From assembly GCA_902812405.1 (NCBI GenBank), contig CADDZI010000012.1, positions 1 to 51,429 on the forward strand: a stretch of 51,429 bases of DNA. Direction: 5' to 3'. Of this stretch, positions 1 through 51,429 are shown in pieces. How positions within the stretch are numbered: the stretch's first letter is position 1; every line of letters begins with the position of its first letter. The stretch comes from a bacterium. GTDB taxonomy: Bacteria; Vulcanimicrobiota; Vulcanimicrobiia; Eremiobacterales; Eremiobacteraceae. Both the position numbers and the translations under genes were made by a program. The notes under the pieces are model-generated. The model was given only the letters and a program-made list of their open reading frames with translations. It made no database searches and had not been told where the DNA came from.

Positions 1-72
1 TGGGCGCGAGAGGTCTCGAACCTCTGACCTCTACAGTGTCAATGTAGCGCTCTACCCCTGAGCTACGCGCCC
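1..72 (-). tRNA. tRNA-Val (anticodon GAC)
   Basis: Read on the minus strand this folds as a complete cloverleaf. The acceptor stem is GGGCGCG paired with CGCGCCC. The D arm is GCTC/GAGC. The anticodon stem is CTACA/TGTAG around the loop TTGACAC, which gives anticodon GAC (valine GUC codons). The T arm is AGAGG, loop TTCGAGA, CCTCT. The discriminator base A is position 1, so whether a CCA tail is encoded cannot be seen because it would lie outside the window. Confidence 0.95.
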
Positions 73-261
73 CCAAGGCCCTCTCTTCGGTGCCTGCATG
101 CGAGGCCCTTGCCGCCACGACATCTGTGGGACCTCACGCCTGGGTGCGGCACGTACCAGCTTGCCGTGCGCCGCCGCGCGTCCGCGAGCGGTGAAAAGCG
201 CAGGGCTCGTCAGGGCGGCGGCGAATCCAGCCTTGACTTTCCTCTCAGGGCGAAATAACCA

Positions 262-2496
262 GTGAGTGTCGTACTCCGGGCAGCCGTTGCGGCGGCAACC
301 GCCTGTGTACTTCTCGCGGCAAGTGCCGCGCCTGCATCGGTTGTCGTCGTTGCACCGAGCGGTGCACCCCTGGCCGGCGCGACGGTCGTCTTCATTGACG
401 CCGAGGGCCGCACCGACACGACGCGCACCGATGCGCATGGAGTTGCCACGGCGCAGGCCGGCTTTGCACCGCTGCGCGTTCAGGTCAGCGCGCCTGGGTA
501 CCTTGCCGTCACGACGGCGTATCCCGGGCCGGGTCACCGCATCGTCTTGCATCCGGCTCCCAAGAGCCTCGGCGCGATTCGCGTGGCAACCGGATCAACC
601 CAAACCCTGCACTCGTTGCCGGTCGCCGGATCGTACATCGATCGCACCCAGGTGCAAACGTCATCCGCGCTGACCACCGACGCCCTGTTGCGCGCTTTAC
701 CCGGCTTTGACCGCACCCGCAGCAACGCCGCGTTCACCAATTACGGCCAACTGCGGGTTTCGTTCAACGGTGCGGGCAATGACCGCGGTCTCGTCCTCGT
801 CGACGGCGTTCCGGCGCAGGATGGATTCGGCGGCCAGATCGACTGGCTGGCGTACCCGGCGGAGTTCCTTGACCGAGCGGAGATCCTGCGCGGTGCGGGG
901 TCGGCTCTCTACGGCGCGGGTGCGGTCGGCGGCGTCCTCTCCTTGGCCACTTTTGGACCCACTATCGCACCGTCACAATCCTTGGACGGGTTCATCTCCT
1001 ACGCCACCGGCAGCCGGGGCACCGACATCGCCGACCTTGCCGTCCGCACGCCGCTTGCTCGCGGTGCGGCGCTCTCGGTCACAACCAACCGCTGGCGTTC
1101 GAGCTACGACGACTTTCCGCCGGCCTACTTTACGCCTGTCGCCACCGCCGCCACCTCACAGAGCAATGCTACCCAGGTGCGCTTCCTGTTCGGCGGCACA
1201 GGCAGTTCAACGGAAATCAGTCTGCTCAACGCCGACGACAGTCAACAGGAGGGCCGCCCCAATTACAACGAGGATCGCGCTTTCCGCCAGCTCGACGCCC
1301 GCTTCTCGCTGGCCAAAGACCAATCACTGCTTTCCCTCGTTGGCTACGTTCGCGATGCGTTCGTCCTCAACGTCGCCGACAAGTACCCGTCACAGCCCGG
1401 CGTACCCCTGTACACACAACATGTGCCCACCGATGAAGCCGGCATCAGCGCGTCCTGGTTGGTTGCAGCCGGCAACAACGACTTCCAGGCCCGCATTGAC
1501 GCTCGCGCCGTCTCGGGCTCGTCGTTTCAATATTTTCCGTCCGGCAAACTGCAAAACGCCGGTTCCGGCTCTCAATTCCTCGGCGGTCTGGCGGTACAGG
1601 AAACATTCCGCATGCCCCGGTTTGAAGCCCTCATCGGCACGCGGGCGGATACCTTCTCCTACTTTGGACAGACACTCGTCAAGGCGGCGGGCAAGGGCTT
1701 TACGCTGACCTCGCCCCCGAACCGAACGATGGTCGCACTCTCACCCCGCGCCGCTCTGCGCTACTCCCTGTCCCCCGCCGTGACTCTGCGCGTCTCGGAC
1801 GGCACGGGCATTCGGCCGCCGTATCTCAACGAGCTGGTCCGAGGTTTTCAGATCGGCAAGACCTTCTATGCCCCCAACGCCAACCTCGTCGCCGAACGAA
1901 GCGCCACGCAGAGCGGCGGACTCGATGCGCTCATGGGACGAAGCCGCCTCTCGCTGGACGTGTTCTCCACCAAAGTCAGCGACGCCATTGCGTTCGAAAC
2001 GATTTCCCCCACTCTGCAAGAGCGCGCCAACATTGCGCGGACGCAAACCGACGGTGCAACCCTCGAGTTCGACACCCCGCTGGGCCGCTGTCTGAACGCC
2101 CACGCGTCGGGCACGACGCAGTACGCGCGCGTCACGAGCGGGCCGCCGGCCATCCTTGGAAAACGGCTGGCCTATGTCCCCAATCGGTCGGCGGACGTCG
2201 GGCTGGACGGCGGGATCGGCAGCCTGCAGGCCGGCATCGACGCCACGTTTTTGGGTCAAGCCTTCGCCGACGATCTGAACACGGAGCCTCTCCAACCGGC
2301 TCTCCTGCTGGGCCTGCGCCTCACCGCCCCGGTCGCGGGGTCGTCAACGATCTCGCTCTCGGCCGACAACCTGACGGATCGCGTCTATCTCTCCAGCGTG
2401 GACCGCCTGGGGCCGCCGGCCACCTATACGGTGCGCTGGCAAACCTTCTTCGGGCGCGGGGCCGCGCAGGCTGCACGACCGTCGTGTCCGGGGTAG
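262..2496 (+). CDS. TonB-dependent outer-membrane receptor with carboxypeptidase-regulatory-like N-domain
   Basis: A 744-residue protein that starts with GTG. Residues 1-25 form a signal peptide with a hydrophobic alanine/valine core. Residues 27-95 look like a CarboxypepD_reg-type beta-sandwich (APSGAPLAGATV, then DAHGVATAQAGF). Residues from about 110 to 230 match a TonB plug, with the VLVDGVPAQDG and RAEILRGAGSALYGAGAVGG signatures. The remainder is a beta-barrel that carries late-barrel receptor features such as LSADNLTDRVYL near the C-terminus. By family it would import a ligand across the outer membrane using TonB energy. The substrate cannot be told from sequence and no metal or cofactor genes are adjacent. 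The start has no clear Shine-Dalgarno; a TTGACT box lies at 233-238. Confidence 0.88.
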   Translation: MSVVLRAAVAAATACVLLAASAAPASVVVVAPSGAPLAGATVVFIDAEGRTDTTRTDAHGVATAQAGFAPLRVQVSAPGYLAVTTAYPGPGHRIVLHPAPKSLGAIRVATGSTQTLHSLPVAGSYIDRTQVQTSSALTTDALLRALPGFDRTRSNAAFTNYGQLRVSFNGAGNDRGLVLVDGVPAQDGFGGQIDWLAYPAEFLDRAEILRGAGSALYGAGAVGGVLSLATFGPTIAPSQSLDGFISYATGSRGTDIADLAVRTPLARGAALSVTTNRWRSSYDDFPPAYFTPVATAATSQSNATQVRFLFGGTGSSTEISLLNADDSQQEGRPNYNEDRAFRQLDARFSLAKDQSLLSLVGYVRDAFVLNVADKYPSQPGVPLYTQHVPTDEAGISASWLVAAGNNDFQARIDARAVSGSSFQYFPSGKLQNAGSGSQFLGGLAVQETFRMPRFEALIGTRADTFSYFGQTLVKAAGKGFTLTSPPNRTMVALSPRAALRYSLSPAVTLRVSDGTGIRPPYLNELVRGFQIGKTFYAPNANLVAERSATQSGGLDALMGRSRLSLDVFSTKVSDAIAFETISPTLQERANIARTQTDGATLEFDTPLGRCLNAHASGTTQYARVTSGPPAILGKRLAYVPNRSADVGLDGGIGSLQAGIDATFLGQAFADDLNTEPLQPALLLGLRLTAPVAGSSTISLSADNLTDRVYLSSVDRLGPPATYTVRWQTFFGRGAAQAARPSCPG

Positions 2497-2583
2497 GACC
2501 GGTTGCATTGAAAGGTCTGTGAACCCCCAACCGACCCGCCTCACCGGAAGTGCCTTGCACGGCATGCGTGGAAAGGGCCGGAC

Positions 2584-4344
2584 ATGACTGCAACCTCCGC
2601 CCCGACCGCGACCCGCGACCTCGCCGCTTTGCGGCACACGGCCGCACACCTGTTGGCCCATGCCGTCATCGACCTGTTCGGTGAGGACGTCAAATTGGCC
2701 ATCGGGCCGGCCATCGAAAACGGCTTCTATTACGATTTTCTCAAAGATACGCCGTTCGTGCCCGAGGATCTGCCGCGGCTGGAGGCCCGCATGCGCGAAC
2801 TCATCGCCGCCGGCCTGCACATGGAGGGGCGGCCGGTGGAGCGTGCCGAGGCCGAGCGCTACTATCGCGAGCGTAACCAGCCTTTCAAACTCGAGATTCT
2901 GGCGTCCATCCCCGAGAGCGAGCCGATCACGATGTACACGATCGGCACGTTCACCGATCTCTGCCGCGGGGGTCATGTCGACAACAGTCGGGACGTCGGC
3001 GCCGTCAAGCTGCTCTCCATCGCCGGCGCCTACTGGCGCGGGGACGAGCACAATCCGATGCTGCAGCGCATCTACGGTACCGCTTTTCCCACCCAGGCCG
3101 AACTGGATGCGTACCTGGCGCAGCTTGCCGAAGCCGAGCGGCGCGATCATCGCAAGTTGGGCCGGGAGTTGGACCTGTTTTCGATCCAAGACGAGGCCGG
3201 CCCGGGTCTTATCTTCTGGCACCCCAAGGGCGGTGCGGTGCGCCGGCAGATGGAGGACTGGCTGCACGAGGAACTCGTGCGCCGCGGATACGAGCTGGTG
3301 TATACACCGCACGTCATGCGGCTGGGATTGTGGGAGCAGAGCGGTCACACCGGCTTCTACCGCGACAACATGTTCAGCCCGATCGCGGTGGACAAAGACC
3401 GCTATCAGCTCAAGCCGATGAACTGCCCAGGCCACATCCTCATCTACAAGTCGCGGCTGCGCAGCTACCGCGAGCTGCCCGTGCGGCTGGCCGAATTGGG
3501 CACCGTCTACCGCTACGAGCGCTCGGGCGTCTTGCACGGCCTGCTGCGCGTGCGAGGCTTCACGCAAGACGACGCGCACATCTTCTGCCGTCCGGATCAG
3601 ATCGAGGCCGAGATCGCGGAGTGCGTCGAGTTCGCGCGCGAGGTCTTGCGCGTCTTCGGCTTTGAGCGCTACGAGGTCGAACTCTCGGCTCGCGACCCGG
3701 CCCGACCCGGCGAGTACGCCGGCACCGACGAAGAGTGGCGGCGCGCCGAGGACGCTTTGGTCACGACGCTGCAGCGCATGGACATCCCCTTCCGGCGCCA
3801 GCCCGGCGAGGCGGTTTTCTACGGTCCCAAGATCGACGTGAAGCTAGTTGATGCGATCGGGCGTCCCTGGCAGCTGACTACCGTGCAGTTCGACTTCAAC
3901 CTGCCGCGCCGCTTCGGCCTCGCCTACGTCGCCGAAGACGGATCCCAGCAGACGCCGCTCATGGTGCACCGCGCCCTGTGGGGCTCGGCCGAGCGCTTCT
4001 TCGGAGTGCTCATCGAGCACTACGCGGGCGCCTTTCCGGTCTGGCTGGCACCCGTGCAGGCCGTGGTCCTGCCCATCACGGACGACCAGCTCGCGTACGC
4101 GCGCAGCGTCGCGGCCGCCTTACGTGCGGCCGGCTTTCGCGTGGAACTCGATGATAGCAATGAACGGCTGCAGAAAAAGATACGCACCCACCAAATGCAG
4201 AAGGTGCCGTACATGCTCGTCGTGGGCAAAAGCGAAGCTGCGGCCAACACGGTCAACGTCCGCAGTCGCAGCGGCGACCAGGCTGCGCTCGGCCTTGAGG
4301 ACTTCTCGCGACGCCTGGCGGCTGAGGTGGCGGCCCGACGCTAG
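2584..4344 (+). CDS. thrS: Threonine--tRNA ligase lacking the TGS domain
   Basis: A 586-residue class II aminoacyl-tRNA synthetase that charges tRNA-Thr. It begins directly in the editing domain: H18 and H22 form the first half of the metal/editing site and C127-H131 (TDLCRGGH) the second. The catalytic core follows with KPMNCPGH, motif 2 around YRYERSG, DDAHIFC and MVHRALWGS, which carry the zinc-binding Cys and His residues of the family. The C-terminal 100 residues are the anticodon-binding domain. Typical bacterial ThrRS is about 640 residues and has an N-terminal TGS domain, which is absent here. The ATG follows a GGAAAGGG stretch, and no upstream in-frame sequence resembling TGS is seen. 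tsaD follows 72 bp downstream on the same strand. Confidence 0.95.
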   Translation: MTATSAPTATRDLAALRHTAAHLLAHAVIDLFGEDVKLAIGPAIENGFYYDFLKDTPFVPEDLPRLEARMRELIAAGLHMEGRPVERAEAERYYRERNQPFKLEILASIPESEPITMYTIGTFTDLCRGGHVDNSRDVGAVKLLSIAGAYWRGDEHNPMLQRIYGTAFPTQAELDAYLAQLAEAERRDHRKLGRELDLFSIQDEAGPGLIFWHPKGGAVRRQMEDWLHEELVRRGYELVYTPHVMRLGLWEQSGHTGFYRDNMFSPIAVDKDRYQLKPMNCPGHILIYKSRLRSYRELPVRLAELGTVYRYERSGVLHGLLRVRGFTQDDAHIFCRPDQIEAEIAECVEFAREVLRVFGFERYEVELSARDPARPGEYAGTDEEWRRAEDALVTTLQRMDIPFRRQPGEAVFYGPKIDVKLVDAIGRPWQLTTVQFDFNLPRRFGLAYVAEDGSQQTPLMVHRALWGSAERFFGVLIEHYAGAFPVWLAPVQAVVLPITDDQLAYARSVAAALRAAGFRVELDDSNERLQKKIRTHQMQKVPYMLVVGKSEAAANTVNVRSRSGDQAALGLEDFSRRLAAEVAARR

Positions 4345-4416
4345 GCGGCGTGCAGACCGGCCGGCAGGGACGCCGCCGACCCCGAGCTCGTTGGGCGATC
4401 GTACGGAAAAAGCGAC

Positions 4417-5433
4417 ATGAGACTGTTGGGCATCGAGACGTCCTGTGACGATACCGCGGCCGCCGTCGTCGTGGACGGGCGCACCGCGCTCAGCAACGTC
4501 CTGGCCAGCCAGGACGAGTTCCACCGTGAGTACGGCGGTATCGTCCCGGAGATCGCAAGCCGCAAACACGCTGAGACGCTGAACTTCGTCATTCGCCACG
4601 CGCTGGCCGCCGCCGGGTGCAGCCTGCGCGACCTGGACGGCATTGCGGTCACATGCGGACCGGGGCTACCCGGCAGCCTCGTCGTCGGCGTGGCAGCAGC
4701 CCAAGCCTTGGCCTGGTCGCTTGACCTGCCGGTGTATGCGGTCAACCACCTGCATGGACATCTCTTTGCCAATTATCTGGCGCCTGCCGGTGCGGAGCCG
4801 GTTCAGCCGCCGCAGGCACCGTTTGTCTGTCTCGTCGTTTCGGGCGGTCATACCGACCTCATCCACGTGGAGGCGCCCGATCGTCACCGCGTCATCGGGC
4901 GCACCGTGGACGATGCCGCGGGCGAGGCGTTCGACAAGGTGGCGCGTCTGTTGGGCTTAGGTTTTCCGGGCGGACCGGCCATCGATCGGCTTGCGCGTCA
5001 GGGCAATCCGCACGCGTTTGACTTTCCGCGCGGCCTGGCGGGGGATGGCTCCTTCAACTTCAGCTTTTCGGGTCTCAAGACCGCCGTGCGCTACTTCCTG
5101 GATGCCCACCCGGAGGCGCGGGTAGACCGCGCGGCCGACGTTGCGGCCAGTTTTCAAGCCGCGGTCGTCGATGCTCTGTGTGAGAAGACCATCGGAGCCG
5201 CACGCCGGCTCGGCCTTCGGGGCATTGCCTTGGCCGGCGGCGTTGCCGCCAACGCCGCCTTGCGTCGCGAGTTACGCGACCGCGCGGCGTCCTATGGTAT
5301 TGCGGTCCACATGCCGGCGCTGGCATACTGCACGGACAACGCCGCCATGATCGCCGCCGCGGCGTACTACCGCGGCGACCGGGCTCGCGTGCGCCCCGAC
5401 GATCTGCGCGTCGATCCGAACTTCGCCTGGTAG
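4417..5433 (+). CDS. tsaD: tRNA N6-adenosine threonylcarbamoyltransferase
   Basis: A 338-residue ASKHA-fold enzyme that transfers the threonylcarbamoyl group to A37 of ANN-decoding tRNAs, working with TsaB and TsaE. The N-terminus GIETSCDDTAAAVV is the family phosphate-binding segment. Metal ligands are visible as H111 and H115 in NHLHGH. SGGHTDL and the C-terminal CTDNAAMIA are also diagnostic. Length is normal. It follows thrS on the same strand. Pairing these two tRNA-threonine-related genes is sensible but may be coincidental. A 7-bp hairpin lies just after the stop codon. Confidence 0.96.
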   Translation: MRLLGIETSCDDTAAAVVVDGRTALSNVLASQDEFHREYGGIVPEIASRKHAETLNFVIRHALAAAGCSLRDLDGIAVTCGPGLPGSLVVGVAAAQALAWSLDLPVYAVNHLHGHLFANYLAPAGAEPVQPPQAPFVCLVVSGGHTDLIHVEAPDRHRVIGRTVDDAAGEAFDKVARLLGLGFPGGPAIDRLARQGNPHAFDFPRGLAGDGSFNFSFSGLKTAVRYFLDAHPEARVDRAADVAASFQAAVVDALCEKTIGAARRLGLRGIALAGGVAANAALRRELRDRAASYGIAVHMPALAYCTDNAAMIAAAAYYRGDRARVRPDDLRVDPNFAW

Positions 5434-5443
5434 TTTCGCGACG

Positions 5444-5460
5444 GGCGCACTTGGTGCGCC
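5444..5460 (+). terminator. Hairpin after tsaD (possible terminator)
   Basis: A perfect inverted repeat, GGCGCAC then TTG then GTGCGCC, begins 11 bp after the tsaD stop codon. It lies in the 198-bp gap between the convergent genes tsaD and pyk. There is no T-tract, so intrinsic termination is plausible but unproven. I see no other feature in the rest of this gap. Confidence 0.4.
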
Positions 5461-5631
5461 GGCCTCAACGCTTGACCCAGCGCGCCTGTGTGAGCGCTCG
5501 CCCGATACCCTTCGGATCCTGGGATATTGTGAAGAAAAGGACGCGCGCCGAATCTGAGGGTTCGCGGCGGCGCTGCTCCCATTCTTGCACTGTCGTCGTC
5601 AGATATGCATTGCCCGAAGACAGCCGGCAGC

Positions 5632-7059
5632 TTAGCCGGGGCGGATAATCTTCAGGAAGTTCGTGCGCCCCTGGACGCCCAGCGGTGTACCGCCCACGAG
5701 CACGACCGCCTGACCCGGCGTGACGGCACCCAGGTGAAGTAATTTTTCCTCGACTGCGGCGGTCAGCTCGTCCGTGCTCTTGCCGAAGTCGACGACGCAG
5801 GGGTACACGGCCCACGAGAGCGCCAAGCGGCGCGCAATTGTTTCGTCCGGAACGAAGGCATAGACGGGAACGGCCGGCCGGTCCTTGGACACGATCCGCG
5901 CGGAGAACCCGCTGCGCGTGAAGGCCGCAATGGCTTGCACGTTCATCGCCTCGGTAATGGACAGCGCGGCCTGGGAGATGGCCTGCGCGTCGGTCATCAG
6001 GCCGTCGCTGCGCCGGCGTTCGCGGACCGGTGGGAAGCTGCGCTCCACCTCGAGCGCGATGCGCACCATTGTCTCCACGGCCTGGAGCGGATAGGCGCCC
6101 ACCGCGGTCTCACCCGAGAGCATGATCGCATCCGTACCGTCGATAATCGCGTTGGCGACGTCGGAGGCCTCGGCCCGCGTTGGCCGCGGATTGCGGATCA
6201 TCGATTCGAGCATCTGCGTCGCCGTGATCACCGGAATCAGGTGCGCCCGGGCACGTTGAATGATGCGCTTCTGCAGCGTCGGCACCCGCTCGGGCGGCAA
6301 CTCGACGCCAAGATCGCCGCGGGCAACCATGACCGCATCCGCAACGTCGAGGATGGCCTCCAAAGCTTCGACCGCCTCCGGCTTTTCGATCTTCGCGACG
6401 ATGAGCGCCGCGCCGCCGGCCGCGGCCACGGCTGCCTTGGCCTCGCGGACGTCGTCGGCACTGCGCACGAAGGACTGTGCGATGACATCGACGCCGGCCC
6501 GGCACGCCAGGACGATGTCCTCGCGGTCTTTGTCGGTGAGGGTCGGGGCGGAGATGCGCACGCCGGGAAGATTCATCCCCTTGTGCTCGCCCAACTCACC
6601 GCCGTTGACGACCGTCGTCTCCACCTTCCCGTCGGCCACGGTATCCACGCGCAGCTCGATGCGACCGTCATCCAGCAAAATCCGGTCGCCCGGTTTCACG
6701 TCGCGCGGCAGGTATTGATAGGTCGTGGCAATGCGCCGTTCGTCGCCCACGATGTTTGCCGTCGTGATCTCCACGCGCGCACCGGCCGACAGGTGTATGG
6801 GGCCGTGATGCACGAGCTCCCCCACCCGTAACTTGGGTCCTTGCAGGTCGGCCATCACCGCGACATGCCGGCCGCAGCGCCTCTCAACGGCACGCACGAG
6901 CTGCGTCCATTCGGCCAGCTGCTCGCTGCCCGCATGCGAGAGGTTGATACGGAAGACGTTGACCCCCGCCTCAACCAGCTGCTGCACCATCGCCGGGTGG
7001 CAGGACGACGGCCCCAAGGTGGCGATGATTTTGGTCCGCCGAAAATCGTTGCCGGTCAT
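5632..7059 (-). CDS. pyk: Pyruvate kinase
   Basis: A 475-residue enzyme that converts phosphoenolpyruvate and ADP to pyruvate and ATP. It starts MTGNDFRRTKIIATLGPSS and carries VFRINLSHA, VMADLQGPKLRVGE and the active-site segment MVARGDLGVELP. The C-terminal region has the allosteric-domain fold, with AAFTRSGFSARIVSK. The length is that of the plain enzyme, without the extra PEP-utiliser domain found in some Firmicutes. Its ATG overlaps the purN stop as ATGA, so it is translationally coupled as the last gene of purM-purN-pyk. Confidence 0.97.
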   Translation of the reverse strand: MTGNDFRRTKIIATLGPSSCHPAMVQQLVEAGVNVFRINLSHAGSEQLAEWTQLVRAVERRCGRHVAVMADLQGPKLRVGELVHHGPIHLSAGARVEITTANIVGDERRIATTYQYLPRDVKPGDRILLDDGRIELRVDTVADGKVETTVVNGGELGEHKGMNLPGVRISAPTLTDKDREDIVLACRAGVDVIAQSFVRSADDVREAKAAVAAAGGAALIVAKIEKPEAVEALEAILDVADAVMVARGDLGVELPPERVPTLQKRIIQRARAHLIPVITATQMLESMIRNPRPTRAEASDVANAIIDGTDAIMLSGETAVGAYPLQAVETMVRIALEVERSFPPVRERRRSDGLMTDAQAISQAALSITEAMNVQAIAAFTRSGFSARIVSKDRPAVPVYAFVPDETIARRLALSWAVYPCVVDFGKSTDELTAAVEEKLLHLGAVTPGQAVVLVGGTPLGVQGRTNFLKIIRPG

Positions 7060-7757
7060 CGTTTGCTCCGTTGCGCAAGCCAGTGCAGGACACCCTCCCG
7101 GACGACGGCCTGTTCAACGAGATGCAGGCGTGCCAAAGCCTGATCTTCGCTTTCCCCCGGTTCAAGGCGCATAGCCCGGCGCGCCAGCACCGGCCCGCGA
7201 TCGACCAGCGGCGTAATTTGGATCAGGCTGGCGCCGGTCCAGGCGACGCCGGCCGCCAGCGCGTCGCGCAGGGCGTGCGGGCCGCGAAAGGCCGGGGTTA
7301 CGGTGCCATCCGGAAAGGTGACGCTGTCGGCTGACGGATCGTCCGGAAGGTACGCCGGGTGCAGGTTCAAGACGCCCTCGAAGCCGGCATCCAGAAAATC
7401 CGCAGCCAGGACGTGCATCCACCCCAGGAGCAAAACAAGACTCACGCCTCGAGCCAGGAGCTCCCGGGCCAGGCCGCGTGCGTAGTCCGCCCGTGTCATC
7501 TGGGTTTTGTCAAAGACGCGGACCAACGTCCGGATGCCGGCGCGGCGGGCTCGCTCGAGCGCGTAGGCGGTCGCATTGTTGGAGACAACGACGCGAATAT
7601 CGAGCGGCAGGTCGCCCGACCGGCTGGCCGCAATGACGGCCTCCAGGTTCGTGCCCGCGCCGGAAACCAAGACGGCCGTCGGCACGAGCGGCGCCGTGGT
7701 GGAGGGTGCGCCGGATGGTGCCGCGGATGCGGCACGTTCGTCATGCACCGTTGGCAA
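7056..7757 (-). CDS. purN: Phosphoribosylglycinamide formyltransferase (divergent, with insertion)
   Basis: A 233-residue formyltransferase-fold protein expected to convert GAR to FGAR using 10-formyl-THF. Catalytic residues are recognisable: N131 and H133 in NLHPAYLP and D186 in VDRGPV. An extra 17-residue segment (about 139-155) sits between HPAYLP and AFRGPHAL, where ordinary PurN runs straight on. The usual VHxV His is Q180. The start used is TTG at 7757, 17 bp inside purM; an in-frame GTG at 7748 is an alternative. The first 25 residues are low complexity, so the real start may be internal. The purM-purN order supports the call. The insertion leaves some room for a related formyltransferase role. 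Confidence 0.82.
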   Translation of the reverse strand: MPTVHDERAASAAPSGAPSTTAPLVPTAVLVSGAGTNLEAVIAASRSGDLPLDIRVVVSNNATAYALERARRAGIRTLVRVFDKTQMTRADYARGLARELLARGVSLVLLLGWMHVLAADFLDAGFEGVLNLHPAYLPDDPSADSVTFPDGTVTPAFRGPHALRDALAAGVAWTGASLIQITPLVDRGPVLARRAMRLEPGESEDQALARLHLVEQAVVREGVLHWLAQRSKR

Positions 7758-8811
7758 TGATGACAGACGGGCCGCAGGGATGGCGCGGCTCGATTTCGCC
7801 GATCACATCCGCGCTGCCGGCAGCCCCGGCAATGGGGTGTGCCGCGAGCTCCTCCCGGATTACCGCCAGGGCGGGCTGGGCGTCGCCTGCCGCAACCACA
7901 AGACAAAAGCCCACTCCCATATTGAAGACGCGATACGCTTCGGCAGGCACGATCCGGGCCTCGTCGACAATCCGGCGGCAGATGGCCGGTACCTGCCAGC
8001 GTGACGAATCCAACCGCGCGGCCAGATGCTCTCCGAACGCGCGCGGCAGATTATCCATCAGTCCGCCGCCCGTGATGTGTGCCATGCTCTTGACGGGGAT
8101 ACCGGCGCGCTGAACGGCCCTGACGTACAAAAGGTAGCAAGGGTGCACGGCCAGGAGTGCATCGCCGATCGTCTGCGAGCTGCCCGCCCCCACGGGCTCG
8201 TCCCAGCGTGCAGCCGGCAAAACGCGACGAGCCAGGGAGTAGCCGTTCGTATGCAAGCCGTTGGCCGGCAACCCAAGGACGACATCGCCGGCAGCCACGT
8301 TGCCGGAATCGATCAGCTCCCGGCGCTCCACGACGCCGACGATCGTACCGGCCAAATCGAAGTGCTCGGCTTCATACACGCCCGGCATCTCGGCTGTTTC
8401 ACCACCCACGAGCGCCACGCCGAAGCGTTGACACGCATCCGCGACGCCGCCCACGACGGTGGCCGCCATGTCGGGATTGAGCACGCCCACCGCTAGGTAA
8501 TCCAAGAAGAACAGCGGGCGCGCGTTGCAGCACAGGATGTCGTTGATGCAGTGGTGCACGAGGTCGGCGCCGATCGTGTCGTAGCGGCCGAGGGCGGCTG
8601 CAATCAGGACCTTGGTGCCAACGCCGTCCGTACTGGCAACCAGCACGGGATCGGCAACACCCTGCAGCGCGAAACAGCCTCCAAAACCGCCCAGGCCGTC
8701 CAGTACCTGCGGCTGGGAGCGCCCCGCCAACAGGGAACGGTAACGCTGCACCGTCTCCTGCGCGGCATCGATATTGACGCCCGCGGCGCGATACGCATCG
8801 TTCATACCCAC
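7741..8811 (-). CDS. purM: Phosphoribosylformylglycinamidine cyclo-ligase
   Basis: A 356-residue AIR synthetase that closes the imidazole ring from FGAM using ATP. It shows the family signatures ASTDGVGTKVLIA, HHCINDILC, LVGGETAEMPGVY and HITGGGLMDNLPR. Length is normal. The start is GTG at 8811 (GTG GGT ATG); the ATG at 8805 is an equally plausible start. It heads the minus-strand group purM-purN-pyk, divergent from the aminopeptidase gene across a gap of about 180 bp that must hold both promoters. Confidence 0.96.
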   Translation of the reverse strand: MGMNDAYRAAGVNIDAAQETVQRYRSLLAGRSQPQVLDGLGGFGGCFALQGVADPVLVASTDGVGTKVLIAAALGRYDTIGADLVHHCINDILCCNARPLFFLDYLAVGVLNPDMAATVVGGVADACQRFGVALVGGETAEMPGVYEAEHFDLAGTIVGVVERRELIDSGNVAAGDVVLGLPANGLHTNGYSLARRVLPAARWDEPVGAGSSQTIGDALLAVHPCYLLYVRAVQRAGIPVKSMAHITGGGLMDNLPRAFGEHLAARLDSSRWQVPAICRRIVDEARIVPAEAYRVFNMGVGFCLVVAAGDAQPALAVIREELAAHPIAGAAGSADVIGEIEPRHPCGPSVIIANGA

Positions 8812-8990
8812 TGCGTCGTTTGTCGCTGCTTGCAGCCCTCCCTACACCCGCTTCAAGGTCAGAGGTCGCCGGTCCGAGAATTGTAGCCTCTGCTTTACCA
8901 TCGTTCGTCGTTTCCCGACCGATTCACGCAGCGGCCGGCCTCTGCTCTGCCGGCCGCCTGTGTGCCGCTCTGCGAGGAGAAGGCTTCAGC

Positions 8991-10550
8991 ATGAAAATCA
9001 CCGTCCGCGCCGGCGCGCCCAAGAGTGTCAAGGCGGATGCTTTGGCTCTTGGCATGTTCAACGACGGCAAGCCCTTGGCCGCATATACCGCCGTCAACGC
9101 AGCCCTGGGAGGCGTCCTGGATGACATGCGCAGGCGCGGCGAGCTACGGGGCCGGCGAGGCGAAGTCCACGTGCTTCCCGCAGGCAAGCGGCTGGGCGCC
9201 AAACGGGTTATCCTCGTGGGACTCGGCGAGCGCGCCACTTTTCATCCCGAGACGCTGGCTCGCTATGCCGGGCAGGCAGTCCGAACTGCCGCCGCCCGCG
9301 GGCTGGCCTACCTCGCGGTCGTCATCCCCGAGCCCCTTCCGTTTTCGGCCTCTCTGGGACTGGAGAACGCAACGGAAGGCGCCCTCATGGCAACCTTCGA
9401 CCCCTCACCCTACCGATCGGCAAAGGATCGGCGTCCGGATGCGGTCGGTACGGTGACGTTCATCGTCGAAAAGCCCGACACGGCGCGCTCTCTTTCCGAT
9501 GCGGTGCGCCGCGGGAGCATCCTCGGCGAGGCCGCCAATGTCGTTCGCGAGATGGTCAATGCACCGTCGAATGAGATGACGCCCACCCACTTGGCGCGCC
9601 GTGCTGCCGACCTGGGCCGCAAACATGGTGTGAAGGTCAGCATCCTCGAGCGCGCCGACATGAAGCGCCTGGGCATGGGTTCGATGCTCGCGGTGGCGGC
9701 CGGCTCGGATGAGCCGCCCAAAGCCATCATCATGGAGTATCGCGGCAACCCGCGTTCGAAGACCACGCTGGGGCTTGTGGGCAAAGGCATCACCTTCGAC
9801 ACGGGCGGCATTTCGCTCAAGCCCGCCACTGATATGGATGCCATGAAGGGAGATATGGCAGGCGGGGCGGCGGTGATCGGCGCCATGGCGGCCATCGCAC
9901 AGCTGCGGCCGGCGATCAACGTCGTCGGCATCGTCATGGCGACGGAGAACATGCCCTCGGGGAAGGCCACCAAACCCGGCGACGTCGTGCGCGCCATGAA
10001 CGGCAAGAGCATTGAGATCATCAACACGGATGCCGAAGGCCGTTTGGTCCTGGCCGACGGACTGTGCTACGCACGCAAGCTGGGTGCCACCCACCTGGTG
10101 GACATTGCCACGCTGACCGGCGCAGCCGTCGTGGCCCTGGGCAATACCTCAACCGCCGTCATGGCCAACGACCGTCAGCTGGTGGACCTCTTCCACGAAG
10201 CTGCGGCCCCATACGGGGAACGGTACTGGGAGCTGCCGCTCTTCCCCGAGTATGCCGAGCTCATCAAAAGTCCCATCGCCGACATGAAGAATTCCGGCGG
10301 CCGACAGGCGGGGTCGATCTTTGCCGCGATGTTCCTCAAGGAGTTCGTGGAGGGCACCCCGTGGGTGCATTTGGATATCGCCGGCACGTCCTGGACCGAC
10401 AAAGAGAACGGGCACCTCGTCAAGGGGCCAACCGCCGTCTCGATGCGCCCGCTCGTACGCCTGGCGGAATTGCTGGCCGAGCGGCCCGTCCATACCAAGG
10501 CCGACGAAGCCGCGCATCAGCGCCTCACGCCCGCCGTCCCCACCGCATAG
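8991..10550 (+). CDS. pepA: Leucyl aminopeptidase (M17 family)
   Basis: A 519-residue cytosolic dimetal aminopeptidase. Metal and catalytic residues line up with the E. coli enzyme: K265, D270, K277, D288, D347, E349 and R351, in GKGITFDTGGISLKP and the M17 signature NTDAEGRLVL. The start is set by a good Shine-Dalgarno (AGGAGAAGG) upstream of ATG 8991. The open frame extends further upstream, but that part has no homology. Its 3-prime side is followed by a repeat cluster that separates it from the convergent gene at 10851. Confidence 0.95.
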   Translation: MKITVRAGAPKSVKADALALGMFNDGKPLAAYTAVNAALGGVLDDMRRRGELRGRRGEVHVLPAGKRLGAKRVILVGLGERATFHPETLARYAGQAVRTAAARGLAYLAVVIPEPLPFSASLGLENATEGALMATFDPSPYRSAKDRRPDAVGTVTFIVEKPDTARSLSDAVRRGSILGEAANVVREMVNAPSNEMTPTHLARRAADLGRKHGVKVSILERADMKRLGMGSMLAVAAGSDEPPKAIIMEYRGNPRSKTTLGLVGKGITFDTGGISLKPATDMDAMKGDMAGGAAVIGAMAAIAQLRPAINVVGIVMATENMPSGKATKPGDVVRAMNGKSIEIINTDAEGRLVLADGLCYARKLGATHLVDIATLTGAAVVALGNTSTAVMANDRQLVDLFHEAAAPYGERYWELPLFPEYAELIKSPIADMKNSGGRQAGSIFAAMFLKEFVEGTPWVHLDIAGTSWTDKENGHLVKGPTAVSMRPLVRLAELLAERPVHTKADEAAHQRLTPAVPTA

Positions 10551-10599
10551 CGTTCGCACCGGCAGGCCGTTGGGCGCCGCACGTCGCGAGAGCCCTTCG

Positions 10600-10843
10600 G
10601 TAGCGGTCGCGCTTGCGCGACCGGGCGAAACATCACCCCGTGGGGCCGGTCTGACCCTCCCAAAAGGCTAGCCTCTGTCGGCCGCGCCAGCGCGGCCGCT
10701 ACAGACAAAGGGCGCCACATCATGACGTAGCAGTCGCGCCAGCGCGAGGCGCGTGAGGTAGCGGTCGCGCTTGCGCGACCGAGAGAACGTCACGCCTCGC
10801 GCGCGGCGTCGGGTTTTGTCGGCCGCGCAAGCGCGGCCGCTAC
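10600..10843. repeat. Cluster of five palindromic REP-like elements
   Basis: Five copies of a roughly 25-bp imperfect palindrome fill the 300-bp gap between the convergent genes pepA and 10851. Each has an outer GTAGCGG arm, a CGCGC-TT-GCGCG core and an outer CCGA. Copies lie at 10600-10623 (+), 10678-10702 (-), 10727-10751 (+, degenerate), 10758-10782 (+) and 10819-10843 (-). Some carry GGTCGCGC, others GGCCGCGC, with matching changes in the other arm, so the palindrome is maintained. The same element recurs at about 26.8, 38.0 and 51.4 kb. No coding potential is seen here. Confidence 0.85.
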
Positions 10844-10850
10844 AGCAAGG

Positions 10851-11429
10851 TCAGTACGAGAACGTCACGGGCTGCTGCAAAATAAACTTGGCCTGAGCTC
10901 CCTTATCCAGCGTGACGTCCGTCTTGCTGTTAAGGCCGTACAAAACCCCGGCCGTCAGTCCCAGTGCGCCACCCGCGTTGGTCCCCAGCCACTTGCCGAG
11001 GATGTTGCCGGCAATCATCCCGACCGCGGCTGCAATCGCCACCGTTCCGATGTTGTTCTTCCTATGCTCCTGCACGGAATCCAACTTCAGGTAGACAACC
11101 CGTGTATTGCCGTTGGCGAGCTTCATGCGATCGATGACGAAGCTCAACTCGGGCTTGGTGCCTTGCCCGGCCTTCCTGACCTTGACGACGCGCGCTTCAA
11201 GGCGTGCCCCTGCGAAGAGGCTGTTGTCGTCCGGATATGGTTTCTGCACGGTGAAGGTAAAGGTTTCACCTACCGTCGCACTCTTCGAACTCACCGTGCT
11301 GTTGGATGTCGCATGGATCAGCATGCCCGGTTGCAACGTAATGGTTTTAGCAGCCGCCGCCACAGGCACGACAGAGGTACCAATGACGAAGGCCAGGGAG
11401 AGGAGACCAGCCGCAATGCGTAAATTCAT
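10851..11429 (-). CDS. Exported protein of unknown function with glycine-zipper segment
   Basis: A 192-residue protein that I do not recognise as a named family. Residues 1-27 form a signal peptide (core AAGLLSLAFVIGTSVVPVAAA, presumed cut near AAA-K28). A beta-rich central part follows (30-120). Residues 126-165 are a glycine/alanine-rich hydrophobic stretch (AVGMIAGNILGKWLG then AGGALGLTAGVLYG) that resembles a glycine zipper. The tail is VTLDKGAQAKFILQQPV. It is probably a periplasmic or outer-membrane-associated protein. The start has a strong AAGGAGT Shine-Dalgarno. It lies 72 bp downstream of purF on the same strand, but nothing links it to purines. Confidence 0.75.
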   Translation of the reverse strand: MNLRIAAGLLSLAFVIGTSVVPVAAAAKTITLQPGMLIHATSNSTVSSKSATVGETFTFTVQKPYPDDNSLFAGARLEARVVKVRKAGQGTKPELSFVIDRMKLANGNTRVVYLKLDSVQEHRKNNIGTVAIAAAVGMIAGNILGKWLGTNAGGALGLTAGVLYGLNSKTDVTLDKGAQAKFILQQPVTFSY

Positions 11430-11501
11430 GAAGACTCCTTTGTGGATGCGAAATACCGCTGCTGCGAAAGCCGTCTTCGCGGTGATGGCCTGTCTTTCCG
11501 T

Positions 11502-12962
11502 TTAGGACGTGATAGCCTGGGGTTCGCGCACTTTCCCGGCGAGTTGTTCGTGGATGCCCTCGGGGTAACGTCCCGTGAAGCAGCCCATGCAAAACTCCCC
11601 GCGCGGGCGCCCGGTGGCCGCAACCAAGCCCTCTTCGCTCAGGTAGCCGAGCGAGTCCGCATCGATCGCTTTGCAAATTTCGGGAACGCTGAAGTTAGCC
11701 GCGATGAGCTGTTCGTAGGTGGCGGTGTCCACGCCCAAAAAGCACGGATGTCGCATCGGCGGGCACGTCAGGCGGACGTGGACCTCGCGGGCGCCGGCCT
11801 TGCGCAGCATGGCTACCAGCTGGCGCGTGGTCGTTCCCCGCACGATGGAGTCATCGACGAGCACCACGCGCTTGCCCCGCAGATTGGCCACCAACGGGTT
11901 GAACTTCAACTTCACGCCCTGGGCTCGCAGGCTCTGATCGGGCGAGATGAAGGTCCGTCCGATGTAGCGGTTCTTCATGAGGCCTTCGATGTACGGCAGC
12001 CCGGATTCGTCGGCATACCCGATGGCTGCCGCCGTCGCGCTGTCGGGCACGCCGATGACGACGTCCGCCTCGACCGGCTGCTCACGCGCAATGGCCCGCC
12101 CCATCCGGTAGCGCGCCAAGTACAACTCCTGCCCCGCGTACACCGTGTCCGGGCGCGAAAAGTAGATGTACTCGAAGATGCAGTGTGCCGGCTGGCGCCC
12201 GGTCTCTATGCGGCGCGACCGCATGCCGTGCTCATCGATGATGATGATCTCTCCGGGCGAGACTTCGCGCACGAATTCCGCTCCGACGGTGTTGAGCGCG
12301 CACGACTCGGAAGCCAGCATCCAGCCCTCGCCGTAACGGCCCACGCACAAGGGGCGCACCCCCCACGGGTCGCGGAAACCGAAGAGCTGGCGCTCCGTAG
12401 CGAGCACGATGGAGAAGGCACCGATGCAGCGCTGCATGATCTCGGCAATCCGCTGCTCCATGTTGCCGTGATCGAGACCCGCCAGGAGCTGGGCCATGAC
12501 ATCGGAATCGGATTCGGCCCTCCCGGCCACCTCCCCCGGCAGGAAAGCACGCAGTGCCTCCGTGTTGACCAAGTTGCCGTTGTGGGCAAGGGCAAAGGTT
12601 CCCAACGAGGATTCGGCCAGCAAGGGCTGGGCGTTATAGACGACCGATGAACCGGTCGTTGAGTACCGCGTATGGCCGACGGACAGATAGCCCGGCAGGT
12701 CGGCCAAAATCTGCTCGGTGAAGATCTGGGAGAGCAGGCCCATCTGCTTGTGGCAGCGCAGGTCGGCGCCGTCGGAAACGGCAATACCGGCACTCTCCTG
12801 TCCGCGGTGCTGGAGGGCGTAGAGGGCAAAATAGGTGGGCCGGGCGACGTTTTCTCCAGGCGCGTAGATCCCGCAGACGCCGCAGGCGTCGTAGACCGCG
12901 TCCTCGCTGCCGGCCGGTTTTGGCGAATAGACGGGTGGCCGGGCGCGCCCCTGGGCTGACAT
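11502..12962 (-). CDS. purF: Amidophosphoribosyltransferase (Fe-S type)
   Basis: A 486-residue enzyme for the first committed purine step, PRPP plus glutamine to phosphoribosylamine. The N-terminal Ntn glutaminase starts at C27 (CGVCGIY), which implies a propeptide of 26 residues to be removed, longer than the 11 of Bacillus. The phosphoribosyltransferase domain has the PRPP loop VVLVDDSIVRGTT. Cysteines in CIFEYIYFSRPDT, RHPCFLG and FCMGCFTG match the ligands of the oxygen-sensitive [4Fe-4S] class. It follows purD with a 35-bp gap on the same strand. Confidence 0.96.
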   Translation of the reverse strand: MSAQGRARPPVYSPKPAGSEDAVYDACGVCGIYAPGENVARPTYFALYALQHRGQESAGIAVSDGADLRCHKQMGLLSQIFTEQILADLPGYLSVGHTRYSTTGSSVVYNAQPLLAESSLGTFALAHNGNLVNTEALRAFLPGEVAGRAESDSDVMAQLLAGLDHGNMEQRIAEIMQRCIGAFSIVLATERQLFGFRDPWGVRPLCVGRYGEGWMLASESCALNTVGAEFVREVSPGEIIIIDEHGMRSRRIETGRQPAHCIFEYIYFSRPDTVYAGQELYLARYRMGRAIAREQPVEADVVIGVPDSATAAAIGYADESGLPYIEGLMKNRYIGRTFISPDQSLRAQGVKLKFNPLVANLRGKRVVLVDDSIVRGTTTRQLVAMLRKAGAREVHVRLTCPPMRHPCFLGVDTATYEQLIAANFSVPEICKAIDADSLGYLSEEGLVAATGRPRGEFCMGCFTGRYPEGIHEQLAGKVREPQAITS

Positions 12963-12997
12963 CTTCTTCTAACCTTACCGGAAACCGAGGCCGTCTG

Positions 12998-14308
12998 TCA
13001 ACGAACCGAGGTCACCACGCGCTGCGCAATGTCGCGGCGCCAGCGCAGTTCGGCGCCCTGAGGCAGGCTGCGGATATACGCATCCACCGCATCGTACGCA
13101 CGAGCACGCGCCCGGGCCAGATCCGAGCCCACTGCGCAGATGGTCAGAATCCGCCCTCCGCTGGCATCGACACGGGTTCCGCGCAAACGCGAGTTCCCCC
13201 AAAAACCAAAAAGGTCAGGCGACCCCGACACGTCGGGCCCAGGAAAGAGCGGCAACCCGCTCAGGGGTGTGGATTGCTGTGGATAACCTGGGCTTGCCAG
13301 GACGACGCCGACGCATCCGCCGGGTAGGTTGCGGCATTCCCCGGATACCTGACCCAATTCACCCTGGGCTGTGGCGACGAACAGCCGGCAGAGGTCGCCC
13401 TCCAGGCGAGGTAGTACGACTTGCGTTTCCGGATCGCCCAGGCGGGCGTTAAACTCCAAAACCTTGGGGCCGTGCGCCGTCATCATGAGCCCGCCATACA
13501 GGCAGCCGCGATAGGCAATGCTTTCGGCACGCAAACCTGCCAGAACCGGCTCGAAAATCGTTCTACGAATCTCTTCGAGCTGGGCGGCGTCGGCCACAAC
13601 GTCCGCTGCCGGCGAATAGGCCCCCATGCCACCCGTGTTTGGGCCCCGATCCTCGTCCAGAGCCCGCTTGTAGTCGCAAGCGCTCTCCAAAAGCAGATAC
13701 GTCTCGCCGTCGGTGAGTGCCATGACCGAGACCTCACGGCCCGTTAGGACCTCCTCGACCACGACTGTCGAACCTCCGCCGGGAAGTTCGCGCCGGTCGT
13801 ACCAGGCGGTCACAACTTCGCGGGCTTCGTCCGGACTCGAACAGACCACCACGCCCTTACCAGCCGCCAACCCGTCGGCCTTGAGCACCACCGGACCGGG
13901 GAAATTCTCAAGAGCGCGCTCGGCCTGGCGTCGGTCGTGCGCCAGGCAAAAGCGGGCGGTCGGAATTCCATGGCGCTCCATAAACTGCTTTGCGAAGGCC
14001 TTGCTGGTTTCAAGGCGTGCGCCGGCTCTGCCGGGACCGAAAACCGCCACATCTGCGGCCCGCAGGGCATCGGCCACCCCGGCTGCGAGCGGGCCCTCCG
14101 GCCCGATCACCGCCAGTTCGATGCCTTCGCTGCGCGCTCGCGCGGCCAGTTCACGGCCAGCCGTCGCCGCAATCTCCCAATTCTCACCGACAAGAGCCGT
14201 TCCCGCGTTGCCGGGAGCGGCAAACACCCGGCTGACCAGCGGTGACTGAGCCAATTTCCAAGCTAGGGCATGCTCCCGCGCACCGGAGCCAACCACGAGG
14301 ACTTTCAC
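12998..14308 (-). CDS. purD: Phosphoribosylamine--glycine ligase
   Basis: A 436-residue ATP-grasp ligase that joins glycine to phosphoribosylamine. It has the N-terminal VLVVGSGAREHALAWKL motif, the ATP-grasp core VLKADGLAAGKGVVV, the DYKRALDEDRGPNTGGMGAYSP signature in part (DRGPNTGGMGAYSP) and the metal region VLEFNARLGDPETQ. Length is normal. The start is GTG at 14308. It lies upstream of purF, so purD and purF form a pair behind a possible promoter at about 14424-14451. Confidence 0.97.
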   Translation of the reverse strand: MKVLVVGSGAREHALAWKLAQSPLVSRVFAAPGNAGTALVGENWEIAATAGRELAARARSEGIELAVIGPEGPLAAGVADALRAADVAVFGPGRAGARLETSKAFAKQFMERHGIPTARFCLAHDRRQAERALENFPGPVVLKADGLAAGKGVVVCSSPDEAREVVTAWYDRRELPGGGSTVVVEEVLTGREVSVMALTDGETYLLLESACDYKRALDEDRGPNTGGMGAYSPAADVVADAAQLEEIRRTIFEPVLAGLRAESIAYRGCLYGGLMMTAHGPKVLEFNARLGDPETQVVLPRLEGDLCRLFVATAQGELGQVSGECRNLPGGCVGVVLASPGYPQQSTPLSGLPLFPGPDVSGSPDLFGFWGNSRLRGTRVDASGGRILTICAVGSDLARARARAYDAVDAYIRSLPQGAELRWRRDIAQRVVTSVR

Positions 14309-14423
14309 GCGGTGCCCCGATGAGCACGCGCGTCAGGAGACAGCGCCTCATTTCGTACCGCGGCGTCTGCAGGTTTGAGAATCTGTGCCTTGGGCCGATC
14401 CTCACAACGGATGTCTCGACGCC

Positions 14424-14451
14424 TATACAGCATGGTAGCGCGCATTGTCAT
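14424..14451 (-). promoter_or_regulatory. Possible sigma-70-type promoter of purD-purF
   Basis: In the 152-bp gap between guaA and purD, the minus strand reads ATGACA (14451-14446), a 16-bp spacer, then TGTATA (14429-14424), about 115 bp upstream of the purD start codon. The match is moderate and read by eye only. Confidence 0.3.
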
Positions 14452-14460
14452 TCGACGCCG

Positions 14461-16011
14461 TCACTCCCACTCGATCGTCGCCGGGGGCTTGCTCGTCACG
14501 TCGTACACCACACGGTTGACCTCGGGCACTTCGTTGACGATCCGTGTTGCGATGCGCTGCAAAAGCGCGGGCGGCAGGTGCGCCCAGTCGGCCGTCATGC
14601 CGTCGTCGCTCGTGACCGCGCGCACCGCCACCAAATTTCCGTAGGTGCGAAAATCGCCCATCACGCCGACGCTGCGCAGCGGCGTCAGGATCGCAAAGTA
14701 CTGCCAGGGGGCCTCGACCCCGTCCCGTTCGATCTCCTCGCGCACGATGGCATCCGCCCGGCGCACGACCTCCAACCGCTCCGGGGTTACGGCACCCAGA
14801 ATACGCACCGCCAAACCCGGCCCCGGGAAGGGCTGACGATTGACGATCCGGGCCGGCAGACCCAATTCGCGCCCCAGCCGGCGCACTTCATCCTTAAAGA
14901 GCAGGCGCAGCGGCTCCACCAGCCTGAGATTCATGTGCTCGGGAAGCCCACCCACGTTGTGATGCGTCTTGATCTTGGCGCCGCTCTTGCTGTGCGGCGT
15001 CTTGCTTTCGATGACGTCCGGATAGAGCGTTCCCTGAACCAGAAACTCCACGCCCGGGATGCGCGCCGCTTGCTCCTCGAAGACCGCAATGAATTCGCGC
15101 CCGATGATCGCGCGCTTCTCCTCCGGGTCTTCCACGCCCGCCAACGCGGCCAGGAAACGCTCGCGCGCATCCACGGCCACCAGGTTCAAGTGCAGCACGT
15201 CGCGGAACGCGGCCACGACGTCGTGGGCTTCGCCGGCACGCAAAAGACCGTGATCCACGAAGACGCACGTCAACCGGTCGCCGATGGCACGAGCCACAAG
15301 GGTCGCCGCGACGGCGCTGTCGACCCCGCCCGAGAGGGCGCAGATCGCCCGCCCGGTCCCCACCTGCCCGCGAATCTCCTCGATCGCCCGGTCAATGAAC
15401 GAGCTCATTTCCCATAGCTCGCGCAGACCCGCGATCTTGCGCAGGAAGTTGCGCAGGATGGTGCGGCCATGCTCGGTGTGGCGCACTTCGGGATGAAACT
15501 GAACGCCGTAGCGCCGGGATTCCGGATCGCCGCACGCCGCCACGGGGCAGGTCGCGGTGTGGGCCAGCTTGAGGAAGCCGCGGGGCAAAGCGGTGACCGT
15601 GTCGCCGTGGCTCATCCACACCTGGGATCGCCCCGGTACGTCCAAAAAGAGCAGGGATTGCGCCGCATCCACGATCAACTCGCTGCGGCCGTACTCGCGC
15701 ACGACGCCCGGCACGACCGTCCCCCCGCACGCCTGCGCGAGCTCCTGCATGCCGTAGCAAATGCCCAAAATCGGTTTTCTCGCACGCAGGATGCGAGCGT
15801 CCAGGTGCGGCGCGTCGGGCTCCAGCACGCTGCGGGGCCCGCCTGTCAAAATGTACGCCGACGGCTCGCGCTCAAGCACGTTCTCCCAGGCAGCGTCGTG
15901 CGGAAAGATCTCGCAGTAGACGCGCTCCTCGCGCACCCGGCGGGCGATCAACTGCGCATACTGGGCGCCGAAATCGACGATGGCCACCCATTCGCGCGGC
16001 GCGGCCCTCAC
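14461..16011 (-). CDS. guaA: GMP synthase (glutamine-hydrolysing)
   Basis: A 516-residue enzyme that converts XMP to GMP. The N-terminal class I glutaminase has [17 protein letters not shown], the nucleophile Cys in [10 protein letters not shown] and the His/Glu pair near the PEVRHTEHG segment. The synthetase part has the PP-loop [12 protein letters not shown]. The C-terminal dimerisation domain ends [17 protein letters not shown], the classic GuaA terminus. The GTG at 16011 overlaps the stop of the preceding PurP paralogue (GTGA) and has GGAG upstream. The frame stays open further upstream, but that part is not homologous. Coupling to the PurP genes places GMP formation directly with late IMP synthesis. 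Confidence 0.96.
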
Positions 16012-17147
16012 GTGCAGATCTCCGCCAGGCGGCTTTGATCGCGCGCTTGGGCGATTTCCCACGCAATGCGTTCGCCGACCGACATCTCGCGACCCCACCG
16101 GTATGCCGAGTATGGGGTATACTTCGTGCCCGGCGATCCCGGGATGCGCAGGCTGACGTCGTACACGATGAAGCTCTTGGGCGGACCCGCCGCAATGACG
16201 CACTGCAGCGCAAACGGACCGATGATGCCCGGCGGGTGCAGGCGTTGGGTTGCGCGGACGAAGCGTTCGCCCATCTCGAAGGCTTGTTCCAGCATCGATT
16301 CCGTCACCGTTGCGGCAATGTGCCCGGCCTCCTCCAGCGACGCGGTGAACGCCGCGCCCAGCGGTGCCTGGTCGACGGCCAGCAGCGAGCGGATACCGTC
16401 GATGTTCGTCTGACGGCGTGTGTCCGTGCCCAGAAGTTCCAGCTCGCCATTTAGCGGCGACCAGAAAAAGTTCAGATTGACCGTCGGGCCGAGCACGTAC
16501 TCCTCCAACACCGCGCGGCGCAGGCCTTCCTCCGTAACCACCCCTAAAGCCAGGTAGTGGGCGGCCCGCTTGCGGTACTGCTCTGGCGTGGCAGCCACGA
16601 AGAACGCGCGCTCGAAGGAAACGCGGGCGTGCTGTGCCTTGATCATCGTCAGGCCGGCGATCTCATCCGGGCTCGCCAGACGCTTCGGACGGCGCAGCCC
16701 GGCCTCGTCCAGCAGACGGTACTGGTTGTCGGCTTCGTCGCGCTCCTCGGCCCGCAGAAGGCCACGCGCACCAAAGACAGGCACCCGCAGGCCGCGCTCG
16801 ATCTCGTCGTACGAGTAGCGCTGGCGGGCGTACACTTCAAACGACCGGTTGGGGATGAAGATGGCATGACGCGCCAGCAGCGCGTTCTGCACCTCCTGGT
16901 TCAAGACGTCCGCGAAGTGGTCGACCAGCAGCACCTCGTCCACGCATCCCGTGCCGTCCGGTCGCGAGCGGTAGGCCTGCGCGTAGGTTTTTTCCCTCCC
17001 ACGCGCTGCGACGACGACGCTGCGCAGCCCCATGCGCTTGGCGCCCAGGCAGACGTCCAGCGCCGAGTGGCTGCCGATGCAGGCCACGCTGAGGTGTGAT
17101 GGATCGTACGAGGCGAGGGCGGCGCTGACGGACGTCGCCGCGCTCAT
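16008..17147 (-). CDS. Divergent PurP paralogue with degenerate ATP-grasp loop
   Basis: A 379-residue homologue of PurP (DUF1246/DUF1297 architecture). Shared landmarks are [64 protein letters not shown] and [12 protein letters not shown]. The glycine-rich ATP loop of true PurP (K-x-x-G-A-x-G-G-x-G-Y) is instead K170[13 protein letters not shown], with no glycines. The active-site segment EISAR is replaced by [19 protein letters not shown]. From memory, archaeal genomes also carry such PurP/PurP2 pairs, and the role of the second is unsettled. Its ATG overlaps the stop of the canonical purP (ATGA) and its stop overlaps guaA, so it is tightly coupled. It could be a second subunit, or it could fill the missing IMP cyclohydrolase step. 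This is inference. Confidence 0.85.
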
Positions 17148-18265
17148 CAGTTCGTGGGCACCCCCGGACCAGGGACGGCGACGGCGGCCGTATCCGGCGT
17201 CGCCCCTGCGTCGAGACGCAACCGGCTGGACTGGTCGAGGACCAAGTCCAAGCTGTTGGAGAGCAAGGCGTTCTTGATCTCGCGGGCGATGCGGCGCCCG
17301 GTCGACATCGGTTCGTCGTAGTTCAAGTACGAGTAGGGCGACCCGTCGATGAAGAGATTCGTGCCGGCCACGATACGCGCGGAAATCTCCATGAGGAAGA
17401 ACTGCGATTCGGGCGTCACGATCGTTTCCAGACAGAACGCACCGAACAGGCCGCGCGGCGGGCACAGCTCGCGGCTGGTCCGCACGACGGCCTCGCCCAT
17501 CTCGAAGGCCTCCGCCAACAACGACTCGCGCAGGCTGATTGGCTGATTCCCGATGACGACGTAGGAAGGCGAGATGTCCCAGCCTTCCTGGCTGGCCAGC
17601 GGGATGCGCCCCAGAGAGTCCACGTTGCTCTCGTAGCGGCGGTCCATGGACATGATTTCCAGCTTGCCGGTCAGCGGCGAGTAGAAGTAGTGGATGTAGA
17701 CCGGGACACCTAGGACGTACTCTTGGATAATGTAGCGCTGCTCGACGAGGTGCGAGGCGCGGGCTGCAAAATCGTCGGCGTTCTTGACGAACAGGTACCC
17801 CTTGCCGCCGTGCGCCCCGTAGAGTTTGACAATGACAGGACGGTCGATCTCATCGGCTTTTGTAAACTGGCGCGGCATGCGCAAGCCTGCACGCGTCAGC
17901 CACTCGCGCTGGCGCATGCGGTCGGCTTCCCAATCCAGAACCGCCTTGTTGCCGAAATAGGGCGTGCGCATGCGTTTGTGCTCGTCCAGAGAGAGGTACG
18001 CGACGAACGAGCCGTGCGGCACTAAAATCAGCTTGCGCCGGTTGAGCTCGCTCTCCAGTTTGGGGAAATCTCCGTAGCGCGGGATGACGATGACCTCGTC
18101 GACGAAGGCGAAACTCTTGTACAGACGTTCGTTGTGGGGCGTCACGACGGCAAGGGTGTGGAAACCTTCGTCTTTGGCCCCCTTGAGAATCTGCAGGGCC
18201 GAGTGGCTGCCCAAGGTGGCGATCGTGAAGAGCGAGGGCAACGGGCCGGCGGCTTTGGACATCAT
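17147..18265 (-). CDS. purP: Formate-dependent AICAR ligase (PurP)
   Basis: A 372-residue ATP-grasp enzyme predicted to make FAICAR from AICAR, formate and ATP, replacing the folate-dependent PurH transformylase. It has LGSHSALQILKGAKDEGF (G19-S20-H21), VPHGSFVAYL, the intact nucleotide loop VIVKLYGAHGGKGYLF (147-157), IHYFYSPLTGKLEIMSMDR, RYESNVDSLGRIP, SLRESLLAEAFEMGE, MEISARIVAGTN and STGRRIAREIK. These follow the Methanocaldococcus enzyme closely. The ATG at 18265 overlaps the preceding stop (ATGA); a second ATG follows at 18262. It is coupled upstream to the PurS-like gene and downstream to its own paralogue. Confidence 0.9.
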   Translation of the reverse strand: MMSKAAGPLPSLFTIATLGSHSALQILKGAKDEGFHTLAVVTPHNERLYKSFAFVDEVIVIPRYGDFPKLESELNRRKLILVPHGSFVAYLSLDEHKRMRTPYFGNKAVLDWEADRMRQREWLTRAGLRMPRQFTKADEIDRPVIVKLYGAHGGKGYLFVKNADDFAARASHLVEQRYIIQEYVLGVPVYIHYFYSPLTGKLEIMSMDRRYESNVDSLGRIPLASQEGWDISPSYVVIGNQPISLRESLLAEAFEMGEAVVRTSRELCPPRGLFGAFCLETIVTPESQFFLMEISARIVAGTNLFIDGSPYSYLNYDEPMSTGRRIAREIKNALLSNSLDLVLDQSSRLRLDAGATPDTAAVAVPGPGVPTN

Positions 18266-18792
18266 CGGCTCATGTTCTCCATCGGGGTAGGCCGTTCCCC
18301 GACGGCTGTTGCGACGCGCAGGGGACGAATCTCCCAGACCTGCGACACAGGATTGGCCAGGAGGACCTGACACGCCCAGGCCAGGCGCTGCGGACCGGCC
18401 GGGCCGCCGCTGTCGGCCAGACGCCAGCCGACCGCCCGCGCAAGCGCGTGCAGAGACGTCAGACCAAACGTCGTGCGCAAAAGCCCGACCAAGCGTGTGT
18501 TGTCTTCCTCCTTATCGCGGACCAGCGCCTCCCAGGTACGGGGTTGACGCACGGGGGCGTCCGCCGTCGCATAGCTCAAGCGATGTTTGTTGGGGTTGAA
18601 GAGGATCTCCGCGTGCCGCACGCTTCGGGCGACAGCCTCCGGCGAGGCGGCATCCTCGACCTCCAGCAGCACGTGGTCCGCCCGCTCCACGCGCGTCAGC
18701 TCGGGGTAGCCCAGTTCCTGCAGCGTGCGCAGAACGGTAAAGGCCGTGTTATCGGGCACGGTGAGTTCGATGAGGATGTCTATCTGCCGCAT
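18262..18792 (-). CDS. Two-lobed PurS-like protein (candidate FGAM synthase small subunit)
   Basis: A 176-residue protein from ATG 18792; the frame is open to a start at 18858, but those 22 codons lie in a duplicated noncoding segment. Residues 1-75 look like a ferredoxin-type half ending AEILFNPNKHRLSY. Residues 85-158 form a second half ending CQVLLANPVSQVWEI, which closely resembles the tail of ordinary PurS (LLANPVIEDY...). PurS is normally about 80 residues and bridges PurL and PurQ as a dimer. A fused tandem PurS would explain the size. The window has short PurL and separate PurQ, which need a PurS, and no other candidate is visible. Its stop overlaps the purP start. The assignment is inference from the tail motif and context. 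Confidence 0.6.
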   Translation of the reverse strand: MRQIDILIELTVPDNTAFTVLRTLQELGYPELTRVERADHVLLEVEDAASPEAVARSVRHAEILFNPNKHRLSYATADAPVRQPRTWEALVRDKEEDNTRLVGLLRTTFGLTSLHALARAVGWRLADSGGPAGPQRLAWACQVLLANPVSQVWEIRPLRVATAVGERPTPMENMSR

Positions 18793-18795
18793 GCT

Positions 18796-18896
18796 ATCGA
18801 TGAGGGCACGGTGGCTTGACACCACCGCCACGGCAGAGGGAAGGTCATTTCGGCGCACCCTCGCAAATCGATGAGGGCAAGGTGGCTTGACACCAC
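18796..18896. repeat. Direct repeat of about 30 bp upstream of the PurS-like gene
   Basis: A 30-bp sequence that begins ATCGATGAGGGCA and continues GGTGGCTTGACACCAC occurs at 18796-18825 and again at 18867-18896, 71 bp apart, with one mismatch. Both copies lie in the gap between the symporter stop (18910) and the probable start of the PurS-like gene (18792). Each contains a short dyad, GTGG and CCAC around a 7-nt loop, so they may be a duplicated operator or RNA element. Confidence 0.75.
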
Positions 18897-18909
18897 GGCG
18901 ACAGGTGCT

Positions 18910-20475
18910 TCACGCGCCCGCCCCCGACGCCGCGGGTACGGGTGCGGCGCCGGCGGGCTCTTCTTCGTAGTCTGCAGGCGTGGTGCGGTCGGTGCCGCGG
19001 CGCGCACCCGTGCGGTCACAGACAGGGGTGAGAGCGGCCGCCACGGCGAGGTTAAGGACAAACGCATACAAGGCGGCAAAGCCGGGCACGACGTGAACTC
19101 CGATGTGAAGCGGATAGACGGCGCGGAAACCGGTGACGGCCGGCATGTACGTGGCTGCCGCCATTCCGACGAGCCACCCCGCAAAGAGCGCCCTGCGGTG
19201 GAACCAGCGCGTGTAGAGGCCGCCGACAATCGCCGGCAGGGTCTGCAGGATCCATCCGCCCGCAAAGAGCTGAAAGTTGATCGCGTACTCGGTGGGCAGC
19301 CCGATCACGAACAGGAGGGCACCCAGCTTGACCACCAGCGACGCGAGCTTGGCCTGGGCGCACTCCTGGGCGGGCGTACAGCCCGGCCTGAGGTATTCGC
19401 GATAGATCGTGCGCGTCCAGAGATTGGCGGCCGCGATAGACATAATGGCCGCCGGCACGAGTGCGCCGATCACGATGGCGGCAAAGCCCACGCCAGTGAA
19501 CCAGGGTGTAAACTCGGTTGCCAGCAGCTGGGGGACGACCGCATTCGGGTTGGCCGGTGACAGCCCGGCCGCTAAAGCCAGATAGCCGAAAGCGGCGATG
19601 AGGGCAAGCAGCAAGCTGTACGCCGGAAGCAGGACCATGTTGCGGCGGATAACCCCCGTGCCGGATGCACCCAAGAGACCTGTGAGCGAGTGCGGATACA
19701 TAAAGAGCGCAAGCGCCGACCCCAGGGCGAGGGTCGCGTACGCCGTGAAGTCCCCAGGCGCGAGCACAAGGCCGATCGGATGCGGGCGCTTGGCCAGGGC
19801 CTGGCCCGCGGCGGCAAAGACGCGCCCCCAGCCGCCCAGGTGCGCGGGAATGACGATCGTGGCAGCGATGACCGTCGCGTAGATCAGCACGTCTTTGACG
19901 ATCGCCACGAGCGCCGGAGCGCGCAGGCCGCCGCGGTACGTGTAGGCGGCCAGGATGGCAAAGGCAACGACGATGGGAAGATCACGCAAGGGCCCGGTCG
20001 TCGGAAAGCCCAGGCTGGCGATGACGACCTGCATGCCGACCAGCTGTAAGGCAATGTACGGCATGGTCGCAAGGATCCCGGTCGCTGCAACCGCCAGTTC
20101 CAGGCTGCGGCTGTCGTAGCGTTCGCGAATGAAGTCGGCGTACGTGATGTATCCTCGGCGGCGTGCGACGGTCCACAACCGCGGGCCGAAAACGAAGACC
20201 AGCGGATAGACAAGCGCTGTGTAGGGCAGCGCGAAGAATCCCAGCGGTCCCTGGCCGTACACGAGTGCCGGGACCGCGATAAATGTGTAGGCGGTGTAGA
20301 GATCGCCCCCGATCAAAAACCAGGAGACAAACGTTCCGAAGCGGCGCCCGGCCAGCGCCCACTCGTGCAGCAACGAGAGGTCGCCGCGACGCCAACGTTC
20401 CCCGGCAAATCCCAAGACCGACACCAGGCCGAAGAGCGCGAGGAACACGGCCAGGGTGGCCGCGTTGGGGTGCAT
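18910..20475 (-). CDS. Sodium:solute symporter (SSS family, MctP/PanF-like)
   Basis: A 521-residue membrane protein with about 13 hydrophobic helices. It shows the N-terminal layout of monocarboxylate/pantothenate-type SSS permeases: WALAGRRFGTFVSWFLIGGD, then YTAYTFIAVPALVYG, then RRRGYITYADFIRERYDS. The start is fixed at ATG 20475, which overlaps the stop of the small DUF3311 gene (ATGA). The frame runs on upstream but would enter that gene. A polar tail of about 45 residues follows the last helix. The substrate is unknown; family members move lactate, pyruvate, acetate or pantothenate. It interrupts the purine genes between purQ and the PurS-like gene. Confidence 0.88.
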   Translation of the reverse strand: MHPNAATLAVFLALFGLVSVLGFAGERWRRGDLSLLHEWALAGRRFGTFVSWFLIGGDLYTAYTFIAVPALVYGQGPLGFFALPYTALVYPLVFVFGPRLWTVARRRGYITYADFIRERYDSRSLELAVAATGILATMPYIALQLVGMQVVIASLGFPTTGPLRDLPIVVAFAILAAYTYRGGLRAPALVAIVKDVLIYATVIAATIVIPAHLGGWGRVFAAAGQALAKRPHPIGLVLAPGDFTAYATLALGSALALFMYPHSLTGLLGASGTGVIRRNMVLLPAYSLLLALIAAFGYLALAAGLSPANPNAVVPQLLATEFTPWFTGVGFAAIVIGALVPAAIMSIAAANLWTRTIYREYLRPGCTPAQECAQAKLASLVVKLGALLFVIGLPTEYAINFQLFAGGWILQTLPAIVGGLYTRWFHRRALFAGWLVGMAAATYMPAVTGFRAVYPLHIGVHVVPGFAALYAFVLNLAVAAALTPVCDRTGARRGTDRTTPADYEEEPAGAAPVPAASGAGA

Positions 20476-20681
20476 CACCGCTCCTCCGGGTTTCGCATCA
20501 ACCACGCCACGCAACCCGTCATGAGCCCGCTCAGTGCGATCCAGACAAATTGGTACCAGTAGAAAAAGGGGATGCCCGCTATAGTGGGGTCGTGGCGCGC
20601 GTACAGAGGGGGCCACAAGAGAGCCGCATACGGCAGCAACAGCAACCAGTACCAGTGGCGGGCATGCGGCCGCCTCAGCAT
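20475..20681 (-). CDS. Small DUF3311-type membrane protein, symporter partner
   Basis: A 68-residue protein with two hydrophobic segments (WYWLLLLPYAALLWPPLY and PFFYWYQFVWIALSGLMTG) separated by a short polar stretch. Such proteins typically sit just upstream of SSS symporters as an accessory subunit, as here, with a 4-bp ATGA overlap. The start at ATG 20681 is supported by a GGAGGAA Shine-Dalgarno; an upstream ATG at 20744 lacks one. The 195 bp between this gene and purQ hold nothing else that I recognise. Confidence 0.82.
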   Translation of the reverse strand: MLRRPHARHWYWLLLLPYAALLWPPLYARHDPTIAGIPFFYWYQFVWIALSGLMTGCVAWLMRNPEER

Positions 20682-20876
20682 CGTGTTTCCTCCGCACGGC
20701 ATTGGTTCACGCGCCGCCCCATCCCCGCCTCCGGGCTTGGCCACCCACCGGCGTCAAGGTTGCCCAGATCTGCGGTCACGCTGCACCAGTGCTGTCAGGC
20801 GCACATATGCCGGCCGCCCACGCCGGCCGACCCGGCGCCCAAGGTTCCCGTCCGGCGACGCCGGATCCGCCGCCTT

Positions 20877-21614
20877 TTAGGCGACAGCGCGCACAGCCGC
20901 CGCCAAAGCTGCGAAGACCGCGTGTGCGGCCGTCAAGCCCATAGGGTTGGCGTGCAACTCGGGGCGGGCAAAGGCCAGATTGTAATTCCAGGCGACACGT
21001 TCCGGATGGGGCATGAGAGCCAAAATGTTGCCCTCTTCGTTGCACACACCTGCTGCGTCGCACAGCGAGCCGTTGGGAGCACCGCCCACATAGCGAAAGA
21101 TGATGCGCCCCTGGCGTTCGAGCTGGTCGAAGGTCTGTCGGTCGCCCGTAAAACGGCCCTCGCCGTGCGCCATCGCCATCGGCACGCGGAGGCCGGCCGG
21201 CATGGCGGCCGTCAGCGCGCAGCGGGTGGGCGGTGCGGTCAGCTCGACCTCGACCAGGCGGCATTGAAAATGGCCCGCCGGCAAATTGCGGGCCAAGGCA
21301 ATCGGCCCCAAGAGCCCGGCTTCCGCCAGCATTTGGGCGCCATTGCAAATGCCCAGGACGAACTTCCCGCGTTGGGCCTCTTGGGCAATCACCCGGAGAC
21401 TCTGGGAGCGTGCGGCAATCGCCCCCGCCCGCACGCGGTCCTCGTGTGCAAAGCCGCCGGGCAAGACGTATGCGTCGAAGTTGCGCAGGTCGCCTTGGGG
21501 TTCGCTCCACAGAACGGGGCGGGCATCCATACCTGCCGCCCGGCAGGCATCTACGGTCTCTTCCTCCGAGTTCGTGCCTGGAAAAACCAGGACAGCAACC
21601 CTTGCCGCGCTCAC
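20877..21614 (-). CDS. purQ: FGAM synthase glutaminase subunit
   Basis: A 245-residue class I glutamine amidotransferase that supplies ammonia to PurL. It shows VLVFPGTNSEEE, the oxyanion region YVLPGGFAHEDRVRAGAIAA in part (LPGGFAHEDR), the nucleophile Cys in LGICNGAQMLAEAG and the His/Glu pair in MPHPERV. Length is typical of stand-alone PurQ. The start is GTG at 21614, overlapping the purL stop as GTGA. Usually purS sits beside purQL, but here it does not. Confidence 0.95.
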   Translation of the reverse strand: MSAARVAVLVFPGTNSEEETVDACRAAGMDARPVLWSEPQGDLRNFDAYVLPGGFAHEDRVRAGAIAARSQSLRVIAQEAQRGKFVLGICNGAQMLAEAGLLGPIALARNLPAGHFQCRLVEVELTAPPTRCALTAAMPAGLRVPMAMAHGEGRFTGDRQTFDQLERQGRIIFRYVGGAPNGSLCDAAGVCNEEGNILALMPHPERVAWNYNLAFARPELHANPMGLTAAHAVFAALAAAVRAVA

Positions 21615-23965
21615 GCGTACAGGTCCTCAAGCGGCTTGCGCCAGGCGGCGGCGAGCTCGGCAATCCTCAGCCGGCAGACCTGGTCTATGGCAAGCCATTC
21701 CCCGCCCGTCGTCCCCAGCCGGTGCAGCGCCGCTGTGTGCCGTGCGGCCAGGCTTTCAAAGTCGCTGCTCGCGTGTGCCGGCACGGAGACGACGAATCCT
21801 CCGCTTTCCCCGAATAGGGCCCGCGCGAGATCCACGCCGGGCGCCCACTGGGCGGGAGCAGCAAGCCGAGCACCAATCGCCCCCTTACCGTCCGGGCCAA
21901 AGCACATCTCGGCCACGCACGCCAACAGGCCGCCGTCGGAAACGTCGTGCGCCGCGCTCACGATGCCGGCTTGAATGCCGTGCACGACGGTTGCAATGTC
22001 GGCATTGATCTGCGCGTAGTCGAGAGACGGCAGCGGACCGGGCTGCGCCGCCGCCAGCACTTCGGCCAGAACCGCTCCGCCCAAACTGGCGGGGAACGAT
22101 CCCACCAAGTACAGCACCTCGCCGGCGGTATGCACCTGCATGCCCACCGTTCGGCTGACGTCGTCAATGCGCCCCAGACAAGCTACGATGGCGGACGGCA
22201 CGACGGACGCGCCGGAAGCGGATTGATTGTACAGGCTGACGTTGCCGCTGACAAACGGCAGGCCCGTTGGCGAGCTGACGGTGAGACCACGCGCCGCTTC
22301 CGCCAAGCCCTCAACGCCTTCGGCCAAAGCCCGGTAGGCTATGGGATTCTCCGGATTGCCGTAGTTGAGGCAATCGGTGAGACCAATAGGCCATGCGCCA
22401 ACGGCCGCAACGTTGCGGACGGCTTCCACGACAGCATGGGCGGCAGCCAGGCGCGGGTCGAGAGCGGCATAGCGAGGGTTGCCGTCCACGGCGAGCGCCA
22501 GTGCCAACCGCGCGCCGCGCTTTACGAGCAGGACACCCGCGTCCGCATAGCCCGCCGGAAGGGCGGTCGCACCGCGCACGAACGTGTCGTAGTGCTCGAC
22601 AAGCGGCCGGCGGCAGCAGACATCGGGATGTGCCAGTACGTGAAGAAGCGCGTCGCCGGCGTCGGGCACGTGTAGTGGCACATACGGCAAAGGTGCAGGG
22701 GGTGGCGGACCAAGGGTCAACCGGCGGCGGGGAGCCTGCGTCAGGGCTTCAATCGGCAGGTCGCACACGGCGCAGCCGCCGCTGCGTGCGATGTAGCGAC
22801 GCTCGCGCGTGACCTTCCCGATCACGGCCGCCCGTGCGTTTGCGGCAACCTCGGGCAGCGTAAAGACCTCGTTGTAGATCGCGAGCAGACGCGGTGTGAA
22901 CGATGTCGGCACCGCCCACAGCATCCGTTCCTGCGTTTCGGCCAGCGCAACGACAAAGGGAGGCAGGTTGGGCACAGCCCGCGGCACGGCATCCAGGTCG
23001 ATCTGCGCCCCGAACCCGCCCGCGGCGCACAATTCCGCCGAACTCCCCAAGATGCCGCCCGCACCCAGGTCTTTGAAGCCAACCTGGAGGCCGCTCGCAT
23101 GGATCTCGTCGAAGGCCGCGTAGCTGGCCCGCATGATGACGTTTTCGAGAAACGGGTCGGGAACTTGGACTGCACTCTTGTTGACGTTGGCTTGGGCGGC
23201 ATCCAGCGTCAGCGAGGCGAAGGCGGCGCCGCCAAACCCGGAGGCATCGGTCGCCTTGCCGACGAGGACCAGGTCGTACCCTTCGCCACCGGGCGGCACT
23301 CGGCTGGGGAGAATGCGCTCACGTTCGACGATCCCGACGGCGACGACGTTGACGAGACAATTCTCGGCATAGGAAGGATGAAAGTACACGTCGCCCGCCA
23401 GGTTGGGTACGCCCACCGCGTTGCCGTAGGCGGCGACGCCTTCGACGGCGGCACGCGCCACGTAGGCGGGGTGAGTGCCGGGCTTCGGCGGCCCGAAGCG
23501 CAGCGGGTCCGCGCAGGCGACGACCTTAGCGCCCATGCACAGGACGTCACGCAAAATCCCCCCCACCCCCGTCGCCGCGCCTTCAAACGGCACGACTTGG
23601 GAAGGGTGGTTGTGGCTCTCGTGGGCGATGACCGCACAGTACTCGACACCGTCTATTGCGCCCAGGCGCAGGATGCCCGCATCCTCGCCGACCGGCACGA
23701 CGACGTCCGGCCCCTGGGTCGGCAGGCGCGCGAGCAGCGCGCGGCTGCTTTTGTAGGAGCAATGTTCGCTCCATTGGATTGCGAAGGCGTGTGCTTCCGC
23801 GCGCGTCGGATCGCGGCCTAACCGTTCGCGGATAACGCGCAGCTCGTCCGGGGTGAGCGCAAGCGCCTCGCTCGCGGCGAGGCGCTTGAGATCGTCGTCG
23901 CTGCCCGACAGCGCGAGCACCTGCGCGGCGTGCGCGACCGGGTCGAAGGTTCCGGCAGGCGTCAC
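21611..23965 (-). CDS. purL: FGAM synthase large subunit (small-type PurL)
   Basis: A 784-residue subunit of the PurL/Q/S complex that converts FGAR to FGAM with ATP. It has WSEHCSYKSSRALL, HESHNHPSQVVPFEGAATG, GGILRDVLCMGA, KDLGAGG, DCLNYGNPENP and AHDVSDGGLLACVAEM. It lacks the fused glutaminase domain of the approximately 1300-residue large type, so it depends on PurQ and a PurS. The GTG start overlaps the purC-purE stop (GTGA) and the stop overlaps purQ. Confidence 0.96.
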   Translation of the reverse strand: MTPAGTFDPVAHAAQVLALSGSDDDLKRLAASEALALTPDELRVIRERLGRDPTRAEAHAFAIQWSEHCSYKSSRALLARLPTQGPDVVVPVGEDAGILRLGAIDGVEYCAVIAHESHNHPSQVVPFEGAATGVGGILRDVLCMGAKVVACADPLRFGPPKPGTHPAYVARAAVEGVAAYGNAVGVPNLAGDVYFHPSYAENCLVNVVAVGIVERERILPSRVPPGGEGYDLVLVGKATDASGFGGAAFASLTLDAAQANVNKSAVQVPDPFLENVIMRASYAAFDEIHASGLQVGFKDLGAGGILGSSAELCAAGGFGAQIDLDAVPRAVPNLPPFVVALAETQERMLWAVPTSFTPRLLAIYNEVFTLPEVAANARAAVIGKVTRERRYIARSGGCAVCDLPIEALTQAPRRRLTLGPPPPAPLPYVPLHVPDAGDALLHVLAHPDVCCRRPLVEHYDTFVRGATALPAGYADAGVLLVKRGARLALALAVDGNPRYAALDPRLAAAHAVVEAVRNVAAVGAWPIGLTDCLNYGNPENPIAYRALAEGVEGLAEAARGLTVSSPTGLPFVSGNVSLYNQSASGASVVPSAIVACLGRIDDVSRTVGMQVHTAGEVLYLVGSFPASLGGAVLAEVLAAAQPGPLPSLDYAQINADIATVVHGIQAGIVSAAHDVSDGGLLACVAEMCFGPDGKGAIGARLAAPAQWAPGVDLARALFGESGGFVVSVPAHASSDFESLAARHTAALHRLGTTGGEWLAIDQVCRLRIAELAAAWRKPLEDLYA

Positions 23966-25239
23966 GCCGATCCGGCTCTCCCGTTTTCCGTTGGGCCGTT
24001 CATCTTCGCGTCGGCATCGGTAATCTGAACCCGGTTGCGGTACTGCTTGACGACGACGCGTCCATAGATGACGGGGTCATCCGCCGCCAAAATCTTGGCG
24101 GCCGCCAGCGCCGCGTTCTCGGGTTCCAAAACGATGGTGCTCGCCACGCCCTTGGGCAATGCCAGACTCGAGATAACCTCCATCCCAGCCCAGGTCTGAC
24201 CCAACGGTGGACAGGCGATGACCGGATGTGCGGTTGCCGCGTCGACGAAGGCCGAGAGGGCGTTGCTGCGGCCGGCAATGGTGATGTACACCGGCCGGCC
24301 GAGCATGTTGTCGATCTGCTGGACCTTCTGCAGAGTGAAGAGAGGGGTTTTATGGGCCGAGGCGACGTGGCGGCGGACCGGAATGCCGTACTCGGCGAGT
24401 GCTTTCTCAACGCGCTCGGCGTGCTCAGCATCGGAGGTCGACCCCATGATGATGGCGGCAAAACCGCCGCTGCTCCGGCAGAAGCGCGCCACGCGCTCGG
24501 CGACTTCTTCGTACTTGGCCTTGACGCCGTCCAAATCGGCGGGCGTGGGAGTCGCGATGTTGCGGTAAATCTGCTTGTCGAGCATGAGCTGTTGATCGCC
24601 CGCCGGCCAGATGCGCCAGGAATCGTTGTCGATGACGTCGGCCAAGAGTATCTCGGTGCCGCCTCCCGGCCGCTGGGCTCGCCCGAATTCGACCTTGAGG
24701 TCGACGAGGAGCACGTCTTGCAGCTTCCAGGCGTGTGCCAGGATCTCGAAGATGAGCCGTGCGTAATCGCTCATGAGCTCAAGCTCGGCCGGGGTGGCGA
24801 CCTTCTCCTCGACAATCTGCTCGGCCGTGTACTGCGGGTCGTGGCGCGCGTCGTCCTTGAAGAAGTACTCGACGACGCGCGGGGCCAGCACGGTGCCGGA
24901 CTTCATGCCGGGGTTGCGCTTGAGGTAGGATCCCGCGGCGATGCCCCGGACAACAACCTCGATGGGGATCATCTCGCAGCGCCGCACGATCATTTCATTG
25001 TTGTCCTCGTCTTCGCCGCCGCCCAGAAAATGGGTCGGCAGACCGGCGGCATTGAGGAGGCGGAAGACGCGGCTTGTCGTCAGTGCCGCCAGGCGCCCCT
25101 TGCCGCTGATCGTGTGACGTTTGGCGCCGTCACCCGCCGTGATATTGTCCTGCTGCACGACAACCAGTGCGTCGGCACGCTCCGGGTGCACGTAGAGCAC
25201 CTTGGTCTTACCGCGGCCTACTTCAGCTCCCTTATTCAT
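23962..25239 (-). CDS. PurC-PurE fusion: SAICAR synthetase plus class II AIR carboxylase
   Basis: A 425-residue bifunctional protein. Residues 1-250 are SAICAR synthetase, with GRGKTKVLY, EMIPIEVVVRGIAAGSYLKR, DVLLVDLKVEFG and DVIDNDSWRIW. Residues 259-412 are an AIR carboxylase with GSTSDAEHAERV, SAHKTP (294-299), AGRSNALS and CPPL (343-346). The GRSN and CPPL signatures match the class II PurE of animal PAICS, which uses CO2 directly, rather than the AGGAAHL pattern of class I enzymes that need PurK. No purK is seen, which agrees. The start ATG 25239 has an AAGGAGT Shine-Dalgarno and lies 8 bp inside the end of purB. Domain order (C then E) also matches PAICS. Confidence 0.92.
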   Translation of the reverse strand: MNKGAEVGRGKTKVLYVHPERADALVVVQQDNITAGDGAKRHTISGKGRLAALTTSRVFRLLNAAGLPTHFLGGGEDEDNNEMIVRRCEMIPIEVVVRGIAAGSYLKRNPGMKSGTVLAPRVVEYFFKDDARHDPQYTAEQIVEEKVATPAELELMSDYARLIFEILAHAWKLQDVLLVDLKVEFGRAQRPGGGTEILLADVIDNDSWRIWPAGDQQLMLDKQIYRNIATPTPADLDGVKAKYEEVAERVARFCRSSGGFAAIIMGSTSDAEHAERVEKALAEYGIPVRRHVASAHKTPLFTLQKVQQIDNMLGRPVYITIAGRSNALSAFVDAATAHPVIACPPLGQTWAGMEVISSLALPKGVASTIVLEPENAALAAAKILAADDPVIYGRVVVKQYRNRVQITDADAKMNGPTENGRAGSA

Positions 25240-26761
25240 GCGACTCCTTTCCGCGAGGTTGGTGAGCTCCGTCGGCAGATTTGTGAGGTCTGTGAGGCGA
25301 GGGTCCCGGGCGCGCCGTTGCGGCTGCAGGGGCCACGGGGGTCGGAGAGGGGGTGGCCTGAGCAGCCTGCGCTCGGCCACACGCCGTGCGCAGCAATGAC
25401 GCAACTGTTCGTGCGCGCCTGCCGGCCAGACCTGTGTGTGCCGTGACCTGCATGGCACTCTCAAGGTCCTGAGGGCTCAGGTGCGCCATGATTGCCTTGT
25501 CCCCCGCGATGAGCGCCGCCAGCGGATTGGATTGCCCTTCTTCCACAGCCTGCCAGGCACGCAGAGAGAGCTCGCGCAGGCGTTCGTGGAGGGCTTGGCG
25601 ATCCGCCCCGCGCCGGGTGGCCGCCACCAAGACTGCCTCGGTGCATGCGAAGGGACCGAAGCGTTCCAGATTGCGCGCAATAGCGGCCTTGTCCACCCGC
25701 AGCCCGGTGACGACACGGTGCGCCAGCCTGACAATTTCATCGCATGCCAGAAAAGATTCCGGAATGATGGTGCGCCGGTTAGCCGAGTCGTCGAGCGTCC
25801 GTTCGAGCAGGTTGTCGGCCGCGTTGTGCCACGCGATCTGGGCGTGTGCCGCCACGATGCGCGCCAGTGACGTGATGCGCTCACATAAGATGGGGTTGCG
25901 TTTGAAGGGCATCGCCGAGGAGCCGACCTGTTTGCGCCCAAATGGTTCGCCCAACTCTCCAAAGGGGCTTGAGGCCAAAATGCGCACGTCAAATGCAAAC
26001 TTGGCGCAGGAAGCGGCCAGGCCGGCCAGCGTACTGAGAACCTTGTAGTCGAGCTTGCGTGGATACGTCTGGCCGCTGATCGGGACGGCATGCAGATCGA
26101 AAGCCGCCAAGACGTCGCTCTCCATTTCGTCTGAATCCAAGCCCGTTCCGCGAAGCAGCAGCTCGTAGGATACCGATGTTCCCACGGCGCCGCGCAGACC
26201 CTTGCCGGGCAGCCATCCGGCCAGGTGCTCCAGGTCTTCAAAGTCCAGCAGCACGTCGTGCGCCCACATCGCAAGGCGCATACCAAGGGTGATCGGTTCG
26301 GCGGCTTGCAGGTGCGTGTAGCCCATGGCGGGCAGGTCTGCGTACTCTTCGATCTTGTCCGCAAAAGCCTCGAGCAGGCTCCTCACGTTGGAGAGCAGCA
26401 TCCCAAGGGCGGCCTTCATGCGCGCCGTTTCGACGTTGTCCTCGATGTCCATGGAGGTGGCGCCCAAGTGGAGTTTGCCTCCGCCGACCGTTGCTTGCGA
26501 GGCGAAGACTCGAAGCTCGGCCATTAAATCGTGGCCGATCTCCGCTTCGATCGCCGCCGCCGCCTCAAGGTCCACCGCGTCCACGTGGCGGCGTATGTCG
26601 TCCAACTCCACCTCGCTGACCAGTCCGGCCTTGGCTTGCGCCTGTGCCAGGGCCAGCCACAGGCGCCGCCACATGCGGCGCTTGGTCTGCTCCGAGAAGA
26701 GAACACGCATTTCCGGGCGCCCGTAACGCCAGGAAAAAGGTGACTGATAGGTGTCGTTCAC
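25232..26761 (-). CDS. purB: Adenylosuccinate lyase
   Basis: A 509-residue member of the fumarase/aspartase superfamily that cleaves SAICAR to AICAR and adenylosuccinate to AMP. It has the flexible loop signature GSSAMPFKRNP, the catalytic-His region GYTHLQAAEPITLG and HLGATSMDIEDNVE. The start is GTG at 26761. The last 50 or so residues are a proline/alanine-rich, poorly conserved tail, so the enzyme is somewhat longer than the usual 430-470. The tail end overlaps the start of the purC-purE fusion by 8 bp. Confidence 0.96.
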   Translation of the reverse strand: MNDTYQSPFSWRYGRPEMRVLFSEQTKRRMWRRLWLALAQAQAKAGLVSEVELDDIRRHVDAVDLEAAAAIEAEIGHDLMAELRVFASQATVGGGKLHLGATSMDIEDNVETARMKAALGMLLSNVRSLLEAFADKIEEYADLPAMGYTHLQAAEPITLGMRLAMWAHDVLLDFEDLEHLAGWLPGKGLRGAVGTSVSYELLLRGTGLDSDEMESDVLAAFDLHAVPISGQTYPRKLDYKVLSTLAGLAASCAKFAFDVRILASSPFGELGEPFGRKQVGSSAMPFKRNPILCERITSLARIVAAHAQIAWHNAADNLLERTLDDSANRRTIIPESFLACDEIVRLAHRVVTGLRVDKAAIARNLERFGPFACTEAVLVAATRRGADRQALHERLRELSLRAWQAVEEGQSNPLAALIAGDKAIMAHLSPQDLESAMQVTAHTGLAGRRARTVASLLRTACGRAQAAQATPSPTPVAPAAATARPGPSPHRPHKSADGAHQPRGKESHE

Positions 26762-26827
26762 ACGAGGCTCTTCGTCGCCCTCTTTGGGTGATTCCCCCGC
26801 ATCCGAAGCCCCATGTGGAAGGTTGCG

Positions 26828-26852
26828 TCGGTCGCCTAAAGGCGGCCGCTAC
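26828..26852 (-). repeat. Single palindromic REP-like element at the holA 3-prime end
   Basis: On the minus strand it reads GTAGCGGCCGCC, TTTA, GGCGACCGA, a variant of the elements at 10.6, 38.0 and 51.4 kb. The arms differ from the main type but still pair, with one GU wobble. The TAG of its GTAGCGG arm is the stop codon of holA. It occupies most of the 87-bp gap before purB. Confidence 0.8.
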
Positions 26853-28045
26853 ACTAGGCGACCTGCCAGACGGACGATGACCTCTTCCAGAGCCTGGTCC
26901 GGCAGGCGTTTGCCCGTGATCGCATCCTCCAACGCCCGCATCGTCAGACGCACTGCCTCGCGCGCGCGTGCCGGCGAGCGCCGTCGCGCCACATCGATTA
27001 ATTTGAACGCACGGAAGGGCGACTGCCCTGTTGCAGCCGCCCAAGCTTGCGGTGAGGCTCCATGGGAAAGCTCCCAGGCAATTTGAGCATCGCCTGCCAG
27101 CCAGATGAGGGGCCCAATCGCTTCCTCACTCCTACGCGTCATATCCCGCGCGAGGCGCAAGGCGGTGCCAACGTCGCCGCGCGCGACCGCGTTGCCCAGA
27201 TCCCACAATTTTGGGTCGCCCGGCGGCTGCACGTAGTCCTCGACGTGGTCTTTCGTTATTTTCTTGGTGACCAGCGACAGGCGTTCGACTGCGTTGCGAA
27301 TCTCGTCGGCACTCTCCAGCGCCGCCAAGTAGTGCCTGGCCGCAGCCTCGACCGCCACGCCACAGCGCTTGGCCAGCCGCTCCACGTAGGCCTCGCGTTG
27401 CCGTTCGTCAAGGTCGGTGTCAATCACCCATGCGTGCGGATGACCCTCGGTGAAACCAAGCGAGGTCACCTTATCCTTGGGAGCCCTGCCGCGCTGAGGC
27501 TTCGGAATCCCAGCGTCGTCGATCACGAGCACTGCGTGCTCCACATCTTTTGGAATGGCATCCCGCAGCGCAATCCGATCTTCGTTGCGCAATTCGATGA
27601 CGTCGCGCAGGATGACCATCCGGCGAGCCGCCAAAAACGGCAGCGTTGCGAGTTTTTCCCCGAGGCTTGCAAAGCCGTCCAGGGCCGGCGCGCTGACAAC
27701 GTCCAGATTGAGCGGTCGCAGCGACTCGTCGGGCAGCACCTGCTCGACCAGCTTCTGTCTGGCCTCGGCTGCAAGGCCCGACTCCTTGCCGCTGATGACA
27801 ACCAGGGGCGGCGGCTCCAGGACGGCACTCTCCGTGAAGGCGAGATACCCGATGCGTTCTACCGCCCGACCGGGGCGCCGGGAACGCTGGGCCGCGGAGG
27901 CATCCACGGCCGCTTCACCCTGCGCGGCAGCCGGCGAAGCGCCGCTCGCCGGCTCCGTACGGAAAACTTTGCCGGCCCGAGCCGCCTTCGGGGGAGACGT
28001 CTCGCCGGAACCCGCGGCTGTCCGAGACGGCCGTCTACCCGTCAC
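26849..28045 (-). CDS. holA: DNA polymerase III delta subunit
   Basis: A 398-residue clamp-loader subunit that opens the beta sliding clamp. From about residue 78 it follows the HolA pattern: PPLVVISGKESGLAAE, then the AAA+-like N-domain with LPFLAARRMVILRDVIEL, then a C-terminal helical collar with GTALRLARDMTRRSEEAIGP and DAQIAWE. The first 60 residues are low-complexity Ala/Pro/Arg and may not be translated. I kept the GTG at 28045 because it overlaps the mtnA stop (GTGA). The typical length of about 340 would suit an internal start. The stop codon lies inside a repeat element. Confidence 0.85.
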   Translation of the reverse strand: MTGRRPSRTAAGSGETSPPKAARAGKVFRTEPASGASPAAAQGEAAVDASAAQRSRRPGRAVERIGYLAFTESAVLEPPPLVVISGKESGLAAEARQKLVEQVLPDESLRPLNLDVVSAPALDGFASLGEKLATLPFLAARRMVILRDVIELRNEDRIALRDAIPKDVEHAVLVIDDAGIPKPQRGRAPKDKVTSLGFTEGHPHAWVIDTDLDERQREAYVERLAKRCGVAVEAAARHYLAALESADEIRNAVERLSLVTKKITKDHVEDYVQPPGDPKLWDLGNAVARGDVGTALRLARDMTRRSEEAIGPLIWLAGDAQIAWELSHGASPQAWAAATGQSPFRAFKLIDVARRRSPARAREAVRLTMRALEDAITGKRLPDQALEEVIVRLAGRLV

Positions 28046-29190
28046 GACCTGTCCCCCGTCCTGCTGGCTGCGTGGAGCGCCGTGATGGCGTCCTCGAACT
28101 GCCCTCGGAGAACGCCCCGCTCGGTAACGATTGCGGTGACGTACTCGGCGGGGGTCACATCGAATGCGGGGTTAGCGACTGGTGCCGACGACGGAAACGG
28201 CTGCGCTCCGGCAAAGCGACGAACTTCCTCCGGATCGCGTTCCTCGATGACGATGTCCTCGCCGCGGGCGATTGCGGGATCGAGCGTTGAAACCGGCGCC
28301 GCCACGACGAAGGGGATACCGTGTGCGTGGGCTGCCAGCGCCAACCCATAGGTGCCGATCTTGTTGGCGGTATCCCCGTTGCGCGCGATGCGGTCGGCAC
28401 CGACGATAACCGCATCCACCTCTCCACGCCGCATGAAGTGAGCGGCCATTGCATCCGCAATCAGCACGTGCGGGATACCGTCGCGCTGCAACTCCCAGAC
28501 CGTCAACCGGGCACCTTGCAAGAGGGGGCGGGTTTCATCGACAAAAACCCGCTCCACAAGCCCCTCCCGCCAGGCCGATCGTATGACGCCCAGCGCCGTT
28601 CCGTACCCGCCGGTCGCCAAGTCACCGGTATTGCAGTGCGTCAGGATACTCAGGCGGCGGCCGCCCGCCCTCTGGGAAGCACCACCGTTTTCAGCGGCCC
28701 GGCCACGAGGCCTGAGTCTCGAGAGGACTTCTTTTTTCAGCAACGCGGCACCGTGGTCGCCGATGGCCCGGCACGCAGCAACATCCTCCTCGTGGATGGC
28801 GACCGCTTCCCGCTCGAGTTGGGCGGCCGTGTCCTTGGGCGCCGTACCTTGCCCGAGCAGCTGCCGGGCGCGCTCCAGAAGCCTCGAGACCGACCAGGAA
28901 AGATTGACCGCCGTGGGTCGTGCAGCCGTCAAGTCCGCGGCCGCAGTTTCAAGGTGGCGCATGAACGAGTCGGCTGACGGCTCTCGCGCGGCGACACGGC
29001 GAGCCTCCAGCGCGAGGCCGTACGCCGCAACAATACCGATGGCCGGCGCCCCGCGAACCCGCATGTCGCGGATGGCCGCACGCACGGCAGCCGCAGTATC
29101 GAGGTCAAGGTAGACAACCTCGCCCGGCAGCCGGGTTTGGTCCAACAAACGCAGGATCCCATGCGCGTACTGTATGTGCCCGGCCTTCAT
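28042..29190 (-). CDS. mtnA: Methylthioribose-1-phosphate isomerase
   Basis: A 382-residue enzyme of methionine salvage that converts MTR-1-P to methylthioribulose-1-P. It has VRGAPAIGIVAAYG, the catalytic Cys in LTHCNTGDLATGGYGTALG and the catalytic Asp in VGADRIARNGDTANKIGTY. The related ribose-1,5-bisphosphate isomerases share these motifs, but length and N-terminus fit MtnA. ATG 29190 overlaps the ribH stop (ATGA). The open frame extends upstream through ribH and is not used. No other salvage genes are nearby. Confidence 0.93.
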   Translation of the reverse strand: MKAGHIQYAHGILRLLDQTRLPGEVVYLDLDTAAAVRAAIRDMRVRGAPAIGIVAAYGLALEARRVAAREPSADSFMRHLETAAADLTAARPTAVNLSWSVSRLLERARQLLGQGTAPKDTAAQLEREAVAIHEEDVAACRAIGDHGAALLKKEVLSRLRPRGRAAENGGASQRAGGRRLSILTHCNTGDLATGGYGTALGVIRSAWREGLVERVFVDETRPLLQGARLTVWELQRDGIPHVLIADAMAAHFMRRGEVDAVIVGADRIARNGDTANKIGTYGLALAAHAHGIPFVVAAPVSTLDPAIARGEDIVIEERDPEEVRRFAGAQPFPSSAPVANPAFDVTPAEYVTAIVTERGVLRGQFEDAITALHAASRTGDRS

Positions 29191-29672
29191 CGCTTTGTCC
29201 CCACCTGTCGGCGCAGGTGCGCCATGTGAACGGCGCTCATTGCAGCCTCGTACCCTTTGTTCCCTTGCGCCCCGGCTCGCGGCCCGTCCCCGGCATGCTG
29301 CGGCCCGGCGGCGGCGACATCCTGGGCGCGCGCCAGAGCCTGCGCCAGCGTATCCGTCGTCAAAACTCCGAAGATGACCGGTACGCCGGTGGACAGAGAC
29401 ACCCAGGCAATGCCTCGGGCCGCTTGTGATGCCACGTGCTCGAAGTGCGACGTTTCGCCCCGGATGACGCATCCCAGACAGACGATGCCGTCGTAGCGCC
29501 TCGTTCGGGCAAGCCACAGCGCTGCCAGCGGCAGTTCGAAGGACCCGGGCACCTCGACGATTCTGACCTGCCGCGCCGGCACCCCGGCGTCAGCGAACCC
29601 CCGGCGCGCGCCCTCCAGCAAGCGGGCGGTCGCGTCGGCGTTGAAGAGCGAGCGGACAATGGCGAAGCGCAC
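29187..29672 (-). CDS. ribH: 6,7-dimethyl-8-ribityllumazine synthase
   Basis: A 161-residue enzyme that condenses the DHBP-derived four-carbon unit with the pyrimidine to give lumazine. It has VRSLFNADATARLLEGA, VPGSFELPLAA, CLGCVIRGETSHFEHV, VPVIFGVLTTDT and a C-terminal GNKGYEAAMSAV. The start is GTG at 29672, immediately abutting the ribBA stop codon (TAA GTG). It overlaps mtnA downstream. Confidence 0.96.
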   Translation of the reverse strand: MRFAIVRSLFNADATARLLEGARRGFADAGVPARQVRIVEVPGSFELPLAALWLARTRRYDGIVCLGCVIRGETSHFEHVASQAARGIAWVSLSTGVPVIFGVLTTDTLAQALARAQDVAAAGPQHAGDGPRAGAQGNKGYEAAMSAVHMAHLRRQVGTKR

Positions 29673-30923
29673 TTACGCGCCCGTGGACGTGACGGGATTC
29701 TCGCGCGCTGCGCCGTCCGGGTGATCCATGAGATGTCCGAGTTTGTCGCGCTTTGTCTGCAAGTAGGGCGCGTTGAACTCGTCGCTGGCGATCACGAGGG
29801 GCACGCGACCGCTCATCCGCAGGCCGTATCCCTCCAGGCCGACGATCTTGCGCGGGTTATTGGTAATGAGTTTCATCTCGCGCACGCCCAGGTCGTGGAG
29901 GATCTGCGACCCAATGCCGTAGTCGCGCTTGTCGACCGGTAGCCCCAGGCGTTCGTTGGCCTCGGCCGTGTCGGCTCCCTTATCCTGCAGTTCGTAGGCG
30001 CGCAATTTGTTGGCCAGGCCGATCCCGCGGCCTTCCTGGTGCAGGTAGAGGAAGACGCCGCGGCCCGCACGCGCGATGATCTGCAGCGCACCGTCACGCT
30101 GCGCGGCACAGTCGCAGCGCAGGCTGCCGAGCGCATCCCCCGTCAGGCACTCCGAGTGGACGCGTACCAAGATGTCCCTGCCGTCACCGACCTCGCCCAT
30201 GACGAGGGCGACGTGGCACGCGCCGTCCACGCTCGATTCATACCCGTAGCCGGTGAACGTTCCGAACTTCGTCGGCAGCGCGAAGGTGGCGATGCGGTGG
30301 ACGAGCTTCTCGGTGCGCATGCGGTAGGCAATGAGGTCCTTAACCGTGATCAGCTTGAGGCTGTGGCGGGCGGCAAACTCCTCCAACCCGGCACGCCGCA
30401 TCATCGTACCGTCCTCCGCGAGAATCTCACAGATGATGCCGGCCGGATAGAGGCCGGCCAGCCGCGCTAGGTCCACCGCCGCCTCGGTCTGACCCGCCCG
30501 CACGAGCACGCCGCCGTCGCGGGCACGCAGCGGAAATGTGTGACCCGGGCACACGAAGTCGCTGGGTTTGGCGTTGGGATCCAAGAGCGCCTTAATCGTT
30601 GCTGCGCGATCCTGCGCCGAGATGCCGGTCGTTGTGCGTCCCTTGGCCTCGATGGAGACCGTGAACGCCGTCTCGAAGTGCGACGTATTCTCCCGGACCA
30701 TCATCGGGATGTGGAGTTCCTCCAGGCGGCGTCCGATGATGGGCACGCAGATGAGGCCGCGCCCGTACTTGGTCATGAAGTTGATCGCTTCGGGCGTCAC
30801 CATCTGGGCCGCCATGGTCAGATCGCCTTCGTTCTCGCGGTCCTCGTCGTCCATGACGATAACCATCTTGCCCGCGCGAATGTCGGCGATGGCTTCCTCA
30901 ATCGTTGCTAGCGGCATGCTCAC
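29673..30923 (-). CDS. ribBA: Bifunctional DHBP synthase / GTP cyclohydrolase II
   Basis: A 416-residue fusion that makes both riboflavin precursors. Residues 1-205 are DHBP synthase, with the DDEDRENEGDL acidic loop and YGRGLICVP, HTFPLRARDGGVL and HTEAAVDL-type (QTEAAVDLARLAG) segments. Residues 206-400 are GTP cyclohydrolase II, with the zinc cysteines in SECLTGDALGSLRCDC and then HQEGRGIGLANKLRAYELQ. GTG 30923 overlaps the ribE stop (GTGA); ATG 30917 with GAGGTGA upstream is an equally likely start. Confidence 0.96.
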   Translation of the reverse strand: MSMPLATIEEAIADIRAGKMVIVMDDEDRENEGDLTMAAQMVTPEAINFMTKYGRGLICVPIIGRRLEELHIPMMVRENTSHFETAFTVSIEAKGRTTTGISAQDRAATIKALLDPNAKPSDFVCPGHTFPLRARDGGVLVRAGQTEAAVDLARLAGLYPAGIICEILAEDGTMMRRAGLEEFAARHSLKLITVKDLIAYRMRTEKLVHRIATFALPTKFGTFTGYGYESSVDGACHVALVMGEVGDGRDILVRVHSECLTGDALGSLRCDCAAQRDGALQIIARAGRGVFLYLHQEGRGIGLANKLRAYELQDKGADTAEANERLGLPVDKRDYGIGSQILHDLGVREMKLITNNPRKIVGLEGYGLRMSGRVPLVIASDEFNAPYLQTKRDKLGHLMDHPDGAARENPVTSTGA

Positions 30924-31564
30924 CTCGCGACCCCCGCATCCGCTTGCGCCGGCGGTGCCTGCCCGTGCTCCAGACAGGCCGCGACGTAACGGGCAACCGG
31001 GTCGGCTTCTATATTCAATGCCTGCCCGGGTACTTTCCGCCCCAAAGTTGTGCGTTTTAACGTCTCGGGGATAAGCACGACGGCAAAGGAGCCCTCGCGC
31101 ACGGCAGCTACGGTCAGGCTGACGCCGTCCAAGCAGACGTAACCCTTTTCGGCGATGAGCGGCGCGAGGTGTGTTGGGGTAGCGCAGACAAGCCGCATGC
31201 CTTGCCCTTCAGGCTGCAGGCTCACAACCGTGGCTGTCGCATCGACGTGGCCGTATACGAGATGGCCGCCCAGCTGATCTCCCAGACGCAGGCTGGGTTC
31301 CAGGTTGACCTCGTCTCCGTGGCGCAGGGTCCCAAGATTGGAGCGAGCCAGGGTTTCAGGCACGAGGTCAAAGCTTAAGCCGGACCGCCCCACCTTCTTC
31401 ACCGTCAGGCATACGCCGTTGATAGCCACGCTGTCGCCTTCGCGCGTGCGGTTCAACCCCTTGGGGCGGGCCAGCGTGAGTTCCATACCCTGGAGGCCCG
31501 GCCCGCGCTTTTCCGTCGCTATGCGAAGCACTTTTGCCCGATGCCGGATCAACCCGGTGAACAT
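30920..31564 (-). CDS. ribE: Riboflavin synthase alpha subunit
   Basis: A 214-residue enzyme that dismutates lumazine to riboflavin. It begins MFTGLIRH, the hallmark N-terminus, and contains two lumazine-binding repeats: NGVCLTVKKVG with DLVPETLARSNLG, and LDGVSLTVAAV with VLIPETLKRTTLG. The GHVD motif (LVYGHVDATATV) lies between them. Length is normal. The 122-bp gap between it and ribD shows no riboswitch that I can recognise. Confidence 0.96.
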   Translation of the reverse strand: MFTGLIRHRAKVLRIATEKRGPGLQGMELTLARPKGLNRTREGDSVAINGVCLTVKKVGRSGLSFDLVPETLARSNLGTLRHGDEVNLEPSLRLGDQLGGHLVYGHVDATATVVSLQPEGQGMRLVCATPTHLAPLIAEKGYVCLDGVSLTVAAVREGSFAVVLIPETLKRTTLGRKVPGQALNIEADPVARYVAACLEHGQAPPAQADAGVAR

Positions 31565-31687
31565 TCTTGGCGTGTCCTGTCCTTTCGTGCAGCGCGCCGC
31601 CTGCTAAGGTTCCAGATCCCCCTACCTTTGTCAGCGTCAGTGAAGATGTGCCTTTGCACTGTCCTTTGCATGACGCGTCTAGGATGC

Positions 31688-32818
31688 CTACTCCGAGTCG
31701 CGGGCCGGCGTGTCGAGGCTGCCTTCGGACACCGCATGCGGGCGGCCGGTAATGACCAGGTCCTCGCCCAGACGCGCGACTTTGTCCCACGCCAGTCCGA
31801 TGTCCACCGGACCTGGTGCCAAGACCCGAACCGCATCGGCGTCCGGGATGAAGAGTGGTGCGACGATCAGATGTATTGTACAGACCAGGCCCGCTTCCAG
31901 CATGGCGGCAGCCAGCGTTGGTCCTCCCTCGCAGAGCACGGAGAGGATGTTCATGCTCCCCAATTTTGTCAGCAGGTCCACCAAGTCGACTCTGCCTTGC
32001 GGCGTTGCCCGACACGACAGCACCTGCACCGATCGGGAGGTCAAAGCACTGGCAACCTCGGCCGGCATCTGCTCCGTCGTCGCGACGATCGTCTGCGCAC
32101 GCTTCTGGTCTTTGAACACCTGAGCGCGGAGGTCCACGGCACAGCGCGCGTCAACGACGATACGCCGGTAGGAAACAGCCCGCCGGCGGTAGGGACGCAC
32201 GGTGAGGCGCGGATCGTCGGTGCGCACGGTACCCGACCCGACCATGACCGCGTCGTGTTCGTAGCGCAGACTGCGCACAAAGCGCATCGCCCTGGGGCCA
32301 CTCAGCTGCCGCCTTTCACCAGGGCGGACGGCTACCGCTCCGTCGAGGCTTTGCGCCATCTTGAGCGTCACGTACGGCCTGCCGGTCGTGCGGTGATGTA
32401 TGTACATGCGATTGAGGTGCTGCGCGCGGTCCGCTTCCATTCCCGTGACCACCTCCATACCGTGCTCCCGTAGGTAGGCGAGACCGCGGCCGCGCACGCG
32501 AGGGTCGGGATCTTCCATGGCGCAGACGACGCGCTTGATGCCTGCCTTGGCGATGACGGGCGCACAGGGCGGCGTTTGGCCCTGATGGACGCAGGGCTCA
32601 AGCGTCAGGTACAGAGTTGCTCCTCGCGCGCGATCGCCCGCTTCGCGAAGTGCCACGACCTCCGCATGATCGGAACCCGCGCGTTCGTGGTAGCCGCGTC
32701 CGACAACAGCACCTGAGGCGTCAACCACGAGCGCGCCGACCATCGGGTTGGGGCTCGTGTTGCCGACCCCCATCCCAGCCAGTTTGAGGGCCTGTCGCAT
32801 GAAGTGGCGGTCGTCCAT
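31688..32818 (-). CDS. ribD: Bifunctional pyrimidine deaminase/reductase of riboflavin synthesis
   Basis: A 376-residue fusion. The N-terminal cytidine-deaminase-like domain has the zinc site in DHAEVVALREAGD and TLEPCVHQGQTPPCAPVI. The C-terminal dihydrofolate-reductase-like domain has RPYVTLKMAQSLDGAVA, SGPRAMRFVRSLR, DAVMVGSGTVRTDDPRLTVR and CEGGPTLAAAMLE. Length is normal. ATG 32818 has an AAAGGAA Shine-Dalgarno. It heads the ribD-ribE-ribBA-ribH order seen in Bacillus and is divergent from comF. Confidence 0.96.
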   Translation of the reverse strand: MDDRHFMRQALKLAGMGVGNTSPNPMVGALVVDASGAVVGRGYHERAGSDHAEVVALREAGDRARGATLYLTLEPCVHQGQTPPCAPVIAKAGIKRVVCAMEDPDPRVRGRGLAYLREHGMEVVTGMEADRAQHLNRMYIHHRTTGRPYVTLKMAQSLDGAVAVRPGERRQLSGPRAMRFVRSLRYEHDAVMVGSGTVRTDDPRLTVRPYRRRAVSYRRIVVDARCAVDLRAQVFKDQKRAQTIVATTEQMPAEVASALTSRSVQVLSCRATPQGRVDLVDLLTKLGSMNILSVLCEGGPTLAAAMLEAGLVCTIHLIVAPLFIPDADAVRVLAPGPVDIGLAWDKVARLGEDLVITGRPHAVSEGSLDTPARDSE

Positions 32819-32924
32819 TATTCCTTTGCTCGCTTGCGTGCGGTCTGGCTGGCGGTGCCAGGCGGCCTCCGGCGTATGACTCTGCGGGAGCCGGTCCTTG
32901 ACTTCTCACCGGTCGCCGTGATGG

Positions 32925-33695
32925 GTGGACGCGACGATGTCGATCGTGGATTCGGGAAGCCCACCCTTGGGCGGTGCGTCACCCAGCCAGCCGTTGGCCG
33001 GAGAAAGCCTTGATCCGGCACGGTCGCGTTGCCGTCTGGCACTCACCCGGGCATGGGCTGTCATCTTCGAGGTCCTGGTACCGATTCGCTGCGCGCTGTG
33101 CGGCGCTCACGGCAGACATCCCGTATGTGCCCCCTGTGCCCGCGCTATGGAGGCTCTCCCCTTGATAAGCCGGACGATGCGCGCTGCCGTCCCGTCCGGG
33201 GCATGCACACTCTATGCCCTCGGCGCGTATGATGGCGCCTTACGGGCTGGGATACTGAACCTCAAGTTTCGCAATTGCGAGGCGGCAGCCAGGACCCTGG
33301 GGCGCCTGCTGGGCCGTAAACTGCCCCCCGTGCCGTGGGTCGTCGTTCCCGTGCCTTTGCATGCCTGCCGGCTGCGCGAGCGGGGGTACAATCAGGCCGA
33401 GGCGATTGCCGAGGGAATTGTTGAGGGCTGCACGGCATCAGGAAGCCATCTTCGGCATGCGCTGGTGCGGGTGCTGTCCACCGACGCGCAAAGTTCGCTT
33501 CCCCTGCGCCGGCGCCAGGCGAACGTTCGCGGCGCGTTTGCGGTCCGCGGCGACGTGCGCCTGAATCCTGCGAGGCCCGTTTTGCTCGTCGATGACGTGG
33601 TGACGACGGGAAGTACGATCGCGGCGTGCAGCCGGGTGCTGCGTGCCGCCGGCACGACAACCGTCACCGCGGCAGCTCTTGCAATCCGGCTCTGA
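32925..33695 (+). CDS. comF: ComF family phosphoribosyltransferase-like protein
   Basis: A 256-residue protein. A zinc-finger-like CALCGAHGRHPVCAPC lies at about residues 56-71, followed by the ComF core PVPLHACRLRERGYNQAEAIAEG, then RRRQANVRGAF and the PRPP-loop motif PVLLVDDVVTTGSTIAAC. In transformable bacteria ComF acts in DNA uptake; many genomes carry it without other competence genes. The start is GTG 32925 or ATG 32937. The first 40 residues are not conserved. It is divergent from ribD. Confidence 0.88.
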   Translation: MDATMSIVDSGSPPLGGASPSQPLAGESLDPARSRCRLALTRAWAVIFEVLVPIRCALCGAHGRHPVCAPCARAMEALPLISRTMRAAVPSGACTLYALGAYDGALRAGILNLKFRNCEAAARTLGRLLGRKLPPVPWVVVPVPLHACRLRERGYNQAEAIAEGIVEGCTASGSHLRHALVRVLSTDAQSSLPLRRRQANVRGAFAVRGDVRLNPARPVLLVDDVVTTGSTIAACSRVLRAAGTTTVTAAALAIRL

Positions 33696-33731
33696 CACGA
33701 AAATTTCTTTGCTTAGGATCGCGATAGCAAG

Positions 33732-33747
33732 AGCCCTAGGTAGGGCT
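33732..33747 (+). terminator. Hairpin downstream of comF
   Basis: AGCCC, a TAGGTA loop, then GGGCT (stem 5 bp, arms extendable as AGCCCTA/TAGGGCT), 37 bp after the comF stop and followed by TTTA. A weaker dyad, TTGCT and AGCAA, lies just before it. It could end comF transcription or belong to the leader of the TonB receptor gene. Confidence 0.35.
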
Positions 33748-33882
33748 TTAGGTCTTCGTGCCGACTTGGTGTCAGGCGCGCAGGGAATCTGAAAATCTGA
33801 AAGATCTAGCGATCGAACTTCCTCGACTCCAGCAGGGGGGCGAACGGTTGCCTTGGAAATTTCGGCAATGAGGGCGCGAGTC

Positions 33883-33896
33883 TCCGAATATTCGGA
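33883..33896. promoter_or_regulatory. Perfect 14-bp palindrome upstream of the TonB receptor
   Basis: TCCGAATATTCGGA is a perfect dyad centred 35 bp upstream of the receptor start codon ATG 33925. It is AT-rich in the centre within a GC-rich region and has the size of a repressor half-site pair. The regulator is unknown. The rest of the 229-bp gap between comF and the receptor holds only the hairpins noted separately. Confidence 0.4.
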
Positions 33897-33924
33897 CGAG
33901 TCTGGGAGCTTATGGGAGGCAACC

Positions 33925-36906
33925 ATGGGTCGCGGAGTAGCGTGCGTTTGGATGGCTGTGTTTTCGGTCATCCTTGCTTTTCTATCTGTTTCACCAGCCG
34001 CCGCCGTCGAAACGGGGGCTGTCAGTGGCATCGTTACCGATGCCTCAACCAAGGCTCCGGTAGCCGGAGCCCAGGTTTCGGTCGTGGCTGCAAGCGGCAA
34101 GTATACGGTGGTGACGGGCTCGAACGGGTTCTATTCCGTTGTGGGTTTGCCGCCTGATACGTATACGATAACGGTGAGAAAGGCCGGGTACGAAATCGGT
34201 ACTGTTGCCGGCGTGACGGTGACCCAGGGTATCAGCTATAGGGTGGACGTTCGTTTGACGCCCACGCTCAAGACCTTGGGTCGCTTTGCCGTTACGGCCA
34301 ACAGGGCGACGCTGGTGCAGAAAGACGTCACCGTCGACGCCTATGCCGTGACACCCGTCCTCCAGGAACAGCTCAAGGGCACGCCACTGGCGTCCGAAGA
34401 GTTCGGCTTGCTCACCCAGCTACCCGGTGTCAGCAGTGCCGGCGGGTACCCTATCTTGCGCGGCGGGTTGGAGAACAACGAGGGCTATCAGATTGAGGGG
34501 ATTACCGTCGTCGACCCGTTCTTCAACCAATTTTCCAACAATGACACGTTCAACGGCGCGCAGTCCATACAGGTTGTCCTGGGTGCGGGAGACGCATCGC
34601 AAGGTGGCGCGGGATCAGGCTACATCAACGAGGTCGTCAAACGCGGCACCTACCCCGGCTTCGGCATCCTGCAGGCCGAGGTGGGCGTCGGCACTCTCCA
34701 GCACAACGTCAACTTTGAGTACGGCAGTGCCACGCCCGACAATCGCTTCTCGTGGTTCCTTTCCGGTCGCTACCAGCCGTACATGGCGCAAGGCGGATCC
34801 CAGGGTTCCAACGGCGGCGGGCCGTACCGTGAACCGCAACAGGTTGTCGACAACGTCCGTTTGACTGACCAGTTGGGAGCTCTCGCCTACACGGTGGCAA
34901 ACGACACGGCCCTCAACTTGTTCTACAAAGTGGGCGGCAGAGACACACTTCAGTTTTTTGACGACATCGGTTTACAGAACTACGTCGGCAACTACGGTTT
35001 GGTTACGAACAACACTTTGTACTATGCATACGATCCGTTCTACACGAACATATGGACTTTTCTCTTCCCCCCTCCCTACAACCAGACGATCCTCCCCCTG
35101 TTCGTGGGTCAAAACCCGACTTTCCGCGTTCCGAACGTTCCCGGGCAGATTCAACAGTACGAATTGACAAAGTTCGCGGATTCGCACCAGTTCAACGACA
35201 CGACCTACCTGAATGTCCGGCTTTTCCGCCTCAACGGAAACACGAATTTCAATCTCACAGAGTCGGATTATCCGTACTTGGGCTTTGGCTTCCCGACACC
35301 GTTTAGCGATTTTTACGAGGCGACACCGTTTCAGACGACGGGTGTCGGTGCGGAGCTGCAAAAACAGGCGGGCGATAAAAATTTCATTACGCTTGGCGGG
35401 ACCTATCAAGTATCGACCGGCCACCTTCTGCTCGCGTATCCCGTCACGCTGGCGTTTTTCTTCCTGCCGAACGAGTGGCTGGATTTCGCTCCGGGTTTAG
35501 GCGGGCAGTTTGACCCTATCAAGACCGGCGTCGACGTGCGCATGCCCACACCGATGTACGGAACGTTGGATCCCGAATACGTCGCCAATGCCTACATCTC
35601 GGATAGTATCAAGCCGACCAGCCGCCTCACCCTACAGCCCGGCCTGCGCTGGGAGACGCAGCGCATCCACATGCCCCCCGGGCTGTACAATGTCCACGCT
35701 CTGGCGCCGAAGTTCAACATGTCGTACGCGTTGAACAGCAACGGCACCACAGTGCTGCGGGCCTCGTTTGGCCACTCCACAGTCTTTGCGCCCCTGGGGC
35801 AGGTGGAGACCATCTACCAGGCACCGGCATTCTTCAAGCGCTTCCCGGCGACTGCCAGCATCTGCGGTGGTTTTCCGTTCACCTCGCCGTGTGCCAATTA
35901 TTACGATCAGATCGTCAACGATGAGAACGCCAACATTGGGATCAGCCCGGCTGCCTTCCCCAAGCCGCAACAATCAGACTCCTACGATTTTTCCATCGAA
36001 CAGGATTTGGGCCGCCAAGTCTCGGCCAAGCTGACGACCTGGTATCGTCGCGACTACGATGTCATCGTCAACGAGGCGTTGCCGGTTGAGTTGAATGGCA
36101 CGCTCGTCAACGGTCCGCAGACGGTGACAAACAACGGCTATGGGCACGCGTTCGGGATTGACCTGGGCATCTTGCGACAGGTACCCCAGGGTCTGTCCGG
36201 ACAGCTCAACCTGACCTACATCAATCAGTTTATCAACTACCTGTCCAACTTTGCGTTCATCCCGACCGTCTTGCCCTCGACTCTCGTGACCCTTGTCCAT
36301 CCGCCCTACCTGTCGCCCTTCGGAGCGTCTTTGGCTCTCGACTACCGGCGCAGCGGTTGGCGGGTGAGCCCGGACCTCATCTACAGCCGCGGAACGCCCA
36401 CCGGTCTGCCTGCATACTACTACGTCAAGACGGCCAACGGAACGTACAACGCGGTGCCCAACACCAACTACTTCGGTAACCCGGCGACGCCGTGCTTCTT
36501 CGTCGATCCGCAGGTTCCGGGAACTCCTGCTGCTCCCAACATCGTCGGCTCGTTGGGCGGCGGTTGCTCGAAGGCCCGTAATGGGACCCTGGGCAAAGCC
36601 AACCTCTTCGGTAATCTTACGATCTCGAAAGACATCTCGCCGCATTCTACGATCGGCATCAGTATCTTTAATCTGTTCGACAACCGTGTCGTCGGTCTAT
36701 ACAACAATCTGGCCGGCGGAAACTTCTCGTACGTCAACAACGGCTTCGGGGCTTATGGTGCGGGTTCCGGGTATAGCCAGTACGGCCCTCGGGGCTGCCC
36801 ACTGTGCATTCCCGGAGCACCGGCGGCGTTTCCGGCGCTGCCTTTCTTCAACACCCAGAGCGGGTCGGCTCGATCGGGTCTGCTCTTCATCAACGTGAGG
36901 TACTGA
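33925..36906 (+). CDS. Large TonB-dependent receptor with carboxypeptidase-regulatory-like N-domain
   Basis: A 993-residue protein. The start at ATG 33925 is chosen for its GGGAGG Shine-Dalgarno and the signal peptide that follows (residues 1-27, ending SPAAA). Residues 30-112 form a CarboxypepD_reg fold (GAVSGIVTDASTKAPVAGAQ, then YSVVGLPPDTYTITVRKAGYE). A plug domain comes next (about 125-250), with LLTQLPGV, YPILRGGLENNEGYQIEGI and the GAQSIQVVLGAGDAS segment. A long aromatic-rich barrel ends LLFINVRY, with a C-terminal aromatic as expected for outer-membrane insertion. The ligand is unknown. A lipoprotein gene follows after 10 bp. Confidence 0.88.
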   Translation: MGRGVACVWMAVFSVILAFLSVSPAAAVETGAVSGIVTDASTKAPVAGAQVSVVAASGKYTVVTGSNGFYSVVGLPPDTYTITVRKAGYEIGTVAGVTVTQGISYRVDVRLTPTLKTLGRFAVTANRATLVQKDVTVDAYAVTPVLQEQLKGTPLASEEFGLLTQLPGVSSAGGYPILRGGLENNEGYQIEGITVVDPFFNQFSNNDTFNGAQSIQVVLGAGDASQGGAGSGYINEVVKRGTYPGFGILQAEVGVGTLQHNVNFEYGSATPDNRFSWFLSGRYQPYMAQGGSQGSNGGGPYREPQQVVDNVRLTDQLGALAYTVANDTALNLFYKVGGRDTLQFFDDIGLQNYVGNYGLVTNNTLYYAYDPFYTNIWTFLFPPPYNQTILPLFVGQNPTFRVPNVPGQIQQYELTKFADSHQFNDTTYLNVRLFRLNGNTNFNLTESDYPYLGFGFPTPFSDFYEATPFQTTGVGAELQKQAGDKNFITLGGTYQVSTGHLLLAYPVTLAFFFLPNEWLDFAPGLGGQFDPIKTGVDVRMPTPMYGTLDPEYVANAYISDSIKPTSRLTLQPGLRWETQRIHMPPGLYNVHALAPKFNMSYALNSNGTTVLRASFGHSTVFAPLGQVETIYQAPAFFKRFPATASICGGFPFTSPCANYYDQIVNDENANIGISPAAFPKPQQSDSYDFSIEQDLGRQVSAKLTTWYRRDYDVIVNEALPVELNGTLVNGPQTVTNNGYGHAFGIDLGILRQVPQGLSGQLNLTYINQFINYLSNFAFIPTVLPSTLVTLVHPPYLSPFGASLALDYRRSGWRVSPDLIYSRGTPTGLPAYYYVKTANGTYNAVPNTNYFGNPATPCFFVDPQVPGTPAAPNIVGSLGGGCSKARNGTLGKANLFGNLTISKDISPHSTIGISIFNLFDNRVVGLYNNLAGGNFSYVNNGFGAYGAGSGYSQYGPRGCPLCIPGAPAAFPALPFFNTQSGSARSGLLFINVRY

Positions 36907-36916
36907 GGGACAAGAC

Positions 36917-37930
36917 ATGCGGCATGCGAGAATTGGGCTCGTACTTGTGACCCTGGCGGTTGGTCTGGGAAGTTGCACAACCGGTCAACTCAACGTGACA
37001 CCACCCCTGACGTTTACCCCGACGAACGCGGCCCTGCAAATGTCCGTCGGCACCGTCAACTTCGCCGGATCCGCCGCCGGCCTCAACGTCCTGGAAACCG
37101 ACCGCTCGCCGTCCGGTTTCACGGCCATTCCTGTCAACACGGTTGTCTTAACCGGACCGTCCGGGTTTTCAGGGCCAGCAGGTTCGGCCGATCCAGGCTC
37201 GGGTGCGGCTGCGGTGCCTCTGGGATCGCACAATGATTCCTTTCCCGTCGCGAGTTTTACCACCAATCTCGCCGCAGCGGACGGTTTTGGAATCGGCCCG
37301 CCCGGGTCTTCCAGCTCGGCGGTCAGTCCGTTTCCGGTGCAGCCCCAGTTTTTGGATGCAGTCTCAGGTGCCCTAGCCTCCTTTCCTGCACAATTGCCGA
37401 TCTACGGAGGCCAGCCGGCCTATCCGCCCCCCAGCGGCCCCATCGGCTATCCCGAGGGATTCTACCTCTTGGCCTTGTCCGGCCCACCACCGACCGGAAC
37501 GTACACCCTCACGGTTTCGTATTCTCAAAATGGCAACTCGGGTAGCCAGACCGCAACAGCCACACTTGCCTCCAACGCGCTGCTACCCACGATTGCCGCA
37601 CCAAGTTACACGTCGGACGGCAAGGGGGGCGGAAGCGGAAGCGTAACCATCCCGGCCGGCATCATTGAAACTTTTGTCCAAATCACTGCCACCAACTCGC
37701 GGGGTGCCGTCGTTGGGAGCGCCACGGTGGTATTGAAGGCCACTGGAGCACAGGCGTTCTCCATCCCGGATTCTGTTGGTCTTCCCGCTGGCGCAACATT
37801 GATCGTCCAGGCCTTCGGTTTTGACTACGATGATTTTGGCCTGGGCCCACCTGGCAATCTGTCACAAAAGCCCGCTCTGCCTGCCCAAGCCGACGTCAGC
37901 GTATCTACGGCCCTAGTGACCACCGAATAA
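36917..37930 (+). CDS. Putative lipoprotein paired with the TonB receptor
   Basis: A 337-residue protein with no family I can name. A signal peptide ends in the lipobox-like LGSC, making C20 the likely lipidated residue. The rest is a Ser/Gly/Pro/Thr-rich, beta-prone chain with Ig-like strands (GTYTLTVSYSQNG, then GSGSVTIPAGIIETFVQITA). It starts 10 bp after the receptor stop and is almost certainly cotranscribed. By analogy with SusC/SusD-type pairs, it may be a surface partner that binds or caps the receptor substrate, but no SusD homology is seen. Confidence 0.75.
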   Translation: MRHARIGLVLVTLAVGLGSCTTGQLNVTPPLTFTPTNAALQMSVGTVNFAGSAAGLNVLETDRSPSGFTAIPVNTVVLTGPSGFSGPAGSADPGSGAAAVPLGSHNDSFPVASFTTNLAAADGFGIGPPGSSSSAVSPFPVQPQFLDAVSGALASFPAQLPIYGGQPAYPPPSGPIGYPEGFYLLALSGPPPTGTYTLTVSYSQNGNSGSQTATATLASNALLPTIAAPSYTSDGKGGGSGSVTIPAGIIETFVQITATNSRGAVVGSATVVLKATGAQAFSIPDSVGLPAGATLIVQAFGFDYDDFGLGPPGNLSQKPALPAQADVSVSTALVTTE

Positions 37931-37940
37931 GGAGCCTCTT

Positions 37941-38134
37941 GTAGCGGCCGCGCTTGTGAAGACGTGTAGCGGCCGCGCTTGTGCGGTTGCACCGGTAGGG
38001 CCTTGTGAAGACGTGTAGCGGCCGCGCTTGCGCGGCCGATAGAACGTAACGCAGTGTCACTCCCGCAAAAGGTGACTCTGTGGTTAACGCCCCGACATGG
38101 CAGGTTCCGTCGGTCGCGCAAGCGCGACCGCTAC
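37941..38134. repeat. Cluster of four palindromic REP-like elements
   Basis: Copies lie at 37941-37956 (+, half element), 37966-37990 (+, degenerate distal arm), 38015-38039 (+, complete) and 38110-38134 (-, complete). They fill the 262-bp gap between the convergent lipoprotein and nucleotidyltransferase genes. A larger unit starting CTTGTGAAGACGT followed by the element occurs twice (37953 and 38002), so part of the cluster arose by local duplication. No other feature is seen in this gap. Confidence 0.85.
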
Positions 38135-38192
38135 ACTTGAAAATGGGGAACCCAAGCCGCGACCACTACGATTTTTGAGGTCTCCAACCGCT

Positions 38193-39179
38193 TTACGGAC
38201 GCGGGCTGGAGACCGCGTACTCCCCGCCATGGACCCGAGCGCCGGCTTCCACGACAACGCCCGAGCCCAGAACCGCATCTTCGACGTGCGAACCCGACCC
38301 GATGCGCACATCTTCCCACAAAATGGATTGCACGATGAGGGCGCCGGCTTCCACGACGCAGCGTTCCCCAATGCACGTCGGTCCGACGATCCGCGCCGTG
38401 GGCGCAAGACGTGTCCCCGCTCCCACCAAGAGGCTGTCGCGCAGCGTCGCACCGGGGGGCGGCGCCAACCGAATACGGCCTGCCAAGGCGTCGGCATGTA
38501 CCCTGCGATATTCTCCCGGGGTGCCGATGTCGCACCAATACCGCTCCTGGCGCATACCGTAGAACGGAACTCCGGCACGCAGGAGATCCGGAAAGACCTG
38601 TTTTCCGAAGTCGTAGAACTCCCCGGCCGGAATCCGCTCCAAAATTCGCGGTTCGAAGATGTAGACGCCCGTGTTGGCCAAACGGCTGCGCTCGGTACCC
38701 GATGCGGGTTTTTCTTGAAAATCCCGGATACGGCCGGTCTCGTCCGTGACGACAGCGCCATAGTGTGAGACGTCGGCAACTTCCGCCAGCACAATCGTCG
38801 CGTCGGCCCCGCGCGCGCGATGAAACCCCAGGGCCGCCTGCAGGTCGATGTCGGTGACGTCGTCGCACCCGATGACGACGAACGTCTCGCCAAACCGGTC
38901 CGCGACTTGGCGCACGGCTCCCGCGCTGCCCATGAGCTGCGGCTCGTGCAGGTAGGAGACGCGAACCCCGAAGCGTGAGCCGTCCCCGACATAGCTCGTC
39001 ACCGCGTCGGGGAAATAGTGGACGTTGATCACAATGTCGTCCACACCGTGGCGGGCCAAGTACGACAGCACGTGGCCCACGACCGGCGTGCCAAACACCG
39101 GGACGAGCGGCTTGGGCAATTCCCGCGTCAGCGGGTACAGGCGGGTCGAAAGCCCACCTGCCAGGACCATTCCTCGCAT
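38193..39179 (-). CDS. Sugar-phosphate nucleotidyltransferase with left-handed beta-helix
   Basis: A 328-residue NDP-sugar pyrophosphorylase. The N-terminal nucleotidyltransferase domain has GMVLAGGLSTRLYPLTRELP, with the G-x-G-x-R-type nucleotide signature, then VVIGCDD and VRDFQEKP-like (IRDFQEKPASG) segments. The C-terminal quarter has hexapeptide-type repeats (ARIVGPTCIGERCVVEAGALI). Mannose-1-phosphate guanylyltransferase or glucose-1-phosphate nucleotidyltransferase are both possible. ATG 39179 fits the family start; GTG 39194 is an alternative. It lies 164 bp downstream of the WecG/TagA gene. Confidence 0.88.
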   Translation of the reverse strand: MRGMVLAGGLSTRLYPLTRELPKPLVPVFGTPVVGHVLSYLARHGVDDIVINVHYFPDAVTSYVGDGSRFGVRVSYLHEPQLMGSAGAVRQVADRFGETFVVIGCDDVTDIDLQAALGFHRARGADATIVLAEVADVSHYGAVVTDETGRIRDFQEKPASGTERSRLANTGVYIFEPRILERIPAGEFYDFGKQVFPDLLRAGVPFYGMRQERYWCDIGTPGEYRRVHADALAGRIRLAPPPGATLRDSLLVGAGTRLAPTARIVGPTCIGERCVVEAGALIVQSILWEDVRIGSGSHVEDAVLGSGVVVEAGARVHGGEYAVSSPRP

Positions 39180-39343
39180 CGTTAATGTCTTCACCCTGCA
39201 TCGGCAGGTTGGCTTCCGGGCGGCGTGGGACGAAGGAACCAAGACGGCTCCCTCGGCACCACCGGCTGACCGCCCTCAAGACCCGCCCGCTCGGTTGTCC
39301 TCCCTAATCGTGGCTGTCGCGGTCGGCCGCCGGCGGTCGGACA

Positions 39344-40150
39344 TTATCTCGTCGTCCTGGAGGAACAACATGCTCCCACGGTTGCGGCCCCTGCGGCTTG
39401 CCGCCGGCGCAGCGCATCCCACACGGCCAAGATCGCAAAGCCGGGGAGGGCAAGCTGACGGCGCAACCGGCGGGGTTCCCGCAAGAGGCGATACAGCCAT
39501 TCCAGGTTGTGCCGGCGCCAGCCGGCGGGAGCCCGGGGAAGACGTCCGGAGAGAACGTCAAAGGTGCCGCCCACTCCCATGCAGACCGCCGAGCCCAGGC
39601 TCGCCGCATGGTCCCGTATCCACAACTCCTGACGCGGAAAGCCAAGGCCCACGAAGACAAGCCTGGCTCCGGACAGGCCGACGTGCCGAGCCACGTCATC
39701 CTCCTCCCGCGGCGTGAAGTACCCGTGGTGTGTGCCCGCGACGACAAGACCCGGGTGTCTTTTGCGCAGCGCCTCGCCGGCGCCGGTCGCAACGCCCTCA
39801 CGTCCGCCAAGGAGGTAGACAGGCCAGCCCCGCTCGGCACACAAGCGCGTCAAAACCTCAACCAGCTCCACGCCGGCGACGCGCACGCACTGCCGGTAAC
39901 CGGCAACTCGCGCGGCATAGACGACGCCGACGCTGTCCGGCACAACGAGGTCGGCAGAATTGACGACCTCGCGATAACGGCTATCCCGGCGGGCAAGCAT
40001 GGCCATCTCGCTGCCAAAGGTGACGACGTGGGCGAAGTGCCGCTCTTCGACAAGTGCCGCAACCCGTTCGACCGCATGCGCCATGTCAACGACATCCACG
40101 CGGCAGCCCAGCACGTACGCCTGCACGGGTTTGTCAGGCCCCAGAAACAC
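39344..40150 (-). CDS. WecG/TagA/CpsF family glycosyltransferase
   Basis: A 268-residue enzyme of the family that transfers N-acetylmannosamine-type sugars to lipid-linked acceptors. It shows HVVTFGSEMAMLARRD, VVPDSVGVVYAARVAG, VYLLGGREGVA, GLGFPRQELWIRDH and CMGVGGTFDVLSGRLPRAP followed by EWLYRLLREPRRL. The start is GTG 40150 with a strong GGAGGTAG Shine-Dalgarno, 17 bp inside dapA. It is probably involved in envelope glycan synthesis with the adjacent nucleotidyltransferase. Confidence 0.9.
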   Translation of the reverse strand: MFLGPDKPVQAYVLGCRVDVVDMAHAVERVAALVEERHFAHVVTFGSEMAMLARRDSRYREVVNSADLVVPDSVGVVYAARVAGYRQCVRVAGVELVEVLTRLCAERGWPVYLLGGREGVATGAGEALRKRHPGLVVAGTHHGYFTPREEDDVARHVGLSGARLVFVGLGFPRQELWIRDHAASLGSAVCMGVGGTFDVLSGRLPRAPAGWRRHNLEWLYRLLREPRRLRRQLALPGFAILAVWDALRRRQAAGAATVGACCSSRTTR

Positions 40151-41042
40151 CTACCTCCGCCGGTAGCCAGGGCGAAACGGCCCGCCGCAGGGCTTGCTCC
40201 TGCTCCGTCGTCAGCGCGCACAGGGGAGACCGGCACGGACCTGTGGCAAAGCCAAACCAGCGCATCGCGGCCTTGACCGGAATCGGCGACGTTACGGCAA
40301 ACAGCGCCCGAAACAACGGCATGAGTTTGTGGTGCAGCCGCATGGCGGCGTCGCCGTCGTGGTCCGCGTATGCCGCCAGCATGGCGGCAAGGTCTCGGCC
40401 GGCTATGTGGCTGACCACACTGACGACACCGCACGCCCCTACCGCAGCCGAAGGTAGGGCCAGATAGTCATCCCCGCTGTACACGTCAAAACCGGCCGGC
40501 GCCCGTGCGGCAATCTCCGCCAACTGGTTGACGTCTCCGCTGGACTCCTTGACCGCCACAATGGACGGGTGCTCGGCCAGGCGGACAATCGTGTCGGGTA
40601 GGATGTTGACGCCGGTGCGTCCGGGGATGTTGTAGATCATCACCGGCAGAGGCGTCGCATCCGCAATCGCGGTGAAATGCGTCACCAAACCGGCCTGCGG
40701 CGGCTTGTTGTAGTACGGGCCGACAGCCATGACGCCGTCAACCCCGCACGCAGCGGCGCGCTTGGCAAACTCGACCGAGCGGCGCGTGTCATTGCTGCCG
40801 ACGTTGGCAATGACCGGCGCCCGGCCGCCCACCGCCGTGACGACCGCACGAAACAGTCCCAGCTTCTCCTCGTCGTCCAGGGTAGGTCCTTCTCCCGTCG
40901 TTCCGGCAACGACGAGGGCCGAACTGCCGTGGTCGAGCAGCCAGACCGCCAACCGTGCGGCCTCCGGCTCGTTGACCCTCCCGTCCTCGTGCAGCGGTGT
41001 GATCATGGCCGTGACGACAGGCCCAAAGCGTCCACGTTTCAT
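40134..41042 (-). CDS. dapA: 4-hydroxy-tetrahydrodipicolinate synthase
   Basis: A 302-residue TIM-barrel aldolase that condenses pyruvate with aspartate semialdehyde. It has TAMITPLHEDGRVNE, VAGTTGEGPTL, GVDGVMAVGPYYNKP with the catalytic Tyr, MIYNIPGRTGVN and the Schiff-base Lys in VAVKESSGD. ATG 41042 is favoured by the AGGAAGG at the right distance; ATG 41048 and 41069 are in frame upstream. It follows lysC by 61 bp. The lysine/diaminopimelate order here is dapB-asd-lysC-dapA. Confidence 0.95.
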   Translation of the reverse strand: MKRGRFGPVVTAMITPLHEDGRVNEPEAARLAVWLLDHGSSALVVAGTTGEGPTLDDEEKLGLFRAVVTAVGGRAPVIANVGSNDTRRSVEFAKRAAACGVDGVMAVGPYYNKPPQAGLVTHFTAIADATPLPVMIYNIPGRTGVNILPDTIVRLAEHPSIVAVKESSGDVNQLAEIAARAPAGFDVYSGDDYLALPSAAVGACGVVSVVSHIAGRDLAAMLAAYADHDGDAAMRLHHKLMPLFRALFAVTSPIPVKAAMRWFGFATGPCRSPLCALTTEQEQALRRAVSPWLPAEVGVSGA

Positions 41043-41103
41043 CTTCATCCCTTCCTGCGGCGTGCACATCCAGGTCCTGCGCGCATGACCGGCCTGGCCG
41101 CGC

Positions 41104-42411
41104 CTAGGGCGCCGTTCGGTGAGCTTCCGCTACCCCTTGAGGCTCTGCCGCATCCTTGCGGTCCGGCGTCGCACGCGAATTCACTCGCCCCGCCGGCCGG
41201 CCTTCACCCAGGCAAAACGCGTCGTGCAGCGCCTTTTCGCCCGTTGCCGCCTGGGCCCCGGGCACCAAAAGAGAAATCGTGATGTTGGAATCCGTGCTGT
41301 GAATGATCGGCACGCCGGCGCCTTGCAAGGCCTGCACGCAACGAAACATGACACCCGGCGTACCCCGCATGCCGGCGCCGACCACCGAGATCTTGGCACA
41401 ACCCGGGCGTCCCCGCACCGCCACAGGCAGTGCGTCGAGGAGGCGGCGGGTTGCGTCCGCCTCGTGATCGCGCACGATGAAGAATAAACCGGCTGAGTTC
41501 ACGTTGACGCAGTCGATGCTGATGGCGGCCTCGGCGAGGACGCGCAAGGCCTCGCGCTCCCAGCCACCGGGCAGCACCGCTGCCTCGGGAACGACGTGGA
41601 AAAAGGTGAATCCAAACGCAGTTGCGATGCCCGTCACCGGCCCCGCCGGTACGACGTCCGGCTGGCCGACCTGCGTCCCGACGCCGGTGCGCAAGCCGCG
41701 CACCGCATACGGCACCCGTGCCAGGCGCGCCAGGTCGGCGGCACCGTCGTGCATGACGGTCGCACCCTGCTCGGACAATTCGGTCGCCTCTTCAAAGCTG
41801 AGGGTGGCAAGTGTCCGTGCTTCTTCCACACGCTTGGGGTCGGCGGTCATGACACCCTCCACATCCGTGTAGATCTCAAGGCAGGCGTTTCCCAAGGCGC
41901 GTGCCAGCGCGACCGCCGTCAGGTCGCTGCCGCCACGGCCCAGCGTCGTCACCCAACCCTCTTCCGTGACGCCTTGGAATCCGCAGACGACCGGTGTCAC
42001 CTCCGTCTCAAGCAGGCCTTGCACCAAACCGGTCTCGACGCGCAGGACCCGGGCCTGTCCGTGACGACCATCAGTGAGGATGCCGGCCTGTGCCCCGCTG
42101 AGAGCCACCGCCTGCACGCCGCGCTGCGCCAACAATTCCGCAAAAAGAGCACAGCTGATCATTTCGCCGCAGGCCAGCAGCGCGTCGAGATTCGGCCCGG
42201 GTGCGGCACCCGCGACGAGCGAGAGCAGCGTATCGGTTGCATACGGATCGGGATATCGCCCCATGGCCGAGCAGACGACAACCACGCGCGCGCCCTCGTG
42301 CCGGGCGGCCACCACTCGCTCCACCGCCGCCGCACGCAGCTCCGGGGTCGCAAGCGACGACCCTCCGAACTTCATCACCTTCACGCCGAAGGTGCGGGCG
42401 CCACCTGTCAT
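41104..42411 (-). CDS. lysC: Aspartate kinase
   Basis: A 435-residue amino-acid kinase with C-terminal ACT domains. The substrate motif is VMKFGGSSLATPE; the kinase core continues with CGFQGVTEEGWVTTLGRGGSDL and EIYTDVEGVMTADPK. The ACT part includes ISIDCVNVNSAGLFFIV and IIHSTDSNITISLLV, suggesting end-product feedback by lysine or threonine as in the family. ATG 42411 overlaps the asd stop (ATGA). The last 35 residues are an unconserved polar tail. Confidence 0.95.
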   Translation of the reverse strand: MTGGARTFGVKVMKFGGSSLATPELRAAAVERVVAARHEGARVVVVCSAMGRYPDPYATDTLLSLVAGAAPGPNLDALLACGEMISCALFAELLAQRGVQAVALSGAQAGILTDGRHGQARVLRVETGLVQGLLETEVTPVVCGFQGVTEEGWVTTLGRGGSDLTAVALARALGNACLEIYTDVEGVMTADPKRVEEARTLATLSFEEATELSEQGATVMHDGAADLARLARVPYAVRGLRTGVGTQVGQPDVVPAGPVTGIATAFGFTFFHVVPEAAVLPGGWEREALRVLAEAAISIDCVNVNSAGLFFIVRDHEADATRRLLDALPVAVRGRPGCAKISVVGAGMRGTPGVMFRCVQALQGAGVPIIHSTDSNITISLLVPGAQAATGEKALHDAFCLGEGRPAGRVNSRATPDRKDAAEPQGVAEAHRTAP

Positions 42412-43424
42412 GCCGGCACCCCGGCAGTTCGAGACAGAAGCGCTTCGGCGATCTGCACCGCATTGGTTGCCGCACCCTTGCGCAGGTTGTCGCAGACAAG
42501 CCACGCCAAAAACGCGTTTTCGTGCGCTCGATCTTCGCGCAGCCTGCCGACGGCAACGGCATCCGTCCCAGCCACCTCCAAGGGCGTGGCATAGCCCGAC
42601 CCGTCAGAGAACGTCACACCCGGGGCCGCACGCAGCAGCGCCCCAATCTCATCCCGCGTGGCGGAGGCGAGCGTTCCAAAGGCGACCGCCTCGGCGTGGC
42701 CTACCGCCACCGGGACGCGGACCGAGGTCGCAGAGACCCGCAGCTTCGGCAGTTCCAAGATCTTGCGCAACTCAGCGGCGATCTTGCGCTCCTCCTCGCC
42801 CTCTCCGTTATCGTCGAACTCACCGTTTTCCGGGAAAACGTTGCCCGCAATGCGGCGCGGCAGCGCCTCTGCCGGCGCGTGTGGGTCTGCCAGCTGCCGC
42901 TCGAACTCGTTCAAGGCCGCGCGGCCGGCGCCCGAGACGCTCTGGTAGGTCGCCACGCTGACCCACGCCAGGCCAAACCGTCGCGCAATCGGCGCCAGGG
43001 CGACGGCAAGAGGAATGACCGCGCAATTGGGGCTGGCGACCAGGCGCCGACCGGACAGCGCAGCCGCGTTGACCTCGGGCACGACCAGCGGAACCTCGGC
43101 GTCCAGACGGAATGCCTCGGACTTATCGATGATGAGAGCGCCGCTTTGGAGCAAGACCGGAACGGCACGCCGGCTCACCTCCGCTCCGGCGCACAAAAAG
43201 GCCAGGTCAATCTCTCCCAGTCCTAAAGCCTTGAAGCTGTCCTCGGCGAGTGTATCGACATCCGCCGTGCACCCGCATGCTTGTACCTTCCGCATGCCGC
43301 GGTCGCGCCCGCCGGCATAGGCACACAACCGTCGCAGCGGAAACCGCCGCTCATCGAGGACCCGCAAGAGCGTCTCACCGACCAGGCCCGTGGCGCCGAC
43401 AACGGCGATGCTGTACTGTCTCAC
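42408..43424 (-). CDS. asd: Aspartate-semialdehyde dehydrogenase
   Basis: A 338-residue NADP-dependent enzyme that reduces aspartyl phosphate. It has the nucleotide-binding IAVVGATGLVGETLLRVL, the active-site Cys in ASPNCAVIPLAVAL, YQSVSGAGRAA and the VPVAVGHAEAV segment with the catalytic His. The start is GTG 43424, overlapping the dapB stop (GTGA), and its stop overlaps lysC. The three genes are therefore translationally coupled. Confidence 0.96.
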   Translation of the reverse strand: MRQYSIAVVGATGLVGETLLRVLDERRFPLRRLCAYAGGRDRGMRKVQACGCTADVDTLAEDSFKALGLGEIDLAFLCAGAEVSRRAVPVLLQSGALIIDKSEAFRLDAEVPLVVPEVNAAALSGRRLVASPNCAVIPLAVALAPIARRFGLAWVSVATYQSVSGAGRAALNEFERQLADPHAPAEALPRRIAGNVFPENGEFDDNGEGEEERKIAAELRKILELPKLRVSATSVRVPVAVGHAEAVAFGTLASATRDEIGALLRAAPGVTFSDGSGYATPLEVAGTDAVAVGRLREDRAHENAFLAWLVCDNLRKGAATNAVQIAEALLSRTAGVPA

Positions 43425-44188
43425 GGTAGGATGTCCTCGAGACCCTCAACAAAGCGGTTCAGGGAAACAACGGCCCGCACCGCGTGCGTGACGCCGGCCA
43501 CGAACGCCCGGCGGCTCGTGACGGTGTGCGCGGCACTCACGGATTCGTCCTCGCCCGCAAAGCGTACCTCGTGCACGCCGAGGACGCCGGGCAGCCGGAG
43601 GCTGTGGATCCCGACGCCGTCCACGTCCGCGCCGCACGCGCCTTCCACGCGAAGGAGTTCGGCGCGGGCGCGCCGGTGCGGCCCCGTTCCACCAATCGTT
43701 CGCGCCAGGGCAAGCGCCGTTCCGGAAGGAGCATCCTTCTTGCCGGTATGGTGCGTTTCGATGACCTCGGCATGGCCGAAGTAGGGCGCGGCCATCTTGG
43801 CAAATCTCATCAAAAGCAGGGCGCCGATGGAAAAATTGGCGGCGTAGACCGCGCCCAGGCGCGCCGCCTCCGCGGCGGCTCGGACCTCCTGCAGGTCTCT
43901 CTCGCTATAGCCCGTCGTTCCAATGACCGGGCGGATACCGTGCGCGATTGCCTCCAGCACAATCGCCTTGGAGGCCGGGAAGACGGTAAAGTCCACGAGC
44001 ACCGCGGGCCGGGCCTGGGCCGCCAGGTTTGCCAGGCTGTCATACTCCTGCTCGCCGAGCACGCCATCCGGCCGCACGAGCGTGCCGACGACGTTCAGCC
44101 CCGGTGCGACACGGAGGGCCTCGACGACGACGCTGCCGGTTCGTCCCCGCGCGCCGGCTACGGCAACGCGTATCGGCTCCAGGCTCAT
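43421..44188 (-). CDS. dapB: 4-hydroxy-tetrahydrodipicolinate reductase
   Basis: A 255-residue NAD(P)H-dependent reductase. It has VAVAGARGRTGSVVVEAL, PVIGTTGYSERDL, AANFSIGALLLMRFA and the diagnostic ETHHTGKKDAPSGTALALA with the catalytic His and Lys. ATG 44188 has no clear Shine-Dalgarno. It lies 54 bp downstream of the helicase gene and heads the coupled dapB-asd-lysC set. Confidence 0.95.
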   Translation of the reverse strand: MSLEPIRVAVAGARGRTGSVVVEALRVAPGLNVVGTLVRPDGVLGEQEYDSLANLAAQARPAVLVDFTVFPASKAIVLEAIAHGIRPVIGTTGYSERDLQEVRAAAEAARLGAVYAANFSIGALLLMRFAKMAAPYFGHAEVIETHHTGKKDAPSGTALALARTIGGTGPHRRARAELLRVEGACGADVDGVGIHSLRLPGVLGVHEVRFAGEDESVSAAHTVTSRRAFVAGVTHAVRAVVSLNRFVEGLEDILP

Positions 44189-44242
44189 GGATGAGGAGGC
44201 GTTCCTTGCGCGGCGGCCCCGCGCCTGTCGCCCTCCGCGGCG

Positions 44243-46402
44243 TCAGCTTTGCTTTTCCAGCTTGGCATAATTCAGCATGATGTACTTGCGGCCGACGCTG
44301 TCGAACTGCACGGTGATGAATGCGTCGCCGCCCGCCCCTCGGACGTCGAGCACCGAGCCGCGTCCGAAGGTCTGGTGGACGACGATGTCGCCCACGGCAA
44401 CGTCCAGCGCCGCTGCCGCGCGCCCCGAGGCGGGCAGCGCGACGTCGTTCCAGCCACCGGCGCGCCCGGTCTGCGGGAGCGGAGGAGCATTGAGGAACGC
44501 GAGGCCCACCATCTCGCTCAAAAACCGCGAGGGCGGGTGCAGGTAGGCGCTCCCCCACGTGTGCCGGCGGCGCGCATAGGTCAAGAACAATTCCTCCTTG
44601 GCTCGCGTCACGCCCACATAGCACAGGCGCCGCTCTTCTTCCACTTCGTAGGGTTCGGGCATGCTGCGCACGTGGGGAAAGATACCCTCCTCCAAGCCGC
44701 ACAGGATGACGACCGGGAACTCCAATCCCTTGGCCATGTGCAGCGTCATGAGCGTGACGTAGGATTCGGCCTCGTCCAGCTGATCCAGGTCTGACACGAG
44801 GGAAATGGTGGCCAGAAAGCCTTGCACATCGGGTCCTTCGCGCTCCTCGTATTCTCGCGCCACGCCGACCAATTCACGCAGGTTCTCAATCCGGGATTGC
44901 GCCTCCGGCGTATCCTCGGCTTGGAGGGCCGCAATGTAGCCCGTATCTTCCAAAATGCCGACCAAGACAGCAGCCGGCCCGTGCTCGTGGGCCAACGCCG
45001 CAAAGCGGTCGATCTCGGCGAGGAAGGCCTCAATCTCGCGCGCCTTCTTCGGTGCTGCCGTTCGCACGACGTCCAGGTTGGCAAACGCCGCCGCAAACGA
45101 CAGGCCGCGCCGGGCGCCTTCCTCGGCAATCGCGTTCAGAGTGCCCGGTCCGATCCCCCGGCGCGGCGCATTGATGATGCGGCGCAGGCTCACCGCATCC
45201 TTGCGGTTGAGGAGATAGCGAAGATAGGAGAGCGCATCTTTGATCTCGGCCCGGGCGTAGAAACCGACGCCGCCGACGATGCGATAGGGAAGGCCGGCCG
45301 CCAGCATGGCTTCTTCAATCGCCCGCGATTGAGCGTTCGTGCGGTACAGCACCGCAAAGTCGCGCAAGCTGCGCCCGTCGCTGTGCAGGCCCTGCCGGAC
45401 GACGTCCACGATGAACCGCGCCTCGTCGCGGTCGCTGTCCGCGGCGTACACCCGCACGGGCGGTCCTCCCTCGCGGCTGGTCCACAGACGCTTGTCATGG
45501 CGCTGCGTATTACAGGCCACGAGCGCGTTGGCGGCGGCCAGCACAGTGTGGGGCGAACGGTAATTGCGCTCCAGCCGGAACACTGCGGCTCCCGGAAAGT
45601 CACGTTCGAAGCGCAGGATGATGCGGTGGTCGGCGCCGCGGAAGCTGTAGATCGCCTGATCGTCGTCGCCGACAACGCAGATGTTGCCAGACCCTTGGGA
45701 GAGGGCGCGCACCATGCGATACTGCGCCTCGTTGACGTCCTGGTACTCGTCAACCACGAGGTAGCGAAAGCGCGACCGGTATGCCTGTCCCACCTCGCTC
45801 GGGCTCTCGAGGAGCAGCAACGTCCGCATAATGAGGTCGTCGAAATCCAACGCGTTGGCCTCGGCCAGACGCCGCTCGTACTCGGCATACACGTCGGCCA
45901 GCCTTGTCGATGTCTGCCCTTCGGGGGAGGCCGCAAAAGCCGCTGCATCCAGACAGCGGTCTTTGGCGCGCCCGATGCCGGCCAGCAGCCGGTTGACCGG
46001 AAAGTGACGTTCGTCCAGGTTCAGGTCGTGCAGGATCTCGCGCATGACCTGACGCTGGTCGGTTTCATCGTAGATGACGAAGTTGGGAGCCACGCCCACC
46101 CAGTGACCGTCGCGCCGCAAGATGCGCACGCCGATGGCGTGAAAGGTTCCGACCCACAATCCGGCCGCCGCCGAGCCGACCAGACTGGCCAGCCTGGATT
46201 TCAATTCACCCGCGGCCTTGTTGGTGAAGGTCACGGCCAAAATGGCCTCGGCCGGCGCGCGTTTGGTCGCCAATAGGTGCGCGACGCGATGCGTCAGGAC
46301 GCGCGTCTTGCCGCTGCCGGCGCCCGCAAAGATGAGAACCGGGCCTTCGGTGTGCGCGGCCGCCGCGCGCTGTTCTTCGTTCAGCCCTGCCAGGGGGTCC
46401 AT
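44243..46402 (-). CDS. pcrA: PcrA/UvrD-family 3-prime to 5-prime DNA helicase
   Basis: A 719-residue SF1A helicase that acts in nucleotide-excision and mismatch repair and in plasmid or replication-fork maintenance. Motifs in order are LNEEQRAAA (Q), FAGAGSGKTRVL (I), VDEYQDVNEAQY (II), VGDDDQAIYSFRGA (III), LERNYRSP (IV), TLHMAKGLEFPVVIL (V) and YVGVTRAKEELFL (VI). The C-terminal tail, GDIVVHQTFGRGSVLDV onward, is the Tudor-like RNA-polymerase-binding element typical of PcrA/UvrD. PcrA versus UvrD cannot be separated by eye. Confidence 0.95.
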   Translation of the reverse strand: MDPLAGLNEEQRAAAAHTEGPVLIFAGAGSGKTRVLTHRVAHLLATKRAPAEAILAVTFTNKAAGELKSRLASLVGSAAAGLWVGTFHAIGVRILRRDGHWVGVAPNFVIYDETDQRQVMREILHDLNLDERHFPVNRLLAGIGRAKDRCLDAAAFAASPEGQTSTRLADVYAEYERRLAEANALDFDDLIMRTLLLLESPSEVGQAYRSRFRYLVVDEYQDVNEAQYRMVRALSQGSGNICVVGDDDQAIYSFRGADHRIILRFERDFPGAAVFRLERNYRSPHTVLAAANALVACNTQRHDKRLWTSREGGPPVRVYAADSDRDEARFIVDVVRQGLHSDGRSLRDFAVLYRTNAQSRAIEEAMLAAGLPYRIVGGVGFYARAEIKDALSYLRYLLNRKDAVSLRRIINAPRRGIGPGTLNAIAEEGARRGLSFAAAFANLDVVRTAAPKKAREIEAFLAEIDRFAALAHEHGPAAVLVGILEDTGYIAALQAEDTPEAQSRIENLRELVGVAREYEEREGPDVQGFLATISLVSDLDQLDEAESYVTLMTLHMAKGLEFPVVILCGLEEGIFPHVRSMPEPYEVEEERRLCYVGVTRAKEELFLTYARRRHTWGSAYLHPPSRFLSEMVGLAFLNAPPLPQTGRAGGWNDVALPASGRAAAALDVAVGDIVVHQTFGRGSVLDVRGAGGDAFITVQFDSVGRKYIMLNYAKLEKQS

Positions 46403-46426
46403 GCCGGAGGCCGTCTTCGCCTTCTC

Positions 46427-47428
46427 TTATGCTGCCTCTTTGAGCAATGTCGGCAGGGTCTGCACCGTCAGCTGCTCGTCTCCTCGCAGCACGGCCAGCA
46501 CGAGCGGTTCACCGATGGGATGCGTGCCCAGCACGACTTGCAGGTCGTCCGGCGTTCGCACCGGCCGTTCGCCGGCACGGATGATGAGCTCGCCCGGTTG
46601 CAGGCCTGCCTTGCGGGCCGCACCCTCGGGATCGACGTCGGTCACAAGCGCGGCGGTGCTCTGCTCGATGCCCAAGCGATCGGCTCGCCGCCGCTCGAGT
46701 GCAGCCATCTGAAGGATCACGCCGAGGTACGCGCGGCGAACGGTCCCAAACGCGATCAACTGTGCGGCGACGAACTTCGCGCTGTTCACGGGGATGGCAA
46801 AACAAATGCCCTGAGAACCGGCAATGACGGCCGTGTTGATGCCGATGACCGCACCGCGGGCATCGACGAGCGGACCGCCCGAGTTACCCGGATTCAGCGC
46901 GGCGTCGGTTTGGATAATGCCCTCGATGAGCCGGCCGGTCTGCGAGCGCAGCGTCCGGCCTAACGCACTGATCACCCCGGCCGTTACCGTTGCCTGGAAG
47001 CCTAGCGGATTGCCGACCGCGACGACAAGTTGTCCAACGCGCAGACGGGATGAGTCGGCCAGTGTGGCGGCCGCGAGGCCGCTGGCCGGCACCCGCAGGA
47101 CGGCCAGGTCGCTATGCGGGTCGTCTCCGGTCAGCGCCGCCGGTACGACGCCACCATCCGGAAGGTGCACCTCCAAACGCTGGGCACCCGCGACGACATG
47201 GCTGTTGGTGAGGATGAAGCCATCGGGCGCGATAACCAGTCCGCTACCCGCAGCCTGCAGTTCCGGAAAGCCCCTGCGTGCCAAACGCTCGGGTGCCTGC
47301 CGCCCAGTGGTCACGCTGACAACCGCCGGGCCTATCTTCTCGACCGCGCCTGTGACCGCTCGCGAATACGCGTCGAAGACCTCGAGATCGTGGTCGTTCA
47401 CAGGGGCATCGGCATCGTGCGATTGCAT
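46427..47428 (-). CDS. HtrA/DegP-type serine protease without signal peptide
   Basis: A 333-residue S1C protease. The catalytic triad is visible as H77 (TNSHVV), D107 (HSDLAVL) and S183 (NPGNSGGPLVD). A single PDZ domain occupies about 235-325, with YLGVILQM, then VDPEGAARKAGLQPGELII. The N-terminus is polar with no signal peptide or membrane anchor, so it is probably cytoplasmic, unlike most HtrA proteins. ATG 47428 has AAGGAG 11 bp upstream. It lies 24 bp from the helicase gene on the same strand. Confidence 0.92.
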   Translation of the reverse strand: MQSHDADAPVNDHDLEVFDAYSRAVTGAVEKIGPAVVSVTTGRQAPERLARRGFPELQAAGSGLVIAPDGFILTNSHVVAGAQRLEVHLPDGGVVPAALTGDDPHSDLAVLRVPASGLAAATLADSSRLRVGQLVVAVGNPLGFQATVTAGVISALGRTLRSQTGRLIEGIIQTDAALNPGNSGGPLVDARGAVIGINTAVIAGSQGICFAIPVNSAKFVAAQLIAFGTVRRAYLGVILQMAALERRRADRLGIEQSTAALVTDVDPEGAARKAGLQPGELIIRAGERPVRTPDDLQVVLGTHPIGEPLVLAVLRGDEQLTVQTLPTLLKEAA

Positions 47429-47507
47429 CTTTTTATGTCTCCTTCAGGCATAGCCGTGCAAGGGCGGTGCCAGACCGCTTGCGTGCGGCCCGGCCGAGTG
47501 TTTCGGT

Positions 47508-48725
47508 CTAGCGTTGGGAGGGACTGCCGGCCGGTTTGCCCTGCAGCACGGCCGAGACCGGGCTTTTACCTGCAAAAACTGCCGCCAGAACTGCGTGCGC
47601 GTGCAGGTAAGACAGTGTACTCTCGGCTCCCATGTTGCGGTTACATTCTCCCACCCCGAGCCCATCTCGGCAACCGCCGTCCGGGTCCACGAGAACGAGA
47701 CCTTCCGTATTGAGGCCGAAAAACCAGCCCAGTGCCTCGAGGGCCTTGCCGACATATGCGGAGTCACCGCTGACGAGCGCCGCCGCAAGCCAGGCATCCA
47801 CCATGGCACAGGCTTCGATCGGCTGCTGGTCGTAGCGGGCGCGGACCTTCCCCTCCTCATACCAACCGCGATTGCCAATGGGGACGAACATCCCCTCAGA
47901 CTGGGTCACGCCTTCCAGAAACGTCAGCGCCTCCCAGCCGGCTTCGCCGAGCCCAGGCTCGCTGAGGGCGGCACAACCGCGCAACAATGCCTCGGGGAGC
48001 CGTGCATTCGCCCAGGTCAGGCTGTCTTCCCACCACGGCCAGCGCGGCGTCGCACGTTTGCGGTACTCTTGCGCCACGTCCCGACACAGCGATGCCAGTA
48101 TGCGACGCGCCGCTTGCCGCGTTTGAGAAGGGATGTCGCTGACAGGCGTCACAGGCGCTGCCCGCTCCGGGGCGACCGCCGCAGCCAGCCCCAAAACGCA
48201 GTAGGCACGGGAGCGCAGGTAGGTCAGATTCGGCACGTGGGGCAGTGCCGCCGTCAGCAACTCAAGCGCCGCGTTTCGCCAGCCGGCGATCGGTGCACAA
48301 CACGCGGCGACCCCGCACGCCCACACGGTGCGGGCAAAACTCTCTTCTGAACCGACCTCGTCCGTGAAGAGGCCGGCACGGTCGTAGAGATTGTGGTAAC
48401 GCCCGTCGGGGCGCCGGCACCGCCGGATCGCGGCGAGCGCCACCTCCCCCACCGCTTGCGCGCCCGGAACATCGTCGCCCAATCGGAGGTTCACAGTTGC
48501 CGCCAACCAGGCTCGCGCGTTGTCGTCGAGGCAGTAGCCGTGGGTTAGGTCCGGCTGTCGGCCAAGGGCGAACTGCACGATGCCGTGCTCGCCGAGCAAC
48601 CGCAGGGCGTGGGTACAGCGCGCAGGCCGCCCAGCCACGCACTCGGCAAACTGTGCATAGGCTGCTGCTGGGTCCGAAGCGCGGGCCGGCGTGTGTGCTG
48701 CCTGTGCTGCACGGCGAGAGGACAA
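47508..48725 (-). CDS. (Alpha/alpha)-toroid-like protein associated with a GT4 glycosyltransferase
   Basis: A 405-residue helical protein. It contains HGYCLDDNARAWLAATV, YHNLYDRAGLFTDEVGSEES, TWANARLPEALLRG, GNRGWYEEGKVRARYDQQP and GVGECNRNMGAESTLSYL. From memory, the GYCxDDNARA motif belongs to a domain found fused to, or next to, GT4 glycosyltransferases in many bacteria and thought to have a six-hairpin glycosidase-like fold. Activity is unproven. The start shown is TTG 48725; an in-frame GTG near residue 30 is possible. It lies 12 bp downstream of the GT4 gene, so the two surely act together. Confidence 0.75.
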   Translation of the reverse strand: MSSRRAAQAAHTPARASDPAAAYAQFAECVAGRPARCTHALRLLGEHGIVQFALGRQPDLTHGYCLDDNARAWLAATVNLRLGDDVPGAQAVGEVALAAIRRCRRPDGRYHNLYDRAGLFTDEVGSEESFARTVWACGVAACCAPIAGWRNAALELLTAALPHVPNLTYLRSRAYCVLGLAAAVAPERAAPVTPVSDIPSQTRQAARRILASLCRDVAQEYRKRATPRWPWWEDSLTWANARLPEALLRGCAALSEPGLGEAGWEALTFLEGVTQSEGMFVPIGNRGWYEEGKVRARYDQQPIEACAMVDAWLAAALVSGDSAYVGKALEALGWFFGLNTEGLVLVDPDGGCRDGLGVGECNRNMGAESTLSYLHAHAVLAAVFAGKSPVSAVLQGKPAGSPSQR

Positions 48726-48737
48726 GGCGTCTGCCGC

Positions 48738-50081
48738 CTAGAGGTTGTGGGTGAGACTTTCGCTGACCACCCCCGGAAAGCCGGGAGCGGCTCGTTGGGC
48801 AAGGGCCTCACGCAGCGCGCTTAAAGGCACACCGCCGCGCTGCGGTGTCTCGGCCGCACCTGCGGGTGTAGCTACCGTGCGTCTATGCGCACTGCGGACC
48901 GCCGCCTCGCGGAATGTCTGGCCGTAGTGCCGGGCGACTCGCGGCCACGTCATCGTCCGACCGTACCGATATGCGGCCGTCTCGATGGAGGACCGAAGTT
49001 CCGGATCAGCCAGCACGAGGTTGACCGCCGCAGCCAGAGCCTGCGCGTTCCGGAAGGGAATGACGATGCCGCGGCCGTCGGCCAGCAATTCCTTCGCGTA
49101 GAGAGAACCGGTGGCCACGACGACGCGGCCGCACGCAACCGCGTACGACAGCGTTCCGCTGACAATCTGATTGGGGTCAAGCGCGGGTGACACGTAGACG
49201 TCGGTCGCCAGAAGGCTACGTACGACCCCGTCGTCGTTCATGTAGTGATTCATGAACCGAACGCGGTGCTCGAGTCCGAGTTCGCGAACGCGCTGCCAGA
49301 GGCTCTCCCGGTAACGTTCCCCCTCCACCTTGCGTACCTCGGGATGCGTTTCACCCCACAACAGGTAGACCGCCCGCGGGTTCTGGGCGACGATCGCCGG
49401 CAGGGCCTCCAGCACGTACTCGATACCCTTCCCGCGGCTGAGCAAACCGAAGGTAGAGAGCACCGTGTGGTGTTCGAGCCCGAGCTGCCGCTTGAAGTGG
49501 TGACTGCGACGGAATGGAACGTCGGGGACGCCGTGCAGGATAACGTCAATCTTGCGTGCGTCGATGCCGTAGTGTTCCTCCAGGATGCGCCGGCCAGCGT
49601 ACGCCAGAACGACGACGCGGTCGCTGCGATTGCACAACTCGCGGGTGATATGGCGCAGGTGGTCGTCCGGGTCGGGAAGCGTCGTATGGAGAGTCAGAAC
49701 GACCGGCTTGCGCAGACCGGCCACAAAGTCCAACACGAACTCCCCATTGCGCCCCCCGAAGAGGCCGTATTCGTGCTGGATGTTGACGACGTCGCACGCA
49801 TGCTCATTGGCGAAGCGTGCCGCCGCAGCGTACGACGCACGCTCGGAGCGGACGATTTCCGCGCGAACGCAGGAGGGGTACGGGTACGATCTCCCGTCGT
49901 CCGTCACGGCGATGACGTCGCTCTCCATCTTGGTGGAGGCGTCGTATGCGGTGCGGATGTCCTCGGTAAAGGTCGCGATGCCGCACTCGCGCGGCGGATA
50001 CGAAGAGACGAAAAGAGCCCGGGCCGCGGGTTCCCCCGCGAAGGGATGACGAAAGAGCGCTGGGCGCTGCGCTGCCTGCAT
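48738..50081 (-). CDS. GT4-family glycosyltransferase
   Basis: A 447-residue GT-B fold enzyme. It has FVSSYPPRECGIATFTEDI at the start of the N-domain, VVNIQHEYGLFGG, KPVVLTLHTTLPDPDDH and the donor-site region TFGLLSRGKGIEYVLEALP with E-x7-E-like VYVSPALDPNQIVSGTLSYA. It probably transfers a nucleotide-activated hexose such as mannose. ATG 50081 is chosen because the upstream 34 codons lie in the promoter/leader. It is preceded by a strong promoter and two hairpins and followed closely by the toroid-like gene. Confidence 0.88.
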   Translation of the reverse strand: MQAAQRPALFRHPFAGEPAARALFVSSYPPRECGIATFTEDIRTAYDASTKMESDVIAVTDDGRSYPYPSCVRAEIVRSERASYAAAARFANEHACDVVNIQHEYGLFGGRNGEFVLDFVAGLRKPVVLTLHTTLPDPDDHLRHITRELCNRSDRVVVLAYAGRRILEEHYGIDARKIDVILHGVPDVPFRRSHHFKRQLGLEHHTVLSTFGLLSRGKGIEYVLEALPAIVAQNPRAVYLLWGETHPEVRKVEGERYRESLWQRVRELGLEHRVRFMNHYMNDDGVVRSLLATDVYVSPALDPNQIVSGTLSYAVACGRVVVATGSLYAKELLADGRGIVIPFRNAQALAAAVNLVLADPELRSSIETAAYRYGRTMTWPRVARHYGQTFREAAVRSAHRRTVATPAGAAETPQRGGVPLSALREALAQRAAPGFPGVVSESLTHNL

Positions 50082-50114
50082 GATCGACAATCGGTATACC
50101 TGACGTAGAGAGCT

Positions 50115-50159
50115 GCTACGGTAAGCCGTAGCGCGTGCGGGGCGAACCTCGCGGTTCGC
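50115..50159 (-). promoter_or_regulatory. Two stable hairpins in the GT4 mRNA leader
   Basis: On the minus strand, GCGAACC, GCGA, GGTTCGC (50159-50142) is followed by GCTACGG, CTTA, CCGTAGC (50132-50115). Both have 7-bp perfect stems with 4-nt loops. They lie between the predicted transcription start (about 50167) and the start codon at 50081, so they would fold in the untranslated leader of about 85 nt. Confidence 0.6.
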
Positions 50160-50173
50160 GTGTCTCACTCTAT

Positions 50174-50208
50174 AGTATACCACATGCGGGCCGGCGTCAA
50201 ACGCCGGC
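50174..50208 (-). promoter_or_regulatory. Extended -10 promoter with -35 inside a hairpin
   Basis: The minus strand reads TTTGAC (50201-50196), a 16-bp spacer, then TATACT (50179-50174), preceded by TGG, which makes an extended -10. The -35 lies within a perfect 8-bp inverted repeat, GCCGGCGT, TTG, ACGCCGGC (50208-50190), just downstream of the sugar nucleotidyltransferase stop codon. The repeat may therefore serve as that gene's terminator or as an operator for the GT4 promoter. Confidence 0.6.
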
Positions 50209-50233
50209 GTGACCCTAGTCGAGCCGCTCTCCT

Positions 50234-51301
50234 CTAAGCCTTTTGTCCGGATGGCGAGACGCCGGCGCGTATTCTTGCACCGCGGCCCGCAACGGTGTTG
50301 GGTTCGACGGTCGCCTCCGGCTCGACGACAACCTCAAGGCCCAAGATGCCGTCCCGAACGGTCGCCCCGCGCCCTACGACGCAATGCTGCCACAAGATGC
50401 TGGATGCGATCGCGGCCGAAGCCCCAATCCGACACCCCTTGTACAGAACGGCATACGGTCCCACGCGCGCACCAGGTTCGATGTGAACGTCGGTTCCCAG
50501 GAAAACCGGCGGATGTACCTCGACGCCCTGCGGAACGGGAGCCCCGTCGGCGGTCCAGACGCCCTGCGCGACCTCGTGTCCGGCGGGCTTCTCGAAGCGT
50601 CCATCCAGGATGTCCCAGTGCGCCTGCGCGTAGGTCGCGGGACGTCCGACGTCGATCCAATAGTCGTTTGTCGACACTGCGAAGACCCGCTGCGTCGCGG
50701 CAATGAGGTGCGGGAACGTCTCTCGCTCGATGGAAACCTTGCGGCCCGACGGGATGGCGTCCAGCGCGTCCGGTTCCAGGACGTAGGTGCCGGCGTTGAT
50801 GTCGCGAGCGTTGGTTTCGCCGGGCTTAGGTTTTTCCACGAAGCGCAGGACGCGGCCGTCTGCGTCCGTTTCGACGACACCGAACTGACTGGGATCCTCG
50901 ACGGTTCGCGTGTGGATGGTTGCGATGGCGTTGCGCCGCCGATGCAGCTCCCGCAGGGCGACCAAATCCAGTCCGGTGAGAATATCGCCGTTGCAGACGT
51001 AGATCGTCCCGCTCACCTTGTGGACTGCGTTTTTGACCGCACCCGCGGTGCCCAGCGGCTCCTCTTCGAAGACGTAGTCGAGGTTGACGCCGAAGCGCCG
51101 GCCGTTCCCAAAGTAGGCCTCGATCGCTTCCGGCAAATAGCAGCAGGAAAGGATCACGTCGTTGACCCCAGCCTTGCGGAGACGCTCGATGATCCAGCCG
51201 ATGAACGGGCGCCCCAGAAGGGGCGCCATTGGCTTTGGGACGGCGTAGGTCAGCGGCCGCAACCGCGTCCCCTCCCCGCCCACCAATACGACCGCTTGCA
51301 T
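50234..51301 (-). CDS. Sugar-phosphate nucleotidyltransferase with left-handed beta-helix
   Basis: A 355-residue NDP-sugar pyrophosphorylase. It has the nucleotide signature VVLVGGEGTRLRPLTYAVPK, VCNGDILTGLDL, SQFGVVETDADGRVLRFVEKP, NAGTYVLEPDALD and DYWIDVGRPATYAQAHWDIL. The C-terminal hexapeptide repeats (VFLGTDVHIEPGARVGPYAV) are as in bacterial GDP-mannose pyrophosphorylase-like proteins. Guanylyl transfer to mannose-1-phosphate is likely but a glucose-type substrate is possible. ATG 51301 starts the classic motif. It is distinct from the gene at 38193 (different length, same fold). It lies upstream of the GT4 gene, suggesting donor supply. Confidence 0.9.
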   Translation of the reverse strand: MQAVVLVGGEGTRLRPLTYAVPKPMAPLLGRPFIGWIIERLRKAGVNDVILSCCYLPEAIEAYFGNGRRFGVNLDYVFEEEPLGTAGAVKNAVHKVSGTIYVCNGDILTGLDLVALRELHRRRNAIATIHTRTVEDPSQFGVVETDADGRVLRFVEKPKPGETNARDINAGTYVLEPDALDAIPSGRKVSIERETFPHLIAATQRVFAVSTNDYWIDVGRPATYAQAHWDILDGRFEKPAGHEVAQGVWTADGAPVPQGVEVHPPVFLGTDVHIEPGARVGPYAVLYKGCRIGASAAIASSILWQHCVVGRGATVRDGILGLEVVVEPEATVEPNTVAGRGARIRAGVSPSGQKA

Positions 51302-51365
51302 GCGTTTGGAGCAGGTGTACGTGCCGGGCGCCCGTCCCTCCTTGCGGGTCTTCAGCCCGCTTTAG

Positions 51366-51428
51366 GTAGCGGTCGCGCCAGCGCGAGCATGGTCTCCGCT
51401 CGCGTAGCGGTCGCGCTTGCGCGACCGA
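51366..51428. repeat. Two palindromic REP-like elements at the window end
   Basis: A partial copy at 51366-51386 and a full copy at 51404-51428, both with the GTAGCGG arm on the plus strand, follow the start side of the nucleotidyltransferase gene. They are the same family as at 10.6, 26.8 and 38.0 kb. The neighbouring gene lies outside the window. Confidence 0.8.
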
Positions 51429-51429
51429 C

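Follow-up and report, generated by a model that had tools for sequence, protein, structure and literature searches.

A bacterial PAICS-like PurC-PurE fusion in Candidatus Eremiobacterota and the decay of its PurE half in related families

The purCE gene and its operon

The DNA stretch analyzed here (the window, 51,429 nucleotides) makes up contig C12 of a Candidatus Eremiobacterota genome of 2.32 Mb with a completeness of 96.65%. It carries a purine biosynthesis operon with the order purB-purCE-purL-purQ-mctP-purP-purP-guaA-purD-purF, in which purCE joins a SAICAR synthetase (PurC) and an AIR carboxylase (PurE) domain in a single protein (Table 1). The original prediction of a PAICS-like fusion at this locus had given its coordinates without a strand; these coordinates correspond precisely to an open reading frame of the minus strand, and a plus-strand reading of the same interval, which contains no domain, was rejected. 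The SAHKTP, GRSN, and CPPL motifs that had been named are all present in the protein, the last of them at residues 343–346.

Table 1 Features of the purCE locus (positions in the window; stop codon included for purCE).
Feature	Position	Strand	Basis or remark
Two tandem PurP-like genes	16008..18373	-	
mctP, monocarboxylate permease	18910..20697	-	MctP, 688 bits
purQ-like glutamine amidotransferase	20877..21614	-	PF13507, E 5.9e-41
purL, FGAM synthase subunit	21611..23965	-	NF002290, 658.5 bits over cut-off; overlaps purCE stop
purCE, 425-aa PurC-PurE (PAICS-like) fusion	23962..25239	-	ATG at 25239, stop at 23962
SAICAR synthetase (PurC) domain, residues 8–230	24550..25218	-	PF01259 SAICAR_synt, E 2.5e-60
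Class II AIR carboxylase (PurE) domain, residues 262–399	24043..24456	-	PF00731 AIRC, E 1.5e-31; class II in tree
Phosphate-binding loop MGSTSD, residues 265–270	24430..24447	-	Identical to human PAICS 272–277; roles from PMC9376930
Catalytic SAHKTP, residues 294–299	24343..24360	-	His296 aligns with human His303; roles from PMC9376930
Class II signature AGRSN, residues 322–326	24262..24276	-	Alignment and conserved-site check
purB, adenylosuccinate lyase	25232..26761	-	TIGR00928, 355.4 bits over cut-off; overlaps purCE start

The predicted PAICS-like order, PurC followed by PurE in one chain, is borne out both by the Pfam domains and by full-length homology to PAICS. Among proteins of solved structure, the best full-length matches were Bombyx PAICS (4ja0, 1.3e-93) and human PAICS (2h31, 3.8e-90), with stand-alone PurC or PurE ranking far behind. 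An AlphaFold2 model of one chain (mean pLDDT 88) reached a TM score of 0.89 to the human octameric PAICS 6yb8. The same architecture was found in all 12 other genomes of the window's family, f1, in which the locus was read (L127–L138), and we therefore do not regard the fusion as an assembly artefact.

Gene order around purCE is shared as well, with purB-purCE-purL recurring across loci of f1 and of a related family, f3. PurP is also found in the neighborhood of purCE across the f1 and f3 loci; the PurP-like family is the archaeal-type formate-dependent FAICAR synthetase, and a PurH (AICARFT) gene is present on contig C37 of the genome that holds the tandem purP pair. The MctP gene lies between purQ and the purP pair, and a link between this permease and formate supply for PurP is speculation.

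As had been predicted for a fusion of this kind, purK was not found in a profile search of the window's genome, where the best match scored 31.8 bits against a cut-off of 318.4, nor did any of the 14 f1 genomes contain a match above the cut-off. Of the weak purK matches, the two that lie in the window correspond to PurD and PurP, and no match came near the cut-off. The same genome contained no other PurE: its sole second AIRC match, considered as a possible purE, was rejected as LarB (280.8 bits), followed by a LarE-like open reading frame.

Class and predicted activity of the PurE half

We next placed the PurE half phylogenetically, using a tree that comprised 49 PurE domains. Support for the split between class I and class II was 100/100, and the window domain fell inside class II, grouped with its own family at 100/99, in agreement with the class originally proposed. 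Forcing the window and class I into one clade was not rejected (p-AU 0.144), but this constraint shifts only the attachment point of class I; we therefore ran proper nesting tests, and these rejected the placement of f1 within class I PurE (p-AU 1.5e-6 and 2.1e-5). The TIGR01162 profile scored 117 bits on the window PurE, below its cut-off of 149.6.

Residue conservation gave the same assignment. We defined 27 conserved positions from 19 class II PurE domains outside f1 and the related families f2 and f3 (Chloroflexota, T. denticola, animals, Patescibacteria, and other fusions), and the window PurE keeps all 27, the catalytic His included. Its active-site loops align with human Ser274, Ser276, Asp277, Ser301, His303, Lys304, Arg331, and Ser332, whose roles are described in PMC9376930. 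A class II PurE domain with intact catalytic residues, as expected of a PAICS, is present. SAHK and AGRSN motifs occur here in a genome with no PurK found, whereas the marks of class I (grouping with class I, SAHRTP and AGAGGAAHLPGM motifs, and a PurK) are lacking. The two-gene class I route of most bacteria belongs to the same PurE superfamily and achieves the same net conversion of AIR to CAIR, but it requires ATP and PurK, and its PurE has AGAGGAAHLPGM where the window has AGRSN; the pair is absent from the window's genome and present in most f2 and f3 relatives.

One proposal did not survive this comparison, namely that SAHKTP mixes the two classes and marks an intermediate form. SAHKT is a usual motif among bacterial class II PurE proteins: the T. 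denticola class II enzyme carries SAHKTA in the alignment, and the intact bacterial fusions L070 and L076 carry SAHKTP or SAHKTT. The T. denticola protein (3rg8, 3rgg), cited as a known bacterial AIR carboxylase in PMC9376930, resembles the window domain in its SAHKT and AGRSNALS motifs, and the PurE domain of the window model superimposes on it with an rmsd of about 1.2–1.4 Å; unlike the window protein, it stands alone and is not fused to PurC.

Comparison with animal PAICS (human 2h31/6yb8, Bombyx 4ja0) revealed likeness in domain order, PurE class, full-length homology, predicted fold, and a complete set of PurE active-site residues, with about 38–40% identity in the structure alignment. 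The window gene differs in being bacterial, in lying within a pur operon, and in falling on a separate branch. AIR carboxylase has been described as almost exclusively eukaryotic (PMC4177761), and Archaeoglobus provides a class II-like archaeal case (PMC3261824); in the open-access literature we found neither PurC-PurE fusions described for bacteria nor any account of a fused PurE domain that has decayed. The window protein is a new bacterial form of an already known enzyme; more surprising is the decay series seen in its relatives. PAICS is commonly portrayed as an animal solution, a picture that a bacterial PAICS-like enzyme without purK widens.

As far as sequence can establish it, the window protein has the architecture, the PurE class, and the catalytic residues of a PAICS in a genome lacking purK. 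Because the protein belongs to this family and purK is lacking, we infer direct use of CO2: the class II domain would carboxylate AIR with CO2, without ATP or PurK, to give CAIR, and the PurC domain would join CAIR to aspartate with ATP to give SAICAR. The enzyme is probably an octamer built around its PurE domains, as in animals, and may channel its intermediate. The PurE half could instead act as an N5-CAIR mutase, the class I activity, on N5-CAIR made non-enzymatically or by an undetected enzyme, a proposal that finds precedent in archaea with class I-like PurE and no PurK and in the bypass of PurK in E. coli by high bicarbonate or PurE overexpression (PMC3261824). Given a domain that is class II both in the tree and at 27 of 27 conserved positions, and for which class I placement is rejected, we consider mutase activity very improbable. 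We are highly confident in the preferred account, in which purCE encodes a bacterial PAICS-like enzyme, the fusion is ancestral to the bacterial class, and the fused PurE domains of f2 and f3 have lost their catalytic residues but been kept, most likely as a core for PurC.

Decay of the fused PurE domain across the phylum

To follow the fused domain beyond the window, we surveyed 149 genomes of the phylum, taking counts by hand from tables of matches. Within f1, all 13 readable domains (window included) are intact but for changes at no more than two of the 27 sites, none of them in the catalytic loops. In the four f2 genomes the fused PurE is still full length, with changes at 2–8 of the 27 sites. 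Every one of these four sequences, however, lacks the catalytic His (H296L or H296Q) and Ser325, and each genome contains a class I purE. Decay is further advanced in f3 (99 genomes), whose PurC half is about 60–65% identical to that of the window; in the fused PurE sequences read, 18–21 of 27 sites are lost and approximately 27 residues spanning the CPP-SSL-LP block are deleted. Finally, the domain is wholly lost, leaving PurC alone, at L075, L080, L081, and L082 and in f3 genus g45 (G109–G116). The relatives thus form a graded series running from an intact domain through loss of the catalytic His and Ser and deletion of an active-site block to loss of the domain, which makes any benefit of the PurE fusion to PurC, beyond CAIR supply, directly testable.

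Loss of catalytic residues in f2 and f3 is complemented by a class I purE and/or purK in 97 of their 103 genomes. A Fisher p value for this association does not constitute independent evidence, since the association is mainly one phylogenetic contrast. In the remaining six genomes, all of f3 (G056, G065, G079, G085, G104, and G114), searches turned up neither class I purE nor purK, and the fused domain is decayed or unread. Judged from these sequences, most relatives in the phylum keep a fused PurE domain without its catalytic residues and apparently use the two-gene class I route instead. Annotating PurCE by domain presence alone would assign an AIR carboxylase in error to most of the phylum.

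Two observations concern individual loci of the survey. In L022, at about 6001–6387, the purC half is broken by a stop, leaving a frame of 128 residues against about 400 in relatives, which is either a true mutation or an assembly error. Eremiobacterota-type purCE loci also occur under Proteobacteria or Rhodospirillales titles (L009, L047, and L060), and these titles look like taxonomic mislabels.

We then asked whether the decayed domain behaves as a functionless remnant that is passively disappearing, as its entire loss in g45 and the deletion of its catalytic block in f3 might suggest. Nearly all f3 genomes preserve the domain in frame, with no stop in any of the 48 f3 sequences analyzed (L022, with its interrupted purC, excluded), and its C-terminal helix is conserved. 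In close pairs its dN/dS was 0.01–0.11, similar to that of PurC in the same pairs; values from distant pairs were ignored because of saturation. The predicted model of one decayed f3 protein, L016, is confident (pLDDT 91) and retains the PAICS fold (TM 0.90 to 6yb8), and its C-terminal part superimposes on T. denticola PurE at about 1.1 Å. Passive disappearance is consequently unlikely, and sequence comparison shows both the graded decay and the purifying selection that acts on the decayed domain. The simplest interpretation is that class I PurE-PurK took over catalysis in f2 and f3 while the fused PurE, having lost its catalytic residues, stayed, most likely as a structural or oligomerization core for PurC. 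Such a core would not be indispensable, since g45 has lost it without apparent harm.

Outside f1–f3, a second, independent decay is seen in family f13, where the fused PurE of L160 and L161 has lost 21–24 of 27 sites and that of a third member, L159, is intact. The two genomes with the decayed domain, G131 and the 100% complete G132, yielded neither class I purE nor purK; the other AIRC match of G132 is LarB-like and lies beside a LarC-like open reading frame, as named by sequence and neighborhood. Conversely, G007 of family f6 has both a class I purE and a purK together with a near-intact fusion, in which a single conserved site is changed (A295V). G007, G131, G132, and the six f3 genomes without either gene count against the preferred account. 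Taking the phylum as a whole, we lean towards a broader account, in which the PurE half became a non-catalytic but selectively maintained core after class I purE-purK took over in f2 and f3, alongside an independent decay in f13, with the lasting value of the fusion lying in PurC assembly and not in carboxylation, and with a bacterial fusion as a possible source of animal PAICS.

Origin of the fusion and its relation to animal PAICS

The fusions and their decay series also provide material on the origin of animal PAICS. A single origin of all fusions, the animal enzyme included, was neither rejected nor demonstrated, with p-AU 0.464 for one clade of all fused PurE domains. The fusion is probably ancestral to the bacterial class. 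The PurC tree separates f1 from f2 and f3, and the purK genes of f2 and f3 form one group in a quick tree built without outside references. This grouping is consistent with a single gain of purK in the common ancestor of f2 and f3; alternatively, purK may have been present ancestrally and lost in f1.

Animal PAICS groups with the bacterial fusions L067, f6, and f8 in both domain trees, with support of 86/95 for PurE and 98/94 for PurC, where L067 is nearest (96/92). Animal PAICS may accordingly derive from a bacterial fusion, which we treat as a lead and not a result because sampling is thin. Transfer in the opposite direction, with the window gene acquired horizontally from a eukaryote, has a parallel in the transfer proposed for Archaeoglobus class II purE (PMC3261824), and the PurC half of the window protein indeed resembles animal PAICS far more than it does stand-alone PurC proteins of solved structure. 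We nonetheless regard such an acquisition as extremely improbable, given that animals group with bacterial fusions other than those of f1–f3, that forcing animals together with f1–f3 was rejected (p-AU 0.0037), and that the fusion spans the bacterial class with deep divergence. A further argument against it comes from Chloroflexota, in which purC and class II purE, related to the window domains and in the same order, are two adjacent, unfused genes, mostly 3–40 bases apart. This gene pair plausibly represents the state before fusion.
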